A stretch of DNA of 64,000 nt from contig CAJANL010000294.1 of the NCBI GenBank assembly GCA_903941105.1, forward strand, positions 1 through 64,000. The letters run 5' to 3'. Below, piece after piece: positions 1-64,000 of this stretch; the first letter of the stretch is position 1, and every line of letters begins with the position of its first letter. The notes below the pieces were generated by a model. The model searched no databases, was not told the DNA's origin, and worked only from the letters and a program-made list of their open reading frames with translations. Position numbers and translations under genes: made by a program. The stretch comes from an uncultured Rhodospirillaceae bacterium. GTDB taxonomy: Bacteria; Pseudomonadota; Alphaproteobacteria; Rhodospirillales; Magnetospirillaceae.

Positions 1-87
1 CGCGAAGGCGGGAATCCATGCGTCCGGCAGCACAGCATATGGGGGCAAACGCCAGTCCTTGCCCCAACATGGACCCCCGCCTTCGCG
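1..87. repeat. REP-like inverted repeat pair
   Basis: Bases 1-20 and 68-87 are inverted copies of each other with 18 of 20 positions matching (core CGCGAAGGCGGG / CCCGCCTTCGCG). The pair sits in gene-free DNA and resembles the GC-rich palindromic units scattered between genes in many proteobacteria. The left copy begins at the window edge, so the element may extend further left. No coding sequence is seen around it. Confidence 0.55.
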
Positions 88-133
88 GGGGTGACGAGAT
101 GAAGGATGGTGGGAAGAGTTTTTCCGCACCCTG

Positions 134-269
134 CTAAAGCGTGACGCCCTGAATGTGCACCACGCTTTAACCGTTATGATTTCGCCTTCGCCGGGCGGGC
201 GCCGCCGCGCCCGGGCCGCTCGCTCAACGCTCGCAAGAGCGCAGCGTTTCATATTTCAGGCGCGGCGCT
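134..269 (+). repeat. Dispersed intergenic repeat, copy 1
   Basis: About 136 bp that reappears in inverted orientation at 32223-32359, with mismatches spread along the length but the order of blocks kept. It opens with an imperfect hairpin (AAAGCGTG ... CACGCTTT), followed by a GC-rich middle and a tail CGTTTCATAT. It lies in the gene-free stretch 88-393, where I see no other feature. Two copies within 64 kb suggest a genome-wide repeat family. Function unknown. Confidence 0.7.
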
Positions 270-393
270 AGTCGGGGCCTGTTCGGCGAGGGTGCGGAAA
301 ACTTGACCGATCATAGATCGGACCAGGGAGGAGCTTGCCGGCGTGTCGTCCGGCAGAGGCGTCTCCTCCCTCGACAGCCAATGGAGCACGGTG

Positions 394-618
394 ATGGCCC
401 GCAAGAAGGTGACCGACAACACGTATGTGTTCTTCGACGTGGTTTATGAGGACGGAACCCTCAGTTCCAATCGCAAGATTTCCAGTGAGGAGCTGCTGGG
501 CCCCGATGGTGACGGCCCGGCCAAGTGGCTGATCGAGGCGCAGGACCGCAAGATCGCCGAAATGTCGGGCCGGTCGCGTGGCCCTATCAAGATCATCGGC
601 CGGACCCCCGGCCAGTAG
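394..618 (+). CDS. Small hypothetical protein
   Basis: Encodes 74 residues starting MARKKVTDNTYVFFDVVYED. The ATG at 394 is chosen because GGAG lies about 8 bases upstream; a longer reading from 343 has no such site. The protein is hydrophilic, with a short beta-like segment (TYVFFDVVYEDGTLSSNRKI) and no signal peptide or membrane segment. I do not recognise a family. The last codons lie inside a 22 bp direct repeat that continues past the stop. It stands alone between gene-free stretches. Confidence 0.55.
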   Translation: MARKKVTDNTYVFFDVVYEDGTLSSNRKISSEELLGPDGDGPAKWLIEAQDRKIAEMSGRSRGPIKIIGRTPGQ

Positions 619-643
619 CACCATCGGCCGGACCCCCGGCCAG
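594..643. repeat. 22 bp direct repeat at the 3' end of the small gene
   Basis: The 22 bases at 594-615 occur again, identical, at 622-643 (period 28; unit begins CATCGGCCGGACCCCCGGCC). The first copy codes for the C-terminus of the upstream protein, and the second lies just after its stop at 616-618. Each unit is itself near-palindromic (GGCCGG/CCGGCC), so the pair could also form hairpins after the gene. Confidence 0.75.
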
Positions 644-835
644 GAGGCGGGGGCTGCTTCGGCAGGTGTTCTCCACAGATTTTGCATGATAATTTTGCAG
701 GCAGCGCCCGCAACATCTCGTCACAGGCGCCGCCCCGCCGTCCATGCAATCGTGAGGCAATCAGATTGTGCATGGAAATTTTGCACGGCCCTGCGGCGGG
801 ACCGTCAAATCCTGTTAATCTTGCCTCGGCCGGAA
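644..835. repeat. Gene-free stretch with two near-identical 23-mers
   Basis: No convincing gene. Bases 677-699 and 763-785 are direct copies (20 of 23 identical), each containing TGCATG followed by AAATTTTGCA or a close variant. A CCATGCAATC at 732 is nearly an inverted copy of the GATTGTGCATGG in the second unit. They look like binding sites or a small structured element. The stretch lies between the 3' ends of flanking genes, so it is not an obvious promoter of either. Confidence 0.45.
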
Positions 836-946
836 TTATCCACGCTGCCGCAACTGCCGGCTCCCCAGGGTCCCCCTTGGCCAGGCCCAGTCGATGGCTT
901 CGAGTGTCTCCAGGCTTTGCCACCATTTGGTGAGGGTGCGTAACAT
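836..946 (-). CDS. Possible 36-residue ORF coupled to olsB
   Basis: The ATG at 946 shares one base with the olsB stop codon (TGATG arrangement), a common sign of translational coupling. The product would begin MLRTLTKWWQSLETLEAIDW and is rich in tryptophan and basic residues, ending after 36 residues. It could be a real small protein or a leftover of a gene that once followed olsB, such as an olsA-type acyltransferase. No family evidence; low confidence. Confidence 0.3.
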   Translation of the reverse strand: MLRTLTKWWQSLETLEAIDWAWPRGTLGSRQLRQRG

Positions 947-1737
947 CAGGCGGCCCTCTCGACCACCGCGTCGTAGCGGCGCTGGTAGCGGGCGGCGATG
1001 GTGTCGGTGCGCAAGGCCACCAGAACGTCGGTGGTGTTGAAGTCGTGATCGACCACCGCCCCCGTCCCGATGCAGGCGCCAGCCCGCAGATAGCCCTTCA
1101 GCAACGGCGGCAGCGACTGCAGCGTTGCCCGCGGGTCGTAGTCCACCGCTCCCGGCGTGGCGGCCGCCCGATAGGGCAACGGCTCGGCCCACAGTTCGTG
1201 GGGGGTGGAATGGTTGTCGCGCAGGTAGGCCAGTTGGGCCGCCAGGGCCGCCGGGTCGGTGCCGGGCAGGCTGGCGCAGCCGAACAGCAGGCCGATGCGG
1301 TGCTCGACGATATAGGCGGCCAGGCCCTGCCACAGCATCTGCAGCGTGCCGCGGTTGCGCCAGCGTGGATCAACACAGGAGCGGCCCAGTTCGAGGATTT
1401 CGCCGGGGTAGGCAACCAGCGCCGAGATGTCGAACTCGGACGCCGAGTAGAAGTTGCCCACCGCCGCCGCGGCGCGGCGGTCGATCAGGCGGTAGGTTCC
1501 CACCACCTCGCCATCGGCCAGCGCCAGCAGGTGGCGGCAGACCGGGTCATAGGCATCGCGGTCGAGGCGTGACGCCGCACTCTGCGGGCACGGCTTGGCG
1601 CCCATCTCCTCGTAGAACACCCGATAGCGGAGCGCCTGCGAGGCTTCGATCTCGGCCGCGTCGCGGGCAAGGCGCACCTCGACGTTCTCAGGGATGGCGA
1701 CGGGAAGGATGTCGGAGGAAATCATCTGGTGGGTCAC
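946..1737 (-). CDS. olsB: OlsB-like ornithine-acyl[ACP] N-acyltransferase
   Basis: 263 residues, the usual OlsB length. OlsB moves a 3-hydroxyacyl group from acyl-ACP to the alpha-amine of ornithine, the first step of ornithine-lipid synthesis at the inner membrane. The family features seen are an N-terminal VRLARDAAEIEASQALRYRV segment, FYEEMGA, the EILELGRSCVDPRWR stretch and the CASLPGTDP segment, in a GNAT-like fold. It is followed closely upstream by a glycosyltransferase on the same strand (13 bp gap), so the genes probably form a membrane-lipid operon. No olsA (second acyltransferase) is present beside it. Confidence 0.85.
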   Translation of the reverse strand: MTHQMISSDILPVAIPENVEVRLARDAAEIEASQALRYRVFYEEMGAKPCPQSAASRLDRDAYDPVCRHLLALADGEVVGTYRLIDRRAAAAVGNFYSASEFDISALVAYPGEILELGRSCVDPRWRNRGTLQMLWQGLAAYIVEHRIGLLFGCASLPGTDPAALAAQLAYLRDNHSTPHELWAEPLPYRAAATPGAVDYDPRATLQSLPPLLKGYLRAGACIGTGAVVDHDFNTTDVLVALRTDTIAARYQRRYDAVVERAA

Positions 1738-1750
1738 GTCGGGTCTCTCC

Positions 1751-2767
1751 TTATTGGGCCCAGGCGGATGAGTCGAGCGGAGCGAGGTTGTTGATGAACT
1801 GCTGCGCGCTGGCCGCCCACGAGAACTTTTCGGCGTGGTGGCGGCAGGCGTCGCGGGAAACCGTCAGGGCACCCAGTGCGGCGGTGGCGAGGTCGCTGTC
1901 GAGGCGGCCGACCGGTGCCGTGCCCAGCACGTCCAGCGGCCCCGGTACGGGAAAGGCGGCCACCGGCACACCGCAGGCCATCGCTTCCAGCAACACCAGC
2001 CCGAAGGTGTCGGTGCGGCTGGGGAAGACGAAGACATCGGCGCCGGCGTAATGGGCCGCCAGGTCCTCGCCGGTCTTGGCGCCAACGAACAGCACTTCGG
2101 GAAAGCGGCGCTTCAACTCCTCCGCCTGGGGGCCATCGCCCACCACCACCTTGGAGCCGGGCAGGTCGAGCGACAGGAATGCCTCGATGTTTTTCTCGAC
2201 CGCCACGCGGCCGACGGTGAGAAAGATCGGGCGCGGCAGGTCGTAGATCCTGGCGCGGCCGGGGTGGAACAGTTTGGTGTCGACCCCGCGGGTCCAACGG
2301 CGGATATGCCGGAAGCCACGACCGCTGAGGTCGTCCTCGACGGTCTGGGTCGCCACCATCACCGCCTGGGCGGCAGCGTGGAAGCGGCGGACCACCGCGT
2401 AGGACAATGCCAGCGGCAGCCCGAAGCGGGCGCGGATGTATTCCGGGAAACGGGTGTGGTAGGCGGTGGTGTAGGGCAGCTTGCGCCGGACACAGAAATT
2501 CCGTGCCGCCCAGCCCAGCGGCCCCTCGGTGGCGACGTGGATGGCGCAGGGCTGATTGGCCTCGATCAGCGCCGCCACCCGCCGGCCCGGCAGCAGCGAC
2601 AGCCGGATCTCGGGATAGGTCGGGCAGGGGACGGTGCGGAACTGCTCGGGGGTGATCAGCACCACCTCGCGACCGGCCGCCCGCAGTTCGTCCACCAGCG
2701 CCTGAAGGGTGCGCACCACGCCGTTGATCTGGGGAAGCCAGGCGTCGGACACGATCACGATGCGCAT
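1751..2767 (-). CDS. GT4 family glycosyltransferase (glycolipid type)
   Basis: 338 residues from ATG 2767 (MRIVIVSDAWLPQINGVVRT). The family's N-terminal donor/acceptor signature SDAWLPQINGVVRT, the EGPLGWAARN segment, GVDTKLF, VGRVAVEKN and the C-terminal TDTFGLVLLEAMACGVPVA (D-x7-E version of the GT4 E-x7-E motif) are all seen. Relatives such as MgtA, SqdX and PimB-type enzymes transfer sugars to diacylglycerol or phosphatidylinositol lipids at the cytoplasmic face of the membrane; the exact sugar cannot be read here. The start overlaps the end of the phosphoesterase gene by 13 bp. A close paralogue lies at 4600-5598. Confidence 0.85.
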   Translation of the reverse strand: MRIVIVSDAWLPQINGVVRTLQALVDELRAAGREVVLITPEQFRTVPCPTYPEIRLSLLPGRRVAALIEANQPCAIHVATEGPLGWAARNFCVRRKLPYTTAYHTRFPEYIRARFGLPLALSYAVVRRFHAAAQAVMVATQTVEDDLSGRGFRHIRRWTRGVDTKLFHPGRARIYDLPRPIFLTVGRVAVEKNIEAFLSLDLPGSKVVVGDGPQAEELKRRFPEVLFVGAKTGEDLAAHYAGADVFVFPSRTDTFGLVLLEAMACGVPVAAFPVPGPLDVLGTAPVGRLDSDLATAALGALTVSRDACRHHAEKFSWAASAQQFINNLAPLDSSAWAQ

Positions 2768-3549
2768 GCGGTAGGCTCCAGGCTGGGGCTGATGCTGGCC
2801 AGGTCCGCCCAGTAGATGACCTCCAGCCGGCCGTCGGCGTGCTCGACCAGGGCGGAGCAGCTTTCCACCCAGTCGCCGCAATTGGCATAGAGGCAGCCGT
2901 CCTGGTCCCTGAGTTCGGCATGGTGGATGTGGCCGCAGACCACGCCGTCGACGCCGCGGGCGCGGGCGGCCTCGACCACCGCCGATTCATAGTCGCCGAT
3001 GAAGCGTACCGCGTTCTTCACCTTGTATTTGAGATAGGCCGACAGCGACCAGTAGGGATAGCCCAGCCGCCGCCGGGCCTGGTTGAACCAGTGGTTCACC
3101 GCCAGGGCCACGGTGTAGGCATGGTCGCCCAGCACCGCCAGCCAGCGGGCATAGCACACCACCCCGTCGAAGGCGTCGCCGTGCACCACCAGCAGGCGGC
3201 GGCCGTCGGCGGTCTCGTGGATGGGCTCGTCGACCACCTCGATGGCGCCGAAGCTGTGGCCGACATAGTCGCGGGCGAATTCATCGTGGTTGCCCGGCAC
3301 ATAGATGACGCGGGTGCCCTTGCGCGCCTTGCGCAACAGCTTCTGCACCACGTCGTTATGAGCCTGGGGCCAGAACCAGCCACGCTTCAACCGCCAGCCA
3401 TCGATCATGTCGCCGACCAGATAGAGGTAATCGCTGTGGGTAGTACGAAGGAATTCGAGGAGAAAGTCGGCCTTGCAGCCCTTCGTTCCAAGGTGAACGT
3501 CGGAGATCCAGACGGATCTATACGTTCGTTGCTGGGCCTCGGCAGTCAT
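2755..3549 (-). CDS. LpxH-like metallophosphoesterase
   Basis: 264 residues with the full calcineurin-type metal site: SDVHLG at 16-21, GDMIDGW at 46-52, GNHDEF near 86, HGDAFD near 124 and GHIHHAEL near 207. This matches the UDP-2,3-diacylglucosamine diphosphatase family (LpxH/YbbF). This subgroup is usually annotated as LpxH-like but often sits with glycosyltransferases rather than lipid A genes, so a role on another phosphorylated lipid or sugar is possible. It heads the leftward operon with the GT4 gene and olsB, and its start faces the operator candidate at 3600-3630. Confidence 0.85.
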   Translation of the reverse strand: MTAEAQQRTYRSVWISDVHLGTKGCKADFLLEFLRTTHSDYLYLVGDMIDGWRLKRGWFWPQAHNDVVQKLLRKARKGTRVIYVPGNHDEFARDYVGHSFGAIEVVDEPIHETADGRRLLVVHGDAFDGVVCYARWLAVLGDHAYTVALAVNHWFNQARRRLGYPYWSLSAYLKYKVKNAVRFIGDYESAVVEAARARGVDGVVCGHIHHAELRDQDGCLYANCGDWVESCSALVEHADGRLEVIYWADLASISPSLEPTACAS

Positions 3550-3599
3550 TCGATCGCTTCCAAAGTGGATGCTGCTCTACTCCATCGCCGATACGGTGC

Positions 3600-3630
3600 G
3601 GTAAGTCAAATTACTCAAATATGACTTACC
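3600..3630. promoter_or_regulatory. Perfect inverted repeat between divergent lipid genes
   Basis: GGTAAGTCA at 3600-3608 and TGACTTACC at 3622-3630 form a perfect 9 bp inverted repeat with a 13 bp AT-rich spacer. It lies in the 160 bp between the leftward phosphoesterase start (3549) and the rightward kinase start (3710). The spacing of the half-sites, about two helical turns centre to centre, fits a dimeric regulator, and the position would allow control of both operons. The stem lacks the GC content and T-run of a terminator. Confidence 0.5.
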
Positions 3631-3709
3631 ACACCGTCACAAAACTGAAATGCTTCTTTAATAAAGACTTAATCGCGCATGGGCGTGCTGCCGGGCCATA
3701 ACCTCCGCC

Positions 3710-4603
3710 ATGACCAATGCACTAACCAGACGGTTCCAACATGCCCTGGTCGTCTATAACCCCGCTGCGGGGGCGCGTCGGCGTCGCCGGGTGGAGGCGG
3801 TCCTGGATGGGCTTGCCCGGCAGGGGTGCCGCACCCGGCTGTTCCGCACCGCCGGGCCTGGCGATGCCGAGACCGTGGCACGGCAATCCGGCTCATCCGG
3901 CTTTGACCTGATCGTCGCCGCCGGCGGCGACGGCACCGTCAACGAGATCGCCAACGGTCTGGCCTTCGCCGAGTCGCCGCCGCCCCTGGCGGTGTTGCCG
4001 CTGGGCACCGCCAACGTGCTGGCCGCCGAGATCGGCCTGACGCCCACCCCCAAGGCGGTTCTGGCCATGATCGCCGGCGGTCGCACGCGGACCATACGGC
4101 TGGGGGTGGCGGGCGGCCGGCATTTCGTGCTGATGGCCAGCGCCGGGCTGGATTCGGCCGTGGTCCAGGGCGTCAATCTGGCGCTGAAGCGGCATACCGG
4201 GCAACTGGCCTATGGCGTCGAGGCCCTGCGGCAGGCCCTGTCCTATTCCTTCCCCGAATTGACCGCCACCATCGACGGTATCTCGCATCGGGCCCGCATG
4301 GTGGTGGTGTGCAAGGCGCGCTGCTACGGCGGACCCTTCCAGGTGGCGCCGCGTGCCGATCTGTCGGACGAATTGCTGCAGGTGGTGCTGCTGCAGCAGG
4401 GCGGACTGGCCGCCACCCTGCGCTACGGCGCGGCGCTGGTCATGGGCCGGCTGCCGTTCCTGCCCGATGTCACCGTGGTGCCGGCGAGGCGGGTGACCAT
4501 CAGCGGCCTGGGCGTTCCGCTGCAGGCCGACGGCGACCTGATCGGCGCGCTACCCATGGAGATCGCCGTCTCCGATCGTACCGTGGAGCTGGTTGTCCCA
4601 TGA
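3710..4603 (+). CDS. Diacylglycerol kinase family lipid kinase
   Basis: 297 residues. The catalytic-domain motifs of the DagK/YegS/BmrU family are clear: VVYNPAAG near the start, GGDGTVNE at 72-79 and LPLGTANVLA near 97. These enzymes phosphorylate diacylglycerol or related lipids using ATP at the membrane surface. The stop overlaps the next gene's ATG by 4 bases (ATGA), so it is translationally coupled to the second GT4 glycosyltransferase. Diacylglycerol is also the acceptor for many glycolipid transferases, so the two may compete for or recycle the same lipid. Exact substrate is inference. Confidence 0.85.
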   Translation: MTNALTRRFQHALVVYNPAAGARRRRRVEAVLDGLARQGCRTRLFRTAGPGDAETVARQSGSSGFDLIVAAGGDGTVNEIANGLAFAESPPPLAVLPLGTANVLAAEIGLTPTPKAVLAMIAGGRTRTIRLGVAGGRHFVLMASAGLDSAVVQGVNLALKRHTGQLAYGVEALRQALSYSFPELTATIDGISHRARMVVVCKARCYGGPFQVAPRADLSDELLQVVLLQQGGLAATLRYGAALVMGRLPFLPDVTVVPARRVTISGLGVPLQADGDLIGALPMEIAVSDRTVELVVP

Positions 4604-5598
4604 AAATCGCAGTCGTCAGCGACGCCTGGCATCCGCAGCCCAATGGCGTCGTCCGCGTGTTGTCCACCTTGGAGCGTGAGCTGACGGCGGCGGGTCATCG
4701 TGTGGGCGTGCTGGGACCCGACCATTTCCATACCATGCCGTGTCCCACCTATCCGGAAATCCCCCTGGCGCTGTTTCCGGCCAAGCGGACCGCCGCCTGG
4801 CTGAAGGAGTTCGCCCCCGACGCCATCCACATCGCCACCGAAGGCCCGCTGGGCTGGGCGGCGCGGGCTTGGTGCAGCAAACACGGGCGGCGCTTCACCA
4901 CTGCCTACCACACCAAGTTCCCCCAGTATGTCAGCGCGCGCAGCCGTCTGCCGCTGGCGGTTCCGGTGGCGTTGATGCGCCGCTTCCATGGTCCCTCGGC
5001 GGGCGTGCTGGTGCCGACGCCGGCCGTGCTGGCCGAGCTGGAGGACTGGCGCTTCGCCAATCTGCGGCAGTGGAGTCACGGCGTCGACACCGCGGTGTTC
5101 CGGCCGCGCGGCAAGGTGGTGTTCGACTATCTGCCGCGGCCGGTTTTTCTCTATGTCGGGCGGGTGACCATCGACAAGAACCTGCCGGCCTTCCTCGACC
5201 TCGACCTGCCGGGCTCCAAGGTGGTGGTGGGCAGTGGCCCGTCCCGTGACGCCCTGATGCGGCGCTACCCCGAGGCACACTTCATCATCGCCCGCGGCGA
5301 CGAGCAACTGGCCGGCTACTACTCCGGCGCCGATGCCTTCGTTTTTCCCAGCCGTACCGACACCTTCGGCCTGGTGATGCTGGAATCCCTGGCCTGCGGC
5401 GTGCCGGTGGCCGCTTTCCCGGTGACCGGCCCGCTCGACGTCATCGGCGGTTCCGCAGCCGGCGTGCTGTCCGAGGACCTGCGTGCCGCCGCCCTGGCGG
5501 CGCTTGATATTCCCCCTGAACCCTGCCTCGCCCATTCCGCCCGCTTCTCGTGGGCGACGGTTGCCGAGCAGTTCGTCGCCAATCTCGCAATCGACTGA
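4600..5598 (+). CDS. GT4 family glycosyltransferase, paralogue of 1751-2767
   Basis: 332 residues from the ATG at 4600, which overlaps the kinase stop (ATGA). A longer reading from 4309 would run through the kinase gene and is rejected. The order and wording of motifs match the other GT4 protein: SDAWHPQPNGVVRV, EGPLGWAARA, TAYHTKFPQY, GVDTAVF, VGRVTIDKN, TDTFGLVMLESLACGVPVA. The close similarity shows an old duplication within this cluster; the two enzymes may add successive sugars or act on different lipids. Probably cytoplasmic, peripheral to the membrane. Confidence 0.85.
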   Translation: MKIAVVSDAWHPQPNGVVRVLSTLERELTAAGHRVGVLGPDHFHTMPCPTYPEIPLALFPAKRTAAWLKEFAPDAIHIATEGPLGWAARAWCSKHGRRFTTAYHTKFPQYVSARSRLPLAVPVALMRRFHGPSAGVLVPTPAVLAELEDWRFANLRQWSHGVDTAVFRPRGKVVFDYLPRPVFLYVGRVTIDKNLPAFLDLDLPGSKVVVGSGPSRDALMRRYPEAHFIIARGDEQLAGYYSGADAFVFPSRTDTFGLVMLESLACGVPVAAFPVTGPLDVIGGSAAGVLSEDLRAAALAALDIPPEPCLAHSARFSWATVAEQFVANLAID

Positions 5599-5609
5599 GG
5601 ACCATCCCC

Positions 5610-5909
5610 ATGCCCTATGACATCCATCACGACGACGGCACCTCCCATGTCCGTCTTGCCGGCACCCTGACCTTCGCCGCGCACCGCAAGTTCCGCTCCG
5701 TGGTCACCCGCCTCGAGTCCCAGTCGCCGGGCCGGGTGGTGCTTGATCTCAGCCGGGTCGAGCACATCGACGCCGCCGGCCTCGGCCTGCTGCTGGTGGC
5801 CCGCGATACGGTGCGCACCAAGGGCGGCCAGGCGGAGCTGCACGGGGCCAGCGGTCAGGTCGGGCGCATGCTCCATCTGGCTCGCTTCACCGACCTGTTC
5901 CACGCCTGA
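5610..5909 (+). CDS. STAS domain protein (anti-sigma factor antagonist type)
   Basis: 99 residues from ATG 5610. The STAS pattern is seen: an N-terminal strand pair, then [20 protein letters not shown], where the serine that is phosphorylated in classic SpoIIAA-like antagonists is replaced by alanine (IDAAGLG rather than IDSSG). It may therefore act as a constitutive partner or be regulated differently. It starts 11 bp after the glycosyltransferase stop and ends 10 bp before a chemoreceptor, so it probably belongs to a signalling operon that starts upstream. Confidence 0.75.
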
Positions 5910-5919
5910 AGGGTCCCGG

Positions 5920-7872
5920 ATGTCCATCCGCCTGCGCATCGCCCTGCTGGTGGGGTTGGCCCTGCTGGGAGCCGCCTCGTTCGCCGCCGTCAACATCTGG
6001 GCGGCGTGGCGCACCGATGCCGCTCTCGTTACCCAGAACGGCTTTCGCCACTTGCATGACCTGAGCGCCGAGGTGCTGTCCCGCTCACTGGCGCTGCAAG
6101 TGGGGGCGGAGCAGTTCCTGCGCGAGGGTGACGAGCGCTTTGTCACCGCCTTCCACGAGGACCACGCCCGTTTGGCCGAGGTGCTGGCCGCCGTCGCCGC
6201 CATCCCACAGGCCGCGCCGGAGGGGGACGCGGTGGTCGAGTTGAGCGACGGGGTGTTCGACCTGGGCCATGACTTCGCCGCCCTCGATCTCACCGCCCAC
6301 CGCCTGGGCCTGAAGGAGGACGACGGCCTGCGTGGCCGCCTGCGCGCCTCGGTCAAGGCCATCGCCGCCGAGTTGGAAATGTGGCCCACCGCCGGCCCGC
6401 TGATGGTGGCCATGCTGCAGATGCGTCAGGCGGAGAAGGATTTCATGCTCTATCGGATGGAGCGGCACCTCAACAGCCATATCCGCTATGCCGGCCAGTT
6501 CGACATGGCGCTGGAGGGGGCGGCGCTGCCGGCCTCGACCCGCCAGGAATTCCGTGCCCTGCTGGCCGCCTATGCCGAGGACATGAAGGTGTTCGGCGAG
6601 GGCACCATGGCCCTGAGCGGAGAAATCGACCGTCTGCGTTCCCGTCAGGCGGCCCTTCGCCCGAGTGCCGAGCGGCTCTACACCTTCGCCCGCCAGGGTA
6701 TGGAACGCGCCATCGCCGAGCAGGAGAGCGTCCGCGCCGAGGCCGCTACCGAGACCCTGGCCATCGGGCTGATCGCGGTGCTGGCCTTCACCGTGGCGGG
6801 AACCTTCATCGCGCTGAGCATCGTGCAGCCGCTGCGTCGCATCGAGGAGGCCATGCAGGCCCTGGCGGCTGGCGACCATTCGGCGGAAATACCCGGCATC
6901 GACCGCCGCGACGAGATCGGCGATATGGCCAAGGCGGTCGCCGTGTTCAAGCAGAACGCCGGTGAGGTCGTGCGCATGCAGGCCGCACACGAACAGGTCC
7001 GCCGCGACGCCGACACCGCCAGCCGTGGCCGGGTGCTGGCCCTGGCGGGCGATTTCGAGGGCACGGTTCAGGCGGTGGCCGAAGTGGTGTCGGCCAAGGC
7101 GGACACCATTTACAAGACGGCCGGCGGCATTGCCGGGGGCGAGGATGGTGGTGGCAATGACTGGGCGCTCAAGATCGCCGAGGCCGCCGAGCAGGCTCGC
7201 CACACCGTGGTCGCCGTCACCGAGGCTACCGTGCAGTTGACCGAATCGGTCAGCGACGTGGCCGCCAACGGTGCAGCAGTGGGTGAGGTCGCCGCCGTTG
7301 CCGTCCGGGAACTGGCCAGCGCCGAGGACCGGGTTCGCGGCCTGTCCGAAACCGCCGGCCGCATCGAGCGAGTGGTCTCGTTGATCGGCGATATCGCCCA
7401 GCGCACCAACATGCTGTCGCTCAACGCCTCCATCGAGGCGCAGCGGGCGGGTGAGGCCGGCAAGGGGTTCGCGGTGGTGGCCAACGAGGTCAAGCGTCTG
7501 GCCATGCAGACCGCCGAATCCACCCGTGAAATCGCCGCCGAGGTCGCCGCCATCCAGACCGCCACCAGCGAGACCGTCGACGCCATCGCCGGCATCGGTT
7601 CCGCCATCCATCGCATGGATGGGCTGGCGGTGGCTGTGCGCGCCTCGGTCGCCCGTCAGAGCGACGTCACCCGATCCATCGAGCGCTGCGTCGCCGACGT
7701 CGTCGCCGAGACGCGGGTGCTGAGCGACGGCGTGGCCGCCTTCACCCACTCGGCGGCCCAGCAATGCGGCGCCGCCGCCCGGGTCTTGTGGGCGGCCGAG
7801 GATCTCGCCGAACCTACCCGGACCCTCAAGGACGAAGTCGCCGGCTTCCTCACCACCGTTCGCACAGCTTGA
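5920..7872 (+). CDS. Methyl-accepting chemotaxis protein, membrane type
   Basis: 650 residues from ATG 5920. A first membrane helix lies at about 7-29, followed by a helical periplasmic sensor of about 240 residues, a second helix at about 278-303 ([18 protein letters not shown]), a HAMP domain, and a cytoplasmic signalling coiled coil. The signalling tip is [20 protein letters not shown], followed by [13 protein letters not shown], near 495-530. No C-terminal CheR-docking pentapeptide is seen. It would report an extracellular cue to CheA/CheW, which are not in this window. It shares a transcription unit with the STAS and EAL-GGDEF genes. Confidence 0.9.
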
Positions 7873-7884
7873 TCGGAGCAAGAC

Positions 7885-9732
7885 ATGGCGCCGCACTCCA
7901 TCTGGCGGGCTTCGGCCCACCGGCCCTCCGAACGGCCCCTCGTGGCAACGCATCATCTGCCGACGGTTCACGACCGGGGATGGGATGACGTGCTGGAAGA
8001 CCTTGACGTGGCCTTCCAGCCCATCGTCAACATCCATACCGGTGCCTGTTATGGCTATGAGGCGCTGTTGCGGGGCTATCAGGCGGCCGGCTTCGATTCG
8101 CCGCAGGATGTCTTCGATGTCGCCCACACCCTCAATGTGTTGGCCAAGGTGGATCTGGTGGTGCGCGAGAAGGCCATCGCCAAGTTCGCCCGACTGCCCA
8201 ATCGTCACCAGGCAAAGTTGTTTCTCAACATCGACAACCGGACCCTGGGCCGCAACAGCGAGGCCGAACGTCGTACCCGCAGCCTGTTGGACGCCCGCGG
8301 GCTGGCCAGTTCGACGGTGGCGTTCGAGATCTCCGAGCGCCATCCCCTGGGACAGGCGGCCGAGGCGGTGGCTGCGTTCAAGAGCTTCCGCAGCGGGGGG
8401 TTCCGCCTTGCCATCGACGACTTCGGCACCGGCTTTTCCGGCCTGCAGATGCTGTATTTCGCCGAGCCCGATTTCCTCAAGATCGACCGCTTCTTCGTCT
8501 CGGACATCGCCAACGATGCCAAGAAGAAACTGTTCCTCGCCCAGATCGTCAACATCGCTCACCTGCTCGGCGTCGTGGTGATCGCCGAGGGTGTCGAGTG
8601 CGAGCGCGAATATTTCGTCTGCAAGGAAATCGGCTGCGATCTGGTGCAGGGCTACATGGTGCAGCGCCCCACCACCGAGGTCCGCGATCTGCACGCCAGC
8701 TACGAGACGGTGGCCGAGCTTGGCCGGCGCGAACGGCGGACGGTGGTGTCCGATCACCGGCTGATCGACAGCCAGATTGACAGCGTGCCGCCGTTGTCCA
8801 TCGACACGCCCATGGAGCGGGTGTTCGAAGCATTCCGGGCCGACACCTCGCGCAGTCTGTTTCCGGTGGTGGATGCGGCCGGCGAGCCGGTGGGCGTCGT
8901 GCGCGAGCGCGAGTTGAAGGAATTTGCCTATTCCCGCTTCGGCCAAGCCCTGATGTCCAACCGTGGCCTCGGGCGCCGGCTCAAGGATTTCGTGGTTCGC
9001 TGCCCGGTGGCCGACATCAACGCCAAGGCCGAGAACATCATGCAGGCCTATACCGCCGACCAGTCCACCGACGGCATCGTCATCGTCGACGGCATGAAAT
9101 ATATCGGCTTCCTGTCTGCTGACTCTCTGTTGCGGGTGATCAATGAGAAAAACCTGGCCACCGCCCGCGATCAGAACCCGCTGACCAAGCTGCCCGGCAA
9201 CAATGCCATCCACGAATACATTTCGGATGCCCTGGAGGACGTCGAGACAGATTACGTTCTGGCCTATTTCGACTTCGACAATTTCAAGCCGTTCAACGAC
9301 TCTTACGGCTTTCGGCTGGGCGACCGGGCCATTCTGCTGTTCGCCGAGCTGATGGCCAAGCTGTTGCCGCGCGACGGCCGGTTCGGCGGCCATATCGGCG
9401 GCGATGACTTCTTCGCCGGGTTCAAGGGGGTGCCGCTGGCCGATTGCCAAGGCGAGACTGCCGCCCTGATCGAGCGGTTCGGCCGCGACGTTGAGAGCTT
9501 CTACGATGATGCCACCCGCCGCCGCGGCTACATCAGCGGCGTCGATCGGCAGGGGAAGGCCTGCCGCTTCTCCCTGCTGGGCGTCAGTGTCGCGGTTCTT
9601 CACCTGCCGGCTGGCCGTACGGTCCAGACCACCGACGCCATCAGCCAGCAGATCGCCGGCCTCAAGAAGGAGGCGAAGGGTTCGCCCCTCCACATGGCCC
9701 TGGCGGAGGCGTCTGCCCGTTCTGCCGATTGA
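7885..9732 (+). CDS. EAL-CBS-GGDEF cyclic-di-GMP protein
   Basis: 615 residues, no membrane segment. The EAL phosphodiesterase domain is complete: EALLRG at 59-64, FEISER, IDDFGTGFSG, FLKIDR and AEGVE, so c-di-GMP hydrolysis is likely. A CBS-pair region follows at about 290-425 and could bind a nucleotide. The C-terminal GGDEF domain reads GGDDF at about 505-509 and lacks an RxxD product-inhibition site at the usual spacing; it may be weakly active or regulatory. Domain order EAL first, GGDEF last, is the reverse of the common arrangement. It follows the chemoreceptor by 12 bp. Confidence 0.85.
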   Translation: MAPHSIWRASAHRPSERPLVATHHLPTVHDRGWDDVLEDLDVAFQPIVNIHTGACYGYEALLRGYQAAGFDSPQDVFDVAHTLNVLAKVDLVVREKAIAKFARLPNRHQAKLFLNIDNRTLGRNSEAERRTRSLLDARGLASSTVAFEISERHPLGQAAEAVAAFKSFRSGGFRLAIDDFGTGFSGLQMLYFAEPDFLKIDRFFVSDIANDAKKKLFLAQIVNIAHLLGVVVIAEGVECEREYFVCKEIGCDLVQGYMVQRPTTEVRDLHASYETVAELGRRERRTVVSDHRLIDSQIDSVPPLSIDTPMERVFEAFRADTSRSLFPVVDAAGEPVGVVRERELKEFAYSRFGQALMSNRGLGRRLKDFVVRCPVADINAKAENIMQAYTADQSTDGIVIVDGMKYIGFLSADSLLRVINEKNLATARDQNPLTKLPGNNAIHEYISDALEDVETDYVLAYFDFDNFKPFNDSYGFRLGDRAILLFAELMAKLLPRDGRFGGHIGGDDFFAGFKGVPLADCQGETAALIERFGRDVESFYDDATRRRGYISGVDRQGKACRFSLLGVSVAVLHLPAGRTVQTTDAISQQIAGLKKEAKGSPLHMALAEASARSAD

Positions 9733-9764
9733 CACCGGCGGTGGGGAGCGCATACATCGCCCCC

Positions 9765-10277
9765 ATGCAAGACGATGATGACGACACGCCGCTCCCCGCC
9801 GGGGTCAGGAACCTCATTACCCCGGCCGGCCTTGCCCGCCTGCAGGATGAGTTGCGTCACCTCACCCGCGTCGAGCGGCCGCGGGTGGTCGAGATCGTGT
9901 CCTGGGCGGCGGGCAATGGAGACCGCTCGGAGAACGGCGACTATCTCTACGGCAAGAAGCGGCTGCGTGAGATCGATCGGCGCATCCGCTTCCTGACCAA
10001 GCGCATCGAGATCGCCGAACCGGTCGATCCTCTGGCGCAACGGTCCGGCGACCGCATCTATTTCGGCGCCACCGTCGGCTACGTCAACGAGCGCGGCGAG
10101 GAAATCACGGTGACCATCGTCGGCGCCGACGAGATCGACACCGAGCGGGGCCGCATCAGCTGGATTTCGCCGGTGGCCCGCGCCCTGCTCAAGGCCCAGG
10201 TCGGCGATTGCGTCACCGTCCGCACCCCGTCCGGCGCCGACGTTCTCGAAGTCCTCACCGTATCGTATTCCGCCTGA
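9765..10277 (+). CDS. greB: Transcription elongation factor GreB
   Basis: 170 residues from ATG 9765; a TTG at 9729 overlapping the previous stop is an alternative. The N-terminal coiled coil has LITPAGLARLQDELRHL and the family signature NGDRSENGDYLYGKKRLREI, and the C-terminal FKBP-like domain has VGDCVTVRTPSG. GreB stimulates RNA polymerase to cleave backtracked RNA. The acidic start (MQDDDDDT) is unusual but outside the core. Followed by 192 bp without a gene before the RND locus. Confidence 0.9.
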   Translation: MQDDDDDTPLPAGVRNLITPAGLARLQDELRHLTRVERPRVVEIVSWAAGNGDRSENGDYLYGKKRLREIDRRIRFLTKRIEIAEPVDPLAQRSGDRIYFGATVGYVNERGEEITVTIVGADEIDTERGRISWISPVARALLKAQVGDCVTVRTPSGADVLEVLTVSYSA

Positions 10278-10469
10278 GCATCCGCCGCCGAGTCGGCTAA
10301 TCGGGGCGGTGGGGGGCGCCGAGGCGTTACCCCGCCAAGTGTCCTTGCCCCGTGTCGCGCCGGCACCCAACTTGCAGCCAGTCCACTGCCAACGATATTC
10401 GCCCTTCGGTTACCCGTTCGGCAATACCCAGGCAGCAGAGGGATAAACCGGCTCGCCGGAGGTGTCGCG

Positions 10470-13400
10470 ATGTTCGGCTGGATTATCGGATCGAGCCTGA
10501 GGTTCCGCCTCCTCGTCCTCGCCATGGCGGCGGTGCTGCTGGTGTTCGGCATCCAGCAACTGCGCCGGATGCCCATCGACGTGTTCCCCGAGTTCGCGCC
10601 GCCCAAGGTGGAGATCCAGACCGAGGGGCCCGGCATGACCTCGGCCGAGGTCGAGGAACTCATCACCATCCCCATGGAGGACGCGCTGCGCGGCACGCCG
10701 GGCATCGACGTCATCCGCTCGTCGTCGACCGAGGGTCTGTCGCAGGTGGTGCTGGTGTTCAAGTTGGGCACCGACCTCATGGAGGCCCGCCAGCGTGTCC
10801 AGGAGCGGCTGAAGGTGGCCATCGCCGAGTTGCCGCAGTCCTCGGGAATGCCGGTGATGCTGCAGCCGCTCTCGTCCACCAGCCGGGTGATGAAGATCGG
10901 GCTGTCGTCCAAGGTCTATGACCTCAAGGACCTATCGATGATCGCCTATTGGACCATCAAGTTCCGGCTGATGTCGGTTCCCGGCGTCGCCAACGTTCCC
11001 ATCTGGGGCGATCGCATCAAATCGCTGCAGGTCCAGGTCGATCCCGAGCTGATGCGCGCCCACAACGTCACCCTGGAAGAGGTGATGGAGACCACCTCCG
11101 GGGCGCTGGACTTCGGCCTGCTGAAATACACCGCGGCGGCCAAGACCCGCATCGAGGGGATGCTCGACACTCCCAATCAGCGGCTGGTCATCCACCATCA
11201 GTCGCCGGTGTTCACGCCGGAGCATCTGGCCGAGGTGCCGGTCGCCGCCAGGAACATGAGGGCGACGCCGCCGCGACTGGGGGACGTCGCCCGGGTGGCG
11301 TGGGATACCTGGCCGCTGGTGGGGGACGCGGTCATCAACGACGGCGGCGGGCTGATGATGATCGTCGAGAAGCTGCCCTGGGCCAACACCCTGGAGGTGA
11401 CCCGCGGCATCGAGGCGGCGCTGGATTCCCTGCGGCTCGGCCTGCCCGGCGTCGAGATCGACTCGACCATCTTCCGGCCGGCCACCTTCATCGACATGTC
11501 CATCGACAACCTGACGCGGGCCTTCGTCATCGGCTGCGTCCTGGTGATCGTCGTGCTCGGCGCCTTCCTCTACGAGTGGCGGGTGGCGCTGATCAGCGTC
11601 ATCGCCATTCCCATGTCGCTGGTGACGGCGGCACTGGTGCTCTACTACCAGGGCGCCTCCATCAACACCATGGTGCTGGCGGGGTTCATCGTCGCCCTGG
11701 GCGACGTGGTCGACGACGCCATCATCGACGTCGAGAACATCGTGCGGCGCCTGCGCGAGAACCGCCTCGCCAATACCGGCAGGTCCACCGCCCGCATCAT
11801 CCTCGAAGCCTCGCTGGAGGTGCGGTCGGCCATCGTGCACGCCACCATCATCGTCGTGCTGGCGGTGACGCCGGTGTTCTTCATGGGCGGGCTGGCCGGC
11901 GCCTTCTTCGAGCCGCTGGCGCTGGCTTATCTTACCGCCATGCTGGCCTCGATGGTGGTGGCGCTCACCGTTACCCCCGCCCTCAGCCTGCTGCTGCTGC
12001 GCGGTGCCGCCGTCGAGCGCCGGCAGTCGCCGCTGATCCCCTGGCTCAAGCGCCTCTACGCCGCCGCCCTGTCGCGGGCCATCGCCGCTCCCCGCGCCAC
12101 CTATGCCACGGCGCTGGTGATGGTTGCCCTCGGCCTGGGGGCGTGGCCGCTGCTGGGGGCGTCGCTGCTGCCGTCCTTCAAGGAGCGCGACTTCCTGATG
12201 CACTGGGTGCCGCCGGAGGGGACCTCCCGGCTGGAAACCTTCCGCATCACCCAGTCGGCCAGCCGCGAGCTGCGCGCCATCCCCGGCGTGCGCAACTTCG
12301 GCGCCCATATCGGCCGCGCCGTCGGCGGCGACGAGCCCTATGGCGTCAACTTCACCGAGAACTGGATCAGCGTCGATCCGGTGGTGGACTACGACGCCAC
12401 CCGGGCGGCGGTCGAGACGGTGGTGGCGGGCTATCCCGGGCTGTATCGCGACGTGCAGACCTACCTCAAGGAACGCATCAAGGAGGTGCTGAGCGGGGCG
12501 GGTGAGTCCATCGTGGTGCGCATCTACGGCGCCGACCTGCCGGTGCTGCGGCAGCAGGCCGAGGTGGTGCGCCAGGCGCTGGAGGGCACCAACGGCCTTG
12601 TCGACCTGCATGTGGAGCAGCAGGTGGAGATCCCCCAGGTCCGGGTGGCGCTCGACCTTGCAAAGGCGGCGAAGTACGGGCTCAAGCCGGGGGATGTGCG
12701 CCGCGCCGCCGCCGCCTTCATGTCGGGCATCGAGGTCACCGACATCCACCGCGAGGGCAAGGTCTACGACGTCTTCGTGTGGGCGCCGGAATCGATCCGA
12801 GGCGATCTCGACAGCATCCGCGAGTTCCTCATCGACACTCCCTATGGCGGCCGGGTGCTGCTGGGCGAGGTGGCGGCGGTCGAGCTGGTGCCCACTCCCA
12901 ACAAGATCAAGCGCGAGAACAGCTCGCGGCGCATCGACGTCCACGCCAACGTCAAGGGGCACGACCTCGGATCGGTGGCCGAGGAGGTCGACGACCGGCT
13001 GGAGAAGATCCCGTTCCCCATCGGCTATTACCCCAGGCTGCTGGGCGAATATGCCGAGCGCGAGGCGGCCCAGACGAATCTTTTGTGGGCCACCGCCGCC
13101 GTGGCGGTCGCCATCTTCCTGATTCTGCAGGCGACCTTCCACAACTGGAAGCTGGCGGGGCTGGTGTTCCTCGCCCTGCCGGCCGCCCTGGTGGGAGCGG
13201 TGCTGGCCACCTTCGTCGCCGACCGGGTGGTGTCGCTGGGCTCGCTGGTGGGGGTCATCACCATCCTCGGCCTGTCGGCGCGCAACGGCATCATGCTGAT
13301 CGAGCATTATCGCCACCTGGAGCGGGTCGAGGGCGAGCGCTTCGGGCTCGACCTGATCCTGCGCGGCGCCGGCGAGCGGCTGTCGCCCATCGCCATGACC

Positions 13401-13592
13401 ACCCTGTGCGCCGCCCTTGCCCTGTTGCCGCTGGTGGTTCCCGGCAGCATCCCCGGCCACGAGGTCGAGCATCCCATGGCGGTGGCCATCCTGGGTGGAC
13501 TGGTGACTTCGACGCTGCTGAGCCTGTTCGTGGTGCCGCTGCTCTATCTGCGCTTTGGTGCCGGCTCGGCCCGCGCCGTCGACGACAACTAG
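10470..13592 (+). CDS. RND efflux pump, CzcA/CusA-like, first copy
   Basis: 1040 residues. Inner-membrane proton-driven exporter of the RND superfamily: MPIDVFPEFAPPKVEIQTEG near residue 30 is typical of heavy-metal-type pumps, twelve hydrophobic segments in two sets of six are apparent, and two large periplasmic loops separate helices 1-2 and 7-8. Helix 4 carries GDVVDDAIIDVEN, with the paired aspartates used for proton relay; helix 10 carries LSARNGIM, where arginine replaces the lysine of AcrB. Substrate cannot be assigned from sequence. A GGAGG lies 7 bp before the start. First gene of a five- or six-gene export operon. Confidence 0.88.
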   Translation: MFGWIIGSSLRFRLLVLAMAAVLLVFGIQQLRRMPIDVFPEFAPPKVEIQTEGPGMTSAEVEELITIPMEDALRGTPGIDVIRSSSTEGLSQVVLVFKLGTDLMEARQRVQERLKVAIAELPQSSGMPVMLQPLSSTSRVMKIGLSSKVYDLKDLSMIAYWTIKFRLMSVPGVANVPIWGDRIKSLQVQVDPELMRAHNVTLEEVMETTSGALDFGLLKYTAAAKTRIEGMLDTPNQRLVIHHQSPVFTPEHLAEVPVAARNMRATPPRLGDVARVAWDTWPLVGDAVINDGGGLMMIVEKLPWANTLEVTRGIEAALDSLRLGLPGVEIDSTIFRPATFIDMSIDNLTRAFVIGCVLVIVVLGAFLYEWRVALISVIAIPMSLVTAALVLYYQGASINTMVLAGFIVALGDVVDDAIIDVENIVRRLRENRLANTGRSTARIILEASLEVRSAIVHATIIVVLAVTPVFFMGGLAGAFFEPLALAYLTAMLASMVVALTVTPALSLLLLRGAAVERRQSPLIPWLKRLYAAALSRAIAAPRATYATALVMVALGLGAWPLLGASLLPSFKERDFLMHWVPPEGTSRLETFRITQSASRELRAIPGVRNFGAHIGRAVGGDEPYGVNFTENWISVDPVVDYDATRAAVETVVAGYPGLYRDVQTYLKERIKEVLSGAGESIVVRIYGADLPVLRQQAEVVRQALEGTNGLVDLHVEQQVEIPQVRVALDLAKAAKYGLKPGDVRRAAAAFMSGIEVTDIHREGKVYDVFVWAPESIRGDLDSIREFLIDTPYGGRVLLGEVAAVELVPTPNKIKRENSSRRIDVHANVKGHDLGSVAEEVDDRLEKIPFPIGYYPRLLGEYAEREAAQTNLLWATAAVAVAIFLILQATFHNWKLAGLVFLALPAALVGAVLATFVADRVVSLGSLVGVITILGLSARNGIMLIEHYRHLERVEGERFGLDLILRGAGERLSPIAMTTLCAALALLPLVVPGSIPGHEVEHPMAVAILGGLVTSTLLSLFVVPLLYLRFGAGSARAVDDN

Positions 13593-13606
13593 GCCGGGAG
13601 GAAGGC

Positions 13607-14242
13607 ATGGTCCGTTCGTTCTGCATCGGCCTCACCGTCGCCGCCACCTTGGCGTTCCCCGCTGTCGCGGCGTCACAGGCGGAACCCGAGCACGTTCGCG
13701 GCCAGGTCACCGCGATGCAAGGCTCGTCGGTCACCCTCAAGACCAGCACCGGCAAGACGGTGCGCCTGGGGCTGGTGGAGGGCTCCACCATTATCCGGCT
13801 GAGCAAGGGCAGCTTCACCGAGGTCGCCTTCGGCACCTATGTCGGCTCGGTGGCGGTGCGGCTCGACGCCTACAGCCCCATCATCCGCGACTCGCTGAGC
13901 TGGCTGCATCAGGGCTTCGAACTGCACATCGTCGACGAGGCGCTGCGCGGCATCGCGCTCGGCCACACCGGCTGGGACCTGCCCACCGGCAGCACCATGT
14001 CGCACGGCTGGGTCGACGACATGGAGGACCGCGTCATCTCCATCAAATACGGCCCCACCGAGCAGGACGAAACCGATGTCGAGGTTGCCCGCGATATTCC
14101 CATCCTCAGGATGTCGCTGGGCGACCGCACCCTGTTGACGCCGGGCGCCCATGTCTTCGCCGGGGCCGACCGGGGGGGGGATGGCGGGCTGGTGGCCGCC
14201 TTCGTGCTGGTCGGAGAGAACGGCATCGTGCCGCCCATGTGA
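13607..14242 (+). CDS. Periplasmic protein with OB-like repeat (hypothetical)
   Basis: 211 residues with a cleavable signal peptide (MVRSFCIGLTVAATLAFPAVAASQA). The mature part begins EHVRGQVTAMQGSSVTLKTS, the type of small beta-barrel repeat found in DUF5666-like periplasmic proteins, and contains DIPILRMSLGDRTLLTPGAH near the C-terminus. I do not recognise a precise family. It lies 14 bp after one RND pump and 16 bp before the adaptor gene, so it is probably an accessory of the export system, perhaps substrate binding in the periplasm. Confidence 0.6.
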   Translation: MVRSFCIGLTVAATLAFPAVAASQAEPEHVRGQVTAMQGSSVTLKTSTGKTVRLGLVEGSTIIRLSKGSFTEVAFGTYVGSVAVRLDAYSPIIRDSLSWLHQGFELHIVDEALRGIALGHTGWDLPTGSTMSHGWVDDMEDRVISIKYGPTEQDETDVEVARDIPILRMSLGDRTLLTPGAHVFAGADRGGDGGLVAAFVLVGENGIVPPM

Positions 14243-14258
14243 GCAAGGAGTGTTCCCC

Positions 14259-15092
14259 ATGACACGAGAGGTGAAGTCTGCGGTCGTGCTGGCCGCGCTG
14301 GCGACGCTGCTGCTGGGGCCGGCGGGAGCACTGGCGGTGGAACAAGGCAAGGACCGGCCCGCCACCGTCGAGGCCATTTCCGGCGGCACCACCAAGCGGG
14401 TGACCCTGTCGGCGCGGGCGGCGGAGCGGCTGGGCATCGAGCTAGCCGAGGTCGACGAGGCGGCCATCATCCGCAAGCAGATGGTCGGCGGGCTGGTGGT
14501 GTCGCCGCCCGAGGCTCCGGCGGTAGCCAAGGTGTCGGCCGGCCGGTTCGGCGGCTTCGGGCAGGTGACGGCGGCGCTGGGGCAGCCGCCGGTGGTGCCG
14601 GTCGAGGCCATCTCGGAGGAAACCTGGGTGCGGGTGACCCTGTCGCCGGCGGAATGGGAGCGGCTCGACAAGGAGCGGCCGGCCCGGGTGCTGACACTGA
14701 CCACCGGCGATCGTCCCGGCGATGCGGTGATGGCGCGGCCTTCGGGCATCGAGCCGGTCGAGGACCCCAAGCGGACCATGCTGACGGTGCACTACGTGGT
14801 GCCGGGGGCGGCGGGCGGCCTGCAACTGAGCCAGCGCGTGCGGGTCGAACTCAGGCTGGCGGGCAGCGATGTGACGCACAAGGTGGTGCCCTACGGTGCC
14901 GTCTACTACGACCCCACCGGCGCCGCCTGGGTCTATGTCGCCACCGCTCCGCTGGTGTTCGAACGGCACCCCATCACCGTCGATCACGTCGCCGGTGATG
15001 TGGCGGTGCTGTCCGCCGGCCCGGCGGTGGGAACCCCGGTGGTCAAGGTGGGCGCCCCTCTGCTGTACGGCGCCGAAATTCTCGGGAAATAG
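14259..15092 (+). CDS. Short RND periplasmic adaptor (membrane-fusion-like)
   Basis: 277 residues with a signal peptide (LAALATLLLGPAGALA). The mature protein has adaptor-type beta segments: TLSARAAERLGIELAEVDEA, a VPVEAISEETWVRVTLS stretch, and VVPYGAVYYDPTGAAWVYVA, which matches the membrane-proximal signature of CusB/HlyD-like efflux adaptors. Normal adaptors are 350-500 residues and carry a long alpha-helical hairpin that meets the outer-membrane channel; that hairpin is not visible here. It sits between the two pump genes and is the only adaptor in the locus. Confidence 0.65.
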   Translation: MTREVKSAVVLAALATLLLGPAGALAVEQGKDRPATVEAISGGTTKRVTLSARAAERLGIELAEVDEAAIIRKQMVGGLVVSPPEAPAVAKVSAGRFGGFGQVTAALGQPPVVPVEAISEETWVRVTLSPAEWERLDKERPARVLTLTTGDRPGDAVMARPSGIEPVEDPKRTMLTVHYVVPGAAGGLQLSQRVRVELRLAGSDVTHKVVPYGAVYYDPTGAAWVYVATAPLVFERHPITVDHVAGDVAVLSAGPAVGTPVVKVGAPLLYGAEILGK

Positions 15093-15117
15093 CGATCCGG
15101 AGCGACGGAGGACAAAA

Positions 15118-18100
15118 ATGTTCCGCTGGATTATCGGCACGAGCCTGCGGTTCCGGTTCCTGGTGGCCGGCGTCGCTACGGCACTGGTGGTGTTTGGCAC
15201 GCTCCAGCTCCGCCGGATGCCGCTCGACGTCTTCCCCGAGTTCGCGCCGCCGGTGGTGGAGGTGCAGACCGAGGCCATCGGCCTGTCGGCCGTCGACGTG
15301 GAAAGCCTGATCACCCTCAATCTCGAAGAGCTGCTGAGCGGCGTGCCCTGGCTCGAATCGGTACGCTCGGAGTCGGTGACCGGCCTGTCCTCCATCGTGC
15401 TGACCTTCCAGCGCGGCACCGATCTCATGAAGGCGCGCCAGATGATCCAGGAGCGGCTGACCCTGGCCTATACCCTGCCCAACGTCGCCGCGCCGCCGGT
15501 CATCATCCAGCCCCTGTCGGCCACCAGCCGCTTCATGATGGTGGCGCTCTCGTCGGACAGCATCGATCCCACCGACCTGTCCCTGCTGGCCCGCTGGACG
15601 GTCAAGCCGCGGCTGCTGGGGGTGCCCGGCGTCGCCAACGTGGCGATCTGGGGCCAGCGCCTGCGCCAACTGCATGTCCACTTCGATCCGGCCCGGCTGC
15701 GCGACGCCCAGGTGACCCAGGACGACGTCGTCACCGCCGCCGGTGATGCCCTGTGGGTATCGCCCCTGACCTTCCTCAGGGGCTCGGCGCCGGGAACCGG
15801 CGGGTGGATCGACAACACCAACCAGCGGCTGGGGGTGCATCACGCCATGCCGATCCGCTCCCCCGAGGATATGGCCAAGGTGGCTGTGGCGGCGCCGCAT
15901 CTGCTGCTGACCGGCCGGACCATGGCGCTGGGCGATGTCGCCGAGGTGACCTTTGCCCACCCGCCGCTGATCGGTGACGCTTCGGTGGCCGGCGGTGGCC
16001 GCGGGCTGATGCTGGTGATCGAGAAATTCCCCGCCGCCAATACCCTGGAGGTAACGCAGCAGGTGGAGCAGGCGCTGGCCGAGCTGGGCCGCGGCCTGCC
16101 CGGGGTCAAGGTCGACACCGGCGTCTTCCGCCTGGCGTCCTATGTCGCCGAGTCCCTGTCGAACCTTGCCGCAGCCATGGCGGTGGGCGGCGCCCTCGTC
16201 ATCCTGGTTCTCGGCGCCCTGCTGTTCGACTGGCGCGGCGCGCTGATCAGCGTGGCGGCCATCTCGCTGTCGTTGCTGGCGGCGGTGCTGGCCCTGCACC
16301 TCACCGGTGCCACCATCAACATCATGATCCTCGCCGGCCTGGTGGTTGCCCTGGGTGTGGTCATCGACGACGCGGTGGTGTTCGCCGAGCGCCTGGGGGA
16401 ACGGCTGCGGCGGCCCGGGCGTGGCTCCGTCGCCGCCGTCATCGGCGAGACGGCGCTGGAGACCCGCGTCGCCGCCCTCTACGGCACCCTGATCGTCATC
16501 CTCGGCGCCACCCCCGTCCTGTTCATGGGAGGCGTGTCGGGCGCGTTCTTCTCGCCGCTGGCCCTGTCCTATGTGCTGGCGGTGGTGGCGTCCATGCTGG
16601 TGGGGCTGACGGTGACGCCGGCGCTTGCCCTATTGCTGGGAGAGCGGGGGGGGCGCACCGAGCCACGTGGTGTCCGGTGGCTGCGCCGTCGCGTGGCGGC
16701 GACAACGCGGTGGACCCTGCGGGCGCCGCGCGCGGCGGTCGGCGTCGCCTGCCTTCTGGTGGCGGCGGGGCTGGCGGCGTGGCCGCTGCTCGGCCAGTCG
16801 TTGCTTCCCCCCCTCAACGAACGGGAGCTGCTGGTGGACTGGGCCACCCCGCCCGGCACCTCCTATGAGGAAACCTACCGCATTACCCAGCGGGTCAGCC
16901 GCGAGCTGCGCAGCCTGCCCGGTGTCGGTAACGTGGGTGCCCATGTCGGCCGGGCGGTGACCGGCGATCAGGTGGTGGGCATCAACGCCAGCCAGATTTG
17001 GATCAGCCTGGCCGCCGATGCCGACCGTGACACCACCATCGCGGCGATCCGCAACACCATCGACGGCTATCCCGGCGTCGATCACAGCCTGCGGAGCTAT
17101 CTGCGCGACAAGGTCGGCGAGGTGCTGACCGGCCAGGGCAAGGCGATCACCGTTCGCCTGTATGGCCAGGGGCGCGAGATCCTGCGCGACAAGGCCGAGG
17201 AGATCCGGCAAGCGCTGTCCGATGTTCCCGGCATCGTCGACCTCCGGGCCGGCGGCCAGACCGAGGAGCCGCAGGTGGAGGTTCTGGTGAACCTCGACGC
17301 CGCCGGCCGCGAAGGCGTCAAGCCCGGCGACGTGCGGCGCTCGGCGGCGACGGTGTTTTCCGGCCTGGTGGTGGGCTACCTGTTCGAGGCGCAGAAGATC
17401 TTCGAGGTGGTGGTGTGGGGTGCCCCCGAGACGCGGGCCAGCCTGACCAACCTTAGTGACACGCTGGTCGAGAAGTCGGACCGCCGCCATGCCCGCCTGG
17501 GCGACGTGGCCGAGGTGCGCATCGCGCCAACCCCCACCGTCATCCGCCACGAACGCATCTCGCCCTATGTGGACGTCGTCGCCAACGTCGCCGGGCGCGA
17601 CCTCGGTTCGGTCAGCCGCGACATCGACAACCGGCTGCGGAACGTGCAGTTCCCGCTGGAGTATCACGCCGAAGTGCTGGGCGAATACACCGAGCGTCAG
17701 GACGCCCAGCGGCGGATGCTGGGCGTCGCCGCCGCTGCCCTGCTGGGGATCGTGCTGCTGTTGCAGGCCTGCTTCCGCAGTTGGCGCCACGCCGGCATCG
17801 CGGTGGTGGCGCTGGTCGCCTCGCTGGCCGGTGGCGTGCTGGCGGCCCTGATCGGCGGCGGAACCATCTCGCTGGGCTCACTGGTGGGCTTCCTGGCTGT
17901 GGTGGGCATCGCCGCCCGCAACAGCATCCTGCTGATCACCCGGCTGCACCAGTTGGAGGAGGGCGGCCGGATGCGCTTCGGCCGCGATCTGGTGCTGCAG
18001 GGCGTCGAGGACCGGCTGTCGCCCATTCTGGCCAGTTCGGCCGCCATCGTCGTGGCCCTGGTGCCGATCGTGGCGCTGGGCGGGGTTCCCGGCCTGGAGA

Positions 18101-18240
18101 TCGCCCAGCCGACCGCGGTGGTGATGGTCGGCGGCGTCATCGCCTCGGCCCTGGCCACCCTGCTGGTGGTGCCCGCCCTCTACCTCATGGCGGGGCCGGT
18201 GGGCGAACACCGCCGTGATCTCGATCTGGCGGAGGGATAG
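15118..18240 (+). CDS. RND efflux pump, CzcA/CusA-like, second copy
   Basis: 1040 residues, exactly the length of the first pump and colinear with it (MFRWIIGTSLRFRFL versus MFGWIIGSSLRFRLL; MPLDVFPEFAPPVVEVQTEA). Helix 4 reads GVVIDDAVVFAERL, keeping the two aspartates but replacing the usual VEN by AER; helix 10 reads IAARNSIL. The pump is therefore a diverged tandem paralogue. Start at ATG 15118 is preceded by GGAGGA. RND pumps usually act as homotrimers; two colinear genes with one adaptor leave open a mixed trimer, as in the MdtBC pair. Confidence 0.88.
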   Translation: MFRWIIGTSLRFRFLVAGVATALVVFGTLQLRRMPLDVFPEFAPPVVEVQTEAIGLSAVDVESLITLNLEELLSGVPWLESVRSESVTGLSSIVLTFQRGTDLMKARQMIQERLTLAYTLPNVAAPPVIIQPLSATSRFMMVALSSDSIDPTDLSLLARWTVKPRLLGVPGVANVAIWGQRLRQLHVHFDPARLRDAQVTQDDVVTAAGDALWVSPLTFLRGSAPGTGGWIDNTNQRLGVHHAMPIRSPEDMAKVAVAAPHLLLTGRTMALGDVAEVTFAHPPLIGDASVAGGGRGLMLVIEKFPAANTLEVTQQVEQALAELGRGLPGVKVDTGVFRLASYVAESLSNLAAAMAVGGALVILVLGALLFDWRGALISVAAISLSLLAAVLALHLTGATINIMILAGLVVALGVVIDDAVVFAERLGERLRRPGRGSVAAVIGETALETRVAALYGTLIVILGATPVLFMGGVSGAFFSPLALSYVLAVVASMLVGLTVTPALALLLGERGGRTEPRGVRWLRRRVAATTRWTLRAPRAAVGVACLLVAAGLAAWPLLGQSLLPPLNERELLVDWATPPGTSYEETYRITQRVSRELRSLPGVGNVGAHVGRAVTGDQVVGINASQIWISLAADADRDTTIAAIRNTIDGYPGVDHSLRSYLRDKVGEVLTGQGKAITVRLYGQGREILRDKAEEIRQALSDVPGIVDLRAGGQTEEPQVEVLVNLDAAGREGVKPGDVRRSAATVFSGLVVGYLFEAQKIFEVVVWGAPETRASLTNLSDTLVEKSDRRHARLGDVAEVRIAPTPTVIRHERISPYVDVVANVAGRDLGSVSRDIDNRLRNVQFPLEYHAEVLGEYTERQDAQRRMLGVAAAALLGIVLLLQACFRSWRHAGIAVVALVASLAGGVLAALIGGGTISLGSLVGFLAVVGIAARNSILLITRLHQLEEGGRMRFGRDLVLQGVEDRLSPILASSAAIVVALVPIVALGGVPGLEIAQPTAVVMVGGVIASALATLLVVPALYLMAGPVGEHRRDLDLAEG

Positions 18241-18283
18241 GGACGTCCCTCCGTTACCACGACGATGACGATGGAGTGCCGCC

Positions 18284-19678
18284 ATGATCCGTGGACTTCG
18301 CGTGCCGGCCTTGCAGGCCACGGCCCTGGCTGTCGTGTTGGGCACGGGGCTGCCGGCGGCGGCGCAGTTCCAGCTGCCGCCGGCCGGCGCCGAAGGGACG
18401 TCGCCGGCCGGCCAATTGCCCAAGCGGTTGACCTATCAGTACGGTATCGGCAGCGAGTCCGAGATCAGGCGCCGTCGCGACGCCGATCTCGACCGGCAAC
18501 GGCGGGATGATGCGCTGATCGTGATGCCGCAGTTGAACGGCCACATCATCTACCGCCCCACCGACTGGCTCGAAACCACCCTGGAAGTGATTTTCGAGAA
18601 GGAGTTCCCGGTGCGGGAGGAGGCGGTGGTCACCCTTCCCGACGGCGAGACCGTAACGCAGCAAGACCGCCATTTTTCGCTGGTGATCGATCAGGCGTTC
18701 TTCACCCTCAAGAACATTACCGATCCGTTCGAGATTTCCGTCGGGCGCATCAACCACGAGGACGAGCGGCACTGGCTGTACGACACCTCCATGGACGTGG
18801 CCGAGGTGTCGTTCAAGCGTGGTGGCTTCGAGATCAAGGCCACCGCCGGCCGCGAGGTGGCGGTCGATCTCGATCTGCTGCAACGCCAGAAGCACGACCG
18901 CAACAACACCTTCATGCTCTACGGCGACTACCGCGGCGTCGAGGGGCTCAAGCTGGCCGCCTATTCCATCTACCGCGACGACCGCGAGAAGATCGAAGGG
19001 CATCCGTTGCTGCTCGGCCTGCGCGCCCTGGGACGGCCGTCGAACAGTTTCAGCTATTGGGGCGAACTGGCCTTCCTGAAGGGCAGCGACGAGCGGTCGC
19101 GGGAATTTTCCGGCTATGGCGTCGACGTCGGCGCCACCTATCGCTTTCTCGGGCAGCCCCTGACCCCGAACATCACGCTGGCCTACGCCTTCGGCTCCGG
19201 CGACCGCGACCCCAATGACGACAGGAAGGACGAATTCCGCCAGAGCGGCCTGCAATCCAACGAGACCAAGTTCGGCGGTGTTTCGGAATTCAAGGTCTAC
19301 GGCGAGGCGCTCGATCCAGAGTTGAGCAATTTGCGGGTTCTTACCGCCGGGCTGGGCGTGCGCCCGATACCCGACGTTTCCGTCGATCTCGTCTTCCATC
19401 ACTACCGCCTCGACCGCATGGCCGAGGAACTGCGCAATTCGGCCCTGACCGCCAGGATGAATCAGGTCAGCGGCCAGGAAAGCAAGGATGTCGGAAGTGC
19501 CTTGGACATGGTGGTGGGGGTGCGAAACCTGTTCGGCATCCGGCAATTGGGCATCGATCTGCGGGGGGGGCTGTTTTTCCCCGGCAAGGCCTTTCGCATC
19601 GATACCAGCAGCGACGAGTCCATCTCGTCGCGTGCCCCGGAAACCGGTATGGCGGTGGTGGCGAAGTTCTGGTGGTGA
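18284..19678 (+). CDS. AlgE-like outer-membrane beta-barrel protein
   Basis: 464 residues with a signal peptide ending AAAQ. The mature protein shows alternating amphipathic strands (for example GHIIYRPTDWLETTLEVIFE and SVGRINHEDERHWLYD) and ends in an aromatic residue (KFWW), as outer-membrane barrels do. The pattern with DERHWLYD and FKRGGFEIKATAGRE matches the alginate-export (AlgE/AlgJ) barrel family. It follows the second pump by 43 bp. It could provide an outer-membrane exit or an uptake path for a charged solute; no TolC-like gene is present in the locus. Confidence 0.7.
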   Translation: MIRGLRVPALQATALAVVLGTGLPAAAQFQLPPAGAEGTSPAGQLPKRLTYQYGIGSESEIRRRRDADLDRQRRDDALIVMPQLNGHIIYRPTDWLETTLEVIFEKEFPVREEAVVTLPDGETVTQQDRHFSLVIDQAFFTLKNITDPFEISVGRINHEDERHWLYDTSMDVAEVSFKRGGFEIKATAGREVAVDLDLLQRQKHDRNNTFMLYGDYRGVEGLKLAAYSIYRDDREKIEGHPLLLGLRALGRPSNSFSYWGELAFLKGSDERSREFSGYGVDVGATYRFLGQPLTPNITLAYAFGSGDRDPNDDRKDEFRQSGLQSNETKFGGVSEFKVYGEALDPELSNLRVLTAGLGVRPIPDVSVDLVFHHYRLDRMAEELRNSALTARMNQVSGQESKDVGSALDMVVGVRNLFGIRQLGIDLRGGLFFPGKAFRIDTSSDESISSRAPETGMAVVAKFWW

Positions 19679-19697
19679 AATCAAGGAGGATCGGAAG

Positions 19698-20387
19698 ATG
19701 CGGGCAATGCGCACTTTGATGGTCGGACTATCGGGGCTGGCGATGGTGGCATGTGGCGAGGAATCCCAGGGCGAGACCGCCTGGCAGCAGGATTTCGCCA
19801 TCGCGCAGTGCCGTATGATGCCCACCGGGCGCAATCAGTATTTCGTCCTCGAACCGGGCTATCGGCTGGTGCTCGATAGCGAAGACACCCGGTTGCAGAT
19901 TACCGTGCTCGACGAGACCAAGACGGTCGACGGTGTCGTCACCCGGGTGGTCGAGGAGCGGGAATGGAAAGATGGCGAGCTGTACGAAGTGGCCAAGAAT
20001 TATTTCGCCATGTGCGACCAGACCAAGGACATCTATTACTTCGGCGAGGACGTTGACTTCTACGAAAAGGGCAAAATCACCAAGCATGACGGTTCGTGGC
20101 TTGCCGGCAATGGCAATCGGCCGGGTCTGATGATGGCGGGGACGCCGAGGCTCAGCATGCGCTACTACCAGGAAATCGCGCCGGGGGTGGCGATGGATCG
20201 CGCCGAGGTGATCAGCGTCACCGAAACCTGCAAGACGCCCGCCGGGACGTTCTCGCAATGCATGAAGGTCAAGGAGGGAACGGCGCTCAATATTGCCGAA
20301 ACGGAGTACAAATTCTACGCGCCCGAAGTCGGGCTGGTGAGTGACGGCAGTGTGCGGCTGCGCGAGCACGGCTTCGTGACCAACTGA
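19698..20387 (+). CDS. Putative lipoprotein of the export locus
   Basis: 229 residues from ATG 19698, preceded by AAGGAGGA. The signal ends in a lipobox-like AMVAC (cysteine 19), so the mature protein is probably lipid-anchored. It contains three further cysteines (CRMMP, MCDQT, ETCKTP plus QCMKV) and beta-rich stretches such as KFYAPEVGLVSDGSVRLREH, a pattern seen in periplasmic lipoproteins of unknown role. It is the last gene of the run starting at 10470 and is followed by a strong hairpin. Confidence 0.6.
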   Translation: MRAMRTLMVGLSGLAMVACGEESQGETAWQQDFAIAQCRMMPTGRNQYFVLEPGYRLVLDSEDTRLQITVLDETKTVDGVVTRVVEEREWKDGELYEVAKNYFAMCDQTKDIYYFGEDVDFYEKGKITKHDGSWLAGNGNRPGLMMAGTPRLSMRYYQEIAPGVAMDRAEVISVTETCKTPAGTFSQCMKVKEGTALNIAETEYKFYAPEVGLVSDGSVRLREHGFVTN

Positions 20388-20430
20388 TACCACCCCTCGC
20401 TGATCGGTGACGATCAGCGAGATATGGTAT
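20387..20430. terminator. Bidirectional terminator between convergent genes
   Basis: A perfect 10 bp stem (CTCGCTGATC at 20396-20405, GATCAGCGAG at 20412-20421) with a 6-base loop, flanked by a second matching pair ATACCA/TGGTAT at 20387 and 20425. It lies just after the lipoprotein stop and 13 bp from the end of the leftward doc gene, so it can end transcription from both sides. Confidence 0.65.
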
Positions 20431-20442
20431 GCCTCACCATGT

Positions 20443-20841
20443 TCAGTCGCTCCGGTCCAACCGGAGGTTCCGCCGCAGCCATGCGGCAAAGACGTCTTCG
20501 GGGAGGGTGCCCTCGGCGGCGCCGACCATGATCTCCAGCACCTCGGTTTCGGCGGCGGTCAGGATGACGCCGTTGTCCAGCAGGAAGACCAGCATCACCA
20601 CCAGGGCGGTGCGCTTGTTGCCGCCGACGAAGGGGCGATTGCGCAGGATGCCGCAGGCGTAGCTCGCGGCGAGGACGGCGTGATCGGCTCCGGTGTCGTG
20701 GGCGGCGATCTCGGCCGGCCGGGCCAGGGCCGAGTTCAGCAGGGCTTCGCTGCGCAATCCCGAGGCGCCGCCGTGCTCGGCAACCTGCTCGTCATGGATG
20801 GCAAGAGCCGCCGCCTTGCAGATCCATCGCCACCCGTTCAT
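20443..20841 (-). CDS. doc: Doc-type Fic-fold toxin
   Basis: 132 residues from ATG 20841, overlapping the antitoxin stop by 4 bases. The Fic/Doc core is seen as ILRNRPFVGGNKRTALV. The consensus HPFxDGNKR has its histidine replaced by arginine and its acidic residue by glycine here, though FxxGNKR is kept. Phage P1 Doc phosphorylates elongation factor Tu using the histidine-containing motif, so this protein may have lost or changed activity. N-terminal AIHDEQVAEHGGASGLRSEA and the C-terminal FLLDNGVILTAAETEVLEIM match the family. Confidence 0.8.
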   Translation of the reverse strand: MNGWRWICKAAALAIHDEQVAEHGGASGLRSEALLNSALARPAEIAAHDTGADHAVLAASYACGILRNRPFVGGNKRTALVVMLVFLLDNGVILTAAETEVLEIMVGAAEGTLPEDVFAAWLRRNLRLDRSD

Positions 20842-21062
20842 TTCGCCAACTCGTGCAGCACGGCGCGGTGGTCCTTCATGACCTTGCGGGCCTGCTCCAT
20901 CTGGCGGGAAAAGTCGGGATCGTAGGCGGTCAGCCGCCAACCGTCGGGCGCCTCGGTCAGGTAGACGGTATCGCCCTTCGAAAGTTTCAGCCGCGACAAC
21001 GCCTCCCGCGGTAGCACGATGCCGGTGGAATTGCCCACCGGAACCAGTTTCAGGGTCAGCAT
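20838..21062 (-). CDS. AbrB-type antitoxin paired with Doc
   Basis: 74 residues with the swapped-hairpin DNA-binding fold: LKLVPVGNSTGIVLPREAL, then LSKGDTVYLTEAPDGWRLTA, and a C-terminal helical tail (FSRQMEQARKVMKDHRAVLH) that would bind the toxin. Antitoxin first and toxin second with a 4 bp overlap is the standard order. AbrB-Doc pairs usually repress their own promoter, which would lie just right of 21062. Confidence 0.85.
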   Translation of the reverse strand: MLTLKLVPVGNSTGIVLPREALSRLKLSKGDTVYLTEAPDGWRLTAYDPDFSRQMEQARKVMKDHRAVLHELAK

Positions 21063-21274
21063 GGCGGGGCGACCTCCGGGCCGTGGTTACGTCGGTGCAG
21101 ACATGGTTCTTCCCCGGTATGTGGTCAAGGTGCGGGTATCGGGCGGCCGGGCGTCCCCCCGACGGTGTGGCAAGGCGGCGAAGTCGGTCTGGCTTGCGAT
21201 GTAGTCACCCTTTCTCCACGGCCAAGGGGAGGCCATGTCACAGCTTCATACGCACACGCAGGAAAGGAAGGCGC

Positions 21275-22993
21275 ATGTCTTTGCCGGCTCAGGGCAACGG
21301 GGGCTTGCCGACCGCCGACCCCATTCCCGGCATCGGCTCCGCCGGTCTCCGCGACGAGATGCACCGTCTGGCCGAACAACTGGAAAAGGAATTGCGGCAG
21401 GCCGTTTCCGAGATTGAACATCAGGTCAGGCGACTGGCCGACAGCGCCGCCGGGCTCGACGAGACGGCGGCCAGAATGCGCAGGACCGCCACCGACGTTG
21501 CAGCCTCGGCTCAGTCGACCGCCAGCAATGTCCAGGCGGTCGCGGCGGCTGCCGAGGAGTTCCAGGTCACCAGTCGTGGCATCGCCGAACAGGTCGAGCA
21601 GGCCAATGTGCTGACCATCAATGCCTTCGATCAAGCCATCGTCACCTCCAGGAGTGTCGAGGGGCTGGTCGAGGCGGCACATCATATTTCGGGTGTGGCG
21701 GGGCTGATCCGCCGGATTTCCAACCAGACCCGCATGCTGTCACTGAATGCCACCATCGAGGCGGCGCGTGCCGGTAATGCCGGACGCGGCTTCGCGGTGG
21801 TCGCCACCAACGTCAAGTCCCTGTCCCGTCAAACCGAGGACGCCATCGCCGTCATCGACGCTCACACCGTGGAAATCCACGACGAAACCGGCCGCGCCGC
21901 CGGCCTGGTAGAGCAGATGTCGGGCCATATCCGTGCAATTCAGGCCGTTGCCACCGATGTGGCCGCCGCCACCCAGATGCAGTTCTCCGCCACCCTGGAC
22001 GTGGCGAAGTGTGCCGAGATCGCGGCGGTCAATACCCATTCGGTGGCCGAGCATGCCCGGAACTTCCTCACCGAGGCCGGCGCGACCGGGGACATTGCGA
22101 GCAAGGTCAACGAGCTGTCCGCGGCGATGAGTCGCGACGTGCGCAATCTCAGTCGAAGGATGACGACCATCCTGCGTAGTTCGGTGGTGGGCGACCGGCG
22201 CTCCACCGCGCGCTATCCCGTCGCGGTGGGGTTCCGGGCCGAGATGGGCGGGCGAGCCGTCGAGGGCTCCACCGGCGACCTGTCTCCGGCCGGTGCCCTG
22301 CTGATTACCACCGGCCTCGGCCACGGCCACCCACTCGACATCGAGTTCGGAGTGGCGGTGGGGACCATTGCGGGGAAGGTCCTGGGCACCTCGGACGCGG
22401 GAACCCACGTCATCTTCACCGGTGCCACGCCGGTACAGGTCGAAACCATTCGCAAGATCGTCGCCGAGGCGGAGAATCTCGACCATGCCTTCGTGCACAA
22501 GGCAACTATGGCCGCCCAGGCGCTGACCGCCGCCTTCGAACAGGCCATCCGCGATGGCAGGGTCTCGGAAGCGGATGTGCTCGATACCGACTATCAGGCG
22601 GTTCCCGGCAGCGACCCCATCCAATACCTGACGCGGCTCACCACAGTGTGCGACGAGGTCGTTCCACCCATCGTCGAACCGGTCCTCCGCCAGGACGGGC
22701 GCATCGTCTTTTGCATCCCCACCGACCGGAACGGCTATGTACCCACCCACAACGCGGTTTATTCACATCCGCAGAAGGGGGGAGATCGTGCCTACAACAT
22801 CGCCAACTGCCGCAACCGACGGATCTTCGACGATCGCACCGGCCTGCTCGCCGCGCGCAACACCAAGTCTTTTCTGGTGCAGACCTATTGCCGTGACATG
22901 GGTGACAAGAAGGTGATGCTGAAGGAGATCGATGTTCCCATCACGATCCGTGGCCACCAGTGGGGGGCGGTGCGTCTGGCGATCCGGCTGTAG
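21275..22993 (+). CDS. Soluble chemoreceptor with PilZ domain and C-terminal Cache-like sensor
   Basis: 572 residues from ATG 21275 (AGGAAAGGAAG upstream). No membrane segment. The N-terminal part is an MCP signalling coiled coil with the tip RMLSLNATIEAARAGNAGRG and GFAVVATNVKSLS. A PilZ domain follows at about 305-395 (RRSTARYPVAV ... TGDLSPAGALL), which carries the RxxxR and DxSxxG c-di-GMP-binding signature. The C-terminal third has YVPTHNAVYSHPQKGGDRAY and RNRRIFDDRTGLLAARNTKS, the pattern of cytoplasmic MCP-linked Cache-like domains. It may link c-di-GMP level and an internal ligand to chemotaxis. Confidence 0.85.
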   Translation: MSLPAQGNGGLPTADPIPGIGSAGLRDEMHRLAEQLEKELRQAVSEIEHQVRRLADSAAGLDETAARMRRTATDVAASAQSTASNVQAVAAAAEEFQVTSRGIAEQVEQANVLTINAFDQAIVTSRSVEGLVEAAHHISGVAGLIRRISNQTRMLSLNATIEAARAGNAGRGFAVVATNVKSLSRQTEDAIAVIDAHTVEIHDETGRAAGLVEQMSGHIRAIQAVATDVAAATQMQFSATLDVAKCAEIAAVNTHSVAEHARNFLTEAGATGDIASKVNELSAAMSRDVRNLSRRMTTILRSSVVGDRRSTARYPVAVGFRAEMGGRAVEGSTGDLSPAGALLITTGLGHGHPLDIEFGVAVGTIAGKVLGTSDAGTHVIFTGATPVQVETIRKIVAEAENLDHAFVHKATMAAQALTAAFEQAIRDGRVSEADVLDTDYQAVPGSDPIQYLTRLTTVCDEVVPPIVEPVLRQDGRIVFCIPTDRNGYVPTHNAVYSHPQKGGDRAYNIANCRNRRIFDDRTGLLAARNTKSFLVQTYCRDMGDKKVMLKEIDVPITIRGHQWGAVRLAIRL

Positions 22994-23011
22994 CGGCGTC
23001 CACGCCGAGCC

Positions 23012-23497
23012 CTATGCGGTGGAACCGGCGTGTGCCTTGCGAAGTCCGTCGATATCGATCCTGGTCATTTGCATCATCGCCTCCATGACACGGCCGGCGC
23101 GCTCGCGGTCGGGATCGTTCAACAGTTCGATCAACGACTTGGGAGTGATCTGCCACGAAACACCGAATCTGTCCTTGAGCCAGCCGCATTGGCCCGGCGA
23201 ACCGCCACCCTCGGTCAGCGCCTCCCATAGGCGGTCGACCTCGGCTTGGTCCTCACAATTGATCATGAAGGAGACGGCTTCGGTGAACGGGAACTGAGGG
23301 CCGCCGTTGAGGCCGATGAATTGCTGTCCGGCCAGTGTGAATTCGACAACCAGCACTGCTCCCGCCGGGGTGCTGGGGTTGTCGGCGGGGGAGATCATGA
23401 CCCTGTCGATCGAGGAGTCCGGGAGCAGCGACACATAGAACTTCGCCGCCGCCTCCGCCATTCCGTCGAACCACAGGCATGGAGCAATTTTGGACAT
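23012..23497 (-). CDS. VOC family protein (PhnB-like)
   Basis: 161 residues starting MSKIAPCLWFDGMAEAAAKF. The VOC fold pattern is seen in WFDGMAEAAAKFYVSLLPDS and WLKDRFGVSWQITPKSLIEL. This subgroup is often labelled 3-demethylubiquinone methyltransferase-like, but it lacks any methyltransferase motif and the true reaction is unknown. It converges with the chemoreceptor gene 18 bp away. Confidence 0.8.
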   Translation of the reverse strand: MSKIAPCLWFDGMAEAAAKFYVSLLPDSSIDRVMISPADNPSTPAGAVLVVEFTLAGQQFIGLNGGPQFPFTEAVSFMINCEDQAEVDRLWEALTEGGGSPGQCGWLKDRFGVSWQITPKSLIELLNDPDRERAGRVMEAMMQMTRIDIDGLRKAHAGSTA

Positions 23498-23812
23498 CCG
23501 AACACCTCCTCAGTGTCGAGTCGAACAACTTCGGCGAACAATCGATTTCTGATTGGTTCGCAAGATCCTCATTCATCACGCCGACCAACACATCGCCCAG
23601 GGGGAAGTTCACCGATCCCCGCCGGTATTGGCGGTATTGCCCTGCCGCCCCTCCACTACAAGAATGGCCGCCATCGAGCAGAGCTCCCTCTCCCGAGGTA
23701 ACGCGAGGGCGCTCAGCGCGGATTTGCCGCGGAGCCACGATTTCATGACCAGCGGAATTTGCGGCTCGCCGCTCATCGTCGCCACACAAGGAGAGCCGAG
23801 GAGACAAGGAAC
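23498..23812. other. Gene-free stretch between two divergent VOC genes
   Basis: About 315 bp between the leftward gene ending its 5' side at 23497 and the rightward gene at 23813. It should hold both promoters. GGAG and GGAGAC motifs directly precede the rightward ATG. Apart from a short CCGCCGGTATTGGCGG palindrome near 23617 I see no structured element and no convincing gene. Confidence 0.4.
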
Positions 23813-24292
23813 ATGCCGGGAAGCGTCACATCCATTCCAGAGGGATATCATGCCGTCACTCCCTATCTGGTGGTCGGGAACGGGGCGGCAGCCATCGACT
23901 TCTACAAAACGGCCTTTGGCGCCGACGAAGTGATGCGGATGGCGGACCCATCCGGCAAGGTGATGCACGCGGAGGTCAGGATCGGCGATTCGCGCGTCAT
24001 GTTGGCCGACGAATGCCCCGAGATGGGGGCGAAGGCGCCCACGGCCTTCGGCGGCAGTTCTGTCAGCGTGTATCTGTATGTCGACGACGTCGACGCCGTG
24101 GCGGCGCAGGCCCTCGCTGCCGGCGCCAACGAGGTGCGGCCGGTGCAGGATCAGTTTTACGGCGACCGTAGCGGCACCATCACCGATCCGTTCGGCCATA
24201 CCTGGCACATCGCCACCCACAAGGAGGACGTGCCGATGGACGAATTGCGGCGGCGCGCGGAAGCGGCGATGAAGGAGCGCAAAGCAAACTGA
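23813..24292 (+). CDS. VOC family glyoxalase/bleomycin-resistance-like protein
   Basis: 159 residues from ATG 23813. Typical PhnB-like VOC sequence: YHAVTPYLVVGNGAAAIDFY, KVMHAEVRIGDSRVMLADE, SVYLYVDDVDAV and a C-terminal ITDPFGHTWHIATHKEDV. The histidine and glutamate positions of the metal site appear as HAEVRIG and the DPFGHTW segment. Substrate unknown. It differs clearly from the neighbour at 23012-23497, so the two are not a recent duplication. Confidence 0.85.
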   Translation: MPGSVTSIPEGYHAVTPYLVVGNGAAAIDFYKTAFGADEVMRMADPSGKVMHAEVRIGDSRVMLADECPEMGAKAPTAFGGSSVSVYLYVDDVDAVAAQALAAGANEVRPVQDQFYGDRSGTITDPFGHTWHIATHKEDVPMDELRRRAEAAMKERKAN

Positions 24293-24342
24293 CAGGAAAA
24301 GGCAGCCGCCGGGGCGTCTTTCCCTCCCGGCCGCCTTCCGAT

Positions 24343-24378
24343 CCCGGCTCCGCTGCGGGCCATTGCGGCGGAGCCGGG
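24343..24378. terminator. GC-rich hairpin between convergent genes
   Basis: CCCGGCTCCGC at 24343-24353 and GCGGAGCCGGG at 24368-24378 form a perfect 11 bp stem with a 14-base loop. It lies between the rightward VOC gene and the leftward kinase gene. No T-run follows on either strand, so it may be a terminator of the non-canonical kind or an RNA-stability element. Confidence 0.4.
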
Positions 24379-24460
24379 CCCCTTGTGGTGTCCATGCATC
24401 CAAGGAGACAAGGACGACGCGTGTTGACCGAGGTCCGGATCGACCCGTTTCGACAAGCCA

Positions 24461-26626
24461 TCAACTGCTTCTGGGGAATTCCATGTGGAAGGCGGTGCCT
24501 TCGCCGGGCTTGGACTCCACCCAAATACGGCCGTTATGCTGGTCAATAATCTTCTTGCAGATGGCGAGGCCGATGCCGGTTCCCTCGTACTTGTCGGGGG
24601 TGTGGAGCCGCTTGAAAACACCGAAAATGGTGTCGTGATAAATCTGCTCGATGCCGATGCCGTTATCCCTGACCGTCAAGACATTGCTCATGGGGCGGGT
24701 CACGGCGCTGATGTTCACCACGGGAGGGCGTTCCGGCAGGCTGTACTTGATGGCGTTGCCGATCAAGTTCTGGAGCAGCCGAACCAGATCAGAGGCAGCG
24801 CCGTTGATCACGGGGAGTGTTCCCACAATACTCACCTTGCCATTGGCGTCGATGATGTTCGAATGCAGATTGGCACAGGCCTCGTGCACCACTTCGCTCA
24901 AGGCGACGGGTTCAACGGGCTTGGCGTTGCGGCCGACGCGCGAGAATTCCAGCAGGTCGACGACCAACTGGTCCATGCGCACCGCCCCGTCATGAGCAAA
25001 GGCGATGAAATCACGGGCGTCGGCGTCCAACTTATCTCCGTAACGGCGGTCCAGCAGTGAGACATAGCTGGAAACCTGCCGCAGCGGCGAACGCAGGTCG
25101 TGGGATGCGATGTAGGCGAATTGCTCCAACTCGGCGTTCGATCGGGCAAGGTCGCGGCGGATGGCGTCTTCTTCCAGTACAGCGCCAATCCATCGCGCCA
25201 GCAGTCGCATGAACTCCCTGTCGCCATCGTCGAAGTCCCGCGGGCTTGGCGTCGCGGAGCCGAAATTCACCGTGCCATACGTCTTGCCCCGGATGCGGAT
25301 CGGGGCGCCGACATAGCTTTCAAGTCCGTGGGCGCGGTAGCAGGGATGATCAGCATAGGGTGATCGTGTCCAATGGGCGATGGCAACCACATCGTCCTGC
25401 TCTATGACCAGGGCGCAATACGTGCTGGCGAGGTCGAATACCGTTCCTTCCGCCCAGGCCATGTCTTCGGCGGCGGAATAATGTTCGACGGTGAACCGAT
25501 TGCCCTCGATCCGGCTGATCATTCCCGTGGACAGGGCCAGATGACGCCGCCCCAGATCGAGGGCATCTGCCAGCTTTTGTGGTGCAGGGCCCGACGGCAG
25601 GGCGGCAATCTCGCTCAGCACCCGGAGATTTTCGTACTGGCGGCGCAACAGCGCCGTTTGCTCGGTCAAGGCCAGCTCGATGCGCTTGCGCTCGGTGATG
25701 TCCTCGTGAACCAACACCACTTCCGGGATAGTATCGTCCTGTCCCCGGATAGGGTAGGCATAGCCATGCATCCAGCGGCTCTCGCCCCGCTCGCCGTCGG
25801 CGGCGACATGGATGGCGGGAAGTTCCAGGCTGCGCCCCGCCAACCCCTCTTGGAGCAAGCTCGCCGCACCGATCCGGTCGAGCACGGGATGCCTGCCGTC
25901 GGTGGGGGGGGCGGTGGACGCCCGTCCCCACAACTTTACCCAGGACCGGTTCGACATGCGTGGAACCGACTCGGCATCGACAATCTGGATGGCCAGGGGG
26001 CTTTGTTCGAAGATGGCCCGGAACCGGGTCTCGGACTCCTGAAGGGCCAGTTCGGCCCGCTTGCGGTCGGTGATGTCAATGGCGGTAGAAAGGCAGCGCC
26101 ACCCGTCGCCCCATCCGTCACCCAACCGGACGCTCTCCAGGATCACCGGGAACGGCGGCCGCTGGTCCGGCAACAGCCATAGCTCGGAGGAGGCACGCCC
26201 GACGCTTCGCACCGTGACGTAATGAGCGTCCAGGTCATAGCGGCATTTCTTGTCGATGAACAGCAGGAACGGCTTGCCGGCGATGCGGCCTTTGGTGCGC
26301 CCAAGCATCCCCATTCCGGTGATGTTGGCATCCACCACGGCCAGCTTGTCGTCGATGATGAAATAGCCGACGGGCGAGTATTCGAATAAATCGCGATATC
26401 GGGCGCTGACCTTCTCGATATTTCCCTGGGCCTGATGAAGTTCCTCGTTCTGCGCCCGCAACTCCTCCTGATGGACCTGAAGATTATGCAGGGTTTCCGT
26501 CATTCTCCGTTGGCTGTCGGCCATCCCGTCGGGCGCACGGAGGCGGAGCGCATCCACCTCCCGTTTCAAAGCGCCAATTTCACCTTCAAGTTGCACTTTG
26601 GTTTTCATGTGATCACTGCCGGACAT
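24461..26626 (-). CDS. PAS-PAS-GAF sensor histidine kinase
   Basis: 721 residues; ATG 26608 is a possible shorter start. A coiled coil (about 10-75, with EELRAQNEELHQAQ) leads to two PAS domains (about 78-195 and 205-320, the second followed by the PAC-like VLVHEDITERKR), a GAF domain (about 345-490) and a kinase core. The phosphorylated histidine is in IASHDLRSPLRQ at about 509; the ATP lid shows NLIGNAIKYS, DNGIGIE and GTGIGLAICKKI. No membrane segment and no receiver domain. It is divergent from the CheB-CheR fusion at 26779 and may act in the same pathway. Confidence 0.88.
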   Translation of the reverse strand: MSGSDHMKTKVQLEGEIGALKREVDALRLRAPDGMADSQRRMTETLHNLQVHQEELRAQNEELHQAQGNIEKVSARYRDLFEYSPVGYFIIDDKLAVVDANITGMGMLGRTKGRIAGKPFLLFIDKKCRYDLDAHYVTVRSVGRASSELWLLPDQRPPFPVILESVRLGDGWGDGWRCLSTAIDITDRKRAELALQESETRFRAIFEQSPLAIQIVDAESVPRMSNRSWVKLWGRASTAPPTDGRHPVLDRIGAASLLQEGLAGRSLELPAIHVAADGERGESRWMHGYAYPIRGQDDTIPEVVLVHEDITERKRIELALTEQTALLRRQYENLRVLSEIAALPSGPAPQKLADALDLGRRHLALSTGMISRIEGNRFTVEHYSAAEDMAWAEGTVFDLASTYCALVIEQDDVVAIAHWTRSPYADHPCYRAHGLESYVGAPIRIRGKTYGTVNFGSATPSPRDFDDGDREFMRLLARWIGAVLEEDAIRRDLARSNAELEQFAYIASHDLRSPLRQVSSYVSLLDRRYGDKLDADARDFIAFAHDGAVRMDQLVVDLLEFSRVGRNAKPVEPVALSEVVHEACANLHSNIIDANGKVSIVGTLPVINGAASDLVRLLQNLIGNAIKYSLPERPPVVNISAVTRPMSNVLTVRDNGIGIEQIYHDTIFGVFKRLHTPDKYEGTGIGLAICKKIIDQHNGRIWVESKPGEGTAFHMEFPRSS

Positions 26627-26691
26627 TACCTGAATTGTCTATGTTGGAAGTCTTACCAGGAACGTGAAATGCTACACTTAATACAAAAGCA

Positions 26692-26719
26692 TTGGTCATG
26701 GAATACGCCTCATTATAAT
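26692..26719 (+). promoter_or_regulatory. Sigma-70-like promoter for the CheB-CheR fusion
   Basis: TTGGTC at 26692-26697 and TATAAT at 26714-26719 with a 16 bp spacer, in an AT-rich patch that stands out from the surrounding GC-rich DNA. It is 60 bp before the preferred ATG at 26779. The perfect -10 hexamer is uncommon in such a GC-rich genome. Confidence 0.45.
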
Positions 26720-26778
26720 GTAGGTTCGATTTAGTGAAAATTCGAAAGCGCCGGTTTCGTTTGGCGTCGGGGGGATTT

Positions 26779-29700
26779 ATGGCACGTAAGCCGGGCAAGC
26801 AAGGCGCAGCATCTCATAAGGGTGGTGTCGGGGCGGAGCCGGACGCGGCCAACGAAGTCCCCAAAAGAACCAGGGCGCGGCGCAACAACCTGTATGTGGT
26901 CGGAGTGGGGGCCTCGGCGGGTGGCCTGGAGGCACTTCGCCCGTTCGTGGCCAATCTGCCTTTGGCGGTCAACATGGCCTATGTCATCGTCCAGCATCTG
27001 TCGCCGGCCTATCGCAGCATGATGGTGCAACTGCTGGCGCGTGAGACCAAGTTGCCGGTGGAGGAGATCAAGGACGGGACCGCCCTGGTCGCCAATACCA
27101 TCTACATCACGCCGCCCAACAAGGATGTCCGGGTCAAGAACTCGACGCTGTGGCTGCGCGAACCCTCGGCACCGCTGGGGCCGAAGCCGTCAGTGGATGT
27201 CTTTTTTGCGTCCCTGGCCGAGGACCGCGGCCAGCACGCCATCGGGGTGATTCTATCTGGAACTGGCAGCGACGGGGCGCATGGCATGCGCGCCATCAAG
27301 GCCAGCGGCGGCTTGACCGTGGCCCAGGAACCCGAGACCGCCAAATACGACGGCATGCCCAAGGCCGCAATCGATTCAGGCTGCGTCGATCAGACGTTGC
27401 CACCCGACGGCATCGGCCCGGAACTGGCCTCTATCTCCCGCTTTCCCCGACCGGTGGTCAGTCAGAAGTCCGAAGAGAGCAAGAGCCAGGACACCATCAA
27501 CGAGATCTTCCTGCTGGTCAGGAAGCGCACCGAGGTGGATTTCTCCTCGTACAAGTTGAATACCGTTCGCCGCCGTCTGGAGCGTCGCATGGCCGCCAAC
27601 CGGATCGAAACATTGGCGGCCTATTTAGAGTTCGTCCAGCGCCAGCCGGCGGAGCTGGACCTATTGTGCAAGGACATCCTCATCTCGGTCACTTCGTTCT
27701 TCCGCGACACCAAGGCGTTCGAGGATATCAAGGTGACGCTGGCGGAGCTTCTGGCGACCAAGCGTTCCGGGGATAGCATTCGCATCTGGGTTCCCGCCTG
27801 CGCTACCGGCGAGGAAGCCTATACCTTCGCCATGATGTTGACCGACCTGCTGGGGGACAACTCGAAATTCTACAAGATCCAGGTCTTTGCTACCGATATC
27901 GACATGGATGCCATGCGGCATGCCCGCAAAGGGACCTATTCGGCGACCACGGTCGAGGGTCTTGATCGAGGGTATGTCTCGAAATATTTCGACGCCATGG
28001 GGCAGAATTACCAGATCAAGAAACCCATCCGCGAGATGGTTGTCTTCGCCCGCCAGGATCTGATCAAGGACCCGCCCTTCGTCAAGGTCGATGTCATCAG
28101 CTGTCGCAACGTCCTGATCTATTTCAACTCGGACCTTCAGGAACGCATTTTCCAGGTCTTCCACTACGCCCTCAACCCGGAAGGGCATCTATTTCTCGGC
28201 AAATCAGAATCGGTCGGCCACTGCTCGGACCTGTTCCGCTCCATCAAGACAACCTCCAAGATATTCCAAAAGCGGATGGGGAGCCCGCGCTCCAATAATC
28301 CGGTCTTTGGGGCCTTCCGCCTCAAAGTGTCGGAAGCCGTCGAGACCATGCTTCCCGTGGGCGGCCCATCCATCGAGACCAGAGTGCGTGAAGGCTTCGT
28401 CAAGTCCTGTATGCCCGCCAGCGTGGCCATCAATGAAAATCTCGATATTGTCTACTATCACGGCGACGTGGACAGCTTTGTTCGTTTTCCCCAGGGGCGG
28501 CCCAATCAGAATCTGGGAAAATTGATCGCCGATGATTTTCGAATCGACCTGCGCGGCTTGGTTCACCGTGCTCGCGAGGCCGGCGCGGTCGCCATTGGAA
28601 GCAAGCGCCAACTGAGGGTCCGCGAGGGAGATATTATCGCAAGGCTGGTGGTTCGGCCTCTGCTCTCCGAGGCCAGCCACGAGGGGCTGTTCCTGGTCAG
28701 CTGCGAGAAGGTTGAAGCGGTCACCGAAGGCGGGCCGGTCGAGGCAACCTCGCCTCCCGGCAACGAAGTCCGCCTTAATGAGTTGGAGCAGGAGCTGACC
28801 GCCACCCGCGAGCACCTTCAGACGGTGGTCGAGGAGTTGGAGACCTCCAACGAGGAGTTACAGGCCCTCAACGAGGAGATGCAGGCGGCCAACGAGGAAC
28901 TGCAATCCTCCAACGAGGAACTGGAGACCTCCAATGAGGAACTGCAGTCCACCAACGAGGAACTGACCACCGTCAACGAAGAGCTTCAGGTCCGCACGTC
29001 CGATCTGGCCGCCGCCAATGCCGACCTTCAGAACATTCAGGACAATGTCGGCTTCCCCATGCTGGTGGTCGACAGGGGGCTGCGTATCACCCGCTTCACC
29101 CATCAGGCCGCACGGCTGTTCGGCCTGTTGCCGTCCGACGCCGGGCAGCTGATCACCGCGGTGCCCAGCCAGTTTCACATCAAGGATTTGCGCAATCTGC
29201 TGATGACCGTGGTTTCAAGCGGATTGTCCCACGAAGAGATTATCGAAGCCGACGGCTGCATCTACCGCATGGGGATCGTCCCCTATCGCGACCTGCGGGA
29301 ACAAACGGCAGGGGCCATCCTCACCTTCATCGACGAAACCGTGTTGCGCATCACCCAGAAGAGCCTGGAAGACAGCATCGAAAGTCTGCGCGCCACTCAG
29401 GACGAGCTGCGTGACGCCAAGGAAGTCGCCGAAGGCGCCAACCGCGCCAAGTCGGAATTCCTGGCCAATATGAGCCATGAATTGCGCACCCCGCTCAATG
29501 CCGTTCTGGGCTTCGCCCAGATCATGGCGGATGAGATGTGGGGTGAAATCGGCAATGACCGCTACAAGGAATATATCGGCATCATCGTCAACAGCGGCCA
29601 ACATCTGCTGTCGTTGATCGGCCAGGTCCTCGACATGTCGGTGATTGAGGCCGGGCGCGCCACCCTTCGCGAGAATTCCGTCAATCTTCACGACGTCATA

Positions 29701-30162
29701 ACCAGCGCCATCCGGCTACTGACGTCTCAGGCCGAAGAAAGCGACATCCGGCTGACTTCGTCAGTTCCTGCCTACCTGCCGAATCTTCGCTGTGATCTGA
29801 CGGCGGTTCAGCGGGTTTTGATCAATTTGCTCGGCAACTCGCTCAAATTCACCATGGCTGGAGGCTCGATCACCCTGACCGCCACTCACGACCAAAGCGG
29901 CGTGACCATCTGTGTCAGGGATACCGGCATAGGTATCAAGCCCGATGATCTGGAGCGGGTGCTGATGCCGTTCGAGCAGGGCGGCCAGAGAGTCCTGCGC
30001 AAGGAGCAGGAAGGCGTTGGGCTGGGCCTACCCATTTCCAAGTCGCTGATGGAGCTGCATGGCGGCACCCTGACAATCGACAGCATCGAGGGCAAGGGCA
30101 CCACGACCTGTATCCATTTCCCCGGCTCGCGGGTTATAGCCGTCAGTGATGCGGTGGTATGA
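26779..30162 (+). CDS. CheB-CheR-PAS-histidine kinase fusion
   Basis: 1127 residues from ATG 26779 (GGGGGG 5 bp upstream); GTG 26734 is an alternative. The CheB methylesterase domain keeps its triad in GASAGG (Ser 46), VQHLSP (His 73) and GTGSDGAHG (Asp 165), but has no receiver domain. The CheR methyltransferase domain follows, with SVTSFFRD, WVPACATGEEAYT, FATDIDMDA and SCRNVLIYF. A heptad-repeat coiled coil rich in NEELQ and NEELE joins it to a PAS domain and a kinase with NMSHELRTPLNAV (His about 900), NLLGNSLKF and DTGIGIK. Such fusions form a known family; this one ends without a receiver, so the phosphate acceptor is elsewhere. Confidence 0.9.
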   Translation: MARKPGKQGAASHKGGVGAEPDAANEVPKRTRARRNNLYVVGVGASAGGLEALRPFVANLPLAVNMAYVIVQHLSPAYRSMMVQLLARETKLPVEEIKDGTALVANTIYITPPNKDVRVKNSTLWLREPSAPLGPKPSVDVFFASLAEDRGQHAIGVILSGTGSDGAHGMRAIKASGGLTVAQEPETAKYDGMPKAAIDSGCVDQTLPPDGIGPELASISRFPRPVVSQKSEESKSQDTINEIFLLVRKRTEVDFSSYKLNTVRRRLERRMAANRIETLAAYLEFVQRQPAELDLLCKDILISVTSFFRDTKAFEDIKVTLAELLATKRSGDSIRIWVPACATGEEAYTFAMMLTDLLGDNSKFYKIQVFATDIDMDAMRHARKGTYSATTVEGLDRGYVSKYFDAMGQNYQIKKPIREMVVFARQDLIKDPPFVKVDVISCRNVLIYFNSDLQERIFQVFHYALNPEGHLFLGKSESVGHCSDLFRSIKTTSKIFQKRMGSPRSNNPVFGAFRLKVSEAVETMLPVGGPSIETRVREGFVKSCMPASVAINENLDIVYYHGDVDSFVRFPQGRPNQNLGKLIADDFRIDLRGLVHRAREAGAVAIGSKRQLRVREGDIIARLVVRPLLSEASHEGLFLVSCEKVEAVTEGGPVEATSPPGNEVRLNELEQELTATREHLQTVVEELETSNEELQALNEEMQAANEELQSSNEELETSNEELQSTNEELTTVNEELQVRTSDLAAANADLQNIQDNVGFPMLVVDRGLRITRFTHQAARLFGLLPSDAGQLITAVPSQFHIKDLRNLLMTVVSSGLSHEEIIEADGCIYRMGIVPYRDLREQTAGAILTFIDETVLRITQKSLEDSIESLRATQDELRDAKEVAEGANRAKSEFLANMSHELRTPLNAVLGFAQIMADEMWGEIGNDRYKEYIGIIVNSGQHLLSLIGQVLDMSVIEAGRATLRENSVNLHDVITSAIRLLTSQAEESDIRLTSSVPAYLPNLRCDLTAVQRVLINLLGNSLKFTMAGGSITLTATHDQSGVTICVRDTGIGIKPDDLERVLMPFEQGGQRVLRKEQEGVGLGLPISKSLMELHGGTLTIDSIEGKGTTTCIHFPGSRVIAVSDAVV

Positions 30163-30306
30163 CAGAGGCAGTAAAGATGGCCATGCATCCTGTCAACGCC
30201 ACCCAGAAGAGGGTGAACCGCGAACACGATCAGATGTAAGTCTGACAGTCCATCAAACTGTCCAACTTTTCGCCCAACTGTTCCGGCGACGTTCTCACAC
30301 GAAAAA

Positions 30307-30333
30307 CCCCGCTAAGTGCTTGACCTAGCGGGG
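30307..30333. terminator. Terminator hairpin beside the partial tRNA-Lys copy
   Basis: CCCCGCTA at 30307-30314 and TAGCGGGG at 30326-30333, with AAAAA before and ATTTTTA after, so it can work on both strands. It is the first hairpin after the CheB-CheR fusion and also stands just beyond the partial tRNA 3' end at 30342, as the hairpin at 30555 does for the intact tRNA. Confidence 0.75.
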
Positions 30334-30341
30334 ATTTTTAG

Positions 30342-30358
30342 TGGTGGGCGCAGTAGGA
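30342..30358 (-). repeat. 17 bp copy of the tRNA-Lys 3' end (possible att remnant)
   Basis: These 17 bases are identical to 30590-30606, which are the 3' end of tRNA-Lys including the encoded CCA. The two copies are 248 bp apart in the same orientation. The DNA between (30359-30554) has no gene that I can support, only a few GTGTATCAC and GGCAGGTG repeats. Such duplication of a tRNA 3' end is the usual mark left by a tyrosine-integrase element. Confidence 0.55.
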
Positions 30359-30554
30359 CGTGAGCAACCACGGCTCGTCGCTTGCGGTTCAACCTGATCC
30401 AGACCCAGGTTGGCGACCAGTGTATCCCCTGGCAGGTGTCACCGCCATTCCCGTCATCACGCCGGCAGTTCAGCGCGCGCATCTGCGCCCCCGTGTATCA
30501 CCTGCCGTGTATCACTGCGGGTCTGGTTCGAGGCTACTGCGCCGCAAAATGAAA

Positions 30555-30582
30555 GAAACCCAGCCGGTTAGGGCTGGGTTTC
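30555..30582 (-). terminator. Rho-independent terminator of tRNA-Lys
   Basis: GAAACCCAGCC at 30555-30565 and GGCTGGGTTTC at 30572-30582 form a perfect 11 bp stem with a 6-base loop. On the minus strand it comes 8 bases after the tRNA-Lys CCA end and is followed by TTTCATTTT. Confidence 0.8.
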
Positions 30583-30589
30583 TGGATTT

Positions 30590-30665
<76 letters not shown>

Positions 30666-30860
30666 GCAGAGAATTTGCGGCTCCGTGAGGGGCTCGGGAG
30701 CCCCCGTGTGGAGGGCGGCTTTATAGGTCGAAGATCGCATCGGCGCAAGGGTAAAATTTCAAGTGGAACGAATGGCGCTTGCAGGCTCTTTCCAAGCTGT
30801 CGCTGCGGCGGTAATACTTTCGGCCTCTGTTGAATGGCTGAACTCCCAAGAGGGGCGAAT

Positions 30861-32222
30861 ATGACCGACAGCACCAAGTACCTGCTGGCCGAGGATCGGC
30901 TGCCCAAGGCCTGGTACAACCTCAACGCCGACCTGCCGGTGCCGTTGCCGCCGCCGCTGCATCCCGGGACCGGCCAGCCCATCGGTCCCGACGATCTTGC
31001 GCCTATTTTCCCCATGGCGATCATCGCGCAAGAGGTCACCACCGAGCGCTGGGTCGAAATTCCCGAGCCGGTGCGTGATATCTACCGCCTGTGGCGGCCG
31101 TCGCCGCTGGTGCGCGCCCGCCGCCTGGAGAAGGCGCTGGATACCCCCGCGCATATCTACTTCAAGTACGAAGGCGTCAGCCCGGCCGGCAGCCACAAGC
31201 CCAATACTTCGGTGCCGCAGGCCTTCTACAATCGGCAGGAGGGTGTTAAGCGCATCGCCACCGAGACCGGCGCCGGGCAGTGGGGATCGTCCATGGCTTT
31301 CGCCGGCTCGCTGTTCGGGCTGGAGGTCGAGGTCTACATGGTCAAGATCTCTTACAACCAGAAGCCCTATCGCCGTGCCCTGATGGAGACCTACGGCGCC
31401 ACCTGCATTCCCAGCCCGTCGCCGCTCACCGCCTCGGGGCGCGCCATCCTGGCCGCCGACCCGGACTCCAACGGCTCGCTCGGCATCGCCATCTCGGAGG
31501 CGGTCGAGGTGGCCGCCTCGCGCGACGACACCAAATACGCCCTCGGCAGCGTGCTCAACCATGTCTGCCTGCATCAGACGGTGATCGGCGAGGAGGCCAT
31601 CGAACAGATGGCCATGGCCGGCGAGCAGCCCGATGTGGTCATCGCCTGCACCGGCGGCGGCTCCAACTTCGCCGGGCTGGCCTTCCCCTATATCCGCGAG
31701 AAGCTGAAGGGCATGACGGTACGGGTGGTGGGGGTCGAGCCGGCGTCGTGCCCGACGCTGACCCGCGGCACCTACGCCTATGATTTCGGCGACACCGGCC
31801 ACCTGACGCCCCTGGTCAAGATGCACACCCTGGGCTCGACCTTCATGCCGCCGGGCTCGCACGCCGGTGGCTTGCGCTATCACGGCATGGCGCCCATGGT
31901 CAGCCACGTCCAGCAGCTGGGGTTGATGGAGGCACGCGCCTATCACCAGACGGAATGCTTCGCCGCCGCGGTGCAGTTCGCCCGCTGCGAGGGCATCGTG
32001 CCGGCGCCGGAATCCTCGCACGCCGTCCGCGCCGCCATCGACGAGGCGCTGGCCGCCAAGGCCGAGGGCCGGAAGCGCGTGATCCTGTTCAACCTGTCGG
32101 GCCACGGCCATTTCGACATGCAGGCCTACACCGACTATTTCGCGGGCAAGCTCCAGGACCTCGATTACGACGCGGCGGCGCTGGCCGCGGCGTTGGGGGA
32201 ACTGCCGGCGGTGGCGGAGTAG
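30861..32222 (+). CDS. trpB2: TrpB2-type tryptophan synthase beta-like enzyme
   Basis: 453 residues from ATG 30861 (AGAGGGG upstream). The PLP lysine is in AGSHKPNTS, the phosphate loop in [10 protein letters not shown] and the C-terminal [10 protein letters not shown] matches the family. The length and the N-terminal extension ([20 protein letters not shown]) are those of TrpB2, which forms tryptophan from indole and serine but lacks the usual contacts with TrpA. No trpA or other trp gene is next to it. An indole-scavenging or other PLP role is possible. Confidence 0.9.
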
Positions 32223-32359
32223 AGCGTCGCGCCATTCATATGAAACGCGGCGCTCATGCGAGCATTGAGCGAGCGGCCAAGCGGCCGGAGGGCCGCGCCC
32301 CGCGAGGGCGAAACCATAAAGGTTAGAGCGTGATGCACATTTAGGGCATCACGCTCTAG
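32223..32359 (-). repeat. Dispersed intergenic repeat, copy 2
   Basis: Inverted copy of the element at 134-269. Its left edge abuts the trpB2 stop codon. On the plus strand it ends with a perfect 12 bp hairpin (AGAGCGTGATGC at 32325-32336, GCATCACGCTCT at 32346-32357), which may end trpB2 transcription. Confidence 0.7.
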
Positions 32360-32417
32360 CTGTGAAGTCTCAGGAGGTTGCCCACTCGGTCTGAACAAAC
32401 ACGCCGGGGGAGGGGGT

Positions 32418-35366
32418 TCACCGCAACCCCTTCAATATCCCCCGCAGCACGTCGGCCGGCTTTTCCTTCTTGGGCGGCTCCTGATCCTGCGGGGCCGCCT
32501 CCTTGGGCTTGCGGCCGAGGAGGCTTTCCATCAGGCCGCCGCCCTTGCCCGACAGGCCCTTGCCGAGACCGCGCTCCACCAGCCAGCGCTGCAGCTGATT
32601 GATGTCGACCACCTTGCGCGGGCTGTCCAGCGGTCCCTCCAGGCGCAGGCCGAGCGGCGGCGCCGAGCCCTCCGCCAGGCGGAAGGCGATGCGGGTGTCC
32701 TGGGTGTAGCGCGGCAGGTCGATGGTGGTTTCGGCGGTGGCGGTGCCACCCTCGGCGGCCAGCTTGAGGTCGCGGCTGCTCACCACCCCGTTGTCGGCAC
32801 GGAAGGTGCCGTTCAGCGCCGAGAAGCGGGTGGTGCCTCCCGACAGGCCGGACTGCACCAGACCCAGCAGGCTGCCGAGGTTCTCGATGTTGTTGAGGCG
32901 CTGATTGACGGCGGGCAGGTCGAAGCCGGTGATGAGGCCGTCCCGTACCGCCAGGCGGCCGTCGCCGTTCAGGGTCGAGACCAGGTCGAACGGGCTGCGG
33001 CCGGCGCCGGTCCATTTGGCGTCGGCGTCGAGGCGCCCTTGCGTTACCTGAATGCCACCGGCGCCCAGCTTGGCCTCCTTGATGTCGGCGCCCACGATGG
33101 TGAAACGGCCGGCGAACCCGGTCGTGGCCAGCCGCGCCGAGGCAGTGAGGGCGCCGCCCAGCAGCTTGCCGGTCAGCGTCTCCAGGGCGGCGGTGCCGTT
33201 GACGGCGGTGAGCAAGGCAACCGGGGCGTCGATACGCCAGCCGTCCAGTGCCAGCGATTGGGCGGTGAGGTTGATGCGGGCGTCCAGACTCCGCAACCCG
33301 CCCAGGTCGAGCGGCTCGCGCGACCAATGCTCTGCGCCGGCACGGGCAGCGGCCGGCAGCGCCCGGTCCGGTGGGGCGGGAACCTTGCCGCCGGGACCGT
33401 GCGGCCCAGGCAGCGGCAGCATCAGGCCGGTGCGCTCGGCGGGCAGGAAGGGGGTAAGGTCGAGGACACCGCCGGTGAGATCGGCCGTGATCACCGTGGT
33501 CGCGCCAAGGCCGAGCGTGACGTGGCCGCCAAGGGTGGCGGCGCCGGCCTTGGCCGAGAGGTCGGCGATATCCAGCGCCGCCGTGTCCCCCCTCACCCGG
33601 GCCGAGGCGGCGAAGGGGCCGCCACCCTTGGGCCGGTAGCCTTCGGCGAACAGGCGCGCCGCCTTGGCGAAGCTGTCGGAGCGGGCGGCCAGGGCGAGGT
33701 CGATGGTCGGCGATATCCGGCCCTCACCGGTGAGCTCGACGCCGCCGGACACCAGCTTGGCGTTGATGGCTCCCGTATCCAGCGTGGCGGTGACCGCCAG
33801 CGGTCCGAGGCGCTCCACCGCCTTGCGGGAGCCGCCGGTCAGGTAGGGGGCGAGGTCGAGCCGATCCGAGGACAGCGTGGCGCTCCATGGGCCGCCGGGG
33901 CGAAAGGCGGCGGCGGCGCGCAGGCGCTGATCGTCGACGGTGAGATCGCCGCTCGACAGCCGCACCGCGTCGCCGGCCAGCCCGACCTTGCCGGTGAGGG
34001 CGGCGCGCTTGAGGCGGCTGTCGGGGACGGCGCCGAGGTCGAGCTTGAGCCATCCCAACAGCCCGCGTAGGTCATCGGCGGTGGCTTGAAGGCGGCCATC
34101 GAAGGCGGGGTGGCCCTGCTCGGCGGCCAGCACGCCCGACAGCGCGACGGTGGTGCTGCCGGGCAGCGACGCGGTGGCGCGCGACAGCGACAGGCGTCCA
34201 TCGTCCAGCATGGCGTCCACCGTCACCCGGCGTGCGGTGGAACCCTGCCAGGTGATGGCCTCGGCCGACAGCTCCAGATGGGCGGCAACACCGGTGGGAA
34301 GGGCGAAGCTGCCGGGAGCCGCCGGGGGGGCGGCCTGTGGCGGCGTCTGCGACTGGGGCGGCGCGGCTGGCGGCGCGGCGGGCTTGTTGGCGGTGGGCCG
34401 GGTGGCGAACAGGCGGTCGAGGTCGAGGGTGCCTAGCTTCAGCACCGCGTCGGCCTGCACCGGCGAGGCGCCCAGGGCGGCCACCACGCTACCGGTCGCC
34501 GTGGCATCGCCCACCCTCGCCCTGATGTCCTGCAACGCCGCTTCCTCGCCACTGACCGACAGGGTCGCGGCGGCGGACAGTGGCAGCGACGGCACCGTCA
34601 GGGTCAGCTCACCGCGCAGGTCGCGGCCGGCGGAAGCTTCGCCGAGCAGGCCGGTGAATTCGAGCCTTGCATCGGCGGACGGAAGCGCCAGGGCAGCGCG
34701 CAGGGGGGCGGCACCGTCGCCGCCCAGGCGATCCAGCGCGCCGTCGAAGGTTATCCGCTGCCCCTGCCAGCGCAGTTCACCGCGCCCGGCGAAGGGACCC
34801 TCCCGCGAGGCGAGATCGAACTCCGCCGCGATGCCGTCGATGACCGTGGCCGGCTTTCCCGGGCTGCGGAAGGCCGCGGCGCCGTTCCGGATGACAACGC
34901 CGTTCAGCGCCAGTGCGCGGCCGGCGGCTGGTTTGGCGGTGGGGGGGGAGGCAGGGCCGGAATCGCCACCGGCCTTGGCGGTGGGGGTGAATTCCCAGTT
35001 GCCACGGCCGTCGGCCAGGCGTTCCAGTTGGACATCGGGCTTCTCCACCACCAGCGAGTCGATGGCGACGCGGCCGGTCAGCAGCGGCAGCAGTTTGAGG
35101 CGCACCCGCACCGCTTCGGCGGTGGCGAAGGCGGGCGCCTCGCCGCCGGGCAGATTGGCGACGCTGACCCGCTCGGCGGTCACCGCCACCGCCGGCAGCA
35201 CGCGCACCGTGAGGCTGGTGAAATCCACCTTGCGGCCCAGGGCCGCCTCGGCGCCGGCCACGATATCGGGCTTGTAGCGGTTCCAGTCGATCAGCGCCGG
35301 CACCACCAGGGCCGCCAGCGCCACCGCCGCGACAAGGCCGCCGCCGATAAGGGCTGCCGTCTTCAT
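32418..35366 (-). CDS. AsmA family envelope protein
   Basis: 982 residues from ATG 35366 (GGGGAGG 7 bp upstream). One N-terminal membrane helix (LIGGGLVAAVALAALVVPAL) is followed by WNRYKPDI and the AsmA start domain, then long periplasmic beta-rich repeats, and near the end the AsmA-type segment ALNGTFRADNGVVSSRDLKL. AsmA-like proteins bridge the periplasm and help move lipids to or maintain the outer membrane. A proline/alanine-rich linker lies near 355-385. A glycine- and lysine-rich C-terminus follows. Confidence 0.88.
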   Translation of the reverse strand: MKTAALIGGGLVAAVALAALVVPALIDWNRYKPDIVAGAEAALGRKVDFTSLTVRVLPAVAVTAERVSVANLPGGEAPAFATAEAVRVRLKLLPLLTGRVAIDSLVVEKPDVQLERLADGRGNWEFTPTAKAGGDSGPASPPTAKPAAGRALALNGVVIRNGAAAFRSPGKPATVIDGIAAEFDLASREGPFAGRGELRWQGQRITFDGALDRLGGDGAAPLRAALALPSADARLEFTGLLGEASAGRDLRGELTLTVPSLPLSAAATLSVSGEEAALQDIRARVGDATATGSVVAALGASPVQADAVLKLGTLDLDRLFATRPTANKPAAPPAAPPQSQTPPQAAPPAAPGSFALPTGVAAHLELSAEAITWQGSTARRVTVDAMLDDGRLSLSRATASLPGSTTVALSGVLAAEQGHPAFDGRLQATADDLRGLLGWLKLDLGAVPDSRLKRAALTGKVGLAGDAVRLSSGDLTVDDQRLRAAAAFRPGGPWSATLSSDRLDLAPYLTGGSRKAVERLGPLAVTATLDTGAINAKLVSGGVELTGEGRISPTIDLALAARSDSFAKAARLFAEGYRPKGGGPFAASARVRGDTAALDIADLSAKAGAATLGGHVTLGLGATTVITADLTGGVLDLTPFLPAERTGLMLPLPGPHGPGGKVPAPPDRALPAAARAGAEHWSREPLDLGGLRSLDARINLTAQSLALDGWRIDAPVALLTAVNGTAALETLTGKLLGGALTASARLATTGFAGRFTIVGADIKEAKLGAGGIQVTQGRLDADAKWTGAGRSPFDLVSTLNGDGRLAVRDGLITGFDLPAVNQRLNNIENLGSLLGLVQSGLSGGTTRFSALNGTFRADNGVVSSRDLKLAAEGGTATAETTIDLPRYTQDTRIAFRLAEGSAPPLGLRLEGPLDSPRKVVDINQLQRWLVERGLGKGLSGKGGGLMESLLGRKPKEAAPQDQEPPKKEKPADVLRGILKGLR

Positions 35367-35460
35367 CCATCCGCCTCCCCAATCCATTGGCCGCCAGTGT
35401 AGGGGGGCCGCGGCCCGAGGGCAAACACGGCTGACGTGACGCGGCACGGTCAGGAGGGCA

Positions 35461-36510
35461 TTACCCTCCCGCCACCGGCGCCCACAGCACGTCTTCGATG
35501 TTGGCCGCATCGGTCAGCAGCATGACCAGACGGTCGAAGCCGAGGGCGATGCCGGCACTTTCGGGCAAGCCGAACTCCAGGGCGGCAAGGAAATCTTCGT
35601 CCACCGGGTAGCGTTCGCCGTACAGCGCCTGCTTGAGGTCCATGTCGGCGGTGAAGCGGCGGCGCTGCTCGGCGGCATCGGTGAGTTCGCCGAAGGCGTT
35701 GGCCAGTTCCACCCCGCAGGCATAGGCCTCGAAGCGCTCCGCCACCCGGGGATCGCCGGGCGAAGGCCGCGCCAGCGCCGCCATGGACAGCGGATAGGAA
35801 TGCAGGAACACCGGCCGCCCATAGCCGAGATGCGGCTCGATGCGCTCCAGCATGACCTTGAAGACGACGTCGTCCCAGCTGTCGGAGCCACTCACCGAGA
35901 TGCCGATGCGCCGGGCCTCGGCGGCCAGCAGGGCGGTATCGGGAGACCACGGATCAGGGGCGGTGGCCAGCACATCGAGGCCGGCATACTCGGCGAATGC
36001 CTCGGCCACCGACAGCCGCCGCCAGGGGCCGAACGGGTCGCACATGGCCGCGCCGCGCCGCAGGCTCGCTACTCCGGCCGCCCTGGCGCAGGCCCGCACC
36101 AGTTCCTCGGTGTCCCGCATCAGGTCGTCGAGGCTGGCGCCCGCGCGGTACCACTCCAGCATGGTGAATTCGGGATGGTGGGTGGGCGAGCGCTCGCCGT
36201 TGCGGAACACCCGCGCCATCTGCCACAGCCGCGCCACCCCGCCGGCCAGCAGCTTCTTCATGGCGAATTCCGGGCTGGTGTGCAGGTAGAGCGCCTGCCG
36301 TCCCTGGCCGAACGGTTCGTCCAGGGTGGTGGCGAAGGCCCGCAGATGCGGCTCCAGCCCGGGCGAGACCTGCAGGCAGGGCGTTTCCACCTCGGCGAAG
36401 TCATGGGCCTCGAAAAAGGCGCGGGTGGTGCGTACCGCAGCGGTGCGGGCCGCCAGATTACCGCGTCGGGCCGCCATGCTGTCCGGATGCCACCACGGCA
36501 AACGCGTCAC
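35461..36510 (-). CDS. epmA: EF-P lysyltransferase-like EpmA (GenX/PoxA)
   Basis: 349 residues, a class II lysyl-tRNA synthetase catalytic core without the anticodon-binding domain. Motif 2 is seen as FRNGERSPTHHPEFTMLEWY and motif 3 as GIALGFDRLVMLL. EpmA attaches beta-lysine to elongation factor P so ribosomes can pass polyproline stretches. No efp or epmB lies nearby. It starts 13 bp after the HAD phosphatase stop. Confidence 0.9.
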   Translation of the reverse strand: MTRLPWWHPDSMAARRGNLAARTAAVRTTRAFFEAHDFAEVETPCLQVSPGLEPHLRAFATTLDEPFGQGRQALYLHTSPEFAMKKLLAGGVARLWQMARVFRNGERSPTHHPEFTMLEWYRAGASLDDLMRDTEELVRACARAAGVASLRRGAAMCDPFGPWRRLSVAEAFAEYAGLDVLATAPDPWSPDTALLAAEARRIGISVSGSDSWDDVVFKVMLERIEPHLGYGRPVFLHSYPLSMAALARPSPGDPRVAERFEAYACGVELANAFGELTDAAEQRRRFTADMDLKQALYGERYPVDEDFLAALEFGLPESAGIALGFDRLVMLLTDAANIEDVLWAPVAGG

Positions 36511-36523
36511 CGGAGCAAACGCC

Positions 36524-37201
36524 TCACCGGCGCTCCCCGGACATGGCCGCCATGACCTCGGCCAGATTGTCGTAGCTGTCGATGATGAACTGGGCGCCGG
36601 CGCTCTGCAGCTCCTCCAGGGAGTGATAGCCCCACGACACGCCGATGGCGGTACTGCGGGCGGCGCTGGCCATCATCATGTCGAACGAGGTATCGCCGAT
36701 CATCACCATGTCGGCGGGGTCGACCCCCACCTCGGCGGCGGCGCGCAGCAGCATGGCCGGGTTGGGCTTGCTGGGATTGTCGTCGGCGGTCTGGATGGTG
36801 ACGAAGCGGTCTTCCAGTCCGTACGCCTCAAGGAACGACTCGACCCCGCGCAGCGACTTGCCGGTGGCGAGGCCGAGCAGCCAGCCCTGCTCCTCCAGCG
36901 CGTCGAGCGCTTCATACACTCCGGGGAACAGCGGCTCCATGCTGTCGGGCAGCAGGTGGAGGGCGCGGAATGCCTCCTTGTAGGCCTCGGCCATGGCGCG
37001 GTGCACCGAATAGGGCGCGAACGGCATCAGCGCGCCGCAGGCCTCCACCAGCGACAGCCCGATGATGCCGCGCACCTTGGCCGGCCGCGGCATGCCGAGG
37101 CCGAGCTTCATCCACGCCTGGGTCATGGCCGAGACGATGTTGTGCTGGCTGTCGATAAGGGTGCCGTCGACGTCGAAGACGGCAAGGCGAGTGTGCGACA
37201 T
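36524..37201 (-). CDS. HAD-superfamily phosphatase (Gph-like)
   Basis: 225 residues with the four HAD motifs: DVDGTLIDS at 10-18, a serine/threonine in LATGKS near 112, lysine in NPSKPNPAM near 145, and GDTSFDMMMA near 167. It has a helical cap of the phosphoglycolate-phosphatase type. The substrate is not certain; pyrophosphatase- and Gph-type proteins share this pattern. Confidence 0.85.
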   Translation of the reverse strand: MSHTRLAVFDVDGTLIDSQHNIVSAMTQAWMKLGLGMPRPAKVRGIIGLSLVEACGALMPFAPYSVHRAMAEAYKEAFRALHLLPDSMEPLFPGVYEALDALEEQGWLLGLATGKSLRGVESFLEAYGLEDRFVTIQTADDNPSKPNPAMLLRAAAEVGVDPADMVMIGDTSFDMMMASAARSTAIGVSWGYHSLEELQSAGAQFIIDSYDNLAEVMAAMSGERR

Positions 37202-37541
37202 GGGGCTTTACGCCGGATGTTTCCCTGTTAAGTGCAGTTTAACCCATCCCCGCGGGAGAACCAACACGACGTGTGTGATGATTCTGTTGTGTATAGGCGG
37301 AATAAAATGGGTGCGATGAGACGGCGCCTCGATTTCGCGAGACCTGGGTCCGTGGCGGAACCGAGGCGCCAGCCCCTCCCCCCCGGGAGAGCGGCACGGG
37401 CGCGGGGCTATTCCTCAGTCAAGGAACCACCCCGCCCGGCTCCAAACTTCCCCCCGGTCGTTGGTGCCGATGCCCGTAACAATCCGGCATCCTATGCACC
37501 GAGCTGGTGGTGTAAATCAGGTATTAACCCGATGCGCTGAT
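37202..37541. other. Gene-free stretch with a 9 bp inverted repeat
   Basis: 340 bp without a supportable gene. GGCGCCTCG at 37323-37331 and CGAGGCGCC at 37362-37370 form a perfect stem around a 30-base loop. The HAD gene promoter should lie in the left part. Nothing else is apparent. Confidence 0.4.
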
Positions 37542-38435
37542 TTATCGCGGCAGGCGATAGAAATCGGCGATGTAGGCCCAGGCCTCCTCGGCGGTTTCGA
37601 CGAAGGTGAAGATGTCCTTGTCGTCGGGGCCGATCATGCCCTCGCCCGCCATGGCGTCGAGGTTGACCACCCGCTCCCAGTACTCGCGACCGAACAGCAG
37701 GATGGGGATGGGTTCGATCTTGCCGGTCTGGATCAGGGTGGCGGCCTCGAACAGTTCGTCGAGCGTGCCGAACCCGCCGGGGAACACCACCAGCGCCTTG
37801 GACCGCGTCAGGAAGTGCATCTTGCGGATGGCGAAGTAGTGGAAACGGAAACACAGCTCGGGCGTGATGTAGGGATTGGGGTCCTGCTCCATGGGCAGCA
37901 CAATATTGAGCCCGATGGACTTGCCGCCGACGTCGTCGGCGCCGCGATTGGCCGCCTCCATGATGCCCGGGCCACCGCCGGTCTTGACCACGAAGTCGCA
38001 GACATGTTCGCCGACGCAGGTGTTGGAGACGATCTGGGCGAAGCGTCGCGCCTCCTCGTAATAGCGGCTATTGGCCAGCATGCGGCGGGCGACGGCCAGA
38101 CGGCGGGCGACGACACGGTCGCTCGGACTGTTGCGCGCGGCCAACTCGGCCGCCTCCAGCTCCTCCTGGGCCCTGTCCGGCTCGGCAATGCGGGCGGAGC
38201 CGAACACCGACACCGTCGACATGATGCCGTGTTCCTGCTGCAGCAGTTCCGGCTTCAGCAACTCCAGTTGCAGGCGTACCGGGCGCAGATCCTGGCGCAG
38301 CAGGAAATCGACATCCTCGAAGGCCAGCCGGTACGAGGGGGCGGCGGCCTGGGCCGAGGCGGCCGGCCGCTCGGCGACCAGTTGGGCCTCCTGGCGGGCG
38401 GTGGGAAAGGGGCCGGGCGGCGGAACGATGGACAT
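37542..38435 (-). CDS. LOG family / TIGR00730 Rossmann-fold protein
   Basis: 297 residues. The nucleotide-binding segments KTGGGPGIMEAANRGADD and VVFPGGFGTLDELFEA are diagnostic of the LOG (Lonely Guy) family, whose known members cleave AMP from cytokinin-type nucleotides. This longer variant has about 90 extra N-terminal residues with no known motif. Cytoplasmic; divergent from the MBL gene at 38571. Confidence 0.85.
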   Translation of the reverse strand: MSIVPPPGPFPTARQEAQLVAERPAASAQAAAPSYRLAFEDVDFLLRQDLRPVRLQLELLKPELLQQEHGIMSTVSVFGSARIAEPDRAQEELEAAELAARNSPSDRVVARRLAVARRMLANSRYYEEARRFAQIVSNTCVGEHVCDFVVKTGGGPGIMEAANRGADDVGGKSIGLNIVLPMEQDPNPYITPELCFRFHYFAIRKMHFLTRSKALVVFPGGFGTLDELFEAATLIQTGKIEPIPILLFGREYWERVVNLDAMAGEGMIGPDDKDIFTFVETAEEAWAYIADFYRLPR

Positions 38436-38570
38436 GAACGGTGCCCCTCCAGGACTACGGACCGACCATTGTCTGCCGTCAAGGTTACCAGCCCGTAAAG
38501 ACAGCGTGCTTGGAATGACCCGCCGCCTCCGCTATAGGGGGGAGGCAGCGACTCAAGGGAACCCTCAGGC

Positions 38571-39227
38571 ATGTCTCACCAGCATCTCGGCGATTTCGGC
38601 GATTTCTCGGTCACGGTGGTGGTGACCAGCCCGCCCTGGTACGAGAACTGCTACATCGTCCGCCATCGTCCCTCGGGCGCGCTGGCGGTGGTCGATCCCG
38701 GCGGCGACGCCCAGCGCATCCTCGACGCGGTGGCGGCCGAGGCCGGCACGCCCGAGATGGTGCTGCTCACCCATGGCCACCCCGATCACCTGGGAGCGGC
38801 GCGGGCCATCGAGACGGCGCTGAAGATTCCGACCCTGGCCCACATCGACGAGTCGCCGGTGATCGCCGCCGCTTCCGACCTCAACCGCGCCTTCGCCGGC
38901 GAACCCATAGCCGGGCCGGGCGACCTGCAGCCGTTCAAGGGCGAGCCGGCTCTCAACCTGGGACCGGCCACCATCCGCGTCCATGCCACCCCCGGCCACA
39001 CGCCGGGCGGCGTCTGCTACGACTTCGGCGCCTTCGTGCTGACCGGAGACACCCTGTTCAAGAACGGTCTCGGCCGTACCGACCTGCCCGGCGGCAGCGA
39101 GCAGCAGCTGTGGGCCTCCATCACCCGGGTGCTGGAACGGCTGCCCGACGACGCCATGCTGTTCAGCGGCCATGGCCCCGGCTGGCCGGCGCGCGAGGCC
39201 CGGCGCTGGTGGCAGATGGTGAGCTGA
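38571..39227 (+). CDS. MBL-fold metallo-hydrolase (glyoxalase II-like)
   Basis: 218 residues. The zinc site is clear: THGHPDHLG near 65, a histidine in TPGHTPGG, GDTLFKNG and HGPGWP at the end. The size and motif set are those of YcbL/glyoxalase-II-like hydrolases that cleave thioesters or lactones. Its stop is one base before the GTG of the next gene, so the two are probably co-expressed. Confidence 0.85.
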   Translation: MSHQHLGDFGDFSVTVVVTSPPWYENCYIVRHRPSGALAVVDPGGDAQRILDAVAAEAGTPEMVLLTHGHPDHLGAARAIETALKIPTLAHIDESPVIAAASDLNRAFAGEPIAGPGDLQPFKGEPALNLGPATIRVHATPGHTPGGVCYDFGAFVLTGDTLFKNGLGRTDLPGGSEQQLWASITRVLERLPDDAMLFSGHGPGWPAREARRWWQMVS

Positions 39228-39228
39228 G

Positions 39229-41394
39229 GTGACGCCGGGCGAGGCCATCGCCGCCAAGGACGCCGCCCGCGAGGCGCTGCGTCGCGGCGATGCCGTCGCC
39301 GCCCTGGCCCACGCCGAGCGCGCCGTCGCGCTCGCCCCCTCGCTGCCCGAGGCCTGGGTGGCGCTGGGAACCGTCAGATTGGTGATGGGGGACGCGGCCG
39401 CCGCCTGCACCCATCTCGACCGCGCCGTCACCCTCGCCCCGCTGCTGGCCGAGGCCCGCCTCAATCTTTCGGTGGCGCTGATGAGCGCCGGGCGGCTCGA
39501 CGAGGCCCGCGCCGCCCTGTTCGCCGCCGCCACCGTCGACCCCGGCCTCGATGTCCGGGCCGCTACCGAGCGCCTGCTGGTGTCGTGCCGCGCCGAGTTC
39601 AGCCGCTCGCGTCGGCCGGAAACCGCCGCACGGCTGGCCACGGTGCTGCAAGCAGCCCGGCTGTTCGACGAGGCAGCCGACGTGCTGCGGCAAATCCTGG
39701 CCGATTTTGACGCCGACGCCGACCTGTGGTCGCTGCTGGGGCAGATTCTGCTGGCCGGGCGCCGCCACGACGAAGCGGTGCTGGCCGCCCTGGAGGCCGA
39801 CCATCGCGCCCCCGGCGACGTGGCGCACATCGCCAATGCCGCCGGCATCCTGGCCGACAAGGGCGATCTCGCCGCCGCCGTCGCCATGGCCGAGCGGGCC
39901 GCCCAACGTTTCCCCGACAGCTGCCGTCCCCACCTGCTGCTGGCCGACCTGACAGGTCGAACCGACGCCGCCGCCGAGTGGCGTCATATGGTGAATGCCG
40001 CCGATGCCGCCGATGCCACCGCCGCGGCCTTGTCACGCGCCTGCTTCGCCGCCTATGAACGATCGGATTGGGCGGTGGTTGAGCGGCTGAGGCCCCGGCT
40101 CGACGCTGCTCTGCGGACCGGTGAGGGCGTCCAGCCGTTGCGGCTGGCGGTGATGCCCTATGGTGCCGCCGAATTGCACCGCAACGCCGAGGCGTTCAGT
40201 CGCGCCCAGTGGCCGGCCCGCCGTCCGCTGGCCGCCGCCGCCGCGGCCAAGCCGCGCCTGCGTCTGGGCTACCTGTCGGCCGACTTCCGCGCCCATCCGG
40301 TGGGGACCACCATCCTCGACCTGTTTCGCCACCACGACCGCTCGCGACACGAGGTTCGCCTCTATGCGGTGGGCGCCACCGACGACGGCCCGGAACAGCG
40401 CGCCCTGGCGGCGGCGGCCGACGCCTTCACGACCCTGGGCGCCGTGTCCGACCTGGATGCCGCCCGGCGCATCCGCGACGACGGCATCGACATCCTGCTT
40501 GAACTGGGCGGCCATACCAAGAATGCCCGCCCGGGGATTCTGTCCTATCGCCCGGCCCCGGTGCAGATGCATTTCCTGGGCTATCCGGGAACCACCGGGG
40601 CCGGCTTCGTCGACTACATCGTCGGCGACCCGTGGACCATCCCCCCCGAGGCCGAGCGGTACTTCACCGAATGCATTCTCCGCCTGCCGGTGCCGGCCCT
40701 GATCAACACGCCGCGACCGCCCGCGGCGGCGGCGCGGTCCCGTTCCGCCTACGGCCTGCCCGAGGCGGCGGTGGTGCTGAGTTCGTTCAACCACTCCCAC
40801 AAGATCACGCCGCAGCTGTTTGCCGTCTGGTGCGACATCCTGGCGGCGTTGCCCGAGGCGGTGCTGTGGCTGCGCTCCAGCCTGCCCGAGACCGCCGCCA
40901 CTCTGCGAGACGCCGCCAGACGCCGCGGCCTCGATCCCGCCCGCCTGCTGTTCGCGCCCCGGGTGGCGTTGGCCGAGCACTTCGCCCGCTACCGGGTGTG
41001 CGACCTGATGCTCGACACCACTCCTTACGGCGCGCACAGCACCGCCGCCGATGCCCTGTGGATGGGCTGCCCCTTGGTGACGCTGGCCGGCGAAACCTTT
41101 GCCGCCCGGGTCTGCGCCGGCCTGCTCGACGCCGCCGGTATGGGCGAGTGCATCGCCGTCGATCTCGACGACTATCGTATCAAGGCGGTGGAGCTGGCCC
41201 GCGACGCAGCCGCCCGTTCCGTGGTGAAGGCCAAGGCGGAACAGGCGCGCCACGGCCTGCTGTTCGACACCCGCGCCTTCACCCGGTGGTTCGAGTTGGG
41301 TCTGGAGACGGCGTGGACCCGGGCCGCCGCCGGCCTGCCGCCCGCCACGGTCAATGTACCGCGCGTCCCCACGGATGAAACGGGATCAGCCTGA
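39229..41394 (+). CDS. TPR and GT41 (SPINDLY-like) O-glycosyltransferase
   Basis: 721 residues starting at GTG 39229. The N-terminal third holds tetratricopeptide repeats. The C-terminal half matches GT41 glycosyltransferases: LRLGYLSADFRAHPVGTTIL, LGYPGTTGAGFVDYIVGDPW, FNHSHKITPQLFAVWCDILA and LDTTPYGAHSTAADALWMGC. Members attach GlcNAc, fucose or other sugars to protein serine or threonine, and in bacteria often modify flagellin or surface proteins. The donor here is unknown. The 3' end overlaps the convergent gene at 41351 by 44 bp. Confidence 0.85.
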   Translation: MTPGEAIAAKDAAREALRRGDAVAALAHAERAVALAPSLPEAWVALGTVRLVMGDAAAACTHLDRAVTLAPLLAEARLNLSVALMSAGRLDEARAALFAAATVDPGLDVRAATERLLVSCRAEFSRSRRPETAARLATVLQAARLFDEAADVLRQILADFDADADLWSLLGQILLAGRRHDEAVLAALEADHRAPGDVAHIANAAGILADKGDLAAAVAMAERAAQRFPDSCRPHLLLADLTGRTDAAAEWRHMVNAADAADATAAALSRACFAAYERSDWAVVERLRPRLDAALRTGEGVQPLRLAVMPYGAAELHRNAEAFSRAQWPARRPLAAAAAAKPRLRLGYLSADFRAHPVGTTILDLFRHHDRSRHEVRLYAVGATDDGPEQRALAAAADAFTTLGAVSDLDAARRIRDDGIDILLELGGHTKNARPGILSYRPAPVQMHFLGYPGTTGAGFVDYIVGDPWTIPPEAERYFTECILRLPVPALINTPRPPAAAARSRSAYGLPEAAVVLSSFNHSHKITPQLFAVWCDILAALPEAVLWLRSSLPETAATLRDAARRRGLDPARLLFAPRVALAEHFARYRVCDLMLDTTPYGAHSTAADALWMGCPLVTLAGETFAARVCAGLLDAAGMGECIAVDLDDYRIKAVELARDAAARSVVKAKAEQARHGLLFDTRAFTRWFELGLETAWTRAAAGLPPATVNVPRVPTDETGSA

Positions 41395-42205
41395 GGCCGG
41401 ACGGAACGGTTGCCGCCGCAAGGTCGATGTCGTCGGCCTTGACCGGCAGGCGGACGACGCCGGCCGCCAGCGGCAGTTCCAGCACCCGCCGCCCCCCGTC
41501 GTCCTGGCGCAGCACCAGCCGCATGCCGGTGGTGGCGGCGCGCAGGGCTCGGGCACGGAACGGGTCGTCGGCGACCAGCAGCACCCGGCGCAGCACCTTG
41601 GTCTGGGTGGCGTAGGCGATCACCGCCACCGAGCGCGTCGGCATGTCGTCCTCGGCGGCGGAGACGGCGGCGAGGCGGCGCGATTCGCCGTCGGGGGACA
41701 GCGTCACCACCGGGCTGTCGGAGTCGAACAGCCACAGCCCGTCGGCCAACCCGTAGGCGGAGCGGCGGCCGGCGCGTTCCACCCACATCAGGCCATCGTC
41801 ACCGAGCGACAAGGCAGTGCCGTTGGCCAGCATGGAATAGATCGGCGTCTTCTTGAGATCGGCCGCGGACTCCAACAGCCAGGCATCCACCCGCACGCGG
41901 CCCTCGGCGCGGCCCAAGGCGTCGGGCACCACCACCTCCTGACTCAGCAGCAGACGACGCGGCCTGGGCTCGCCGGGCATCATCACCGAGGCCGTGCTGA
42001 ACGAGCGGTTGATCTGGCGCACCGCCATGCGGCCCTTGTCGTCCCGCACCAGGAACGACGAGCCGCCGGTCAACGTCGAATCGTCGTGGCGCGAGCCGTT
42101 GGTGACGGCCATCACCGCCGCAACCACGACGACGATCGGCAGGGTGAACATCGTCACCACGACCGCGACGATGACGCCCGCATAGAAAGCCCACAACTTC
42201 CGCAT
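41351..42205 (-). CDS. Membrane-anchored hypothetical protein
   Basis: 284 residues. One long N-terminal membrane helix (about 7-36) is followed by a soluble domain of beta-rich character, for example DGLMWVERAGRRSAYGLADG and WLFDSDSPVVTLSPDGE. It would face the periplasm. No family recognised. Its last 44 bp overlap the end of the GT41 gene on the other strand, so both C-termini are encoded by the same DNA. Confidence 0.65.
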   Translation of the reverse strand: MRKLWAFYAGVIVAVVVTMFTLPIVVVVAAVMAVTNGSRHDDSTLTGGSSFLVRDDKGRMAVRQINRSFSTASVMMPGEPRPRRLLLSQEVVVPDALGRAEGRVRVDAWLLESAADLKKTPIYSMLANGTALSLGDDGLMWVERAGRRSAYGLADGLWLFDSDSPVVTLSPDGESRRLAAVSAAEDDMPTRSVAVIAYATQTKVLRRVLLVADDPFRARALRAATTGMRLVLRQDDGGRRVLELPLAAGVVRLPVKADDIDLAAATVPSGLRLIPFHPWGRAVH

Positions 42206-42314
42206 TTACGGCCCCCACGCGCGAATCCCCTGATGATTTGTCGCGCGCGGGGCCACATTACGCTGCCACGCTTCGTGCCGCAACCGGTGGCGCGGGCATC
42301 AAGGAGGAGCTGCC

Positions 42315-42938
42315 ATGATCGACTTGTACACATGGGCGACGCCAAACGGCCGCAAGATTTCGGTGATGCTGGAGGAAGTGGCCCTTCCCTATCGGGTGCA
42401 CGCCGTCGACATCACCAGGGGTGACCAATTTTCCCCCGATTTCATGGCGGTGAACCCCAACTCCAAGATTCCCGCCATCGTCGACCATGATGGGCCGGGC
42501 GGTGGCGCCATGAGCCTGTTCGAATCGGGGGCCATCCTGATCTACCTCGCCGAGAAGACCGGCAAACTGATGCCGGCCGAGCCGCGCGGGCGCTATCAGG
42601 TGCTGCAATGGCTGATGTTCCAGATGGGCGGCATCGGCCCCATGTTCGGCCAGGCCCACCATTTCCGCCGCTTCGCTCCGGAAACCATTCCCTATGCCAT
42701 CGAGCGATACACCAAGGAAACACGGCGGCTCTACGGCGTGCTCGACCGCCGCCTGGGCGAAGCCGAATATGTGGCCGGTGACTTTTCCATCACCGATGTG
42801 GCGATTTTTCCATGGACGGTGCGCCACGACTGGCAGGGCGTCGACTTGGCTGCCGAGTTCCCCAACGTCAAACGCTGGTTCGACGCCATCGCGGCGCGAC
42901 CGGCGGTGGCGAAAGGAATGGCGGTGCCTTCGCCCTGA
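42315..42938 (+). CDS. Glutathione S-transferase (YfcG/nu-class-like)
   Basis: 207 residues. The thioredoxin-like N-terminal domain begins YTWATPNGRKISVMLEE, with the nu-class TPNGxK pattern; the cis-proline lies in NSKIPAIVDHD and the SNAIL-like motif is FESGAILIYLAE. The C-terminal domain has FSITDVAIFPWTVRHD. E. coli YfcG is a glutathione-dependent disulfide oxidoreductase; this is the closest described group. AAGGAGG precedes the start. Confidence 0.88.
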   Translation: MIDLYTWATPNGRKISVMLEEVALPYRVHAVDITRGDQFSPDFMAVNPNSKIPAIVDHDGPGGGAMSLFESGAILIYLAEKTGKLMPAEPRGRYQVLQWLMFQMGGIGPMFGQAHHFRRFAPETIPYAIERYTKETRRLYGVLDRRLGEAEYVAGDFSITDVAIFPWTVRHDWQGVDLAAEFPNVKRWFDAIAARPAVAKGMAVPSP

Positions 42939-43024
42939 TCACAAAACGAGACGTTGACGGCCACAGAGCCTTTCCGCTAGAACCATCGCTTCCAGCCACC
43001 GGCAGCCTTAGCCGGCTGCTCCGC

Positions 43025-43117
43025 GGAGGGGTGGGTGAGTGGCTGAAACCAGCGGTTTGCTAAACCGTCGTAGTCCGATAAGGTCTACCGCGGGTTCGAA
43101 TCCCGCCCCCTCCGCCA
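43025..43117 (+). tRNA. tRNA-Ser (anticodon GCT)
   Basis: 93 nt including encoded CCA. Acceptor stem GGAGGGG/CCCCTCC, anticodon loop containing TTGCTAA (GCT, reading AGC/AGT), a long variable arm typical of serine tRNAs, and T arm CGGG TTCGAAT CCCG. Its 3' end is the left boundary of an accessory region; two partial copies of the same end lie at 46820 and 52410. Confidence 0.95.
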
Positions 43118-43148
43118 TCTAGTCTTGATGACCTGCGATTCTCCGAGA

Positions 43149-43206
43149 CCCTGCGCCGAAAGGCGCGGGGTTCCGGCGCTTTCCCCATGTGTCTCCGGAC
43201 CGGAGA
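43149..43206 (+). terminator. Hairpin and shared tail after tRNA-Ser
   Basis: CCCTGCGCC (43149-43157), GAAA loop, GGCGCGGGG (43162-43170), then a tail that ends with TCCGGACCGGAGA at 43194-43206. The same order of hairpin and identical 13-base tail follows the partial tRNA ends at 46820 and 52410, so this is part of the repeated attachment module as well as a likely tRNA terminator. Confidence 0.6.
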
Positions 43207-43345
43207 GAGCCTCCGGCCAGGCCTCGGGCCTCTCCAATTCTCCCTTTTTCTCCGTTGCCCATATCGGCGGTCCGGGTTCGCGAAAGGCCTCGGAAGCGAT
43301 AAAGGCCCGAGCGGTCGCCCGGGCCATGAAGTCCGAAGGAAAGAG

Positions 43346-43754
43346 TCGGTCATCTTCGGCGCCACTTGCCCCGGCCGTGACACCGGCGTGGCCATCGTCA
43401 TCACACGCGCTTCGGCCAAGGCCATGAACCTGCTGCTGGCCGAGGTCGCCCTGGCCCTGCCGCTCGGCACCCATGCCGTCCTGCTCATGGACAATGCCGG
43501 TTGGCACATCGCCGACGAACTGGTCGTCCCGCCCACAATCACCCTGGTGCCGTTGCCACCCTATTCCCCCGAACTCAATGCCATTGAGCGGGTGTGGCTG
43601 CATCTACGCGACCGCTTCCTTTCCAACACCGTCTTCCCCGATGTCGATGCCGTCATCGACGCCTGCTGCGACGACATGGAACGCCCTCCTCGCCGATACC
43701 GGACGCATCCGATCCCTCTGCTCTCTGCCTTGGGCGTCAGCAGTCAGAAAATAA
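43346..43754 (+). pseudogene. IS630-family transposase remnant
   Basis: C-terminal half of an IS630-type DDE transposase: VIFGATCPGRDTGVAIVITR, HAVLLMDNAGWH (a catalytic aspartate) and LPPYSPELNAIERVW (a catalytic glutamate). The N-terminal DNA-binding half is missing. A frameshift near 43676 separates DACCDD from the normal ending TWNALLADTGRIRSLCSL, which stops at 43754. It cannot encode a working enzyme. Its right end abuts the truncated primase gene. Confidence 0.8.
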
Positions 43755-43772
43755 TGGAACTGGTATGATTTC

Positions 43773-44111
43773 AGGCTTGCCGCACACGCCACGCAGCCAT
43801 TCGTTCCGGCAAACCGGGGAGTAGCCGGATTTCCCAGTCTTCTGGTTTTCCCAGCGTCGTGGGAATACGTCTTCGCGGCCGCGGAACAGGCTATGAAACA
43901 GCGCGACCTCGGCTGCGGTCGGCGATGCCATGGTGACGGGAGCATCTTGGGGCGAAATTGCATGGTTCTCGCATTCGTCTCCGGTGGCGGCCGACAACAG
44001 GCGAGTTGCCTCCTCCAACTCGGCCACGACGTCAGCACGCTCCTGATCGAGAACTGCCAGGCGCCGTTCCAGTTCCTCGATCCGTGCCCGCGCCTTTTCC
44101 TGTGACGGCAT
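43773..44111 (-). pseudogene. TOTE-type primase/helicase gene, N-terminal fragment
   Basis: About 113 residues remain. A coiled coil (ARARIEELERRLAVLDQERA) leads to EVALFHSLFRGREDVFPRRW and TGKSGYSPVCRNEWLRGVCG, the N-terminal signature of the archaeo-eukaryotic primase in TOTE conflict-system helicase proteins, which are normally several hundred to over 900 residues. The reading frame leaves the family after GVCGKP at 43773 and runs 12 codons into the IS630 end. ATG 44126 is an alternative start. The insertion clearly inactivated the gene. Confidence 0.7.
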
Positions 44112-44253
44112 CGGATCCGCCCCCATTCCTCTCCATTTCCCGAGACATAGGATAAAGTATGGAAACGCGGTGACGATTGCCAACTGTCAACGCCATCCTG
44201 GCTGCACTCTGAAGGACCGGCTATTCTGGACCCTTCCAGCAGCAGGAGCGACC

Positions 44254-44592
44254 GTGATCGACGACCCGGCCAAGACGGGGCATCTTCTCGAACGGCTGAA
44301 GGAATGCCTGCCATTCCCCGCCACCCTGTCGCCGCCGTTGGCGGCCATGATCCGTGAGCAATCCGGCGGCCACGACGTGCCGCCGCGATGCGACATCACC
44401 CGAGTGTACTATGCCGGTGACGAGGGCGGAATCCTCTGCGGCCTCGACCTCACCATGGACACCGGCAAGAAAACACTCTTCGCCTCGATCACCTACCTGC
44501 TGTTCGACCACCGCATGCCGCTGGCACGCGAGATCACCGCCTATCAGAAACACCGGGCCAAACGGATGCGGCGCCAGGGAACCCGCTCATGA
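44254..44592 (+). CDS. Hypothetical protein, first of an accessory pair
   Basis: 112 residues from GTG 44254, with AGGAG 6 bp upstream. It contains SGGHDVPPRCDITRVYYAGD and a C-terminal basic tail KHRAKRMRRQGTRS. No membrane segment, no recognised family. The stop overlaps the next ATG (ATGA), so the two genes are coupled. It is the first intact gene in the tRNA-Ser accessory region. Confidence 0.6.
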   Translation: MIDDPAKTGHLLERLKECLPFPATLSPPLAAMIREQSGGHDVPPRCDITRVYYAGDEGGILCGLDLTMDTGKKTLFASITYLLFDHRMPLAREITAYQKHRAKRMRRQGTRS

Positions 44593-45704
44593 GCGAATAC
44601 CAGTACTACGAGTTCCAGGCCGTCGACCGGCCACTCGACGAGACGGCGCGAGGCGCCTTGCGCGCCATCTCGACGCGGGCCCGCATCACCGCCACCAGCT
44701 TTGTCAACAATTACGAGTGGGGCGATCTCAAGGCCGATCCCCGCGACCTGCTGAAGCGCTATTTCGACCTGTTCTTGTACCTGGCGAACTGGGGAAGCCG
44801 CCGATTCGCCCTGCGTATGCCGAGGCACCTGCTCGACCTCGAGGTTCTCGACGGCTTCCAGTTGGACGACGAGGTGGCCTCCCTTACGGTCGCCGGCGGG
44901 CATGTGATCGTCGACATCCACCGGGACGAGGTCGATGCCGAGGATTGGGTCGACGGCAGCGGTTGGCTGTCGGCGTTGGCACCGCTGCGGGCTGAGGTTC
45001 TGGCCGGCGACCTCCGGCTGTTCGTGCTGCTATGGCTGCTGCAGGTCGAGAACGGCTGGACGCCCGACGAGGCCGTCATGCCGGCACCCGGCCTCGGGCC
45101 GCTGACCGGTCCGCTGGCGGCGCTGGCCGAATTCCTCGATGTCGACGGTGACCTGCTGGAAGCGGTCGCCGGCTTTGCTGCGGCGGCATCGGAACCGTCC
45201 CCGGCCAAGGTCGAAGCCCGTATTCGTGCCCTGACAGAGGACGAGAAGGTTGCGCTGCTGCGGCGCCTCCATGACGGCGACGCCCATGTCGGGGCCGAGT
45301 TGCGCCGCTGCTGCCGGCCATTGCCGGCCGGAACCGACGGGCCCACCGCCGGAGAATTGCGCGCCGCTGCCGCAGCCATCGGGGCGAAGCGCCGCCAAGC
45401 CGCCGAAGAGCGGAAAGCCGCCGAGAGCCGTAGGCGCGAGCAGGATCTGGCCGCGGCACGGGCGAAGCATCTGGTCGCCTTGGCCAAGCGGGGCGACTCG
45501 GCATGGCGCGAAGTGGATGAGCAGATCGCGCTGCGCAACGCCGGCGGCTACGACCGGGCGGCGGCGCTGCTGGCCGACCTCGGCGAGATCGCTGCGACCG
45601 CCGGCAGCCAGGACCAGTTCACCCGCCGGATTTCTGACATCCGCACCCGTCACGACCGCAAGGGCAAGTTCATCGACCGACTGGACAGGGCCGGCCTGCG
45701 GTGA
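44589..45704 (+). CDS. Hypothetical protein, second of the accessory pair
   Basis: 371 residues beginning MSEYQYYEFQAVDRPLDETA. The N-terminal part (ITATSFVNNYEWGDLKADPR, FDLFLYLANWGSRRFALRMP) recalls an uncharacterised family seen in accessory regions, which I cannot name with confidence. A charged, alanine-rich coiled coil lies at about 255-300 (KRRQAAEERKAAESRRREQD), and the C-terminus is basic. No catalytic motif is visible. Defence or mobile-element association is suggested only by context. Confidence 0.6.
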   Translation: MSEYQYYEFQAVDRPLDETARGALRAISTRARITATSFVNNYEWGDLKADPRDLLKRYFDLFLYLANWGSRRFALRMPRHLLDLEVLDGFQLDDEVASLTVAGGHVIVDIHRDEVDAEDWVDGSGWLSALAPLRAEVLAGDLRLFVLLWLLQVENGWTPDEAVMPAPGLGPLTGPLAALAEFLDVDGDLLEAVAGFAAAASEPSPAKVEARIRALTEDEKVALLRRLHDGDAHVGAELRRCCRPLPAGTDGPTAGELRAAAAAIGAKRRQAAEERKAAESRRREQDLAAARAKHLVALAKRGDSAWREVDEQIALRNAGGYDRAAALLADLGEIAATAGSQDQFTRRISDIRTRHDRKGKFIDRLDRAGLR

Positions 45705-45739
45705 CTGCAGAGGTTGAAATCTGAGCCGCACTGGCGTAT

Positions 45740-45754
45740 GTACTATGTGAGTAC
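45740..45754. promoter_or_regulatory. Short inverted repeat before the TacA-type antitoxin
   Basis: GTACT at 45740-45744 and AGTAC at 45750-45754 with a 5 bp spacer, 25 bp before the antitoxin ATG. TacA-type antitoxins bind palindromes at their own promoter, so this is a plausible autoregulatory site. The stem is short, so confidence is low. Confidence 0.3.
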
Positions 45755-45778
45755 GCTTTGTCTACCCCCGAGGATGTC

Positions 45779-46081
45779 ATGCCGCACCCACAGTCCGGAC
45801 ATTCCGATTCCGCCCGCAAAGCGACACGCCTCAATTTGCGCGCGTCCGCCCGACAGGACGCCTTGATCCGCAAGGCCGCGGAATCGGTCGGCCGCAGCGT
45901 GACCGAGTTCGTGCTCGACAGCGCCTGTGCCAGCGCCGAACATGTGCTTGCTGAGCGGCGGCAGTTCGTCCTTGATGACGAGGCTTGGTCCCGATTCATG
46001 GCGGCGCTGGATCAGCCTGCTGCTGACAAACCCAGGCTGAAGACGCTGCTCTCCGAGCCAAGCGTTCTCGATCGCTCGTGA
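45779..46081 (+). CDS. tacA: DUF1778 (TacA-type) antitoxin
   Basis: 100 residues from ATG 45779 (GAGG 5 bp upstream); a TTG at 45758 is an alternative. The ribbon-helix-helix segment RLNLRASARQDALIRKAAES, then VGRSVTEFVLDSA, and the C-terminal FVLDDEAWSRFMAALDQP are typical of DUF1778 antitoxins, which bind the GNAT toxin and repress the operon. The stop overlaps the toxin GTG by 4 bp. Confidence 0.88.
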   Translation: MPHPQSGHSDSARKATRLNLRASARQDALIRKAAESVGRSVTEFVLDSACASAEHVLAERRQFVLDDEAWSRFMAALDQPAADKPRLKTLLSEPSVLDRS

Positions 46082-46587
46082 GCGTCGGCCTTTCCTCGGT
46101 CGAGAAACTCTCGCCGGACCACGTCGTCGCCGGGTTTGATAGCGGAATCGCAACGCTCAACGACTGGCTGTTTCGTTTTGCTCGGCCCAATCAGGCTGCG
46201 GGAACCTCGCAGACCTATGTCGTTCTGCGCTCAGGGCGGGTCATCGGTTATTACGCGGTCGCCGCAGGCAGCGTGCGCCGTGACGACAGCCCGGAACGGA
46301 TAGCCAAGGGGCAGTCCCGCCATCCGGTGCCGGTCGCCACGATTGCGCGCCTTGCAGTCGATCGAAGCGAGCAAGGCAAGGGCATTGGCGCTGCCTTGCT
46401 CAAGGATGCCCTGGTGCGGATCGCCGGGGCTGCCGACATCATCGGCGTCCGGGCCGTGCTGGTCCACGCCAAGGACGAGATGGCGCGCGCCTTCTATGAG
46501 CGGTTCGACTTCGTGCCCTCGCCGGTCGATCCCCTGCAGATGTTCCTGCTGATGAAGGACGTGCGCCATGCCTTGGGGCTCGACTGA
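46078..46587 (+). CDS. tacT: GNAT (TacT-type) toxin
   Basis: 169 residues from GTG 46078. The acetyl-CoA loop is seen as DRSEQGKGIGAALLKDAL, with YVVLRSGRVIGYYAVAAGSV before and AFYERFDFVPSPVDPLQMFL after. TacT-type toxins acetylate the amino group of charged tRNAs and stop translation. The gene pair is intact and may stabilise the accessory region. A TTCCCTG-rich stretch follows. Confidence 0.88.
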   Translation: MSVGLSSVEKLSPDHVVAGFDSGIATLNDWLFRFARPNQAAGTSQTYVVLRSGRVIGYYAVAAGSVRRDDSPERIAKGQSRHPVPVATIARLAVDRSEQGKGIGAALLKDALVRIAGAADIIGVRAVLVHAKDEMARAFYERFDFVPSPVDPLQMFLLMKDVRHALGLD

Positions 46588-46637
46588 CCCTAGGACCGGG
46601 CCGTTCGCGCATCGTACCCGCCTGATTGGCCCTTTGC

Positions 46638-46789
46638 TTCCCTGAAGGAACCGGCGCAATTCCCTGTTCCGTTCGACAGGGAATTCGGCCCCGTTCATCG
46701 CCGAGTCGGCCGCTGTCCCGGCCGGATATTCACTGCCCACAACCACCCAAAACACAACTTTCCCTGTATTTTCCCTAAATTTCAGGGAA
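46638..46789. repeat. Cluster of TTCCCTG / CAGGGAA sites
   Basis: The 7-mer TTCCCTG or its complement occurs at 46638, 46660, 46677 (inverted), 46760 and 46783 (inverted), with a 6-base TTCCCT at 46771. The second and third form a perfect 9 bp inverted repeat (AATTCCCTG/CAGGGAATT). They lie 30-180 bp from the partial tRNA-Ser end at 46820. This resembles arm-type sites bound by an integrase or excision factor. The rest of 46588-47052 holds no gene. Confidence 0.5.
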
Positions 46790-46819
46790 CGCACCCAAGA
46801 GACCGGTTCGCCCCAGACT

Positions 46820-46920
46820 GCCCCCTCCGCCATACAGTCTTCATAAGTAAAGACCAAGGCGCCGCCCCTGCTAAAGGGGCGGCTGCCTGGGCGCTTCCCC
46901 GGCATGGTCCGGACCGGAGA
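46820..46920 (+). repeat. tRNA-Ser 3' end module, copy B (attachment-site-like)
   Basis: The last 13 bases of tRNA-Ser, including CCA, are repeated at 46820-46832. They are followed by 26 bases identical to 52433-52458 (starting 46845), a perfect hairpin GCCGCCCCT/AGGGGCGGC (46861-46883) and the shared tail TCCGGACCGGAGA at 46908-46920. A GGTTCG at 46805 sits where the T loop would be. Confidence 0.75.
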
Positions 46921-47052
46921 CTGGGGTCGTGGTCATATTCACCGCCTCTCCTGCCCCCTTTCTCTCCGTTTTCCTTTTTGGCGGACCCGGAATGATTGCG
47001 GCCAGAGGCGCAAGTACTCCGATCGCTGGCAAGTCCGGCGACTTTGACCTGA

Positions 47053-48093
47053 TCAGCCGAAGCCCAGCAGTGCCTTCTGCTCCTGCCAGTCGATCGGCAA
47101 GTCGATGCGCTTGAACAGGGCATCGGCGGTGAGGTCGACCGGTTGGCGGCTGGTGAGGATCGCCGCGATGATGTCGGGGGCGAGGAAGGCGAGCGGCAAG
47201 TGATGGGCGATATGGCTGCCGCTCACGCCTTCGCGGAGGGCGATGGCGGTGATGGTGGCAGAGGTTCCGCCTGCCAGTTCCTGAAACCAGCCGATGCCGC
47301 GGGCGATGGCTTTGACGAGGACGGGATCGACCTTGGCTGTCGGGGCGCCGCCCTCGATCACCAGTCGCATCTCGACGCCGCGACGCCGGACGGTCATCGG
47401 GATGCGTCGGATCAGCATCAGCGCCGCCGGATCTGCGACCGCCGTTCCGACCGGCACCAGCGGAGACAGGGGCACCGCCAGCGACAGGCCATCTTCGCCC
47501 ACCGTGACGCGCTCGACCGCATCGGCCAAACCATTCGTTTCCTCGCGTAATCGCTGGCGCAATGTTGCGGCCGCGGCAAGAACGGCAGGCAGCCTGCCGG
47601 CGGCAATCCCGGCCTCACGCGCAGCAGCGACCACGGCCGTTCCGTCGGCGAGCATCGCGCCAGCCGCATCGGCGACGCAGCGTTCGATAGTGCCGGCCGG
47701 CAGACGCCATCCCTGCCCGGAGTGTTCGACGCTGCCGGTCACCAGCCGGTGCGACACATAGTAGCGGTAGCGGCGGCCGCCCTTGGCGGCGTGGCTGGGA
47801 GTCAGCCGGTCGCCATCGGTATCGAACAGCTTGCCGGCCAGCGGGCTGACCTCCACCTTGCCTGGCCGGAACCGGCGCGCAGTGAGGTTTGCGGCAAGAT
47901 GAAGCTGCACCTCGTCCCACAGGGGGCGGTCGACGATGGCCTCGTGCAGGCCGGGATGGCGGGCGTCCTTGTGGCGGATTTCGCCAATGTAGATAGGGTT
48001 GGCCAGCAGGGCGTAGAGGGCACCACATGCGAACGGTCGATCGGCCTTGGAGCGGAAGCCGGCTTGCTCCAACTCCGACTTCACCCGAGGCAT
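47053..48093 (-). pseudogene. Large serine recombinase, C-terminal part only
   Basis: About 346 residues of a serine recombinase without the N-terminal catalytic resolvase domain. The recombinase domain is seen in SELEQAGFRSKADRPFACGA and LYALLANPIYIGEIRHKDAR; the rest carries a helical region and a C-terminal DNA-binding segment. Homology begins at about 48093, where the DNA switches into the signal-peptide gene at 48169. Without the catalytic serine it cannot recombine DNA. Its 3' end points toward attachment module B. Confidence 0.75.
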
Positions 48094-48169
48094 GGGCGGG
48101 ACGAGCGGCCAGGGGGCAGGCCAACAGAAAGGCGACGAGCGCCAACGCAACGGTTCTCGGATTAGTCAT
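48094..48169 (-). pseudogene. Signal-peptide end of a periplasmic gene, cut off
   Basis: ATG 48169 overlaps the DHC stop by 8 bp and opens a good signal peptide (VALALVAFLLACPLAARPAH). After about 27 residues the frame runs into the recombinase fragment in another frame and meaning is lost. This was probably a third periplasmic gene of the cytochrome operon whose body was removed when the recombinase DNA joined here. Confidence 0.65.
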
Positions 48170-48629
48170 CTTCGAAATATCCTTTGTCGGCGCCCCGGTG
48201 GCAGGCCGGGCAGTTTGACTTGGTCACCACCTTGGGGTCCTTCCACACCCGCTCGGGGATGCGGTCATGCTTGCGCAGGAAGTCCGGGTTCTCGGTGATT
48301 TTCTGCGGTGTGCCGCTGGGCGCCACCCATTGCATGTATTTGCGGGCGCGGCCCTGGGTGAGCACATCGCCGGCATTGGTCGTGTAGAAGTCCCGAATAG
48401 CCTTCGTCTTGTCAGCCGGCAGGCTGGCATCCTCGCCGAAATGGTCGGCCAATTCGTCCATCATGCGGTTCCACGAGCGGGCCGGCAGGAAGGCCGGCTG
48501 GAAGGCCATATGGCAGGCGCCGCATTCCTTGAGGACCAGCGGGTCCTTGACCGGCGGAACCCAGTCGTTCCCGGCGAAAGCGGGTGTGGCGAGGGCGCCC
48601 AGTACGAGCGCGAGCAGAGCGGCGCGCAT
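48162..48629 (-). CDS. dhc: Diheme cytochrome c (DHC)
   Basis: 155 residues with a signal peptide (MRAALLALVLGALATPAFAG). Two c-type heme sites: CGACH at 36-40 and CPACH at 140-144. The length, the FLPARSWNRMMDELADHFGE segment and the neighbouring genes match the DHC family, which passes electrons to SHP in the periplasm. It follows the SHP gene with a one-base gap. An acidic tail (GYFEDD) ends the protein. Confidence 0.9.
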   Translation of the reverse strand: MRAALLALVLGALATPAFAGNDWVPPVKDPLVLKECGACHMAFQPAFLPARSWNRMMDELADHFGEDASLPADKTKAIRDFYTTNAGDVLTQGRARKYMQWVAPSGTPQKITENPDFLRKHDRIPERVWKDPKVVTKSNCPACHRGADKGYFEDD

Positions 48630-48630
48630 G

Positions 48631-49050
48631 TCACTGCCCCGCCATGAAGGTGATGTAGTCGCCCTTTTCGATGGGCGTGCATTCGCGGCCCAGCACGCCC
48701 TTGCAATCGCGGCCGAACTGCTTCTCCACCTCGTCCCTGTCGGTGAACCGCTTGGCATTGGCCGACACCGCCACCGGCTCGATGGGGCGGCCGGTCTTGG
48801 CGTTGCGGCCCGGGTTGCGGGGATCGTCGGTGTGGCAGGACGTGCAGGACGGGGTGCGCTCGTCCCCCTTGGCCCATTTGGTGCGGAACAGAGTCTCGCC
48901 GCGCTTGGCATCGAACCCCGCGAACGCGGGATCGGCCTTCTTCGCCTGGCCGGCGTAGTCGGACAGGATGGCGTCGCGGCGGGCATCGGCGGCCTGAACC
49001 AGTGAGGGCACAAGGGCAAGTGCGGCAACGGCGAGCAGGGAACGGATCAT
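48631..49050 (-). CDS. shp: SHP-type monoheme cytochrome (DUF1924)
   Basis: 139 residues from ATG 49050. A signal peptide (LLAVAALALVPSLVQAAD) is followed by a single CTSCH heme site at 69-73 and the family segment EPVAVSANAKRFTDRDEVEK, whose asparagine corresponds to the unusual heme ligand described for the Rhodobacter sphaeroides heme protein. GRECTPIEKGDYITFM near the end adds the two conserved cysteine positions. SHP binds oxygen and nitric oxide-like ligands in vitro; its biological role is not settled. Confidence 0.9.
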   Translation of the reverse strand: MIRSLLAVAALALVPSLVQAADARRDAILSDYAGQAKKADPAFAGFDAKRGETLFRTKWAKGDERTPSCTSCHTDDPRNPGRNAKTGRPIEPVAVSANAKRFTDRDEVEKQFGRDCKGVLGRECTPIEKGDYITFMAGQ

Positions 49051-49544
49051 CGGGAGGTCTCCTTGGCGGGGGCGAGGCGGAAATCGGACAGCGCGTCCCT
49101 GGTGCGGGCCAGCAGGCGCTTGCCGCCATACATGAAGGTCACAAAGGCGATGTGGCCAAAGATCACCCACAGGCTGGCCTCTGACACCGCCTCGTGCGGA
49201 TCCTCCAGCCAGGCCATCCCGTCAGCGAAGGCTCCAAGCACCGCCGCGATTCCGATGGCCGCCAGCAGCATGACGGCGAACCACGCGAATAGCGGGTTGC
49301 GACCCTTGCGGGCTGTGAGCCAAGCCAGGCTGTCCTTGACACTAGGCCGCGGAAGCCGCCACGGCCCGGATGTCGCCAGCATGCCCGCAACCAGCCGGAC
49401 AGCTATGGCAATCAACACGGTATAGCCGGCGAACAGGTGCATGGAGTAGGTGTCCTCGTCCGCCGTGACATAGGCCACTAGGTATCCGCCGGCCAGCCAG
49501 GCGTGCCAGAGCTTCAGCATGGCGTGTTGGGTCTTGGGCGACAT
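49047..49544 (-). CDS. Cytochrome b561-type membrane protein
   Basis: 165 residues with four membrane helices, for example MHLFAGYTVLIAIAVRLVAG and FAWFAVMLLAAIGIAAVLGA. Histidines in LKLWHAWLAGG, MHLFAG and FGHIAFVTFMYGG fit the two b hemes. It would take electrons from quinol and pass them to DHC and SHP. It overlaps the SHP start by 4 bp, so the three genes are an operon. Confidence 0.88.
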   Translation of the reverse strand: MSPKTQHAMLKLWHAWLAGGYLVAYVTADEDTYSMHLFAGYTVLIAIAVRLVAGMLATSGPWRLPRPSVKDSLAWLTARKGRNPLFAWFAVMLLAAIGIAAVLGAFADGMAWLEDPHEAVSEASLWVIFGHIAFVTFMYGGKRLLARTRDALSDFRLAPAKETSR

Positions 49545-49556
49545 GGCTTCCCCCGT

Positions 49557-49832
49557 TCAATCGTCGTCATCGTCATGGCCGCGCTTGCGGTCGTGCCGCT
49601 CACGGTGGTGCTCGGAGCGGGCACCTTGGCGCCGCTCGTCCTCGCGGCCACGGACAGTGGCGTCCGTCGGACGGAGGTAGCCGTTGACCATGTCCGCGAC
49701 CTCCTCCTTCCTCTGATCCGCCGTGGCGGCGGGAGCCAAATATCCGTTATCCTTGACCTGCGCGTAGACGGCGGCCGCAGAACCGAGGATGGCGGCGGCG
49801 ACCAATCCGTGAATGAGCATTTTACCGAGCAT
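49557..49832 (-). CDS. Small secreted protein with His/Asp/Arg tail
   Basis: 91 residues. A signal peptide (LIHGLVAAAILGSAAAVYAQ) is followed by repeated YLAP/YLRP segments and a strongly charged tail (RSEHHRERHDRKRGHDDDDD). Histidine and aspartate clusters of this type often bind divalent metals. It is the first gene of the leftward cytochrome operon, 12 bp before cytochrome b561, and faces the divergent PepSY gene. Family not recognised. Confidence 0.6.
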   Translation of the reverse strand: MLGKMLIHGLVAAAILGSAAAVYAQVKDNGYLAPAATADQRKEEVADMVNGYLRPTDATVRGREDERRQGARSEHHRERHDRKRGHDDDDD

Positions 49833-49939
49833 CCTGCCCTCCTTGGGTTTCGATGCGTCGATCCTACGAAGTTCAGCCTGAACGGAGCCTGATCGGCTTG
49901 TTCATCTCCGGTTCAGGTTGATGGGCCTACCCTTGGATC

Positions 49940-50242
49940 ATGAAACTCGGTCTCTGCATCCTTGCCGCATTGCTCGCCGTTTCGCCCGCCTGGGCGGACA
50001 GCGACCACGACCGCGCCCGGCGCGCCGTCGAGGAGGGGCGCATCCTTCCGCTCAAGGACATCCTCGCCCGGGCCGAGGCCAGCCATCCGGGGCAGTTGCT
50101 TGAAGCCGAGCTTGAGGACGAGCACGGCATGATGGTCTATGAACTGAAGGTACTGGCCAAGGACGGCCGCGTGATCAAGCTTCTCTACGACGCGGGCACT
50201 GGCGAACTGCTGAAGGTCAAAGGAAAAGGGGGAGGCCGGTGA
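49940..50242 (+). CDS. PepSY domain periplasmic protein
   Basis: 100 residues. Signal peptide (MKLGLCILAALLAVSPAWAD), then one PepSY domain: EGRILPLKDILARAEASHPG and YELKVLAKDGRVIKLLYDAG. PepSY proteins of this size are found beside OmpR-type two-component systems and DHC/SHP clusters. The stop overlaps the response-regulator GTG by 4 bp. Its promoter should lie in the 107 bp divergent gap 49833-49939. Confidence 0.85.
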   Translation: MKLGLCILAALLAVSPAWADSDHDRARRAVEEGRILPLKDILARAEASHPGQLLEAELEDEHGMMVYELKVLAKDGRVIKLLYDAGTGELLKVKGKGGGR

Positions 50243-50904
50243 GGGTGCTGGTGGTCGAGGACGAGCCCGCTTTGGCCTTCCGGCTCCAGCAGGTGCTGGA
50301 GGGCGCGGGTTTCGCCGTTGATGTCGCCTATGACGGCGAGGACGGCTGGCACCTCGGTGACACCGAACCCTACGACGCGGTTGTCCTCGACCTTGGTCTG
50401 CCCAAGCTCGACGGGGTGACGGTGCTGCAGCGTTGGCGCGAGGCCGGACGCGCCATGCCGGTGCTGATCCTGACGGCCCGTTCGCGCTGGTCCGAGAAGA
50501 TGGCGGGCTTCAATGCCGGCGCCGACGACTACGTCACCAAGCCGTTCGAGATGGAGGAAGTGGTCTACCGTCTGAGGGCGCTGATCCGCCGTGCCTCGGG
50601 CCATGCCCAGCCCGAACTGTCGTGCGGCGGCCTGCGGCTTGATACCAATACCGGGCGCGTCACCCTGGACGGCGTGCCGATCCAGCTGACCGCCCAGGAG
50701 TTCCGCATCCTGTCCTACCTGCTGCACCATCCCGGTCGCATCGTCAGCCGTACCGAACTGATGGAGCATGTCTACGACCGCCTCTTCGAGTCGGATTCCA
50801 ATTCGCTGGAGGTGCTTCTGGGCCGTGTCCGCAAGAAGATCGGGACCGGCATGATCCAGACCGTCCGGGGACAGGGCTACATGCTGACGGATCCGGAAAG
50901 CTGA
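50239..50904 (+). CDS. OmpR-family response regulator
   Basis: 221 residues from GTG 50239. Receiver domain with phospho-acceptor Asp 51 (AVVLDLGLPKLDG), threonine in LTARSRWSEK and lysine in YVTKPFEM. The C-terminal winged helix ends RKKIGTGMIQTVRGQGYMLT. It resembles QseB/PmrA-type regulators. Probable targets are its own operon and the divergent cytochrome operon. Confidence 0.92.
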   Translation: MRVLVVEDEPALAFRLQQVLEGAGFAVDVAYDGEDGWHLGDTEPYDAVVLDLGLPKLDGVTVLQRWREAGRAMPVLILTARSRWSEKMAGFNAGADDYVTKPFEMEEVVYRLRALIRRASGHAQPELSCGGLRLDTNTGRVTLDGVPIQLTAQEFRILSYLLHHPGRIVSRTELMEHVYDRLFESDSNSLEVLLGRVRKKIGTGMIQTVRGQGYMLTDPES

Positions 50905-52250
50905 TGGGCGAGCGGACACCCGACCGTCCGGCGATGTCCCTTTCCGTCCGTCTGGTGGCGGGTGCGCTGGTCTGGCTGACCCTGATGCTCGCTGCTGGCG
51001 GCGGCGTGCTGGCCGTCGCTATCCGCGAGACCGTGGAGCGGGAATTCAGCCAGCGCCTCGACGCCATGCTGCGCGGGATGGCGGCCTCCATCGACGTGGC
51101 GCCGGACGGGACCGTGTCGCTGGGCCGCCCCATGGGCGACCCCCGCTTCGAGCAGATCTATTCGGGCTGGTATTGGCAGGTCTCCCCGCCTGGCGGCCAA
51201 CGCCTGCGGTCGCGGTCGCTGTGGGACGCGGTGATCGCCACCGCCACGGGCGGCCCCGACCTCGTCAGCCGGCGGGCCATCGGCCCCAATGGCGAGCACA
51301 TGCTGGTCGCCGAACGGGACCTCCGCTTTCCCGCGATTGATGGTCCGGTGCATGTGCTGGTGGCCGGGGACCTGAAGGAGGTCCGCGAGGGCGTGCGCGG
51401 CTTTGATCTGTTGCTGGTGTCCTCCCTCGGCCTTCTCGGTGCCGGACTCGCCTTGGCCGTCTTCATCCAGGTGCGGTTCGGATTGCGGCCCCTGCGGGTG
51501 ATGGCCCGCGACCTCGACGCGATCCACTCGGGCGACAGCGAGCGCCTGACCGGCCGCTATCCCAAGGAGGTCGCCCCCCTGGCGAAGGCGATGAACGCCG
51601 TCCTCGACAAGGATGCCGAACTGATCGAGCGGGCGCGCACCCATGTCGGCAACCTCGCCCATGGCCTGAAGACCCCTCTCGCCGTGCTCGGCGCCGAAGC
51701 GGAGGGGATGCCGGACGGGAACGTCGTGCGCGGGCAGGTGCGCGCCATGCGGCGCCTGATCGAACACCATCTCGGGCGCGCGTCGGCCGTTGCCGGCGCC
51801 GGTCGGGTGGCGAGCGCCCGCGTCCCCGTGCGGGATGCGGCGGAAGGTATCGCCTCCGTCCTGCGGCGGGTCTTCGCCGAACGCCGCCTGACGATCGAGG
51901 TGGATGTGGAGGACAACGCGGCCTTCCGGGGGCACCACGAGGACCTTGAGGAGATTCTCGGCAACCTCGCCGAAAACGCCTGCAAATGGGCAAGATCCCA
52001 CGTTCGGATATCGTCGCGGACGGATGGCGGCGACTTGCTGGTCACCGTGGAAGACGACGGACCCGGCATGACCGCCGAACAGGCGGCGGAAGCCTCGCGG
52101 CGGGGACGCCGGCTGGATGAGATGTCGGAGGGCTGGGGCCTCGGCCTTTCGATCGTCGCCGACCTTATCGAAGTCAACGGCGGCACGCTGGCGTTCTCCC
52201 GCTCGGACCTGGGTGGTCTCGCCGTGGCCGTCCGCATCCCGCCAGGATGA
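50904..52250 (+). CDS. Membrane sensor histidine kinase (QseC-like)
   Basis: 448 residues. Two membrane helices (about 13-38 and 167-192) enclose a periplasmic sensor of about 130 residues; a HAMP segment follows. The phosphorylated histidine is His 253 in NLAHGLKTPLAVL, and the ATP domain has NLAENACKWA, VEDDGPGM and GWGLGLSIVADLI. The start shares one base with the regulator stop (TGATG). The sensed signal is unknown. Confidence 0.9.
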   Translation: MGERTPDRPAMSLSVRLVAGALVWLTLMLAAGGGVLAVAIRETVEREFSQRLDAMLRGMAASIDVAPDGTVSLGRPMGDPRFEQIYSGWYWQVSPPGGQRLRSRSLWDAVIATATGGPDLVSRRAIGPNGEHMLVAERDLRFPAIDGPVHVLVAGDLKEVREGVRGFDLLLVSSLGLLGAGLALAVFIQVRFGLRPLRVMARDLDAIHSGDSERLTGRYPKEVAPLAKAMNAVLDKDAELIERARTHVGNLAHGLKTPLAVLGAEAEGMPDGNVVRGQVRAMRRLIEHHLGRASAVAGAGRVASARVPVRDAAEGIASVLRRVFAERRLTIEVDVEDNAAFRGHHEDLEEILGNLAENACKWARSHVRISSRTDGGDLLVTVEDDGPGMTAEQAAEASRRGRRLDEMSEGWGLGLSIVADLIEVNGGTLAFSRSDLGGLAVAVRIPPG

Positions 52251-52409
52251 ACGGCCCCTACCGGGGACGCTGCACAGGCCATTCAGGCCGTGACGACGAC
52301 CGGTCACTCTCGCGTCGTGCAGCGCTGCCCACCGCAAATGCCACCTTTTTTTTGGCAGTGGCGACAACCCGTTGAAAATTCAGTAGAGAAGGTTCGATTC
52401 CGGCCAACT

Positions 52410-52508
52410 CCCCTCCGCCACCTTGCATTATCAAGTAAAGACCAAGGCGCCGCCCCTGAGACAGGGGCGGCTGCCTGGGCTGTTCCCCGGCAAGGTCCGG
52501 ACCGGAGA
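52410..52508 (+). repeat. tRNA-Ser 3' end module, copy C (attachment-site-like)
   Basis: CCCCTCCGCCA at 52410-52420 repeats the tRNA-Ser 3' end; GGTTCGATTC at 52391 recalls its T loop. A 26-base match to copy B begins at 52433, then the hairpin GCCGCCCCT/AGGGGCGGC (52449-52471) and the shared tail TCCGGACCGGAGA at 52496-52508. The tail ends exactly at the stop codon of the next leftward gene. The 52251-52409 stretch holds no gene. Confidence 0.75.
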
Positions 52509-53357
52509 TTATGATCTCCGCGTAAAATTGAACATTACCGACGCCTTCCCGGCGGCGACGGCTTTCAGGGTAAGCACGCGTGTGGTGCCGCAGCATCCTG
52601 GCAAACGCTTGGGATTCAGCGCGGTCACGTTTTCCTCATGTTCGAAGCCGAGGACGTTCGGATCCGATACCCTGGTAATGCTTTGAACGCCGGTTCCAGT
52701 GTCGACGCGTTGCGTCACTGCGAAGGTGCGCCCGACATCCACGGTGATCGGCATATCAACCTTGTCGTAAGTGGCAATATCGACGCGCACCGCCCGTATC
52801 GCCTCCCAGGCCTCGGGGTTGCGTTCCACCATCGCCGCCAAGTCTTCGTAGAAGGCCCGCATCTGTGCCCGGGGAAGGTTTTTGGGCTGACTCCAGCCGG
52901 CGGTGGTGTCCTGCAGGTAGCCGTAGGAGGAGAGCAGGGCCGCACATTCCGGGTCGCAGTGCTTCGGGCCGACATACCACGACACCTCGCCGGTCGCCGC
53001 AATGCGCAGGGGGATGTACATGGTTCCCTCCCCCGGCTTCTTGCTGGTGGGCTGGCCGTTCTCCCTGCCGTCGGTGGCCTGGAAGATGAAGTGGCCGGGT
53101 GTCTTCAGCGCAATGAAGCCGCCGATCAGGGTGTGCGTGTCGTTGCGATCGAACAGGGTGATTTCGACGTGACCGGGCTGGTTGACGATGACGGCCGGCT
53201 TCGAGGAAATCGGTCCAACCTTATAATTGCCGTCGCGCAGCGGAAAGGTGTATTCGCTGGCGGCGAAATTCGTGGTGCCGCTTTCGAGGACGAAGGGGAC
53301 GCAACCCGTCAGGCAGAGGGCGAACAGGGGGACGATCGTGCGCAACCACTTGGTCAT
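52509..53357 (-). CDS. Lipoprotein with a chagasin-like C-terminal segment
   Basis: 282 residues with a lipobox LTGC (cysteine 19). The C-terminal 85 residues, MPITVDVGRTFAVTQRVDTG and then GCCGTTRVLTLKAVAAGKAS, follow the layout of I42 (chagasin-type) cysteine-protease inhibitors, though the usual loop residues are poorly matched. The N-terminal part has a beta-rich domain starting YTFPLRDGNYKVGP and paired cysteines in KHCDPECAALL. It would sit in the outer membrane facing the periplasm. Function unknown. Confidence 0.6.
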   Translation of the reverse strand: MTKWLRTIVPLFALCLTGCVPFVLESGTTNFAASEYTFPLRDGNYKVGPISSKPAVIVNQPGHVEITLFDRNDTHTLIGGFIALKTPGHFIFQATDGRENGQPTSKKPGEGTMYIPLRIAATGEVSWYVGPKHCDPECAALLSSYGYLQDTTAGWSQPKNLPRAQMRAFYEDLAAMVERNPEAWEAIRAVRVDIATYDKVDMPITVDVGRTFAVTQRVDTGTGVQSITRVSDPNVLGFEHEENVTALNPKRLPGCCGTTRVLTLKAVAAGKASVMFNFTRRS

Positions 53358-53368
53358 GGGCAGCCCTC

Positions 53369-53959
53369 CTAAACCAGATCAAGGACACGGGCGAAGGTCG
53401 ATGTGCCGACCCCGCTCGGGTCATCCCAATATTCATTGTATTCGGCACGTCCTTCATGCAGGGCGTCGCGCAATGCCGTGACGAAGGAGGCCTCGTCGGC
53501 CGTGGCGGCTCGCCGTTGGGCACGACGGATTTCCTCGATGGCTGCCCGGGCCAGCTTGGCCCGGCCGAAGTCGCCGCCCTTCTCCAAGCCGGTGGCGTAC
53601 CGCGACTCGTCGCGCAGTACCTTGTTGATTGCGATGGTCAACTCACGCCGGGTCATCTGCATGGTCTCTTCTGTTTGCCGAGTACCATCTCGACTGGGGA
53701 GGGGCCCGTCTCCGGATGGTGGGCGAAGCCGGCCATAGGTGGCGGTGAGGATGGCAAACGTGCGCTCCAGCGCTGTTCGCGCAACCCGCAGCGTCCTGCC
53801 GATCCGCACCGCGGGGATGTCGCCCTTGGCGATGTGGCAACGGATGACCGGCACGTCGACGCCGACACGGACGGCCGCTTCATCCAGCGTCATCAGGTCG
53901 CGCTCCGCCGGGGCAGGCTCCCGCTTAATTGCGGCGACGAGTCTACGAATCACGGCCAT
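53369..53959 (-). CDS. Excisionase-type HTH protein with helical C-terminus
   Basis: 196 residues from ATG 53959 (TGGAGGTGGG upstream). A MerR/excisionase-like helix-turn-helix lies at about 23-70: LMTLDEAAVRVGVDVPVIRC, HIAKGDIPAVRIGRTLRVAR. The C-terminal half is helical and charged (RRELTIAINKVLRDESRYAT ... RAAIEEIRRAQRRAATADEA). It ends 12 bp before the lipoprotein gene, so it may regulate it. Its closeness to attachment copy C fits a mobile-element origin but does not prove it. Confidence 0.6.
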   Translation of the reverse strand: MAVIRRLVAAIKREPAPAERDLMTLDEAAVRVGVDVPVIRCHIAKGDIPAVRIGRTLRVARTALERTFAILTATYGRLRPPSGDGPLPSRDGTRQTEETMQMTRRELTIAINKVLRDESRYATGLEKGGDFGRAKLARAAIEEIRRAQRRAATADEASFVTALRDALHEGRAEYNEYWDDPSGVGTSTFARVLDLV

Positions 53960-54167
53960 CGTCCCACCTCCAAGGTAGAAGCTGGATGAAAATGACTTAT
54001 CCTCCAATTGAGACCTATTTATGGAGAGGTGCTTTGCATGGCATCACATTCGCCTCTGCGGCAAGCGGCGAAAAAATCCACAATATTGACTTGATTGCAT
54101 GCCCGTAATGGCATTCAACCGGGGCGGGGCTGACGGCCCACACCGACAGTGATTGTAGAGACGCCTC

Positions 54168-54444
54168 ATGTCCGATCGTATCCCATCAATCCTCGTCGTC
54201 CTCGCGCTGTTGACGGCCCCGGGCCCGGCCCGGGAATGCGGTGGTCTACCGTAACCGGACTGCCGGCGACGGGGACGAATGGCACCCCATCGAGGTGTAT
54301 GCGCAAGGTGTGGACGGGCTGTTCCTGGCGTCCACACTGGGAGTTTCTGCCCGCATCGTCTTCATTCAGAAAAGTGACGGCTGGCAGCTTTTCCCCGACA
54401 CGGTGACACTGCTGCTTGAGGTTGCGCCGACGCCAATGTGCTGA
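54168..54444 (+). pseudogene. Small secreted protein, apparently frameshifted
   Basis: ATG 54168 opens a signal peptide (MSDRIPSILVVLALLTAPGP) that stops after 28 codons. The +1-shifted frame from about 54237 continues without a break: AVVYRNRTAGDGDEWHPIEV, then YAQGVDGLFLASTLGVSARI, to a stop at 54442. The two pieces join naturally at a signal-peptidase site. Either the gene is broken or the sequence has a one-base error in the CGGGCCCGGCCCGGG run near 54220-54235. Confidence 0.55.
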
Positions 54445-54470
54445 GACGACGCCCTTTGGGGAGGGAAAAG

Positions 54471-54887
54471 ATGGGACCTCGTGATTTCTTGTTCGTTCTG
54501 CTGGCGTGGATCGCTGCGGCATGGCCGGGGGCGGCCGAGGCCGTAGACCTCCTGTCCTGCCGATCGGCAAGCGGGCTTGAGTGCGGCGCCGCCGGCTGCG
54601 AGCGACAGGATCTGCACGCCACCTTGACCGTCGATTTCGGCCGCAAGGAGATCAGGTACTGCGCCGGCGAACGCTGCTACGAGGCGCGCGTGGCGATGGT
54701 CAAGGCCGAGGATGGTGGGGTGTCGTTCGCCTTCGACGCCAAGCCGGAGGGTGGGCGGCGTGGCGGGCGGGTCGATAGGCTGGTCACCATCCACCCTGGC
54801 AGGAAGGCTTCAACGGTCGGCAGTTTCCTCGCGGACGGCACGGTGCTGTTCAGTCGTCTGGACTGCGGGGAAGGGGCCGGCGAATAG
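54471..54887 (+). CDS. Secreted hypothetical protein
   Basis: 138 residues from ATG 54471 (GGGGAGGG upstream). Signal peptide FLFVLLAWIAAAWPGAAEAV. The mature part has six cysteines (CRSAS, ECGAAGCERQ, YCAGERCYEA, LDCGE) that could make three disulfides, and short beta segments such as LTVDFGRKEIRYCAG. No family recognised. It lies one base before the OmpA-domain gene, so the two share an operon. Confidence 0.6.
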   Translation: MGPRDFLFVLLAWIAAAWPGAAEAVDLLSCRSASGLECGAAGCERQDLHATLTVDFGRKEIRYCAGERCYEARVAMVKAEDGGVSFAFDAKPEGGRRGGRVDRLVTIHPGRKASTVGSFLADGTVLFSRLDCGEGAGE

Positions 54888-54888
54888 C

Positions 54889-55374
54889 ATGCGAGTTCAT
54901 ATGCTCGTAATTGCATGGTTCATTGCCGCGGGTGCTCCGGCCGCCGGTGCCGCCGAGGCTCCCTGCGGTGCGATCGATGAAAGGCTGGTTCTTGACACCG
55001 GCGCCTTTATCCGGGCGAAGGAGGCGCTTTCCGCCAATGGCGGCGGTACCATTTCCTTCGCGGTCGGCAAATCCAGTGTCGGGAGGGGCGCCAGGGCCGG
55101 ACTCGACAAGGTGATCGCCTGGTTGATGGCCCATCCGGAGGGAAAGGTGACGCTCCAGGGCCACGCCGACGAGCCCGGCGCCGACGAATACAACCTGGCC
55201 CTGGGCGACAAGCGCGCCAACAGCGTACAGGCTTACATGGTGGCCCACGGCATCGAGCCCTCCCGGTTGTCCACCGTCACCTTTGGCCGCTCGCGCCCGC
55301 ATTTACGGGGCGACGCCGGCGCACACCGGAATGGCCGTGTCGAACTCGTGCTCGGCATAGAGGGATGCAGATGA
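54889..55374 (+). CDS. Periplasmic OmpA-domain protein
   Basis: 161 residues with a signal peptide (MLVIAWFIAAGAPAAGAAEA) and no lipobox. The OmpA C-terminal domain is recognisable: FAVGKSSVGRGARAGLDKVI, LQGHADEPGADEYNLALGDK, and a closing HRNGRVELVLG. The peptidoglycan-contact pattern deviates from the consensus (ADEPGADEYN for the usual TDxxGxxxYN) but keeps the aspartate. It may bind cell wall. Overlaps the next gene by 4 bp. Confidence 0.75.
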   Translation: MRVHMLVIAWFIAAGAPAAGAAEAPCGAIDERLVLDTGAFIRAKEALSANGGGTISFAVGKSSVGRGARAGLDKVIAWLMAHPEGKVTLQGHADEPGADEYNLALGDKRANSVQAYMVAHGIEPSRLSTVTFGRSRPHLRGDAGAHRNGRVELVLGIEGCR

Positions 55375-56492
55375 CGCCGAGGCCAGCGACGGGTTCAAGC
55401 GGGCGAGTGCTCGTCCTCGCTTTGGCGATGGTGGCGGCTTGCACCATCGCATCACCCGCATGCGCGGCCTGCACGGAGTTGCTCTGGGTTGAGAGCGCAA
55501 AGCCGGAGGACGCACCCCGACTCTCCTTAAGCAATTGCGATGTGACCGCCCACTTCGAAGGTCGCGGCCGGACGTCGCGCGTAATACTGCAATTGAAGGA
55601 GCCGGCTGCCAATGTGTGGCGGTCCGCCCTGGGCCCTAACGGCGACCTTTTCGGCGCACTGCTCGGTGCGGATCTGGCGGTGACGTCCCGCGTCGGCAGC
55701 ATTCCGGCGGCGCCGCTGCTCGCGTCCTATTCGGCGCGTGGTGCTGCAAGACATGCATGGCTCTGGGAGGCATCGTCGTCCGCACTCCGCATCGATCCGG
55801 TGGATCCCGCCGCCGGCACTGCCGGTGGCCGGTGCCCAAATGACGATGCCGGCACGCCAGTGCTATGGCTGAAGACGTTGGAAGCCCCGCCTGGAAGCCT
55901 GATCGCGCCAAGCCCGTTTCGAACGAGGCGCCCCGGCAGCTACGATCAGCTTGCACCGTCCTGCCTTGCCGGGTGGTTCCTCAGCGATGGCGCGCCAGCG
56001 GTCGTGCATCCTGCCCTGGGGCTGGCAATCGTGGCGCCTGAAGCCGTGGATGGCACGGTTTTCGAACTCCGCGCCCATCTGGCGGGTTACCCCAAAGGCA
56101 CCACGGTGGCGGGGCTTGTGCGGATAACCGATCCCAAGCTGCATCCACTTGGTGGGCGGTGGACCGAGACAGAGGAGAAGCAGTGCAATGGCACCGCTTG
56201 GCGAATTCCGGCCCGGCCGATCGGCGAATTGGTCTTCAATGCCGACGGAACCTTTACCCTGGTCAAGCAGCCCTTCGAAAGCTACTACGACTATTGGGGT
56301 ACCTATCACTACACGCCGCAATCAGGTGCTCTGACGATGGAGATCTCCGGCGGCAATAGCCTTCCGTCGGCGCGCTTGGCGAAAGGTACCGTCCGCATCA
56401 GTCCTGCCGGTGAGTTGCAGATGGAGGGGCTGCTGCCGGCAGATGCAAATTCCCCACAGCCGATCTGCGCACGCCGGCTTCGACGCGAATAG
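55371..56492 (+). CDS. Secreted hypothetical protein
   Basis: 373 residues from ATG 55371, overlapping the OmpA stop (ATGA); ATG 55365 is also possible. Signal peptide VLVLALAMVAACTIASPACA. A lipocalin-like C-terminal stretch is suggested by GELVFNADGTFTLVKQPFES and YYDYWGTYHYTPQSGALTME, which resembles small beta-barrel domains described as META or lipocalin-like, but the match is loose. Last gene of the rightward run from 54168; converges with the Pal-like gene 34 bp away. Confidence 0.55.
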   Translation: MTPRPATGSSGRVLVLALAMVAACTIASPACAACTELLWVESAKPEDAPRLSLSNCDVTAHFEGRGRTSRVILQLKEPAANVWRSALGPNGDLFGALLGADLAVTSRVGSIPAAPLLASYSARGAARHAWLWEASSSALRIDPVDPAAGTAGGRCPNDDAGTPVLWLKTLEAPPGSLIAPSPFRTRRPGSYDQLAPSCLAGWFLSDGAPAVVHPALGLAIVAPEAVDGTVFELRAHLAGYPKGTTVAGLVRITDPKLHPLGGRWTETEEKQCNGTAWRIPARPIGELVFNADGTFTLVKQPFESYYDYWGTYHYTPQSGALTMEISGGNSLPSARLAKGTVRISPAGELQMEGLLPADANSPQPICARRLRRE

Positions 56493-56526
56493 AACAACAA
56501 TCTGGGGGGGGCGCCCGCCCGCGCAA

Positions 56527-57006
56527 TCAGCGCAGTTGCGGCTTAACCTCGACTCGGCGGTTCCTGGCCCGGGCGGCTTCGCTGTCATCTTGAACCTCGG
56601 GGCGCGCCTTGCCGTAACCCAGGACTATTATCCGCTCGGGAACAATGCCGCGGGCAACCATGTAATTCTTGACCGCACCGGCCATGCGTTCGCTCACCGG
56701 CAGCAAATACTCCCGGGTGCCCTGATCGTCGGTATGGCCCTCCAGCACGACGGAGAATTCCGGGTGTTCCGTCAGCCAGGCAACCTGCTGATCGAGAACG
56801 GCCTTCGCGTCACCTCGGACTACGATGCTGTCCGCGTCGAAGTATAGCCGACTGCCCACTTTGCTGTAGAAGTCGTCGAGCGCCGGATCCGTCCCTGGCG
56901 GCGGTCCATAGACGCAGCCGGCTGTAAGTCCGATGACACCGGCACCACTGACGGCCATGGCCGAGGCGACGAAGCGGCGCAGAAAATTGCGTCTGTCATT
57001 GGCCAT
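56527..57006 (-). CDS. Pal-like lipoprotein with twin-arginine signal (second)
   Basis: 159 residues from ATG 57006. The signal begins MANDRRNFLRRF, a twin-arginine type motif (RRNFLRR), and ends in the lipobox LTAGC (cysteine 31). The mature part is an OmpA/Pal domain: RLYFDADSIVVRGDAKAVLD, LEGHTDDQGTREYLLPVSER, ARNRRVEVKPQ, with the aspartate and arginine that contact peptidoglycan kept. Pal is normally exported by Sec, not Tat, so this is unusual. It lies 10 bp after the first Pal-like gene. Confidence 0.8.
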   Translation of the reverse strand: MANDRRNFLRRFVASAMAVSGAGVIGLTAGCVYGPPPGTDPALDDFYSKVGSRLYFDADSIVVRGDAKAVLDQQVAWLTEHPEFSVVLEGHTDDQGTREYLLPVSERMAGAVKNYMVARGIVPERIIVLGYGKARPEVQDDSEAARARNRRVEVKPQLR

Positions 57007-57016
57007 GGGTTTCCTC

Positions 57017-57535
57017 CTATTGCGACAGCATGGTGACGCCACGGCGATTTTGATTCCAGGCGGCCTCGTTCGAACCGAGAGCAACCGGTCGCTCCTTGCC
57101 GTAGGAGACGGTCTTGATGCGGTTGTGGGCAACGCCGTTGGCAGCCAGGAACTTCTTGATGGTGTCGGCCCGCTTGGCGCCCAGGGCGAGGTTGTACTCG
57201 CGGGTGCCGCGTTCGTCGGCATGGCCTTCGATGGTCATGGTGTAGTTGGCGTAGTGGTTCAGCCAGGCGGCTTGCTTGGCCAGGATGGCCTTGGCATCGG
57301 CGCGCAGGGTCGCCTTGTCGATGTCGAAGTATACGCGGTCGCCGACATTCTCGACGAAATCCCTCATTGTCCCAGGGGCCGTCATGAGGACCGGCCTTAC
57401 CGGATTGGGGGGCGGCGCGCCGTAGACCACGTTATGGATGGGTTCCCGCTCGACCGGGAATTCGCAGCCGGCACCGGCGGCGGTCAGGGCGGTCGCCGCG
57501 AAGCGCAGCAGGAAATCGCGTCTGGTGTCAGTCAT
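57017..57535 (-). CDS. Pal-like lipoprotein with twin-arginine signal (first)
   Basis: 172 residues from ATG 57535, which overlaps the radical SAM stop by 8 bp. The signal MTDTRRDFLLRFAATALTAA has a twin-arginine motif (TRRDFLLR) and ends in a lipobox-like GAGC. A short proline-rich linker leads to the OmpA/Pal domain: RVYFDIDKATLRADAKAILA, IEGHADERGTREYNLALGAK, and NQNRRGVTML. The signal and domain order match those of the next gene, so the two are duplicates that have diverged. Confidence 0.8.
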   Translation of the reverse strand: MTDTRRDFLLRFAATALTAAGAGCEFPVEREPIHNVVYGAPPPNPVRPVLMTAPGTMRDFVENVGDRVYFDIDKATLRADAKAILAKQAAWLNHYANYTMTIEGHADERGTREYNLALGAKRADTIKKFLAANGVAHNRIKTVSYGKERPVALGSNEAAWNQNRRGVTMLSQ

Positions 57536-58661
57536 GGCACTCTCCAATTTCTCCAATTTTGCGCAGGCTGCAATTGGCGATGGTGGGATCCTCGGGATCG
57601 AACAGGTGAAACCCGCCGCCCTCGCAAAGATCCCAGTGTTCGCAGGCCTGGCAGGACTCGGGTGCGGTGGCGTGGCGCTCCTGGCGGAACCGGCCGAAGC
57701 CGCTATCCCAGAGTTCGAGAAAATCCGTGTCCTTGATGCTGCCTTCGGTGAAACGGCGCGAGACGCTGGGGCATCCGGTGACGCCGCCGTCATGCAGGAT
57801 CGAGGCGATCACCGTGCCCGAGCCGCAGTAATGCATGCCCTCTCGAATGCGGCATTCCCAGTTCGGCCCCCAATAGCCCTCCTCGCTGAGGGTGACGACA
57901 ATATCGTCGCGGGTCTGGCGGGCCTCGGCGATGAAGCTCAGCAATTGCCGGTATTGCTCGCCCGACAGCATCAGCCCCGACTTGCGGCCGGCGCGCCCGC
58001 GCGAAAACACCGGCGTGAACCGCACCTGCGGCACGCCCAGGGCGACAAGGTGGTCGACGAAGGGGCCAAGTCGGTCGATGTTCAGCGTGCTGACACAGCA
58101 GATGACGTCGAAGGCGCGGTAGAAGGGATCGGCGACCAGGCGGGATAGCGCCTGCGACACCCGCCGGAAGGCGCCTTGATGCTGACGCAGGGTGTCGTGA
58201 TCCTCCTCCAGGCCGTCGAGGCTGACCGAGATGGTGCAAAGGCCGGCTGCCTTCAGCGAGGCCAGCCGCTCGGCATCCAGCAGCATGCCGTTGGTGGTGA
58301 TGCCCCAGGCGAATCCCAGGCCGGCGGCAAAGGCCCCGACCTCATCGATGTCCGGGCGTATCAGCGGTTCGCCGCCGATGATGGCGAATGTGATGGATCG
58401 TGGATCGTAGCGGCCGGCGATGGCCGCCAACTGGCCCTTGACCAGTTCCGGCGCCAGTTCGCGGTCGCGGGTGGAGTTGTCGCGCAGGCAGTCGCTGCCG
58501 CAATGGCGGCAGGCGAGATTGCAGCGCAGCGTCGATTCCCAGAACAGGTAGCGCAGCGGATGGTCAGCCGCAAGGCGGGCCTTGCTGTCGATGAAGCGTT
58601 CAAGGCTGTCGGCCAGGGCTTCCGTGTGCCGATGCTCCATCACCAGGTCGTCGCCGATCAT
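57528..58661 (-). CDS. Radical SAM/SPASM enzyme (peptide maturase type)
   Basis: 377 residues from ATG 58661 (AGGTGG 8 bp upstream). The radical SAM cluster is CNLACRHC (Cys 47, 51, 54). IIGGEPLIRPDI corresponds to the GGEP SAM-binding motif. The C-terminal SPASM region adds cysteines in MHYCGSGT, VTGCPSVSRRFTEGSIKD, SCQACEHWDLCEGGG and ANCSLRK for one or two auxiliary 4Fe-4S clusters. SPASM enzymes modify peptides or proteins in the cytoplasm. Overlaps both neighbours (4 bp and 8 bp), so it is tightly coupled to the thioredoxin-like gene before it and the Pal-like genes after it. Confidence 0.85.
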   Translation of the reverse strand: MIGDDLVMEHRHTEALADSLERFIDSKARLAADHPLRYLFWESTLRCNLACRHCGSDCLRDNSTRDRELAPELVKGQLAAIAGRYDPRSITFAIIGGEPLIRPDIDEVGAFAAGLGFAWGITTNGMLLDAERLASLKAAGLCTISVSLDGLEEDHDTLRQHQGAFRRVSQALSRLVADPFYRAFDVICCVSTLNIDRLGPFVDHLVALGVPQVRFTPVFSRGRAGRKSGLMLSGEQYRQLLSFIAEARQTRDDIVVTLSEEGYWGPNWECRIREGMHYCGSGTVIASILHDGGVTGCPSVSRRFTEGSIKDTDFLELWDSGFGRFRQERHATAPESCQACEHWDLCEGGGFHLFDPEDPTIANCSLRKIGEIGECHD

Positions 58662-59221
58662 GCTGATCCCACCTGTGCGAAGAGCGCGTCCAAGTCGTGT
58701 GGCACGCCGGCGATCGCCTGCACGCGGCCGCCCCGGTCGGCGAAGATCAGCGTCGGATAGCCGGTCAGGTTGATCTTGGGCGCGACCGTCTTGATGGCCC
58801 CCTCGGACCTGACCAGCGTGAGCAGCGCCTGGGTGTTCTTCTGCAGGTCCGCAATCTCGGCCCCGGGCTCCAAGAAAATGCGCGTCAGCATATCGAGTGA
58901 CCGGTTGCTGACCACGTTGAGATTTTGGTTGGTGGAGCGGTCGTCGCGGCTGCCGCCGGCAACCCATCTGAGTTGAACACCGTCGCGAGCCCCGCGAGTC
59001 CGCTGGAACAGGATCTTGCAGACGGGGCACCAAGGGGCGAACACTACATAGGCATGGCGTCGGCTTTCCGCCCCGTCGGCGATCCAGGGTGCCAGGGACA
59101 GGGCGTCGAGCACGTCTTTGCCTTGAGAGATTGGGCCCTGAGAGACTGGCTCTGCCATGGCCCGAAGGGGCAATAGCATGCCGAGCCCCAGGGTCAGTAT
59201 TCCGCGCCGGCTGATGCCCAT
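58658..59221 (-). CDS. Tat-signal thioredoxin-fold protein (CPVC)
   Basis: 187 residues from ATG 59221 (AGGAGT upstream). The signal MGISRRGILTLGLGMLLPLR carries a twin-arginine motif (SRRGIL) and ends near AMA. The mature domain has APWCPVCKILF (Cys 65 and 68) and a cis-proline LTGYPTLIF, as in DsbA/DsbC/DsbG-type proteins, though too short for the full DsbC dimer form. It would act in the periplasm on disulfides or iron-sulfur-linked folding. First gene of a four-gene operon with the radical SAM and Pal-like genes. Confidence 0.78.
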   Translation of the reverse strand: MGISRRGILTLGLGMLLPLRAMAEPVSQGPISQGKDVLDALSLAPWIADGAESRRHAYVVFAPWCPVCKILFQRTRGARDGVQLRWVAGGSRDDRSTNQNLNVVSNRSLDMLTRIFLEPGAEIADLQKNTQALLTLVRSEGAIKTVAPKINLTGYPTLIFADRGGRVQAIAGVPHDLDALFAQVGSA

Positions 59222-59459
59222 CCCATGACTCCTGATCTGCGCTGCAATTTCTCGCAAAAGGGAAAGTTTATCCTCGGGGTTGATTATGGCCAAATTGTGC
59301 CATTGGAAAACGCCGCGATTTTTCCAAAAACGCTAATAGCCGTCCAAAAAAGGTCTCAATTGAGTGATAATCAAAATTGTATGATTTTTTACACTAGGGA
59401 AAGAACCGCCGTGTTTCAGGCGGGGGCAGTTGGGGCTCGTTCAATCTATGGGGGGCAAA
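59222..59459. promoter_or_regulatory. AT-rich divergent control region
   Basis: 238 bp between the leftward Tat-thioredoxin operon and the rightward VIT/vWA gene, clearly more AT-rich than the flanks. It contains a perfect palindrome CTCAATTGAG at 59355-59364 and TATGAT at 59380-59385, a fair -10 candidate for the rightward gene about 75 bp downstream. No convincing -35 was found at the normal spacing. Confidence 0.4.
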
Positions 59460-62294
59460 ATGCGAACCTGGTTCGCCGTCACCGTGCTTTACCTGATGTC
59501 GCTGTTGCAGCCAGCCGTGGCACAGACGCCCGCCCCCATCATCAAGTCGAAAGAGCCCATCGAGGTCTGCGGTATCTGGATCAAGCCCCAGTTCCATGCC
59601 CGCGTGGTGGTCACCGAGACCGAGATCTGCCTGGAGAACTTCAATTCGACCCCGCTTGAAGGCGAGTTGCGCTTTCCGCTGCGGGAGGGCCAGACGGTGA
59701 CCGGCTTCACCCTGTCGCCGGCGGTTCCGGGAAGTAGTGCCTTGCGGGCGGTGCCGGTGCCCAAGACCAAGGGAACCCAGGTGTTCGAGGCGATCGAGCG
59801 GGCCGCCGCCGATCCGGCCCTGATGGAAAAGGCCGAGGGCAACGTCTATTCCCTGCGGGTCTACCCCCTGGTTCCCAAGGTCAAGCGGGTCGTCACCATC
59901 GAAACCACCGAGCCCATCGTCGCCGATGCCAAGGGGATCAACCACTTCGACCCGGCCGCGACCTTTGCCGACATCCGGGGAACCAAGGACACCGTGCTTT
60001 CCGTCGAGGGCGAAACGGCCGGAATTCCCATGGGCGCGTTGCGCTTCGACCCTAGCTACAAGCGCACCGGCTACGTGCGCACCTCTCCCCAAAGCACCAA
60101 GTTCGCCGGATATCTTCCGCTGGACAAGCCGCGCACCGGATCGGGCTTGCGCATCGACTGGACGGCTCCCGGCGGTGACACCGTCGTCGGTTCGTGGTTC
60201 GAAGGAAAATCCTACGTCTACGTGGATGTGCCGGTTTCGGGCGCGACGGTACCGCGCCCGGCTCCGGTCGCCGTGGCGCTGATCTGGGACGCCTCCGGTT
60301 CGGGCGCCGCGCGCGATCATGACCGCGAATTCGCCCTGCTCGACGCCTATTTCCGCAAGCTGGGCTCAACCGAGGTGACGTTGGTGGTGGCCCGCGACCA
60401 GGCCGAGGCGCCCCGGCGGTTCGCCATCGCCAACGGCGACTGGTCGGAGTTGCGCAAGGCCGTCGAGGCGGCACCCTACGACGGCGCCACCAGCCCGGCC
60501 GCCTGGGCGGTGCCGGAGGGGTTGGGCGGCGACACCGCCGTGGCCCTCTTGTTCTCGGATGGGCTGGCAAATTGGGGGGCGGTGGCGCTGCGTTTTCCGG
60601 TGACGCTGTTCTCCCTCAACGCCTCGGCGAGCGCCGACGCCAACCGGTTGCGCCACATGGCCGAGGCCACCAATGGCCAGTATCTCGACCTCACCGCCCT
60701 GTCGCCCGGGCAGGCGCTGGCAGCCTTGACCACCATCGGGCCCCGCCTCGCGTCCTTGAACGGTGATGGTGTCGATGACTTGGTTTCGGCGTCGATCCAC
60801 CCCGAAGGCGGCCGGTTGGTTCTGGCCGGCAGCGTGACCCAGCCGAAGGCCTCGGTGACGGTGGAGACCGTCGACGGCGCCGGCAAGCACAGTTACCGGC
60901 GGGTTCCGGTGCCCATGAACGAAGACGAGTCAGACGGGTTTGCCGCCAAGCGGTGGGCCGGATTGCGGATCGCCGGCCTGCAGAGCGACAGCAGCCGGAA
61001 TCGAGCTGAGATCCTCCGCCTGGGTGAGAAATTCGGGGTCATTTCCGACGAGACGTCGCTCTTGGCGCTGGAGCGGATGGAAGATTTCCTTCGCTACGAC
61101 GTGATGCCCCCCTGGCGCGACATGCGCGCCGAATTCATGGCCAGGCGGCGGCCGAGCCCCCTGGACCCACAGGCCAACAAGGCTCAGGTCGAGGACCTGG
61201 TGCGACGGTTCGACGAGTTGGCCTCCTGGTGGGGACGCGACTTTCCCAAGGGCGAAAAGCCGAAGCCGAAACCTGAGCCGGGCGACCGCTCCACCGCCAC
61301 CGGCTCGTCTCCCCGACCAGTGGCGGCGATAGCATCGCCTGGCGGCCCGTCCAGCACGGCCAAGCCCGCCGAGATCGAAATCCACCTGCGCAAATGGGTG
61401 CCCGACGCCCCCTACCTGCGCAGCCTGAAGGACGCTCCGGCGGATCAGCGCTACGCCGCCTATCTTGCCGTGCGGCCGGGTTATGCCAACAGCACCGCCT
61501 TCTTTATCGATGCCGCCGACATCTTCTTCGAGGCGGGGCAGGCCGACCTGGCCGTGCGGGTCCTGTCCAACGTGTCCGAACTGGGCTGGAGCAACCGCTC
61601 CCTGCTGCGCATCCTGGCTTACCGTCTGCAGCAGGCGGGACGGTCCGACCTTGCCCTGCCGGCGCTCATCCGTGTCCGCGACCTGGCGCCGGAAGAGCCG
61701 CAATCGTGGCGCGACCTGGGACTGGCAAACGCTGCCGCCGGCAATGTCCAGCAGGCGATCGACTTCCTGTGGCACGTCGCATCCCACCGTTGGGATCATC
61801 GCTTCGCCGATATCGACCTGATCTCCCTGGGTGAACTGAATGCCGTGGCGGCCCGGGCCAAGACGGGCAACCTGTCGCGGGTGGACGCCCGCCTGGTGCG
61901 CAACCTGCCGGTCGACATCAGGACGGTGCTGAGCTGGGACGCCGACAACACCGACATGGACCTGTGGGTCACCGATCCCAACGGCGAAATGGCCTATTAC
62001 GGCAACCGCCTGACCTATCAGGGCGGGCACATGTCGCGGGACTTCACCGGTGGCCTCGGGCCAGAGGAGTTCATGTTGAAACAGGCGAAGCCGGGTAGTT
62101 ACGAAGTTCGGGCCAATTTTTACGGCCATCGCCAGCAGATCCTGTCGCCCTACACGACGGTGATGCTGAAATTCTCTACCAAGTACGGCACCGACCAGCA
62201 GAAGGACGAAAACGTCGTCCTGCGTCTGTCCGGCAGGGGAGAATCGGTTTGGGTCGGCACATTCGAGGTCAAGGAACCGGCACCATCGGAATGA
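59460..62294 (+). CDS. VIT/vWA/TPR/DUF2135 envelope protein
   Basis: 944 residues from ATG 59460 (GGGGGG upstream). A signal peptide (VLYLMSLLQPAVAQ) leads to a VIT domain (about 25-150: LENFNSTPLEGELRFPLREG), a von Willebrand A domain with a MIDAS-like LIWDASGSG near 280, then a proline- and lysine-rich linker (KGEKPKPKPEPGDR), TPR-like repeats and a C-terminal DUF2135 domain (NTDMDLWVTDPNGEMAYYGN, PGSYEVRANFYGHRQQ). Such proteins are usually secreted or periplasmic and may bind metal and partner proteins. Divergent from the radical SAM operon and followed by a weak hairpin at 62294-62314. Confidence 0.82.
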   Translation: MRTWFAVTVLYLMSLLQPAVAQTPAPIIKSKEPIEVCGIWIKPQFHARVVVTETEICLENFNSTPLEGELRFPLREGQTVTGFTLSPAVPGSSALRAVPVPKTKGTQVFEAIERAAADPALMEKAEGNVYSLRVYPLVPKVKRVVTIETTEPIVADAKGINHFDPAATFADIRGTKDTVLSVEGETAGIPMGALRFDPSYKRTGYVRTSPQSTKFAGYLPLDKPRTGSGLRIDWTAPGGDTVVGSWFEGKSYVYVDVPVSGATVPRPAPVAVALIWDASGSGAARDHDREFALLDAYFRKLGSTEVTLVVARDQAEAPRRFAIANGDWSELRKAVEAAPYDGATSPAAWAVPEGLGGDTAVALLFSDGLANWGAVALRFPVTLFSLNASASADANRLRHMAEATNGQYLDLTALSPGQALAALTTIGPRLASLNGDGVDDLVSASIHPEGGRLVLAGSVTQPKASVTVETVDGAGKHSYRRVPVPMNEDESDGFAAKRWAGLRIAGLQSDSSRNRAEILRLGEKFGVISDETSLLALERMEDFLRYDVMPPWRDMRAEFMARRRPSPLDPQANKAQVEDLVRRFDELASWWGRDFPKGEKPKPKPEPGDRSTATGSSPRPVAAIASPGGPSSTAKPAEIEIHLRKWVPDAPYLRSLKDAPADQRYAAYLAVRPGYANSTAFFIDAADIFFEAGQADLAVRVLSNVSELGWSNRSLLRILAYRLQQAGRSDLALPALIRVRDLAPEEPQSWRDLGLANAAAGNVQQAIDFLWHVASHRWDHRFADIDLISLGELNAVAARAKTGNLSRVDARLVRNLPVDIRTVLSWDADNTDMDLWVTDPNGEMAYYGNRLTYQGGHMSRDFTGGLGPEEFMLKQAKPGSYEVRANFYGHRQQILSPYTTVMLKFSTKYGTDQQKDENVVLRLSGRGESVWVGTFEVKEPAPSE

Positions 62295-62508
62295 GCCGGT
62301 GCAGGCATCCGGCTTTGGCTCCGATTAATTCTAACTATTGAAATCTAAGAACATCCTGGTGACCAGTGATGAGCAAGGGACTAGAAAATAGCGTGCCTAT
62401 CCGTTTGACGCAGACACCCACTATATGTGGGGTGACTCGGCATCGCATCGAGGCCGCCCATTTGGCGGTTCATGACCCTCCCCGGTCATTCAGTGCCTGA
62501 TGGGCCAA

Positions 62509-63015
62509 TCAATCCGAACGCCCAACCCAAACGACCACGCAAGGGTCGAGCATATGCACACAATTGGTCTCGAATCTCTGCACTTCCAAGAGAAAATCGC
62601 CGGGAATATTTGCCTTGAATGGTTCTGCCGAATAGACATTCACCTTGCTGGCATGCTGCACAAGAACGTGAATTGATGCATCTTTCAGACTGAGAGCGAC
62701 CAGGGCCGTGTCACTCGATCCGGAATGCGGCTTGTTTCCGCTGAGGATCATATGCGTACCGGAAAATGCGATCGGGGGGCTCACCTGGAGGTTCTCCACC
62801 AGGACTTTTTTCTCCTTCGCCGTCATCAACTTGTTCAAGGCGGCGTCCACATCAGGGTCAATGAGCACAGTATCGTAATGATAAGTGCCGATATGCTTGG
62901 CAAGGCGAGACAGCTTTCCAGCCTTCCAATCCACATCGACAATGCTGCCGCCCACAGCCATCTGAGGGACAGACGACAAAAGCAATGCCGCCATAGAAAT
63001 CCAACCGACGCGCAT
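62509..63015 (-). CDS. Secreted hypothetical protein
   Basis: 168 residues from ATG 63015 (GAGGGGG upstream). Signal peptide GWISMAALLLSSVPQMAVGG. The mature protein is a single small domain (DVDWKAGKLSRLAKHIGTYH, FSGTHMILSGNKPHSGSSDT) with two cysteines near the end (ETNCVHMLDPCVVVW). No family recognised. It lies between gene-free stretches of about 214 and 325 bp. Confidence 0.55.
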   Translation of the reverse strand: MRVGWISMAALLLSSVPQMAVGGSIVDVDWKAGKLSRLAKHIGTYHYDTVLIDPDVDAALNKLMTAKEKKVLVENLQVSPPIAFSGTHMILSGNKPHSGSSDTALVALSLKDASIHVLVQHASKVNVYSAEPFKANIPGDFLLEVQRFETNCVHMLDPCVVVWVGRSD

Positions 63016-63340
63016 GACCCCCTCATTCCGAATGCTTCCCGAGTATAACCGAAACTTGACCATGTCGTTAGCCCTGGGCCGTATTTTCAGGCGTCCGATA
63101 AGCCCCAAGGAAGGAAACCGCGGGGAGGGAGGTGAAGGCGTCGAAGCCAGCCTATGGGGATTTGGCGATTTCGGCGGGTAGCGGTTTAGTTCCATGGCAC
63201 ATCCCGATCGTTCAACGGTGAGTGTGCCACCCCTATATGTAGTGGGTGATCGTATCCAGTCTCGGGAATGACCAGCGGGAGCAGGTTGCCCATTTATCGT
63301 TCGTCACCCGACGCGCCACCCTGGCGATGGAGGCAGGATC

Positions 63341-63608
63341 GTGAACCGGGATCTGGTGAAGGGCTTGGCAATTGGAGTTGGCGTGGGATTGCTGGCGCCG
63401 GCGATGTTCCCCACCGTCAGGCGTGCGGTCGGTCCAGGTATGCGGGCGGATCGATCTGGCCAGCGCGGCGATCGTGGCATTTGCCGGTCTGGCCGTCGTG
63501 CAATTGGCCTGTGGCCAGGTCGGCGTCCCGGCGCTGGCGTTGCTGTGGTACGCGGTCGGTGCCGCTCGCATGGCGCAAGCCGGCCGCCTGTTGGAACCCC
63601 ATCCCTGA
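63341..63608 (+). pseudogene. Small membrane protein, apparently frameshifted
   Basis: GTG 63341 has GGAGG 6 bp upstream and opens MNRDLVKGLAIGVGVGLLAP, a hydrophobic start like DUF5132-type proteins. The frame then becomes arginine-rich nonsense, while another frame from about 63450 reads IDLASAAIVAFAGLAVVQLA and GQVGVPALALLWYAVGAARM, two good membrane helices, to a stop at 63608. A frameshift near 63440-63460 would join them. Either decayed or a sequencing error. Confidence 0.5.
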
Positions 63609-63625
63609 TCATCATGGAGGACGAA

Positions 63626-63961
63626 ATGGCCCAATCAGAGGATTTCGATCGCGAAAAGGCCCGTGAAGACGCGCAGGTGGCCTTCGGCGAGAAGGCGACG
63701 CGGGGTGCGGCCGCAATGCGCGAGGGGGTGGTCGGAGGCCGCCAAGGGGTGGAAAAGGTTGCCGAGGAGGGTGTCCATCTGGTCCGCGACGTGGCGACGG
63801 ACACCGTCCGTGCCGCCGGTGAGGTCGGCCTGGTCGCCATCGACACGGCGCGCAGCCTGCTGGTCGGTGTTGCCGATGGCTTGCGGGATGTGGTTGGGCA
63901 TGCCAATCCATGGCGCATGCGCGGCGAGGCCGGTAAGGAACCGCCGGAACAGCGGCCGTAA
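63626..63961 (+). CDS. Small alanine/glycine-rich helical protein
   Basis: 111 residues from ATG 63626, with GGAGG 5 bp upstream. It begins MAQSEDFDREKAREDAQVAF and continues with amphipathic helical repeats (GVEKVAEEGVHLVRDVATDT). No membrane segment is strong enough to be certain, though AGEVGLVAIDTARSLLVGVA is mildly hydrophobic. It follows the frameshifted membrane gene by 17 bp. No family recognised. Confidence 0.6.
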   Translation: MAQSEDFDREKAREDAQVAFGEKATRGAAAMREGVVGGRQGVEKVAEEGVHLVRDVATDTVRAAGEVGLVAIDTARSLLVGVADGLRDVVGHANPWRMRGEAGKEPPEQRP

Positions 63962-64000
63962 CCTGAAGGCGGCCGGACAAAGGGGCCAGGAACGTTCTGG

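Follow-up and report, generated by a model that had tools for sequence, protein, structure and literature searches.

What a radical SAM/SPASM enzyme may do beside the genes of two exported OmpA-domain proteins is the question raised by a cluster of leftward genes in an uncultured Rhodospirillaceae bacterium (GCA_903941105.1), located in the 64,000-nucleotide stretch of the contig CAJANL010000294.1 that was analysed as a whole (the window). The original prediction described a four-gene operon, in which Pal-like lipoproteins exported through the twin-arginine (Tat) route could first be modified in the cytoplasm by the enzyme. The sequence comparisons presented below lend good support to the idea that the radical SAM enzyme acts on the exported Pal-like proteins, and the conserved unit is the radical SAM/SPASM enzyme with an adjacent exported protein, not a four-gene operon. 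It is suggested that the enzyme edits its exported partners at the motif X-Tyr-Gly-x-Pro, and to this two-part maturation account as a whole a probability of roughly 0.55 may be assigned.

Genes of the Locus

Translation of all four frames bore out the four leftward genes, all on the minus strand, three of which overlap, by 4 bp (P0001/P0002) and 8 bp (P0002/P0003), as had been claimed for the whole set, whereas the OmpA genes P0003 and P0004 are separated by a gap of 10 bp. The gene of P0001 (58658..59221, minus strand) encodes an exported-type thioredoxin/DsbG-like protein of 187 aa with the motifs WCPVC and SRRGIL, as judged from the translation and profile searches; the CPVC centre is present as predicted, but the matches to the thioredoxin and DsbG profiles are weak and under the cut-offs, the best NCBIfam match, DsbG, reaching 28 bits where 124 are required, and Pfam Thioredoxin 21.5 where 23.5 are required. 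The gene of P0002 (57528..58661, minus strand) encodes the radical SAM/SPASM enzyme of 377 aa, whose predicted class is confirmed by Pfam (Radical_SAM, 60.4 bits; SPASM, 28.8 bits), and which is regarded, from translation, profiles, trees and the structure model, as a divergent TIGR04133 relative and a proposed splicease-like maturase.

Partner 1, P0003 (57017..57535, minus strand; 172 aa), combines, according to translation, profiles, alignment and model, a TRRDFLLR signal, a linker with VVYGAPPP and an OmpA/Pal domain; its proposed edited site, VYGAPPP, comprises residues 37-43, whose codons occupy 57407..57427 of the minus strand, as computed from the start codon at 57535 and supported by the alignment. 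Partner 2, P0004 (56527..57006, minus strand; 159 aa), contains, by translation and profiles, a DRRNFLRR signal, the sequence GCVYGPPPG directly at the putative lipidation Cys, and an OmpA domain, the codons of the proposed edited site CVYGPP (residues 31-36) lying at 56899..56916 of the same strand, as computed from the start codon at 57006. The pair had been described as OmpA/Pal lipoproteins: the OmpA domain was found in both (Pfam, 78.7 bits in P0003 and 66.5 bits in P0004), but the Pal cut-off (TIGR02802, 125.35) is passed by P0003 only (142.1; P0004 remains below it with 98.0), and the lipoboxes of both are non-canonical (GAGC; TAGC). For P0003 and P0004, no Pfam match besides OmpA was obtained at E<=0.01, and the Nif11/NHLP leader models are absent from the best 25 of 39 (P0003) and the best 25 of 36 (P0004) NCBIfam matches. 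The twin-arginine motifs announced for the three exported proteins are indeed seen in the translations of P0001, P0003 and P0004, in which they were read by eye. A more typical Pal candidate appears to be encoded elsewhere in the same genome (L128).

For comparison, 11 distinct alphaproteobacterial loci were considered: that of the own genome of the window, nine others of the order sample, and one of a Rhodopila MAG. Among them, a thioredoxin gene stands beside the enzyme only in the window; for the 10 other loci, represented by 11 stretches, tblastn gave no homologue of P0001 at E<=1 (the flank being short in L074, whose enzyme gene is close to the end of its contig), and the thioredoxin as a conserved partner, and with it the four-gene operon as a conserved unit, was rejected. 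Thus, from the co-occurrence of four families proposed for checking, the pairing of the enzyme with an exported partner is retained at 11/11 loci, but neither the thioredoxin nor the OmpA domain is constant.

The Enzyme and Its Distribution

The cysteines of the CX3CX2C motif (C47, C51, C54) and of the SPASM domain (C279, C297, C337, C340, C346) of P0002 are invariant in an alignment of 20 sequences, and the AlphaFold model of the enzyme (mean pLDDT 84.5) contains a long N-terminal helix. Against the NCBIfam profile TIGR04133 (rSAM_w_lipo), P0002 scores 300 bits (E 1.9e-89), which is below the curated cut-off of 425, and in the trees it falls in one clade with the TIGR04133 family (100/99). 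The enzyme/lipoprotein pair is already present in NCBIfam, in the parts of its records consulted, as the hypothetical equivalogs TIGR04133/TIGR04134 (the latter named lipo_with_rSAM), which qualifies the claim that no system of this kind had been described.

The enzyme occurs at E<=1e-40 in 10 of the 297 genomes of the order sample, and in the family sample in 9 of 55, the own genome being included in both counts; in the class sample (1/385) and in the phylum-wide profile search (1/398) it was found in the own genome only, i.e., it is rare in Pseudomonadota. An additional enzyme is encoded in one Rhodopila MAG. Outside this phylum, 4 of 247 genomes from the class of a Bacteroidales genome contain it, and the TIGR04133 cut-off was exceeded in 14 of the 15 searched genomes behind the known loci. 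Twenty weaker matches (L047-L066) were left uncounted, and so was L046, placed by the tree among the GDL/PlpX-like enzymes.

Partner Proteins in Alphaproteobacteria

The gene beside the enzyme encodes, at all 11 alphaproteobacterial loci, an exported-type protein with XYG, and the longer pattern YG.P is fitted at 10 of them. An OmpA domain is found in the partner at 9/11 loci, and at 8/11 the signal ends with a Cys, a putative lipidation site; the OmpA partner of the genome G195 has no lipobox Cys and keeps the YG site. The N-terminus of the partner resembles (S/T)RRDFLLRFA throughout, with the variants RRNFLRR in P0004, NRDFLLRF in G273 and KRDFLLRW in Rhodopila; the twin-arginine signal is present at nine loci, with KR and NR in the remaining two, and a signal of this type fits export after cytoplasmic modification. 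The partner in G273 is a protein of 94 aa with VIYGPPP, and that in Rhodopila is a RiPP-like peptide of 88 aa, in which a leader end of the GG type (LTDSEIAAVAGG) is combined with three YG sites. Both lack the OmpA domain, which, as a candidate substrate, is therefore rejected as the common factor; of the predicted action of the enzyme on Pal-like partners, the pairing stood at every locus, but the Pal-like character failed at two of the 11.

In P0003, the residues V37, Y38, G39, P41 and P42 are invariant in six aligned homologues, the linker around them being variable in length and sequence, and in the structure model the residues 31-40 (mean pLDDT 53) form a low-confidence stretch by which the signal helix is linked to the OmpA fold. 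The pattern YG.P was counted in 13 of 14 alphaproteobacterial partner proteins, against 0.39 expected after shuffling, and YG.PP in 11 of the 14. The comparisons thus give good support to X-Tyr-Gly, mostly X-Tyr-Gly-x-Pro, soon after the signal peptide, as the constant feature of the partner.

The Same Site in Bacteroidota and Treponema

Outside Alphaproteobacteria, 32 distinct TIGR04133 loci remained after the removal of same-place duplicates (e.g., L027, L028, L044, L067-L076, L077, L078, L080-L091, L102), 31 of them in genomes of Bacteroidales or of the class to which these belong and one on a Treponema plasmid. With all frames and the divergent strand read, a lipoprotein-type ORF with XYG was found near the enzyme at 32/32 loci, the partner gene being divergently transcribed at seven. 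The Tyr of XYG lies 1-61 residues after the Cys, and at 14/32 loci (L043, L045, L093-L101, L104, L105, L108) it follows the lipobox Cys directly (ACYG, SCYG). YG.P is present at 28/32 loci (27 by a script recount, plus L095 with ACYGMP), such sites as MYGQP, MYGVPP, MYGTPY and EYGTPS being examples from this set; in both sets together, the partner contains YG, not just Y, at 43/43 loci, and P at +2 is missing after YG at five (L029, L043, L045, L093, L096). Around these loci, 214 lipoprotein-like stretches were taken without selection, and the pattern occurs within 75 residues of the Cys in 36 of them, whereas shuffling predicts 1.51; another Bacteroidota shuffle set (36/49 versus 1.20 expected) was picked for having YG and is, therefore, biased.

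The short repeat-rich lipoproteins of this set include one of 80 aa with three MYGPP and one of 76 aa with two. Some partners in Bacteroidota/Treponema consist of hardly anything beyond a signal peptide and repeats. From five partners scanned with TIGR04134, two pass the cut-off and three match below it, two of these three over the first 27-40 residues only; no OmpA domain was detected in the five, and two of them gave weak Ig-like or carboxypeptidase-regulatory-like matches. Twin arginines were read by eye in the partner signals at only 3/32 loci (L037, L040, L042), compared with 9/11 in Alphaproteobacteria, so that Tat export could not be upheld as a general feature of the system.

Relation to the Spliceases

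Among 60 listed of the 236 plasmid records matched by P0002, the top enzyme outside TIGR04133 (114 bits) is a 'nif11-class peptide radical SAM maturase 3' of a Nostoc plasmid, which reaches 853 bits against TIGR04103 (cut-off 725), a profile that we take to be identical with IPR026482. This enzyme adjoins a Nif11 precursor ending in ALYGLPPELF (GGRGSIALYGLPPELF), with a 71-aa protein at the position that PlpY would occupy, and it stands in for PlpX in the comparisons made here, its PlpX activity being assumed. The identity of P0002 to the PlpX-like enzyme is 28%, i.e., distant, and that of the GDL maturases is 47-48%; the DUF1843 peptides beside the GDL maturases carry [LMP]Y[GMA] in 11/11 read. 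No PlpY-like partner was found beside the TIGR04133 enzymes, the only tblastn match extending over 20 residues (E 0.27), although PlpX itself acts together with PlpY.

A clade uniting TIGR04133 with the PlpX-like/GDL enzymes, as against MftC, PqqE, NirJ and TIGR04347, received a support of 90/77 in the first tree and of 100/99 in the third, from which eight long-branched rows were dropped; in the second tree, with the own-genome enzymes added, this grouping (20/89) had no resolution and the branches were long. The clade nearest to TIGR04133 includes the 'nif11-class maturase 3' enzymes. When the enzymes are ranked by similarity to that of Rhodopila, several other SPASM enzymes come before the PlpX-like protein.

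As published, the PlpXY splicease excises tyramine from XYG, the natural sites being MYG and LYG and the leader being not required (PMC10533398). The tags tested with PlpXY read PIRP(L/G)YGLPI, and another tag, GYGVVFP, is without Pro at +2 (PMC10533398). In the case of FtsZ, the enzyme accepted no more than 2 of the 16 tag constructs; both contained PIRPGYGLPI, whereas the two with LYGLPI failed (PMC10533398). Therefore, context matters, not the short motif alone. In a review, the PlpX subclass is named IPR026482 and the ketoamide moiety is described as used for protease inhibition (PMC11002830).

Proposed Maturation and Its Alternatives

The exported partner proteins are probably edited before export, because three phyla combine this enzyme family with one and the same site, which is similar to the splicease tag, and the XYG(x)P site of the linker is very likely the substrate of the enzyme. 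Concerning the chemistry, the motif and the moderate kinship taken together favour tyramine excision, with odds somewhat better than even. The enzyme would bind the N-terminal region of its partner, where the Rhodopila peptide, too, retains the segment RDFLLR (with KR for RR), and would edit X-Tyr-Gly-x-Pro in the cytoplasm, within the flexible linker after the signal peptide; the edited partner would then be exported, in the window by the twin-arginine-type signal. The mature protein would bear a reactive electrophilic ketoamide near the membrane anchor, here beside a peptidoglycan-binding-type domain, and at sites in which the lipobox Cys takes the position of X (ACYGVP, SCYGMP), editing would affect the very residue that is lipidated. 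Such a tethered ketoamide might serve as a covalent trap for proteases or amines; since the ketoamide has been used for protease inhibition (PMC11002830), the mature protein may act as a tethered protease trap, a role proposed with low confidence.

The strongest alternative, which is possible but clearly less probable than tyramine excision, assumes the same Tyr-Gly site but a different chemistry: the Tyr might be cross-linked (cyclophane, ether), or the site might undergo epimerisation or a reaction at C-beta. The reactions of SPASM enzymes are diverse, and the best solved-structure matches of the P0002 model, SkfB, PqqE, an anaerobic sulfatase maturase and SuiB, comprise several RiPP maturases together with PqqE, no close relative by sequence being found among the solved structures (best E 5.2e-8). 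Moreover, P0002 scores nearly equally against MftC (105.5 bits), whose precursor ends in Val-Tyr (CGVY), and TIGR04103 (104.4 bits), and kinship alone would, therefore, not settle the reaction. However, the conservation of YG, and not of Y alone, at every locus, the agreement of the motif with the splicease tags, including P at +2, and the preference of the best-resolved tree for the PlpX side argue for the excision, and the internal position of the site makes a decarboxylation of the MftC kind a poorer fit.

It is improbable that the motif serves the lipoproteins solely in their structure or export and that the enzyme acts elsewhere. This reading draws on the modification being a prediction from sequence, but the motif recurs in unrelated proteins beside the enzyme family in three phyla, as well as in the Nif11 RiPP precursor adjoining the related Nostoc enzyme. 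In the own genome, 14 of the 15 OmpA-domain proteins were read (L133, near a contig end, being the one left), and YG.P is present only in the two beside the enzyme and absent from the 12 others. Slightly less credible still is the original explanation, by which the folded Pal/OmpA domain is modified and Tat export is used for this reason: the OmpA domain and the twin-arginine-type signal of the partner at 9/11 alphaproteobacterial loci agree with it, but the partners in G273 and Rhodopila keep YG without OmpA, and the Bacteroidota/Treponema partners have OmpA in 0/5 scanned and twin arginines only rarely.

Significance

With tyramine excision at the linker site as the preferred reading, the uncharacterised enzyme/lipoprotein pair of NCBIfam gains a defined substrate site and a defined reaction, both of them testable. 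If this reading is true, bacteria of the gut and of the environment would mature their envelope proteins partly through backbone editing by a radical enzyme, the edited peptides would be missed by mass spectrometry with standard databases, and the enzymes of the TyrEx-labelling type would be joined by others whose substrates are native exported proteins and need no RiPP leader. The pair is known already as catalogued in NCBIfam, and the spliceotides have been described; the connection between the two appears to be new within the literature searched, in which no mention was found of TIGR04133, TIGR04134 or 'radical SAM-associated putative lipoprotein', nor of 'lipoprotein splicease', most subscription papers being outside the scope of this search.

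Comparison with Known Systems

The TIGR04133/TIGR04134 pair is among the nearest known systems, with P0002 in the same enzyme clade and an exported XYG partner alongside; the differences are the score of P0002 below the family cut-off and the alphaproteobacterial partners, which are mostly twin-arginine OmpA proteins. PlpXY of Pleurocapsa is similar in its SPASM enzyme of the neighbouring clade, insofar as the Nostoc TIGR04103 enzyme represents PlpX, and in the motif XYG of its substrates, one type of tag also having P at +2 (PMC10533398). In contrast, the system of the window type has neither a PlpY-like partner found nor a Nif11 leader, and its putative substrates are exported proteins, many of them with a folded domain. 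The GDL-motif/DUF1843 maturases (TIGR03913) are comparable through the [LMP]Y[GMA] of the DUF1843 peptides and an enzyme close to the PlpX-like one, but the peptides are short, have no evident signal peptides, and their Gly is not strict. Pal (TIGR02802) shares the OmpA domain with the partners of the window, P0003 being over its cut-off, whereas these partners are distinguished from it by a twin-arginine-type signal, a YG site and a radical SAM neighbour.

Gene neighbourhood of the operon

Near the operon, the forward strand carries the gene of P0006, a further OmpA-domain protein besides the enzyme's partners P0003 and P0004, followed by that of P0007, an unclassified protein of exported type (together 54889-56492, +), and a P0007 homologue with 59% identity lies immediately upstream of the enzyme in another alphaproteobacterial genome, G195 (locus L067). 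The gene of P0005 (59460-62294, +), a protein of 944 aa with VIT, TPR and DUF2135 domains by Pfam, is divergently oriented relative to the radical SAM operon, and Magnetospirillum moscoviense (L068) has a copy with 73% identity, which lies upstream of the enzyme at a distance of about 3 kb.

Tyr-Gly sites in related systems

Among the 32 TIGR04133 loci, 14 (L043, L045, L093-L101, L104, L105 and L108) encode a lipoprotein with Tyr-Gly immediately C-terminal to the lipobox Cys (ACYG, SCYG), and therefore, if the XYG editing holds true, the edited residue in these lipoproteins would be the lipidated Cys itself.

Related radical SAM enzymes are also carried by plasmids, such as the PlpX/GDL-related enzyme of Agathobacter rectalis (L116:2998-4152), downstream of the EF-G and EF-Tu genes, and the GDL-like enzyme of Tropicibacter, whose gene belongs to a row (L115:2674-6365) that also includes another radical SAM gene and genes for a phosphotransferase, a trypsin-like peptidase and an M23 peptidase. 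In the DUF1843 (GDL) peptides adjoining PlpX-like maturases (L111-L114), the motif [LMP]Y[GMA] near the N-terminus is present in all 11 of 11, which suggests the same Tyr as a target in these peptides too.
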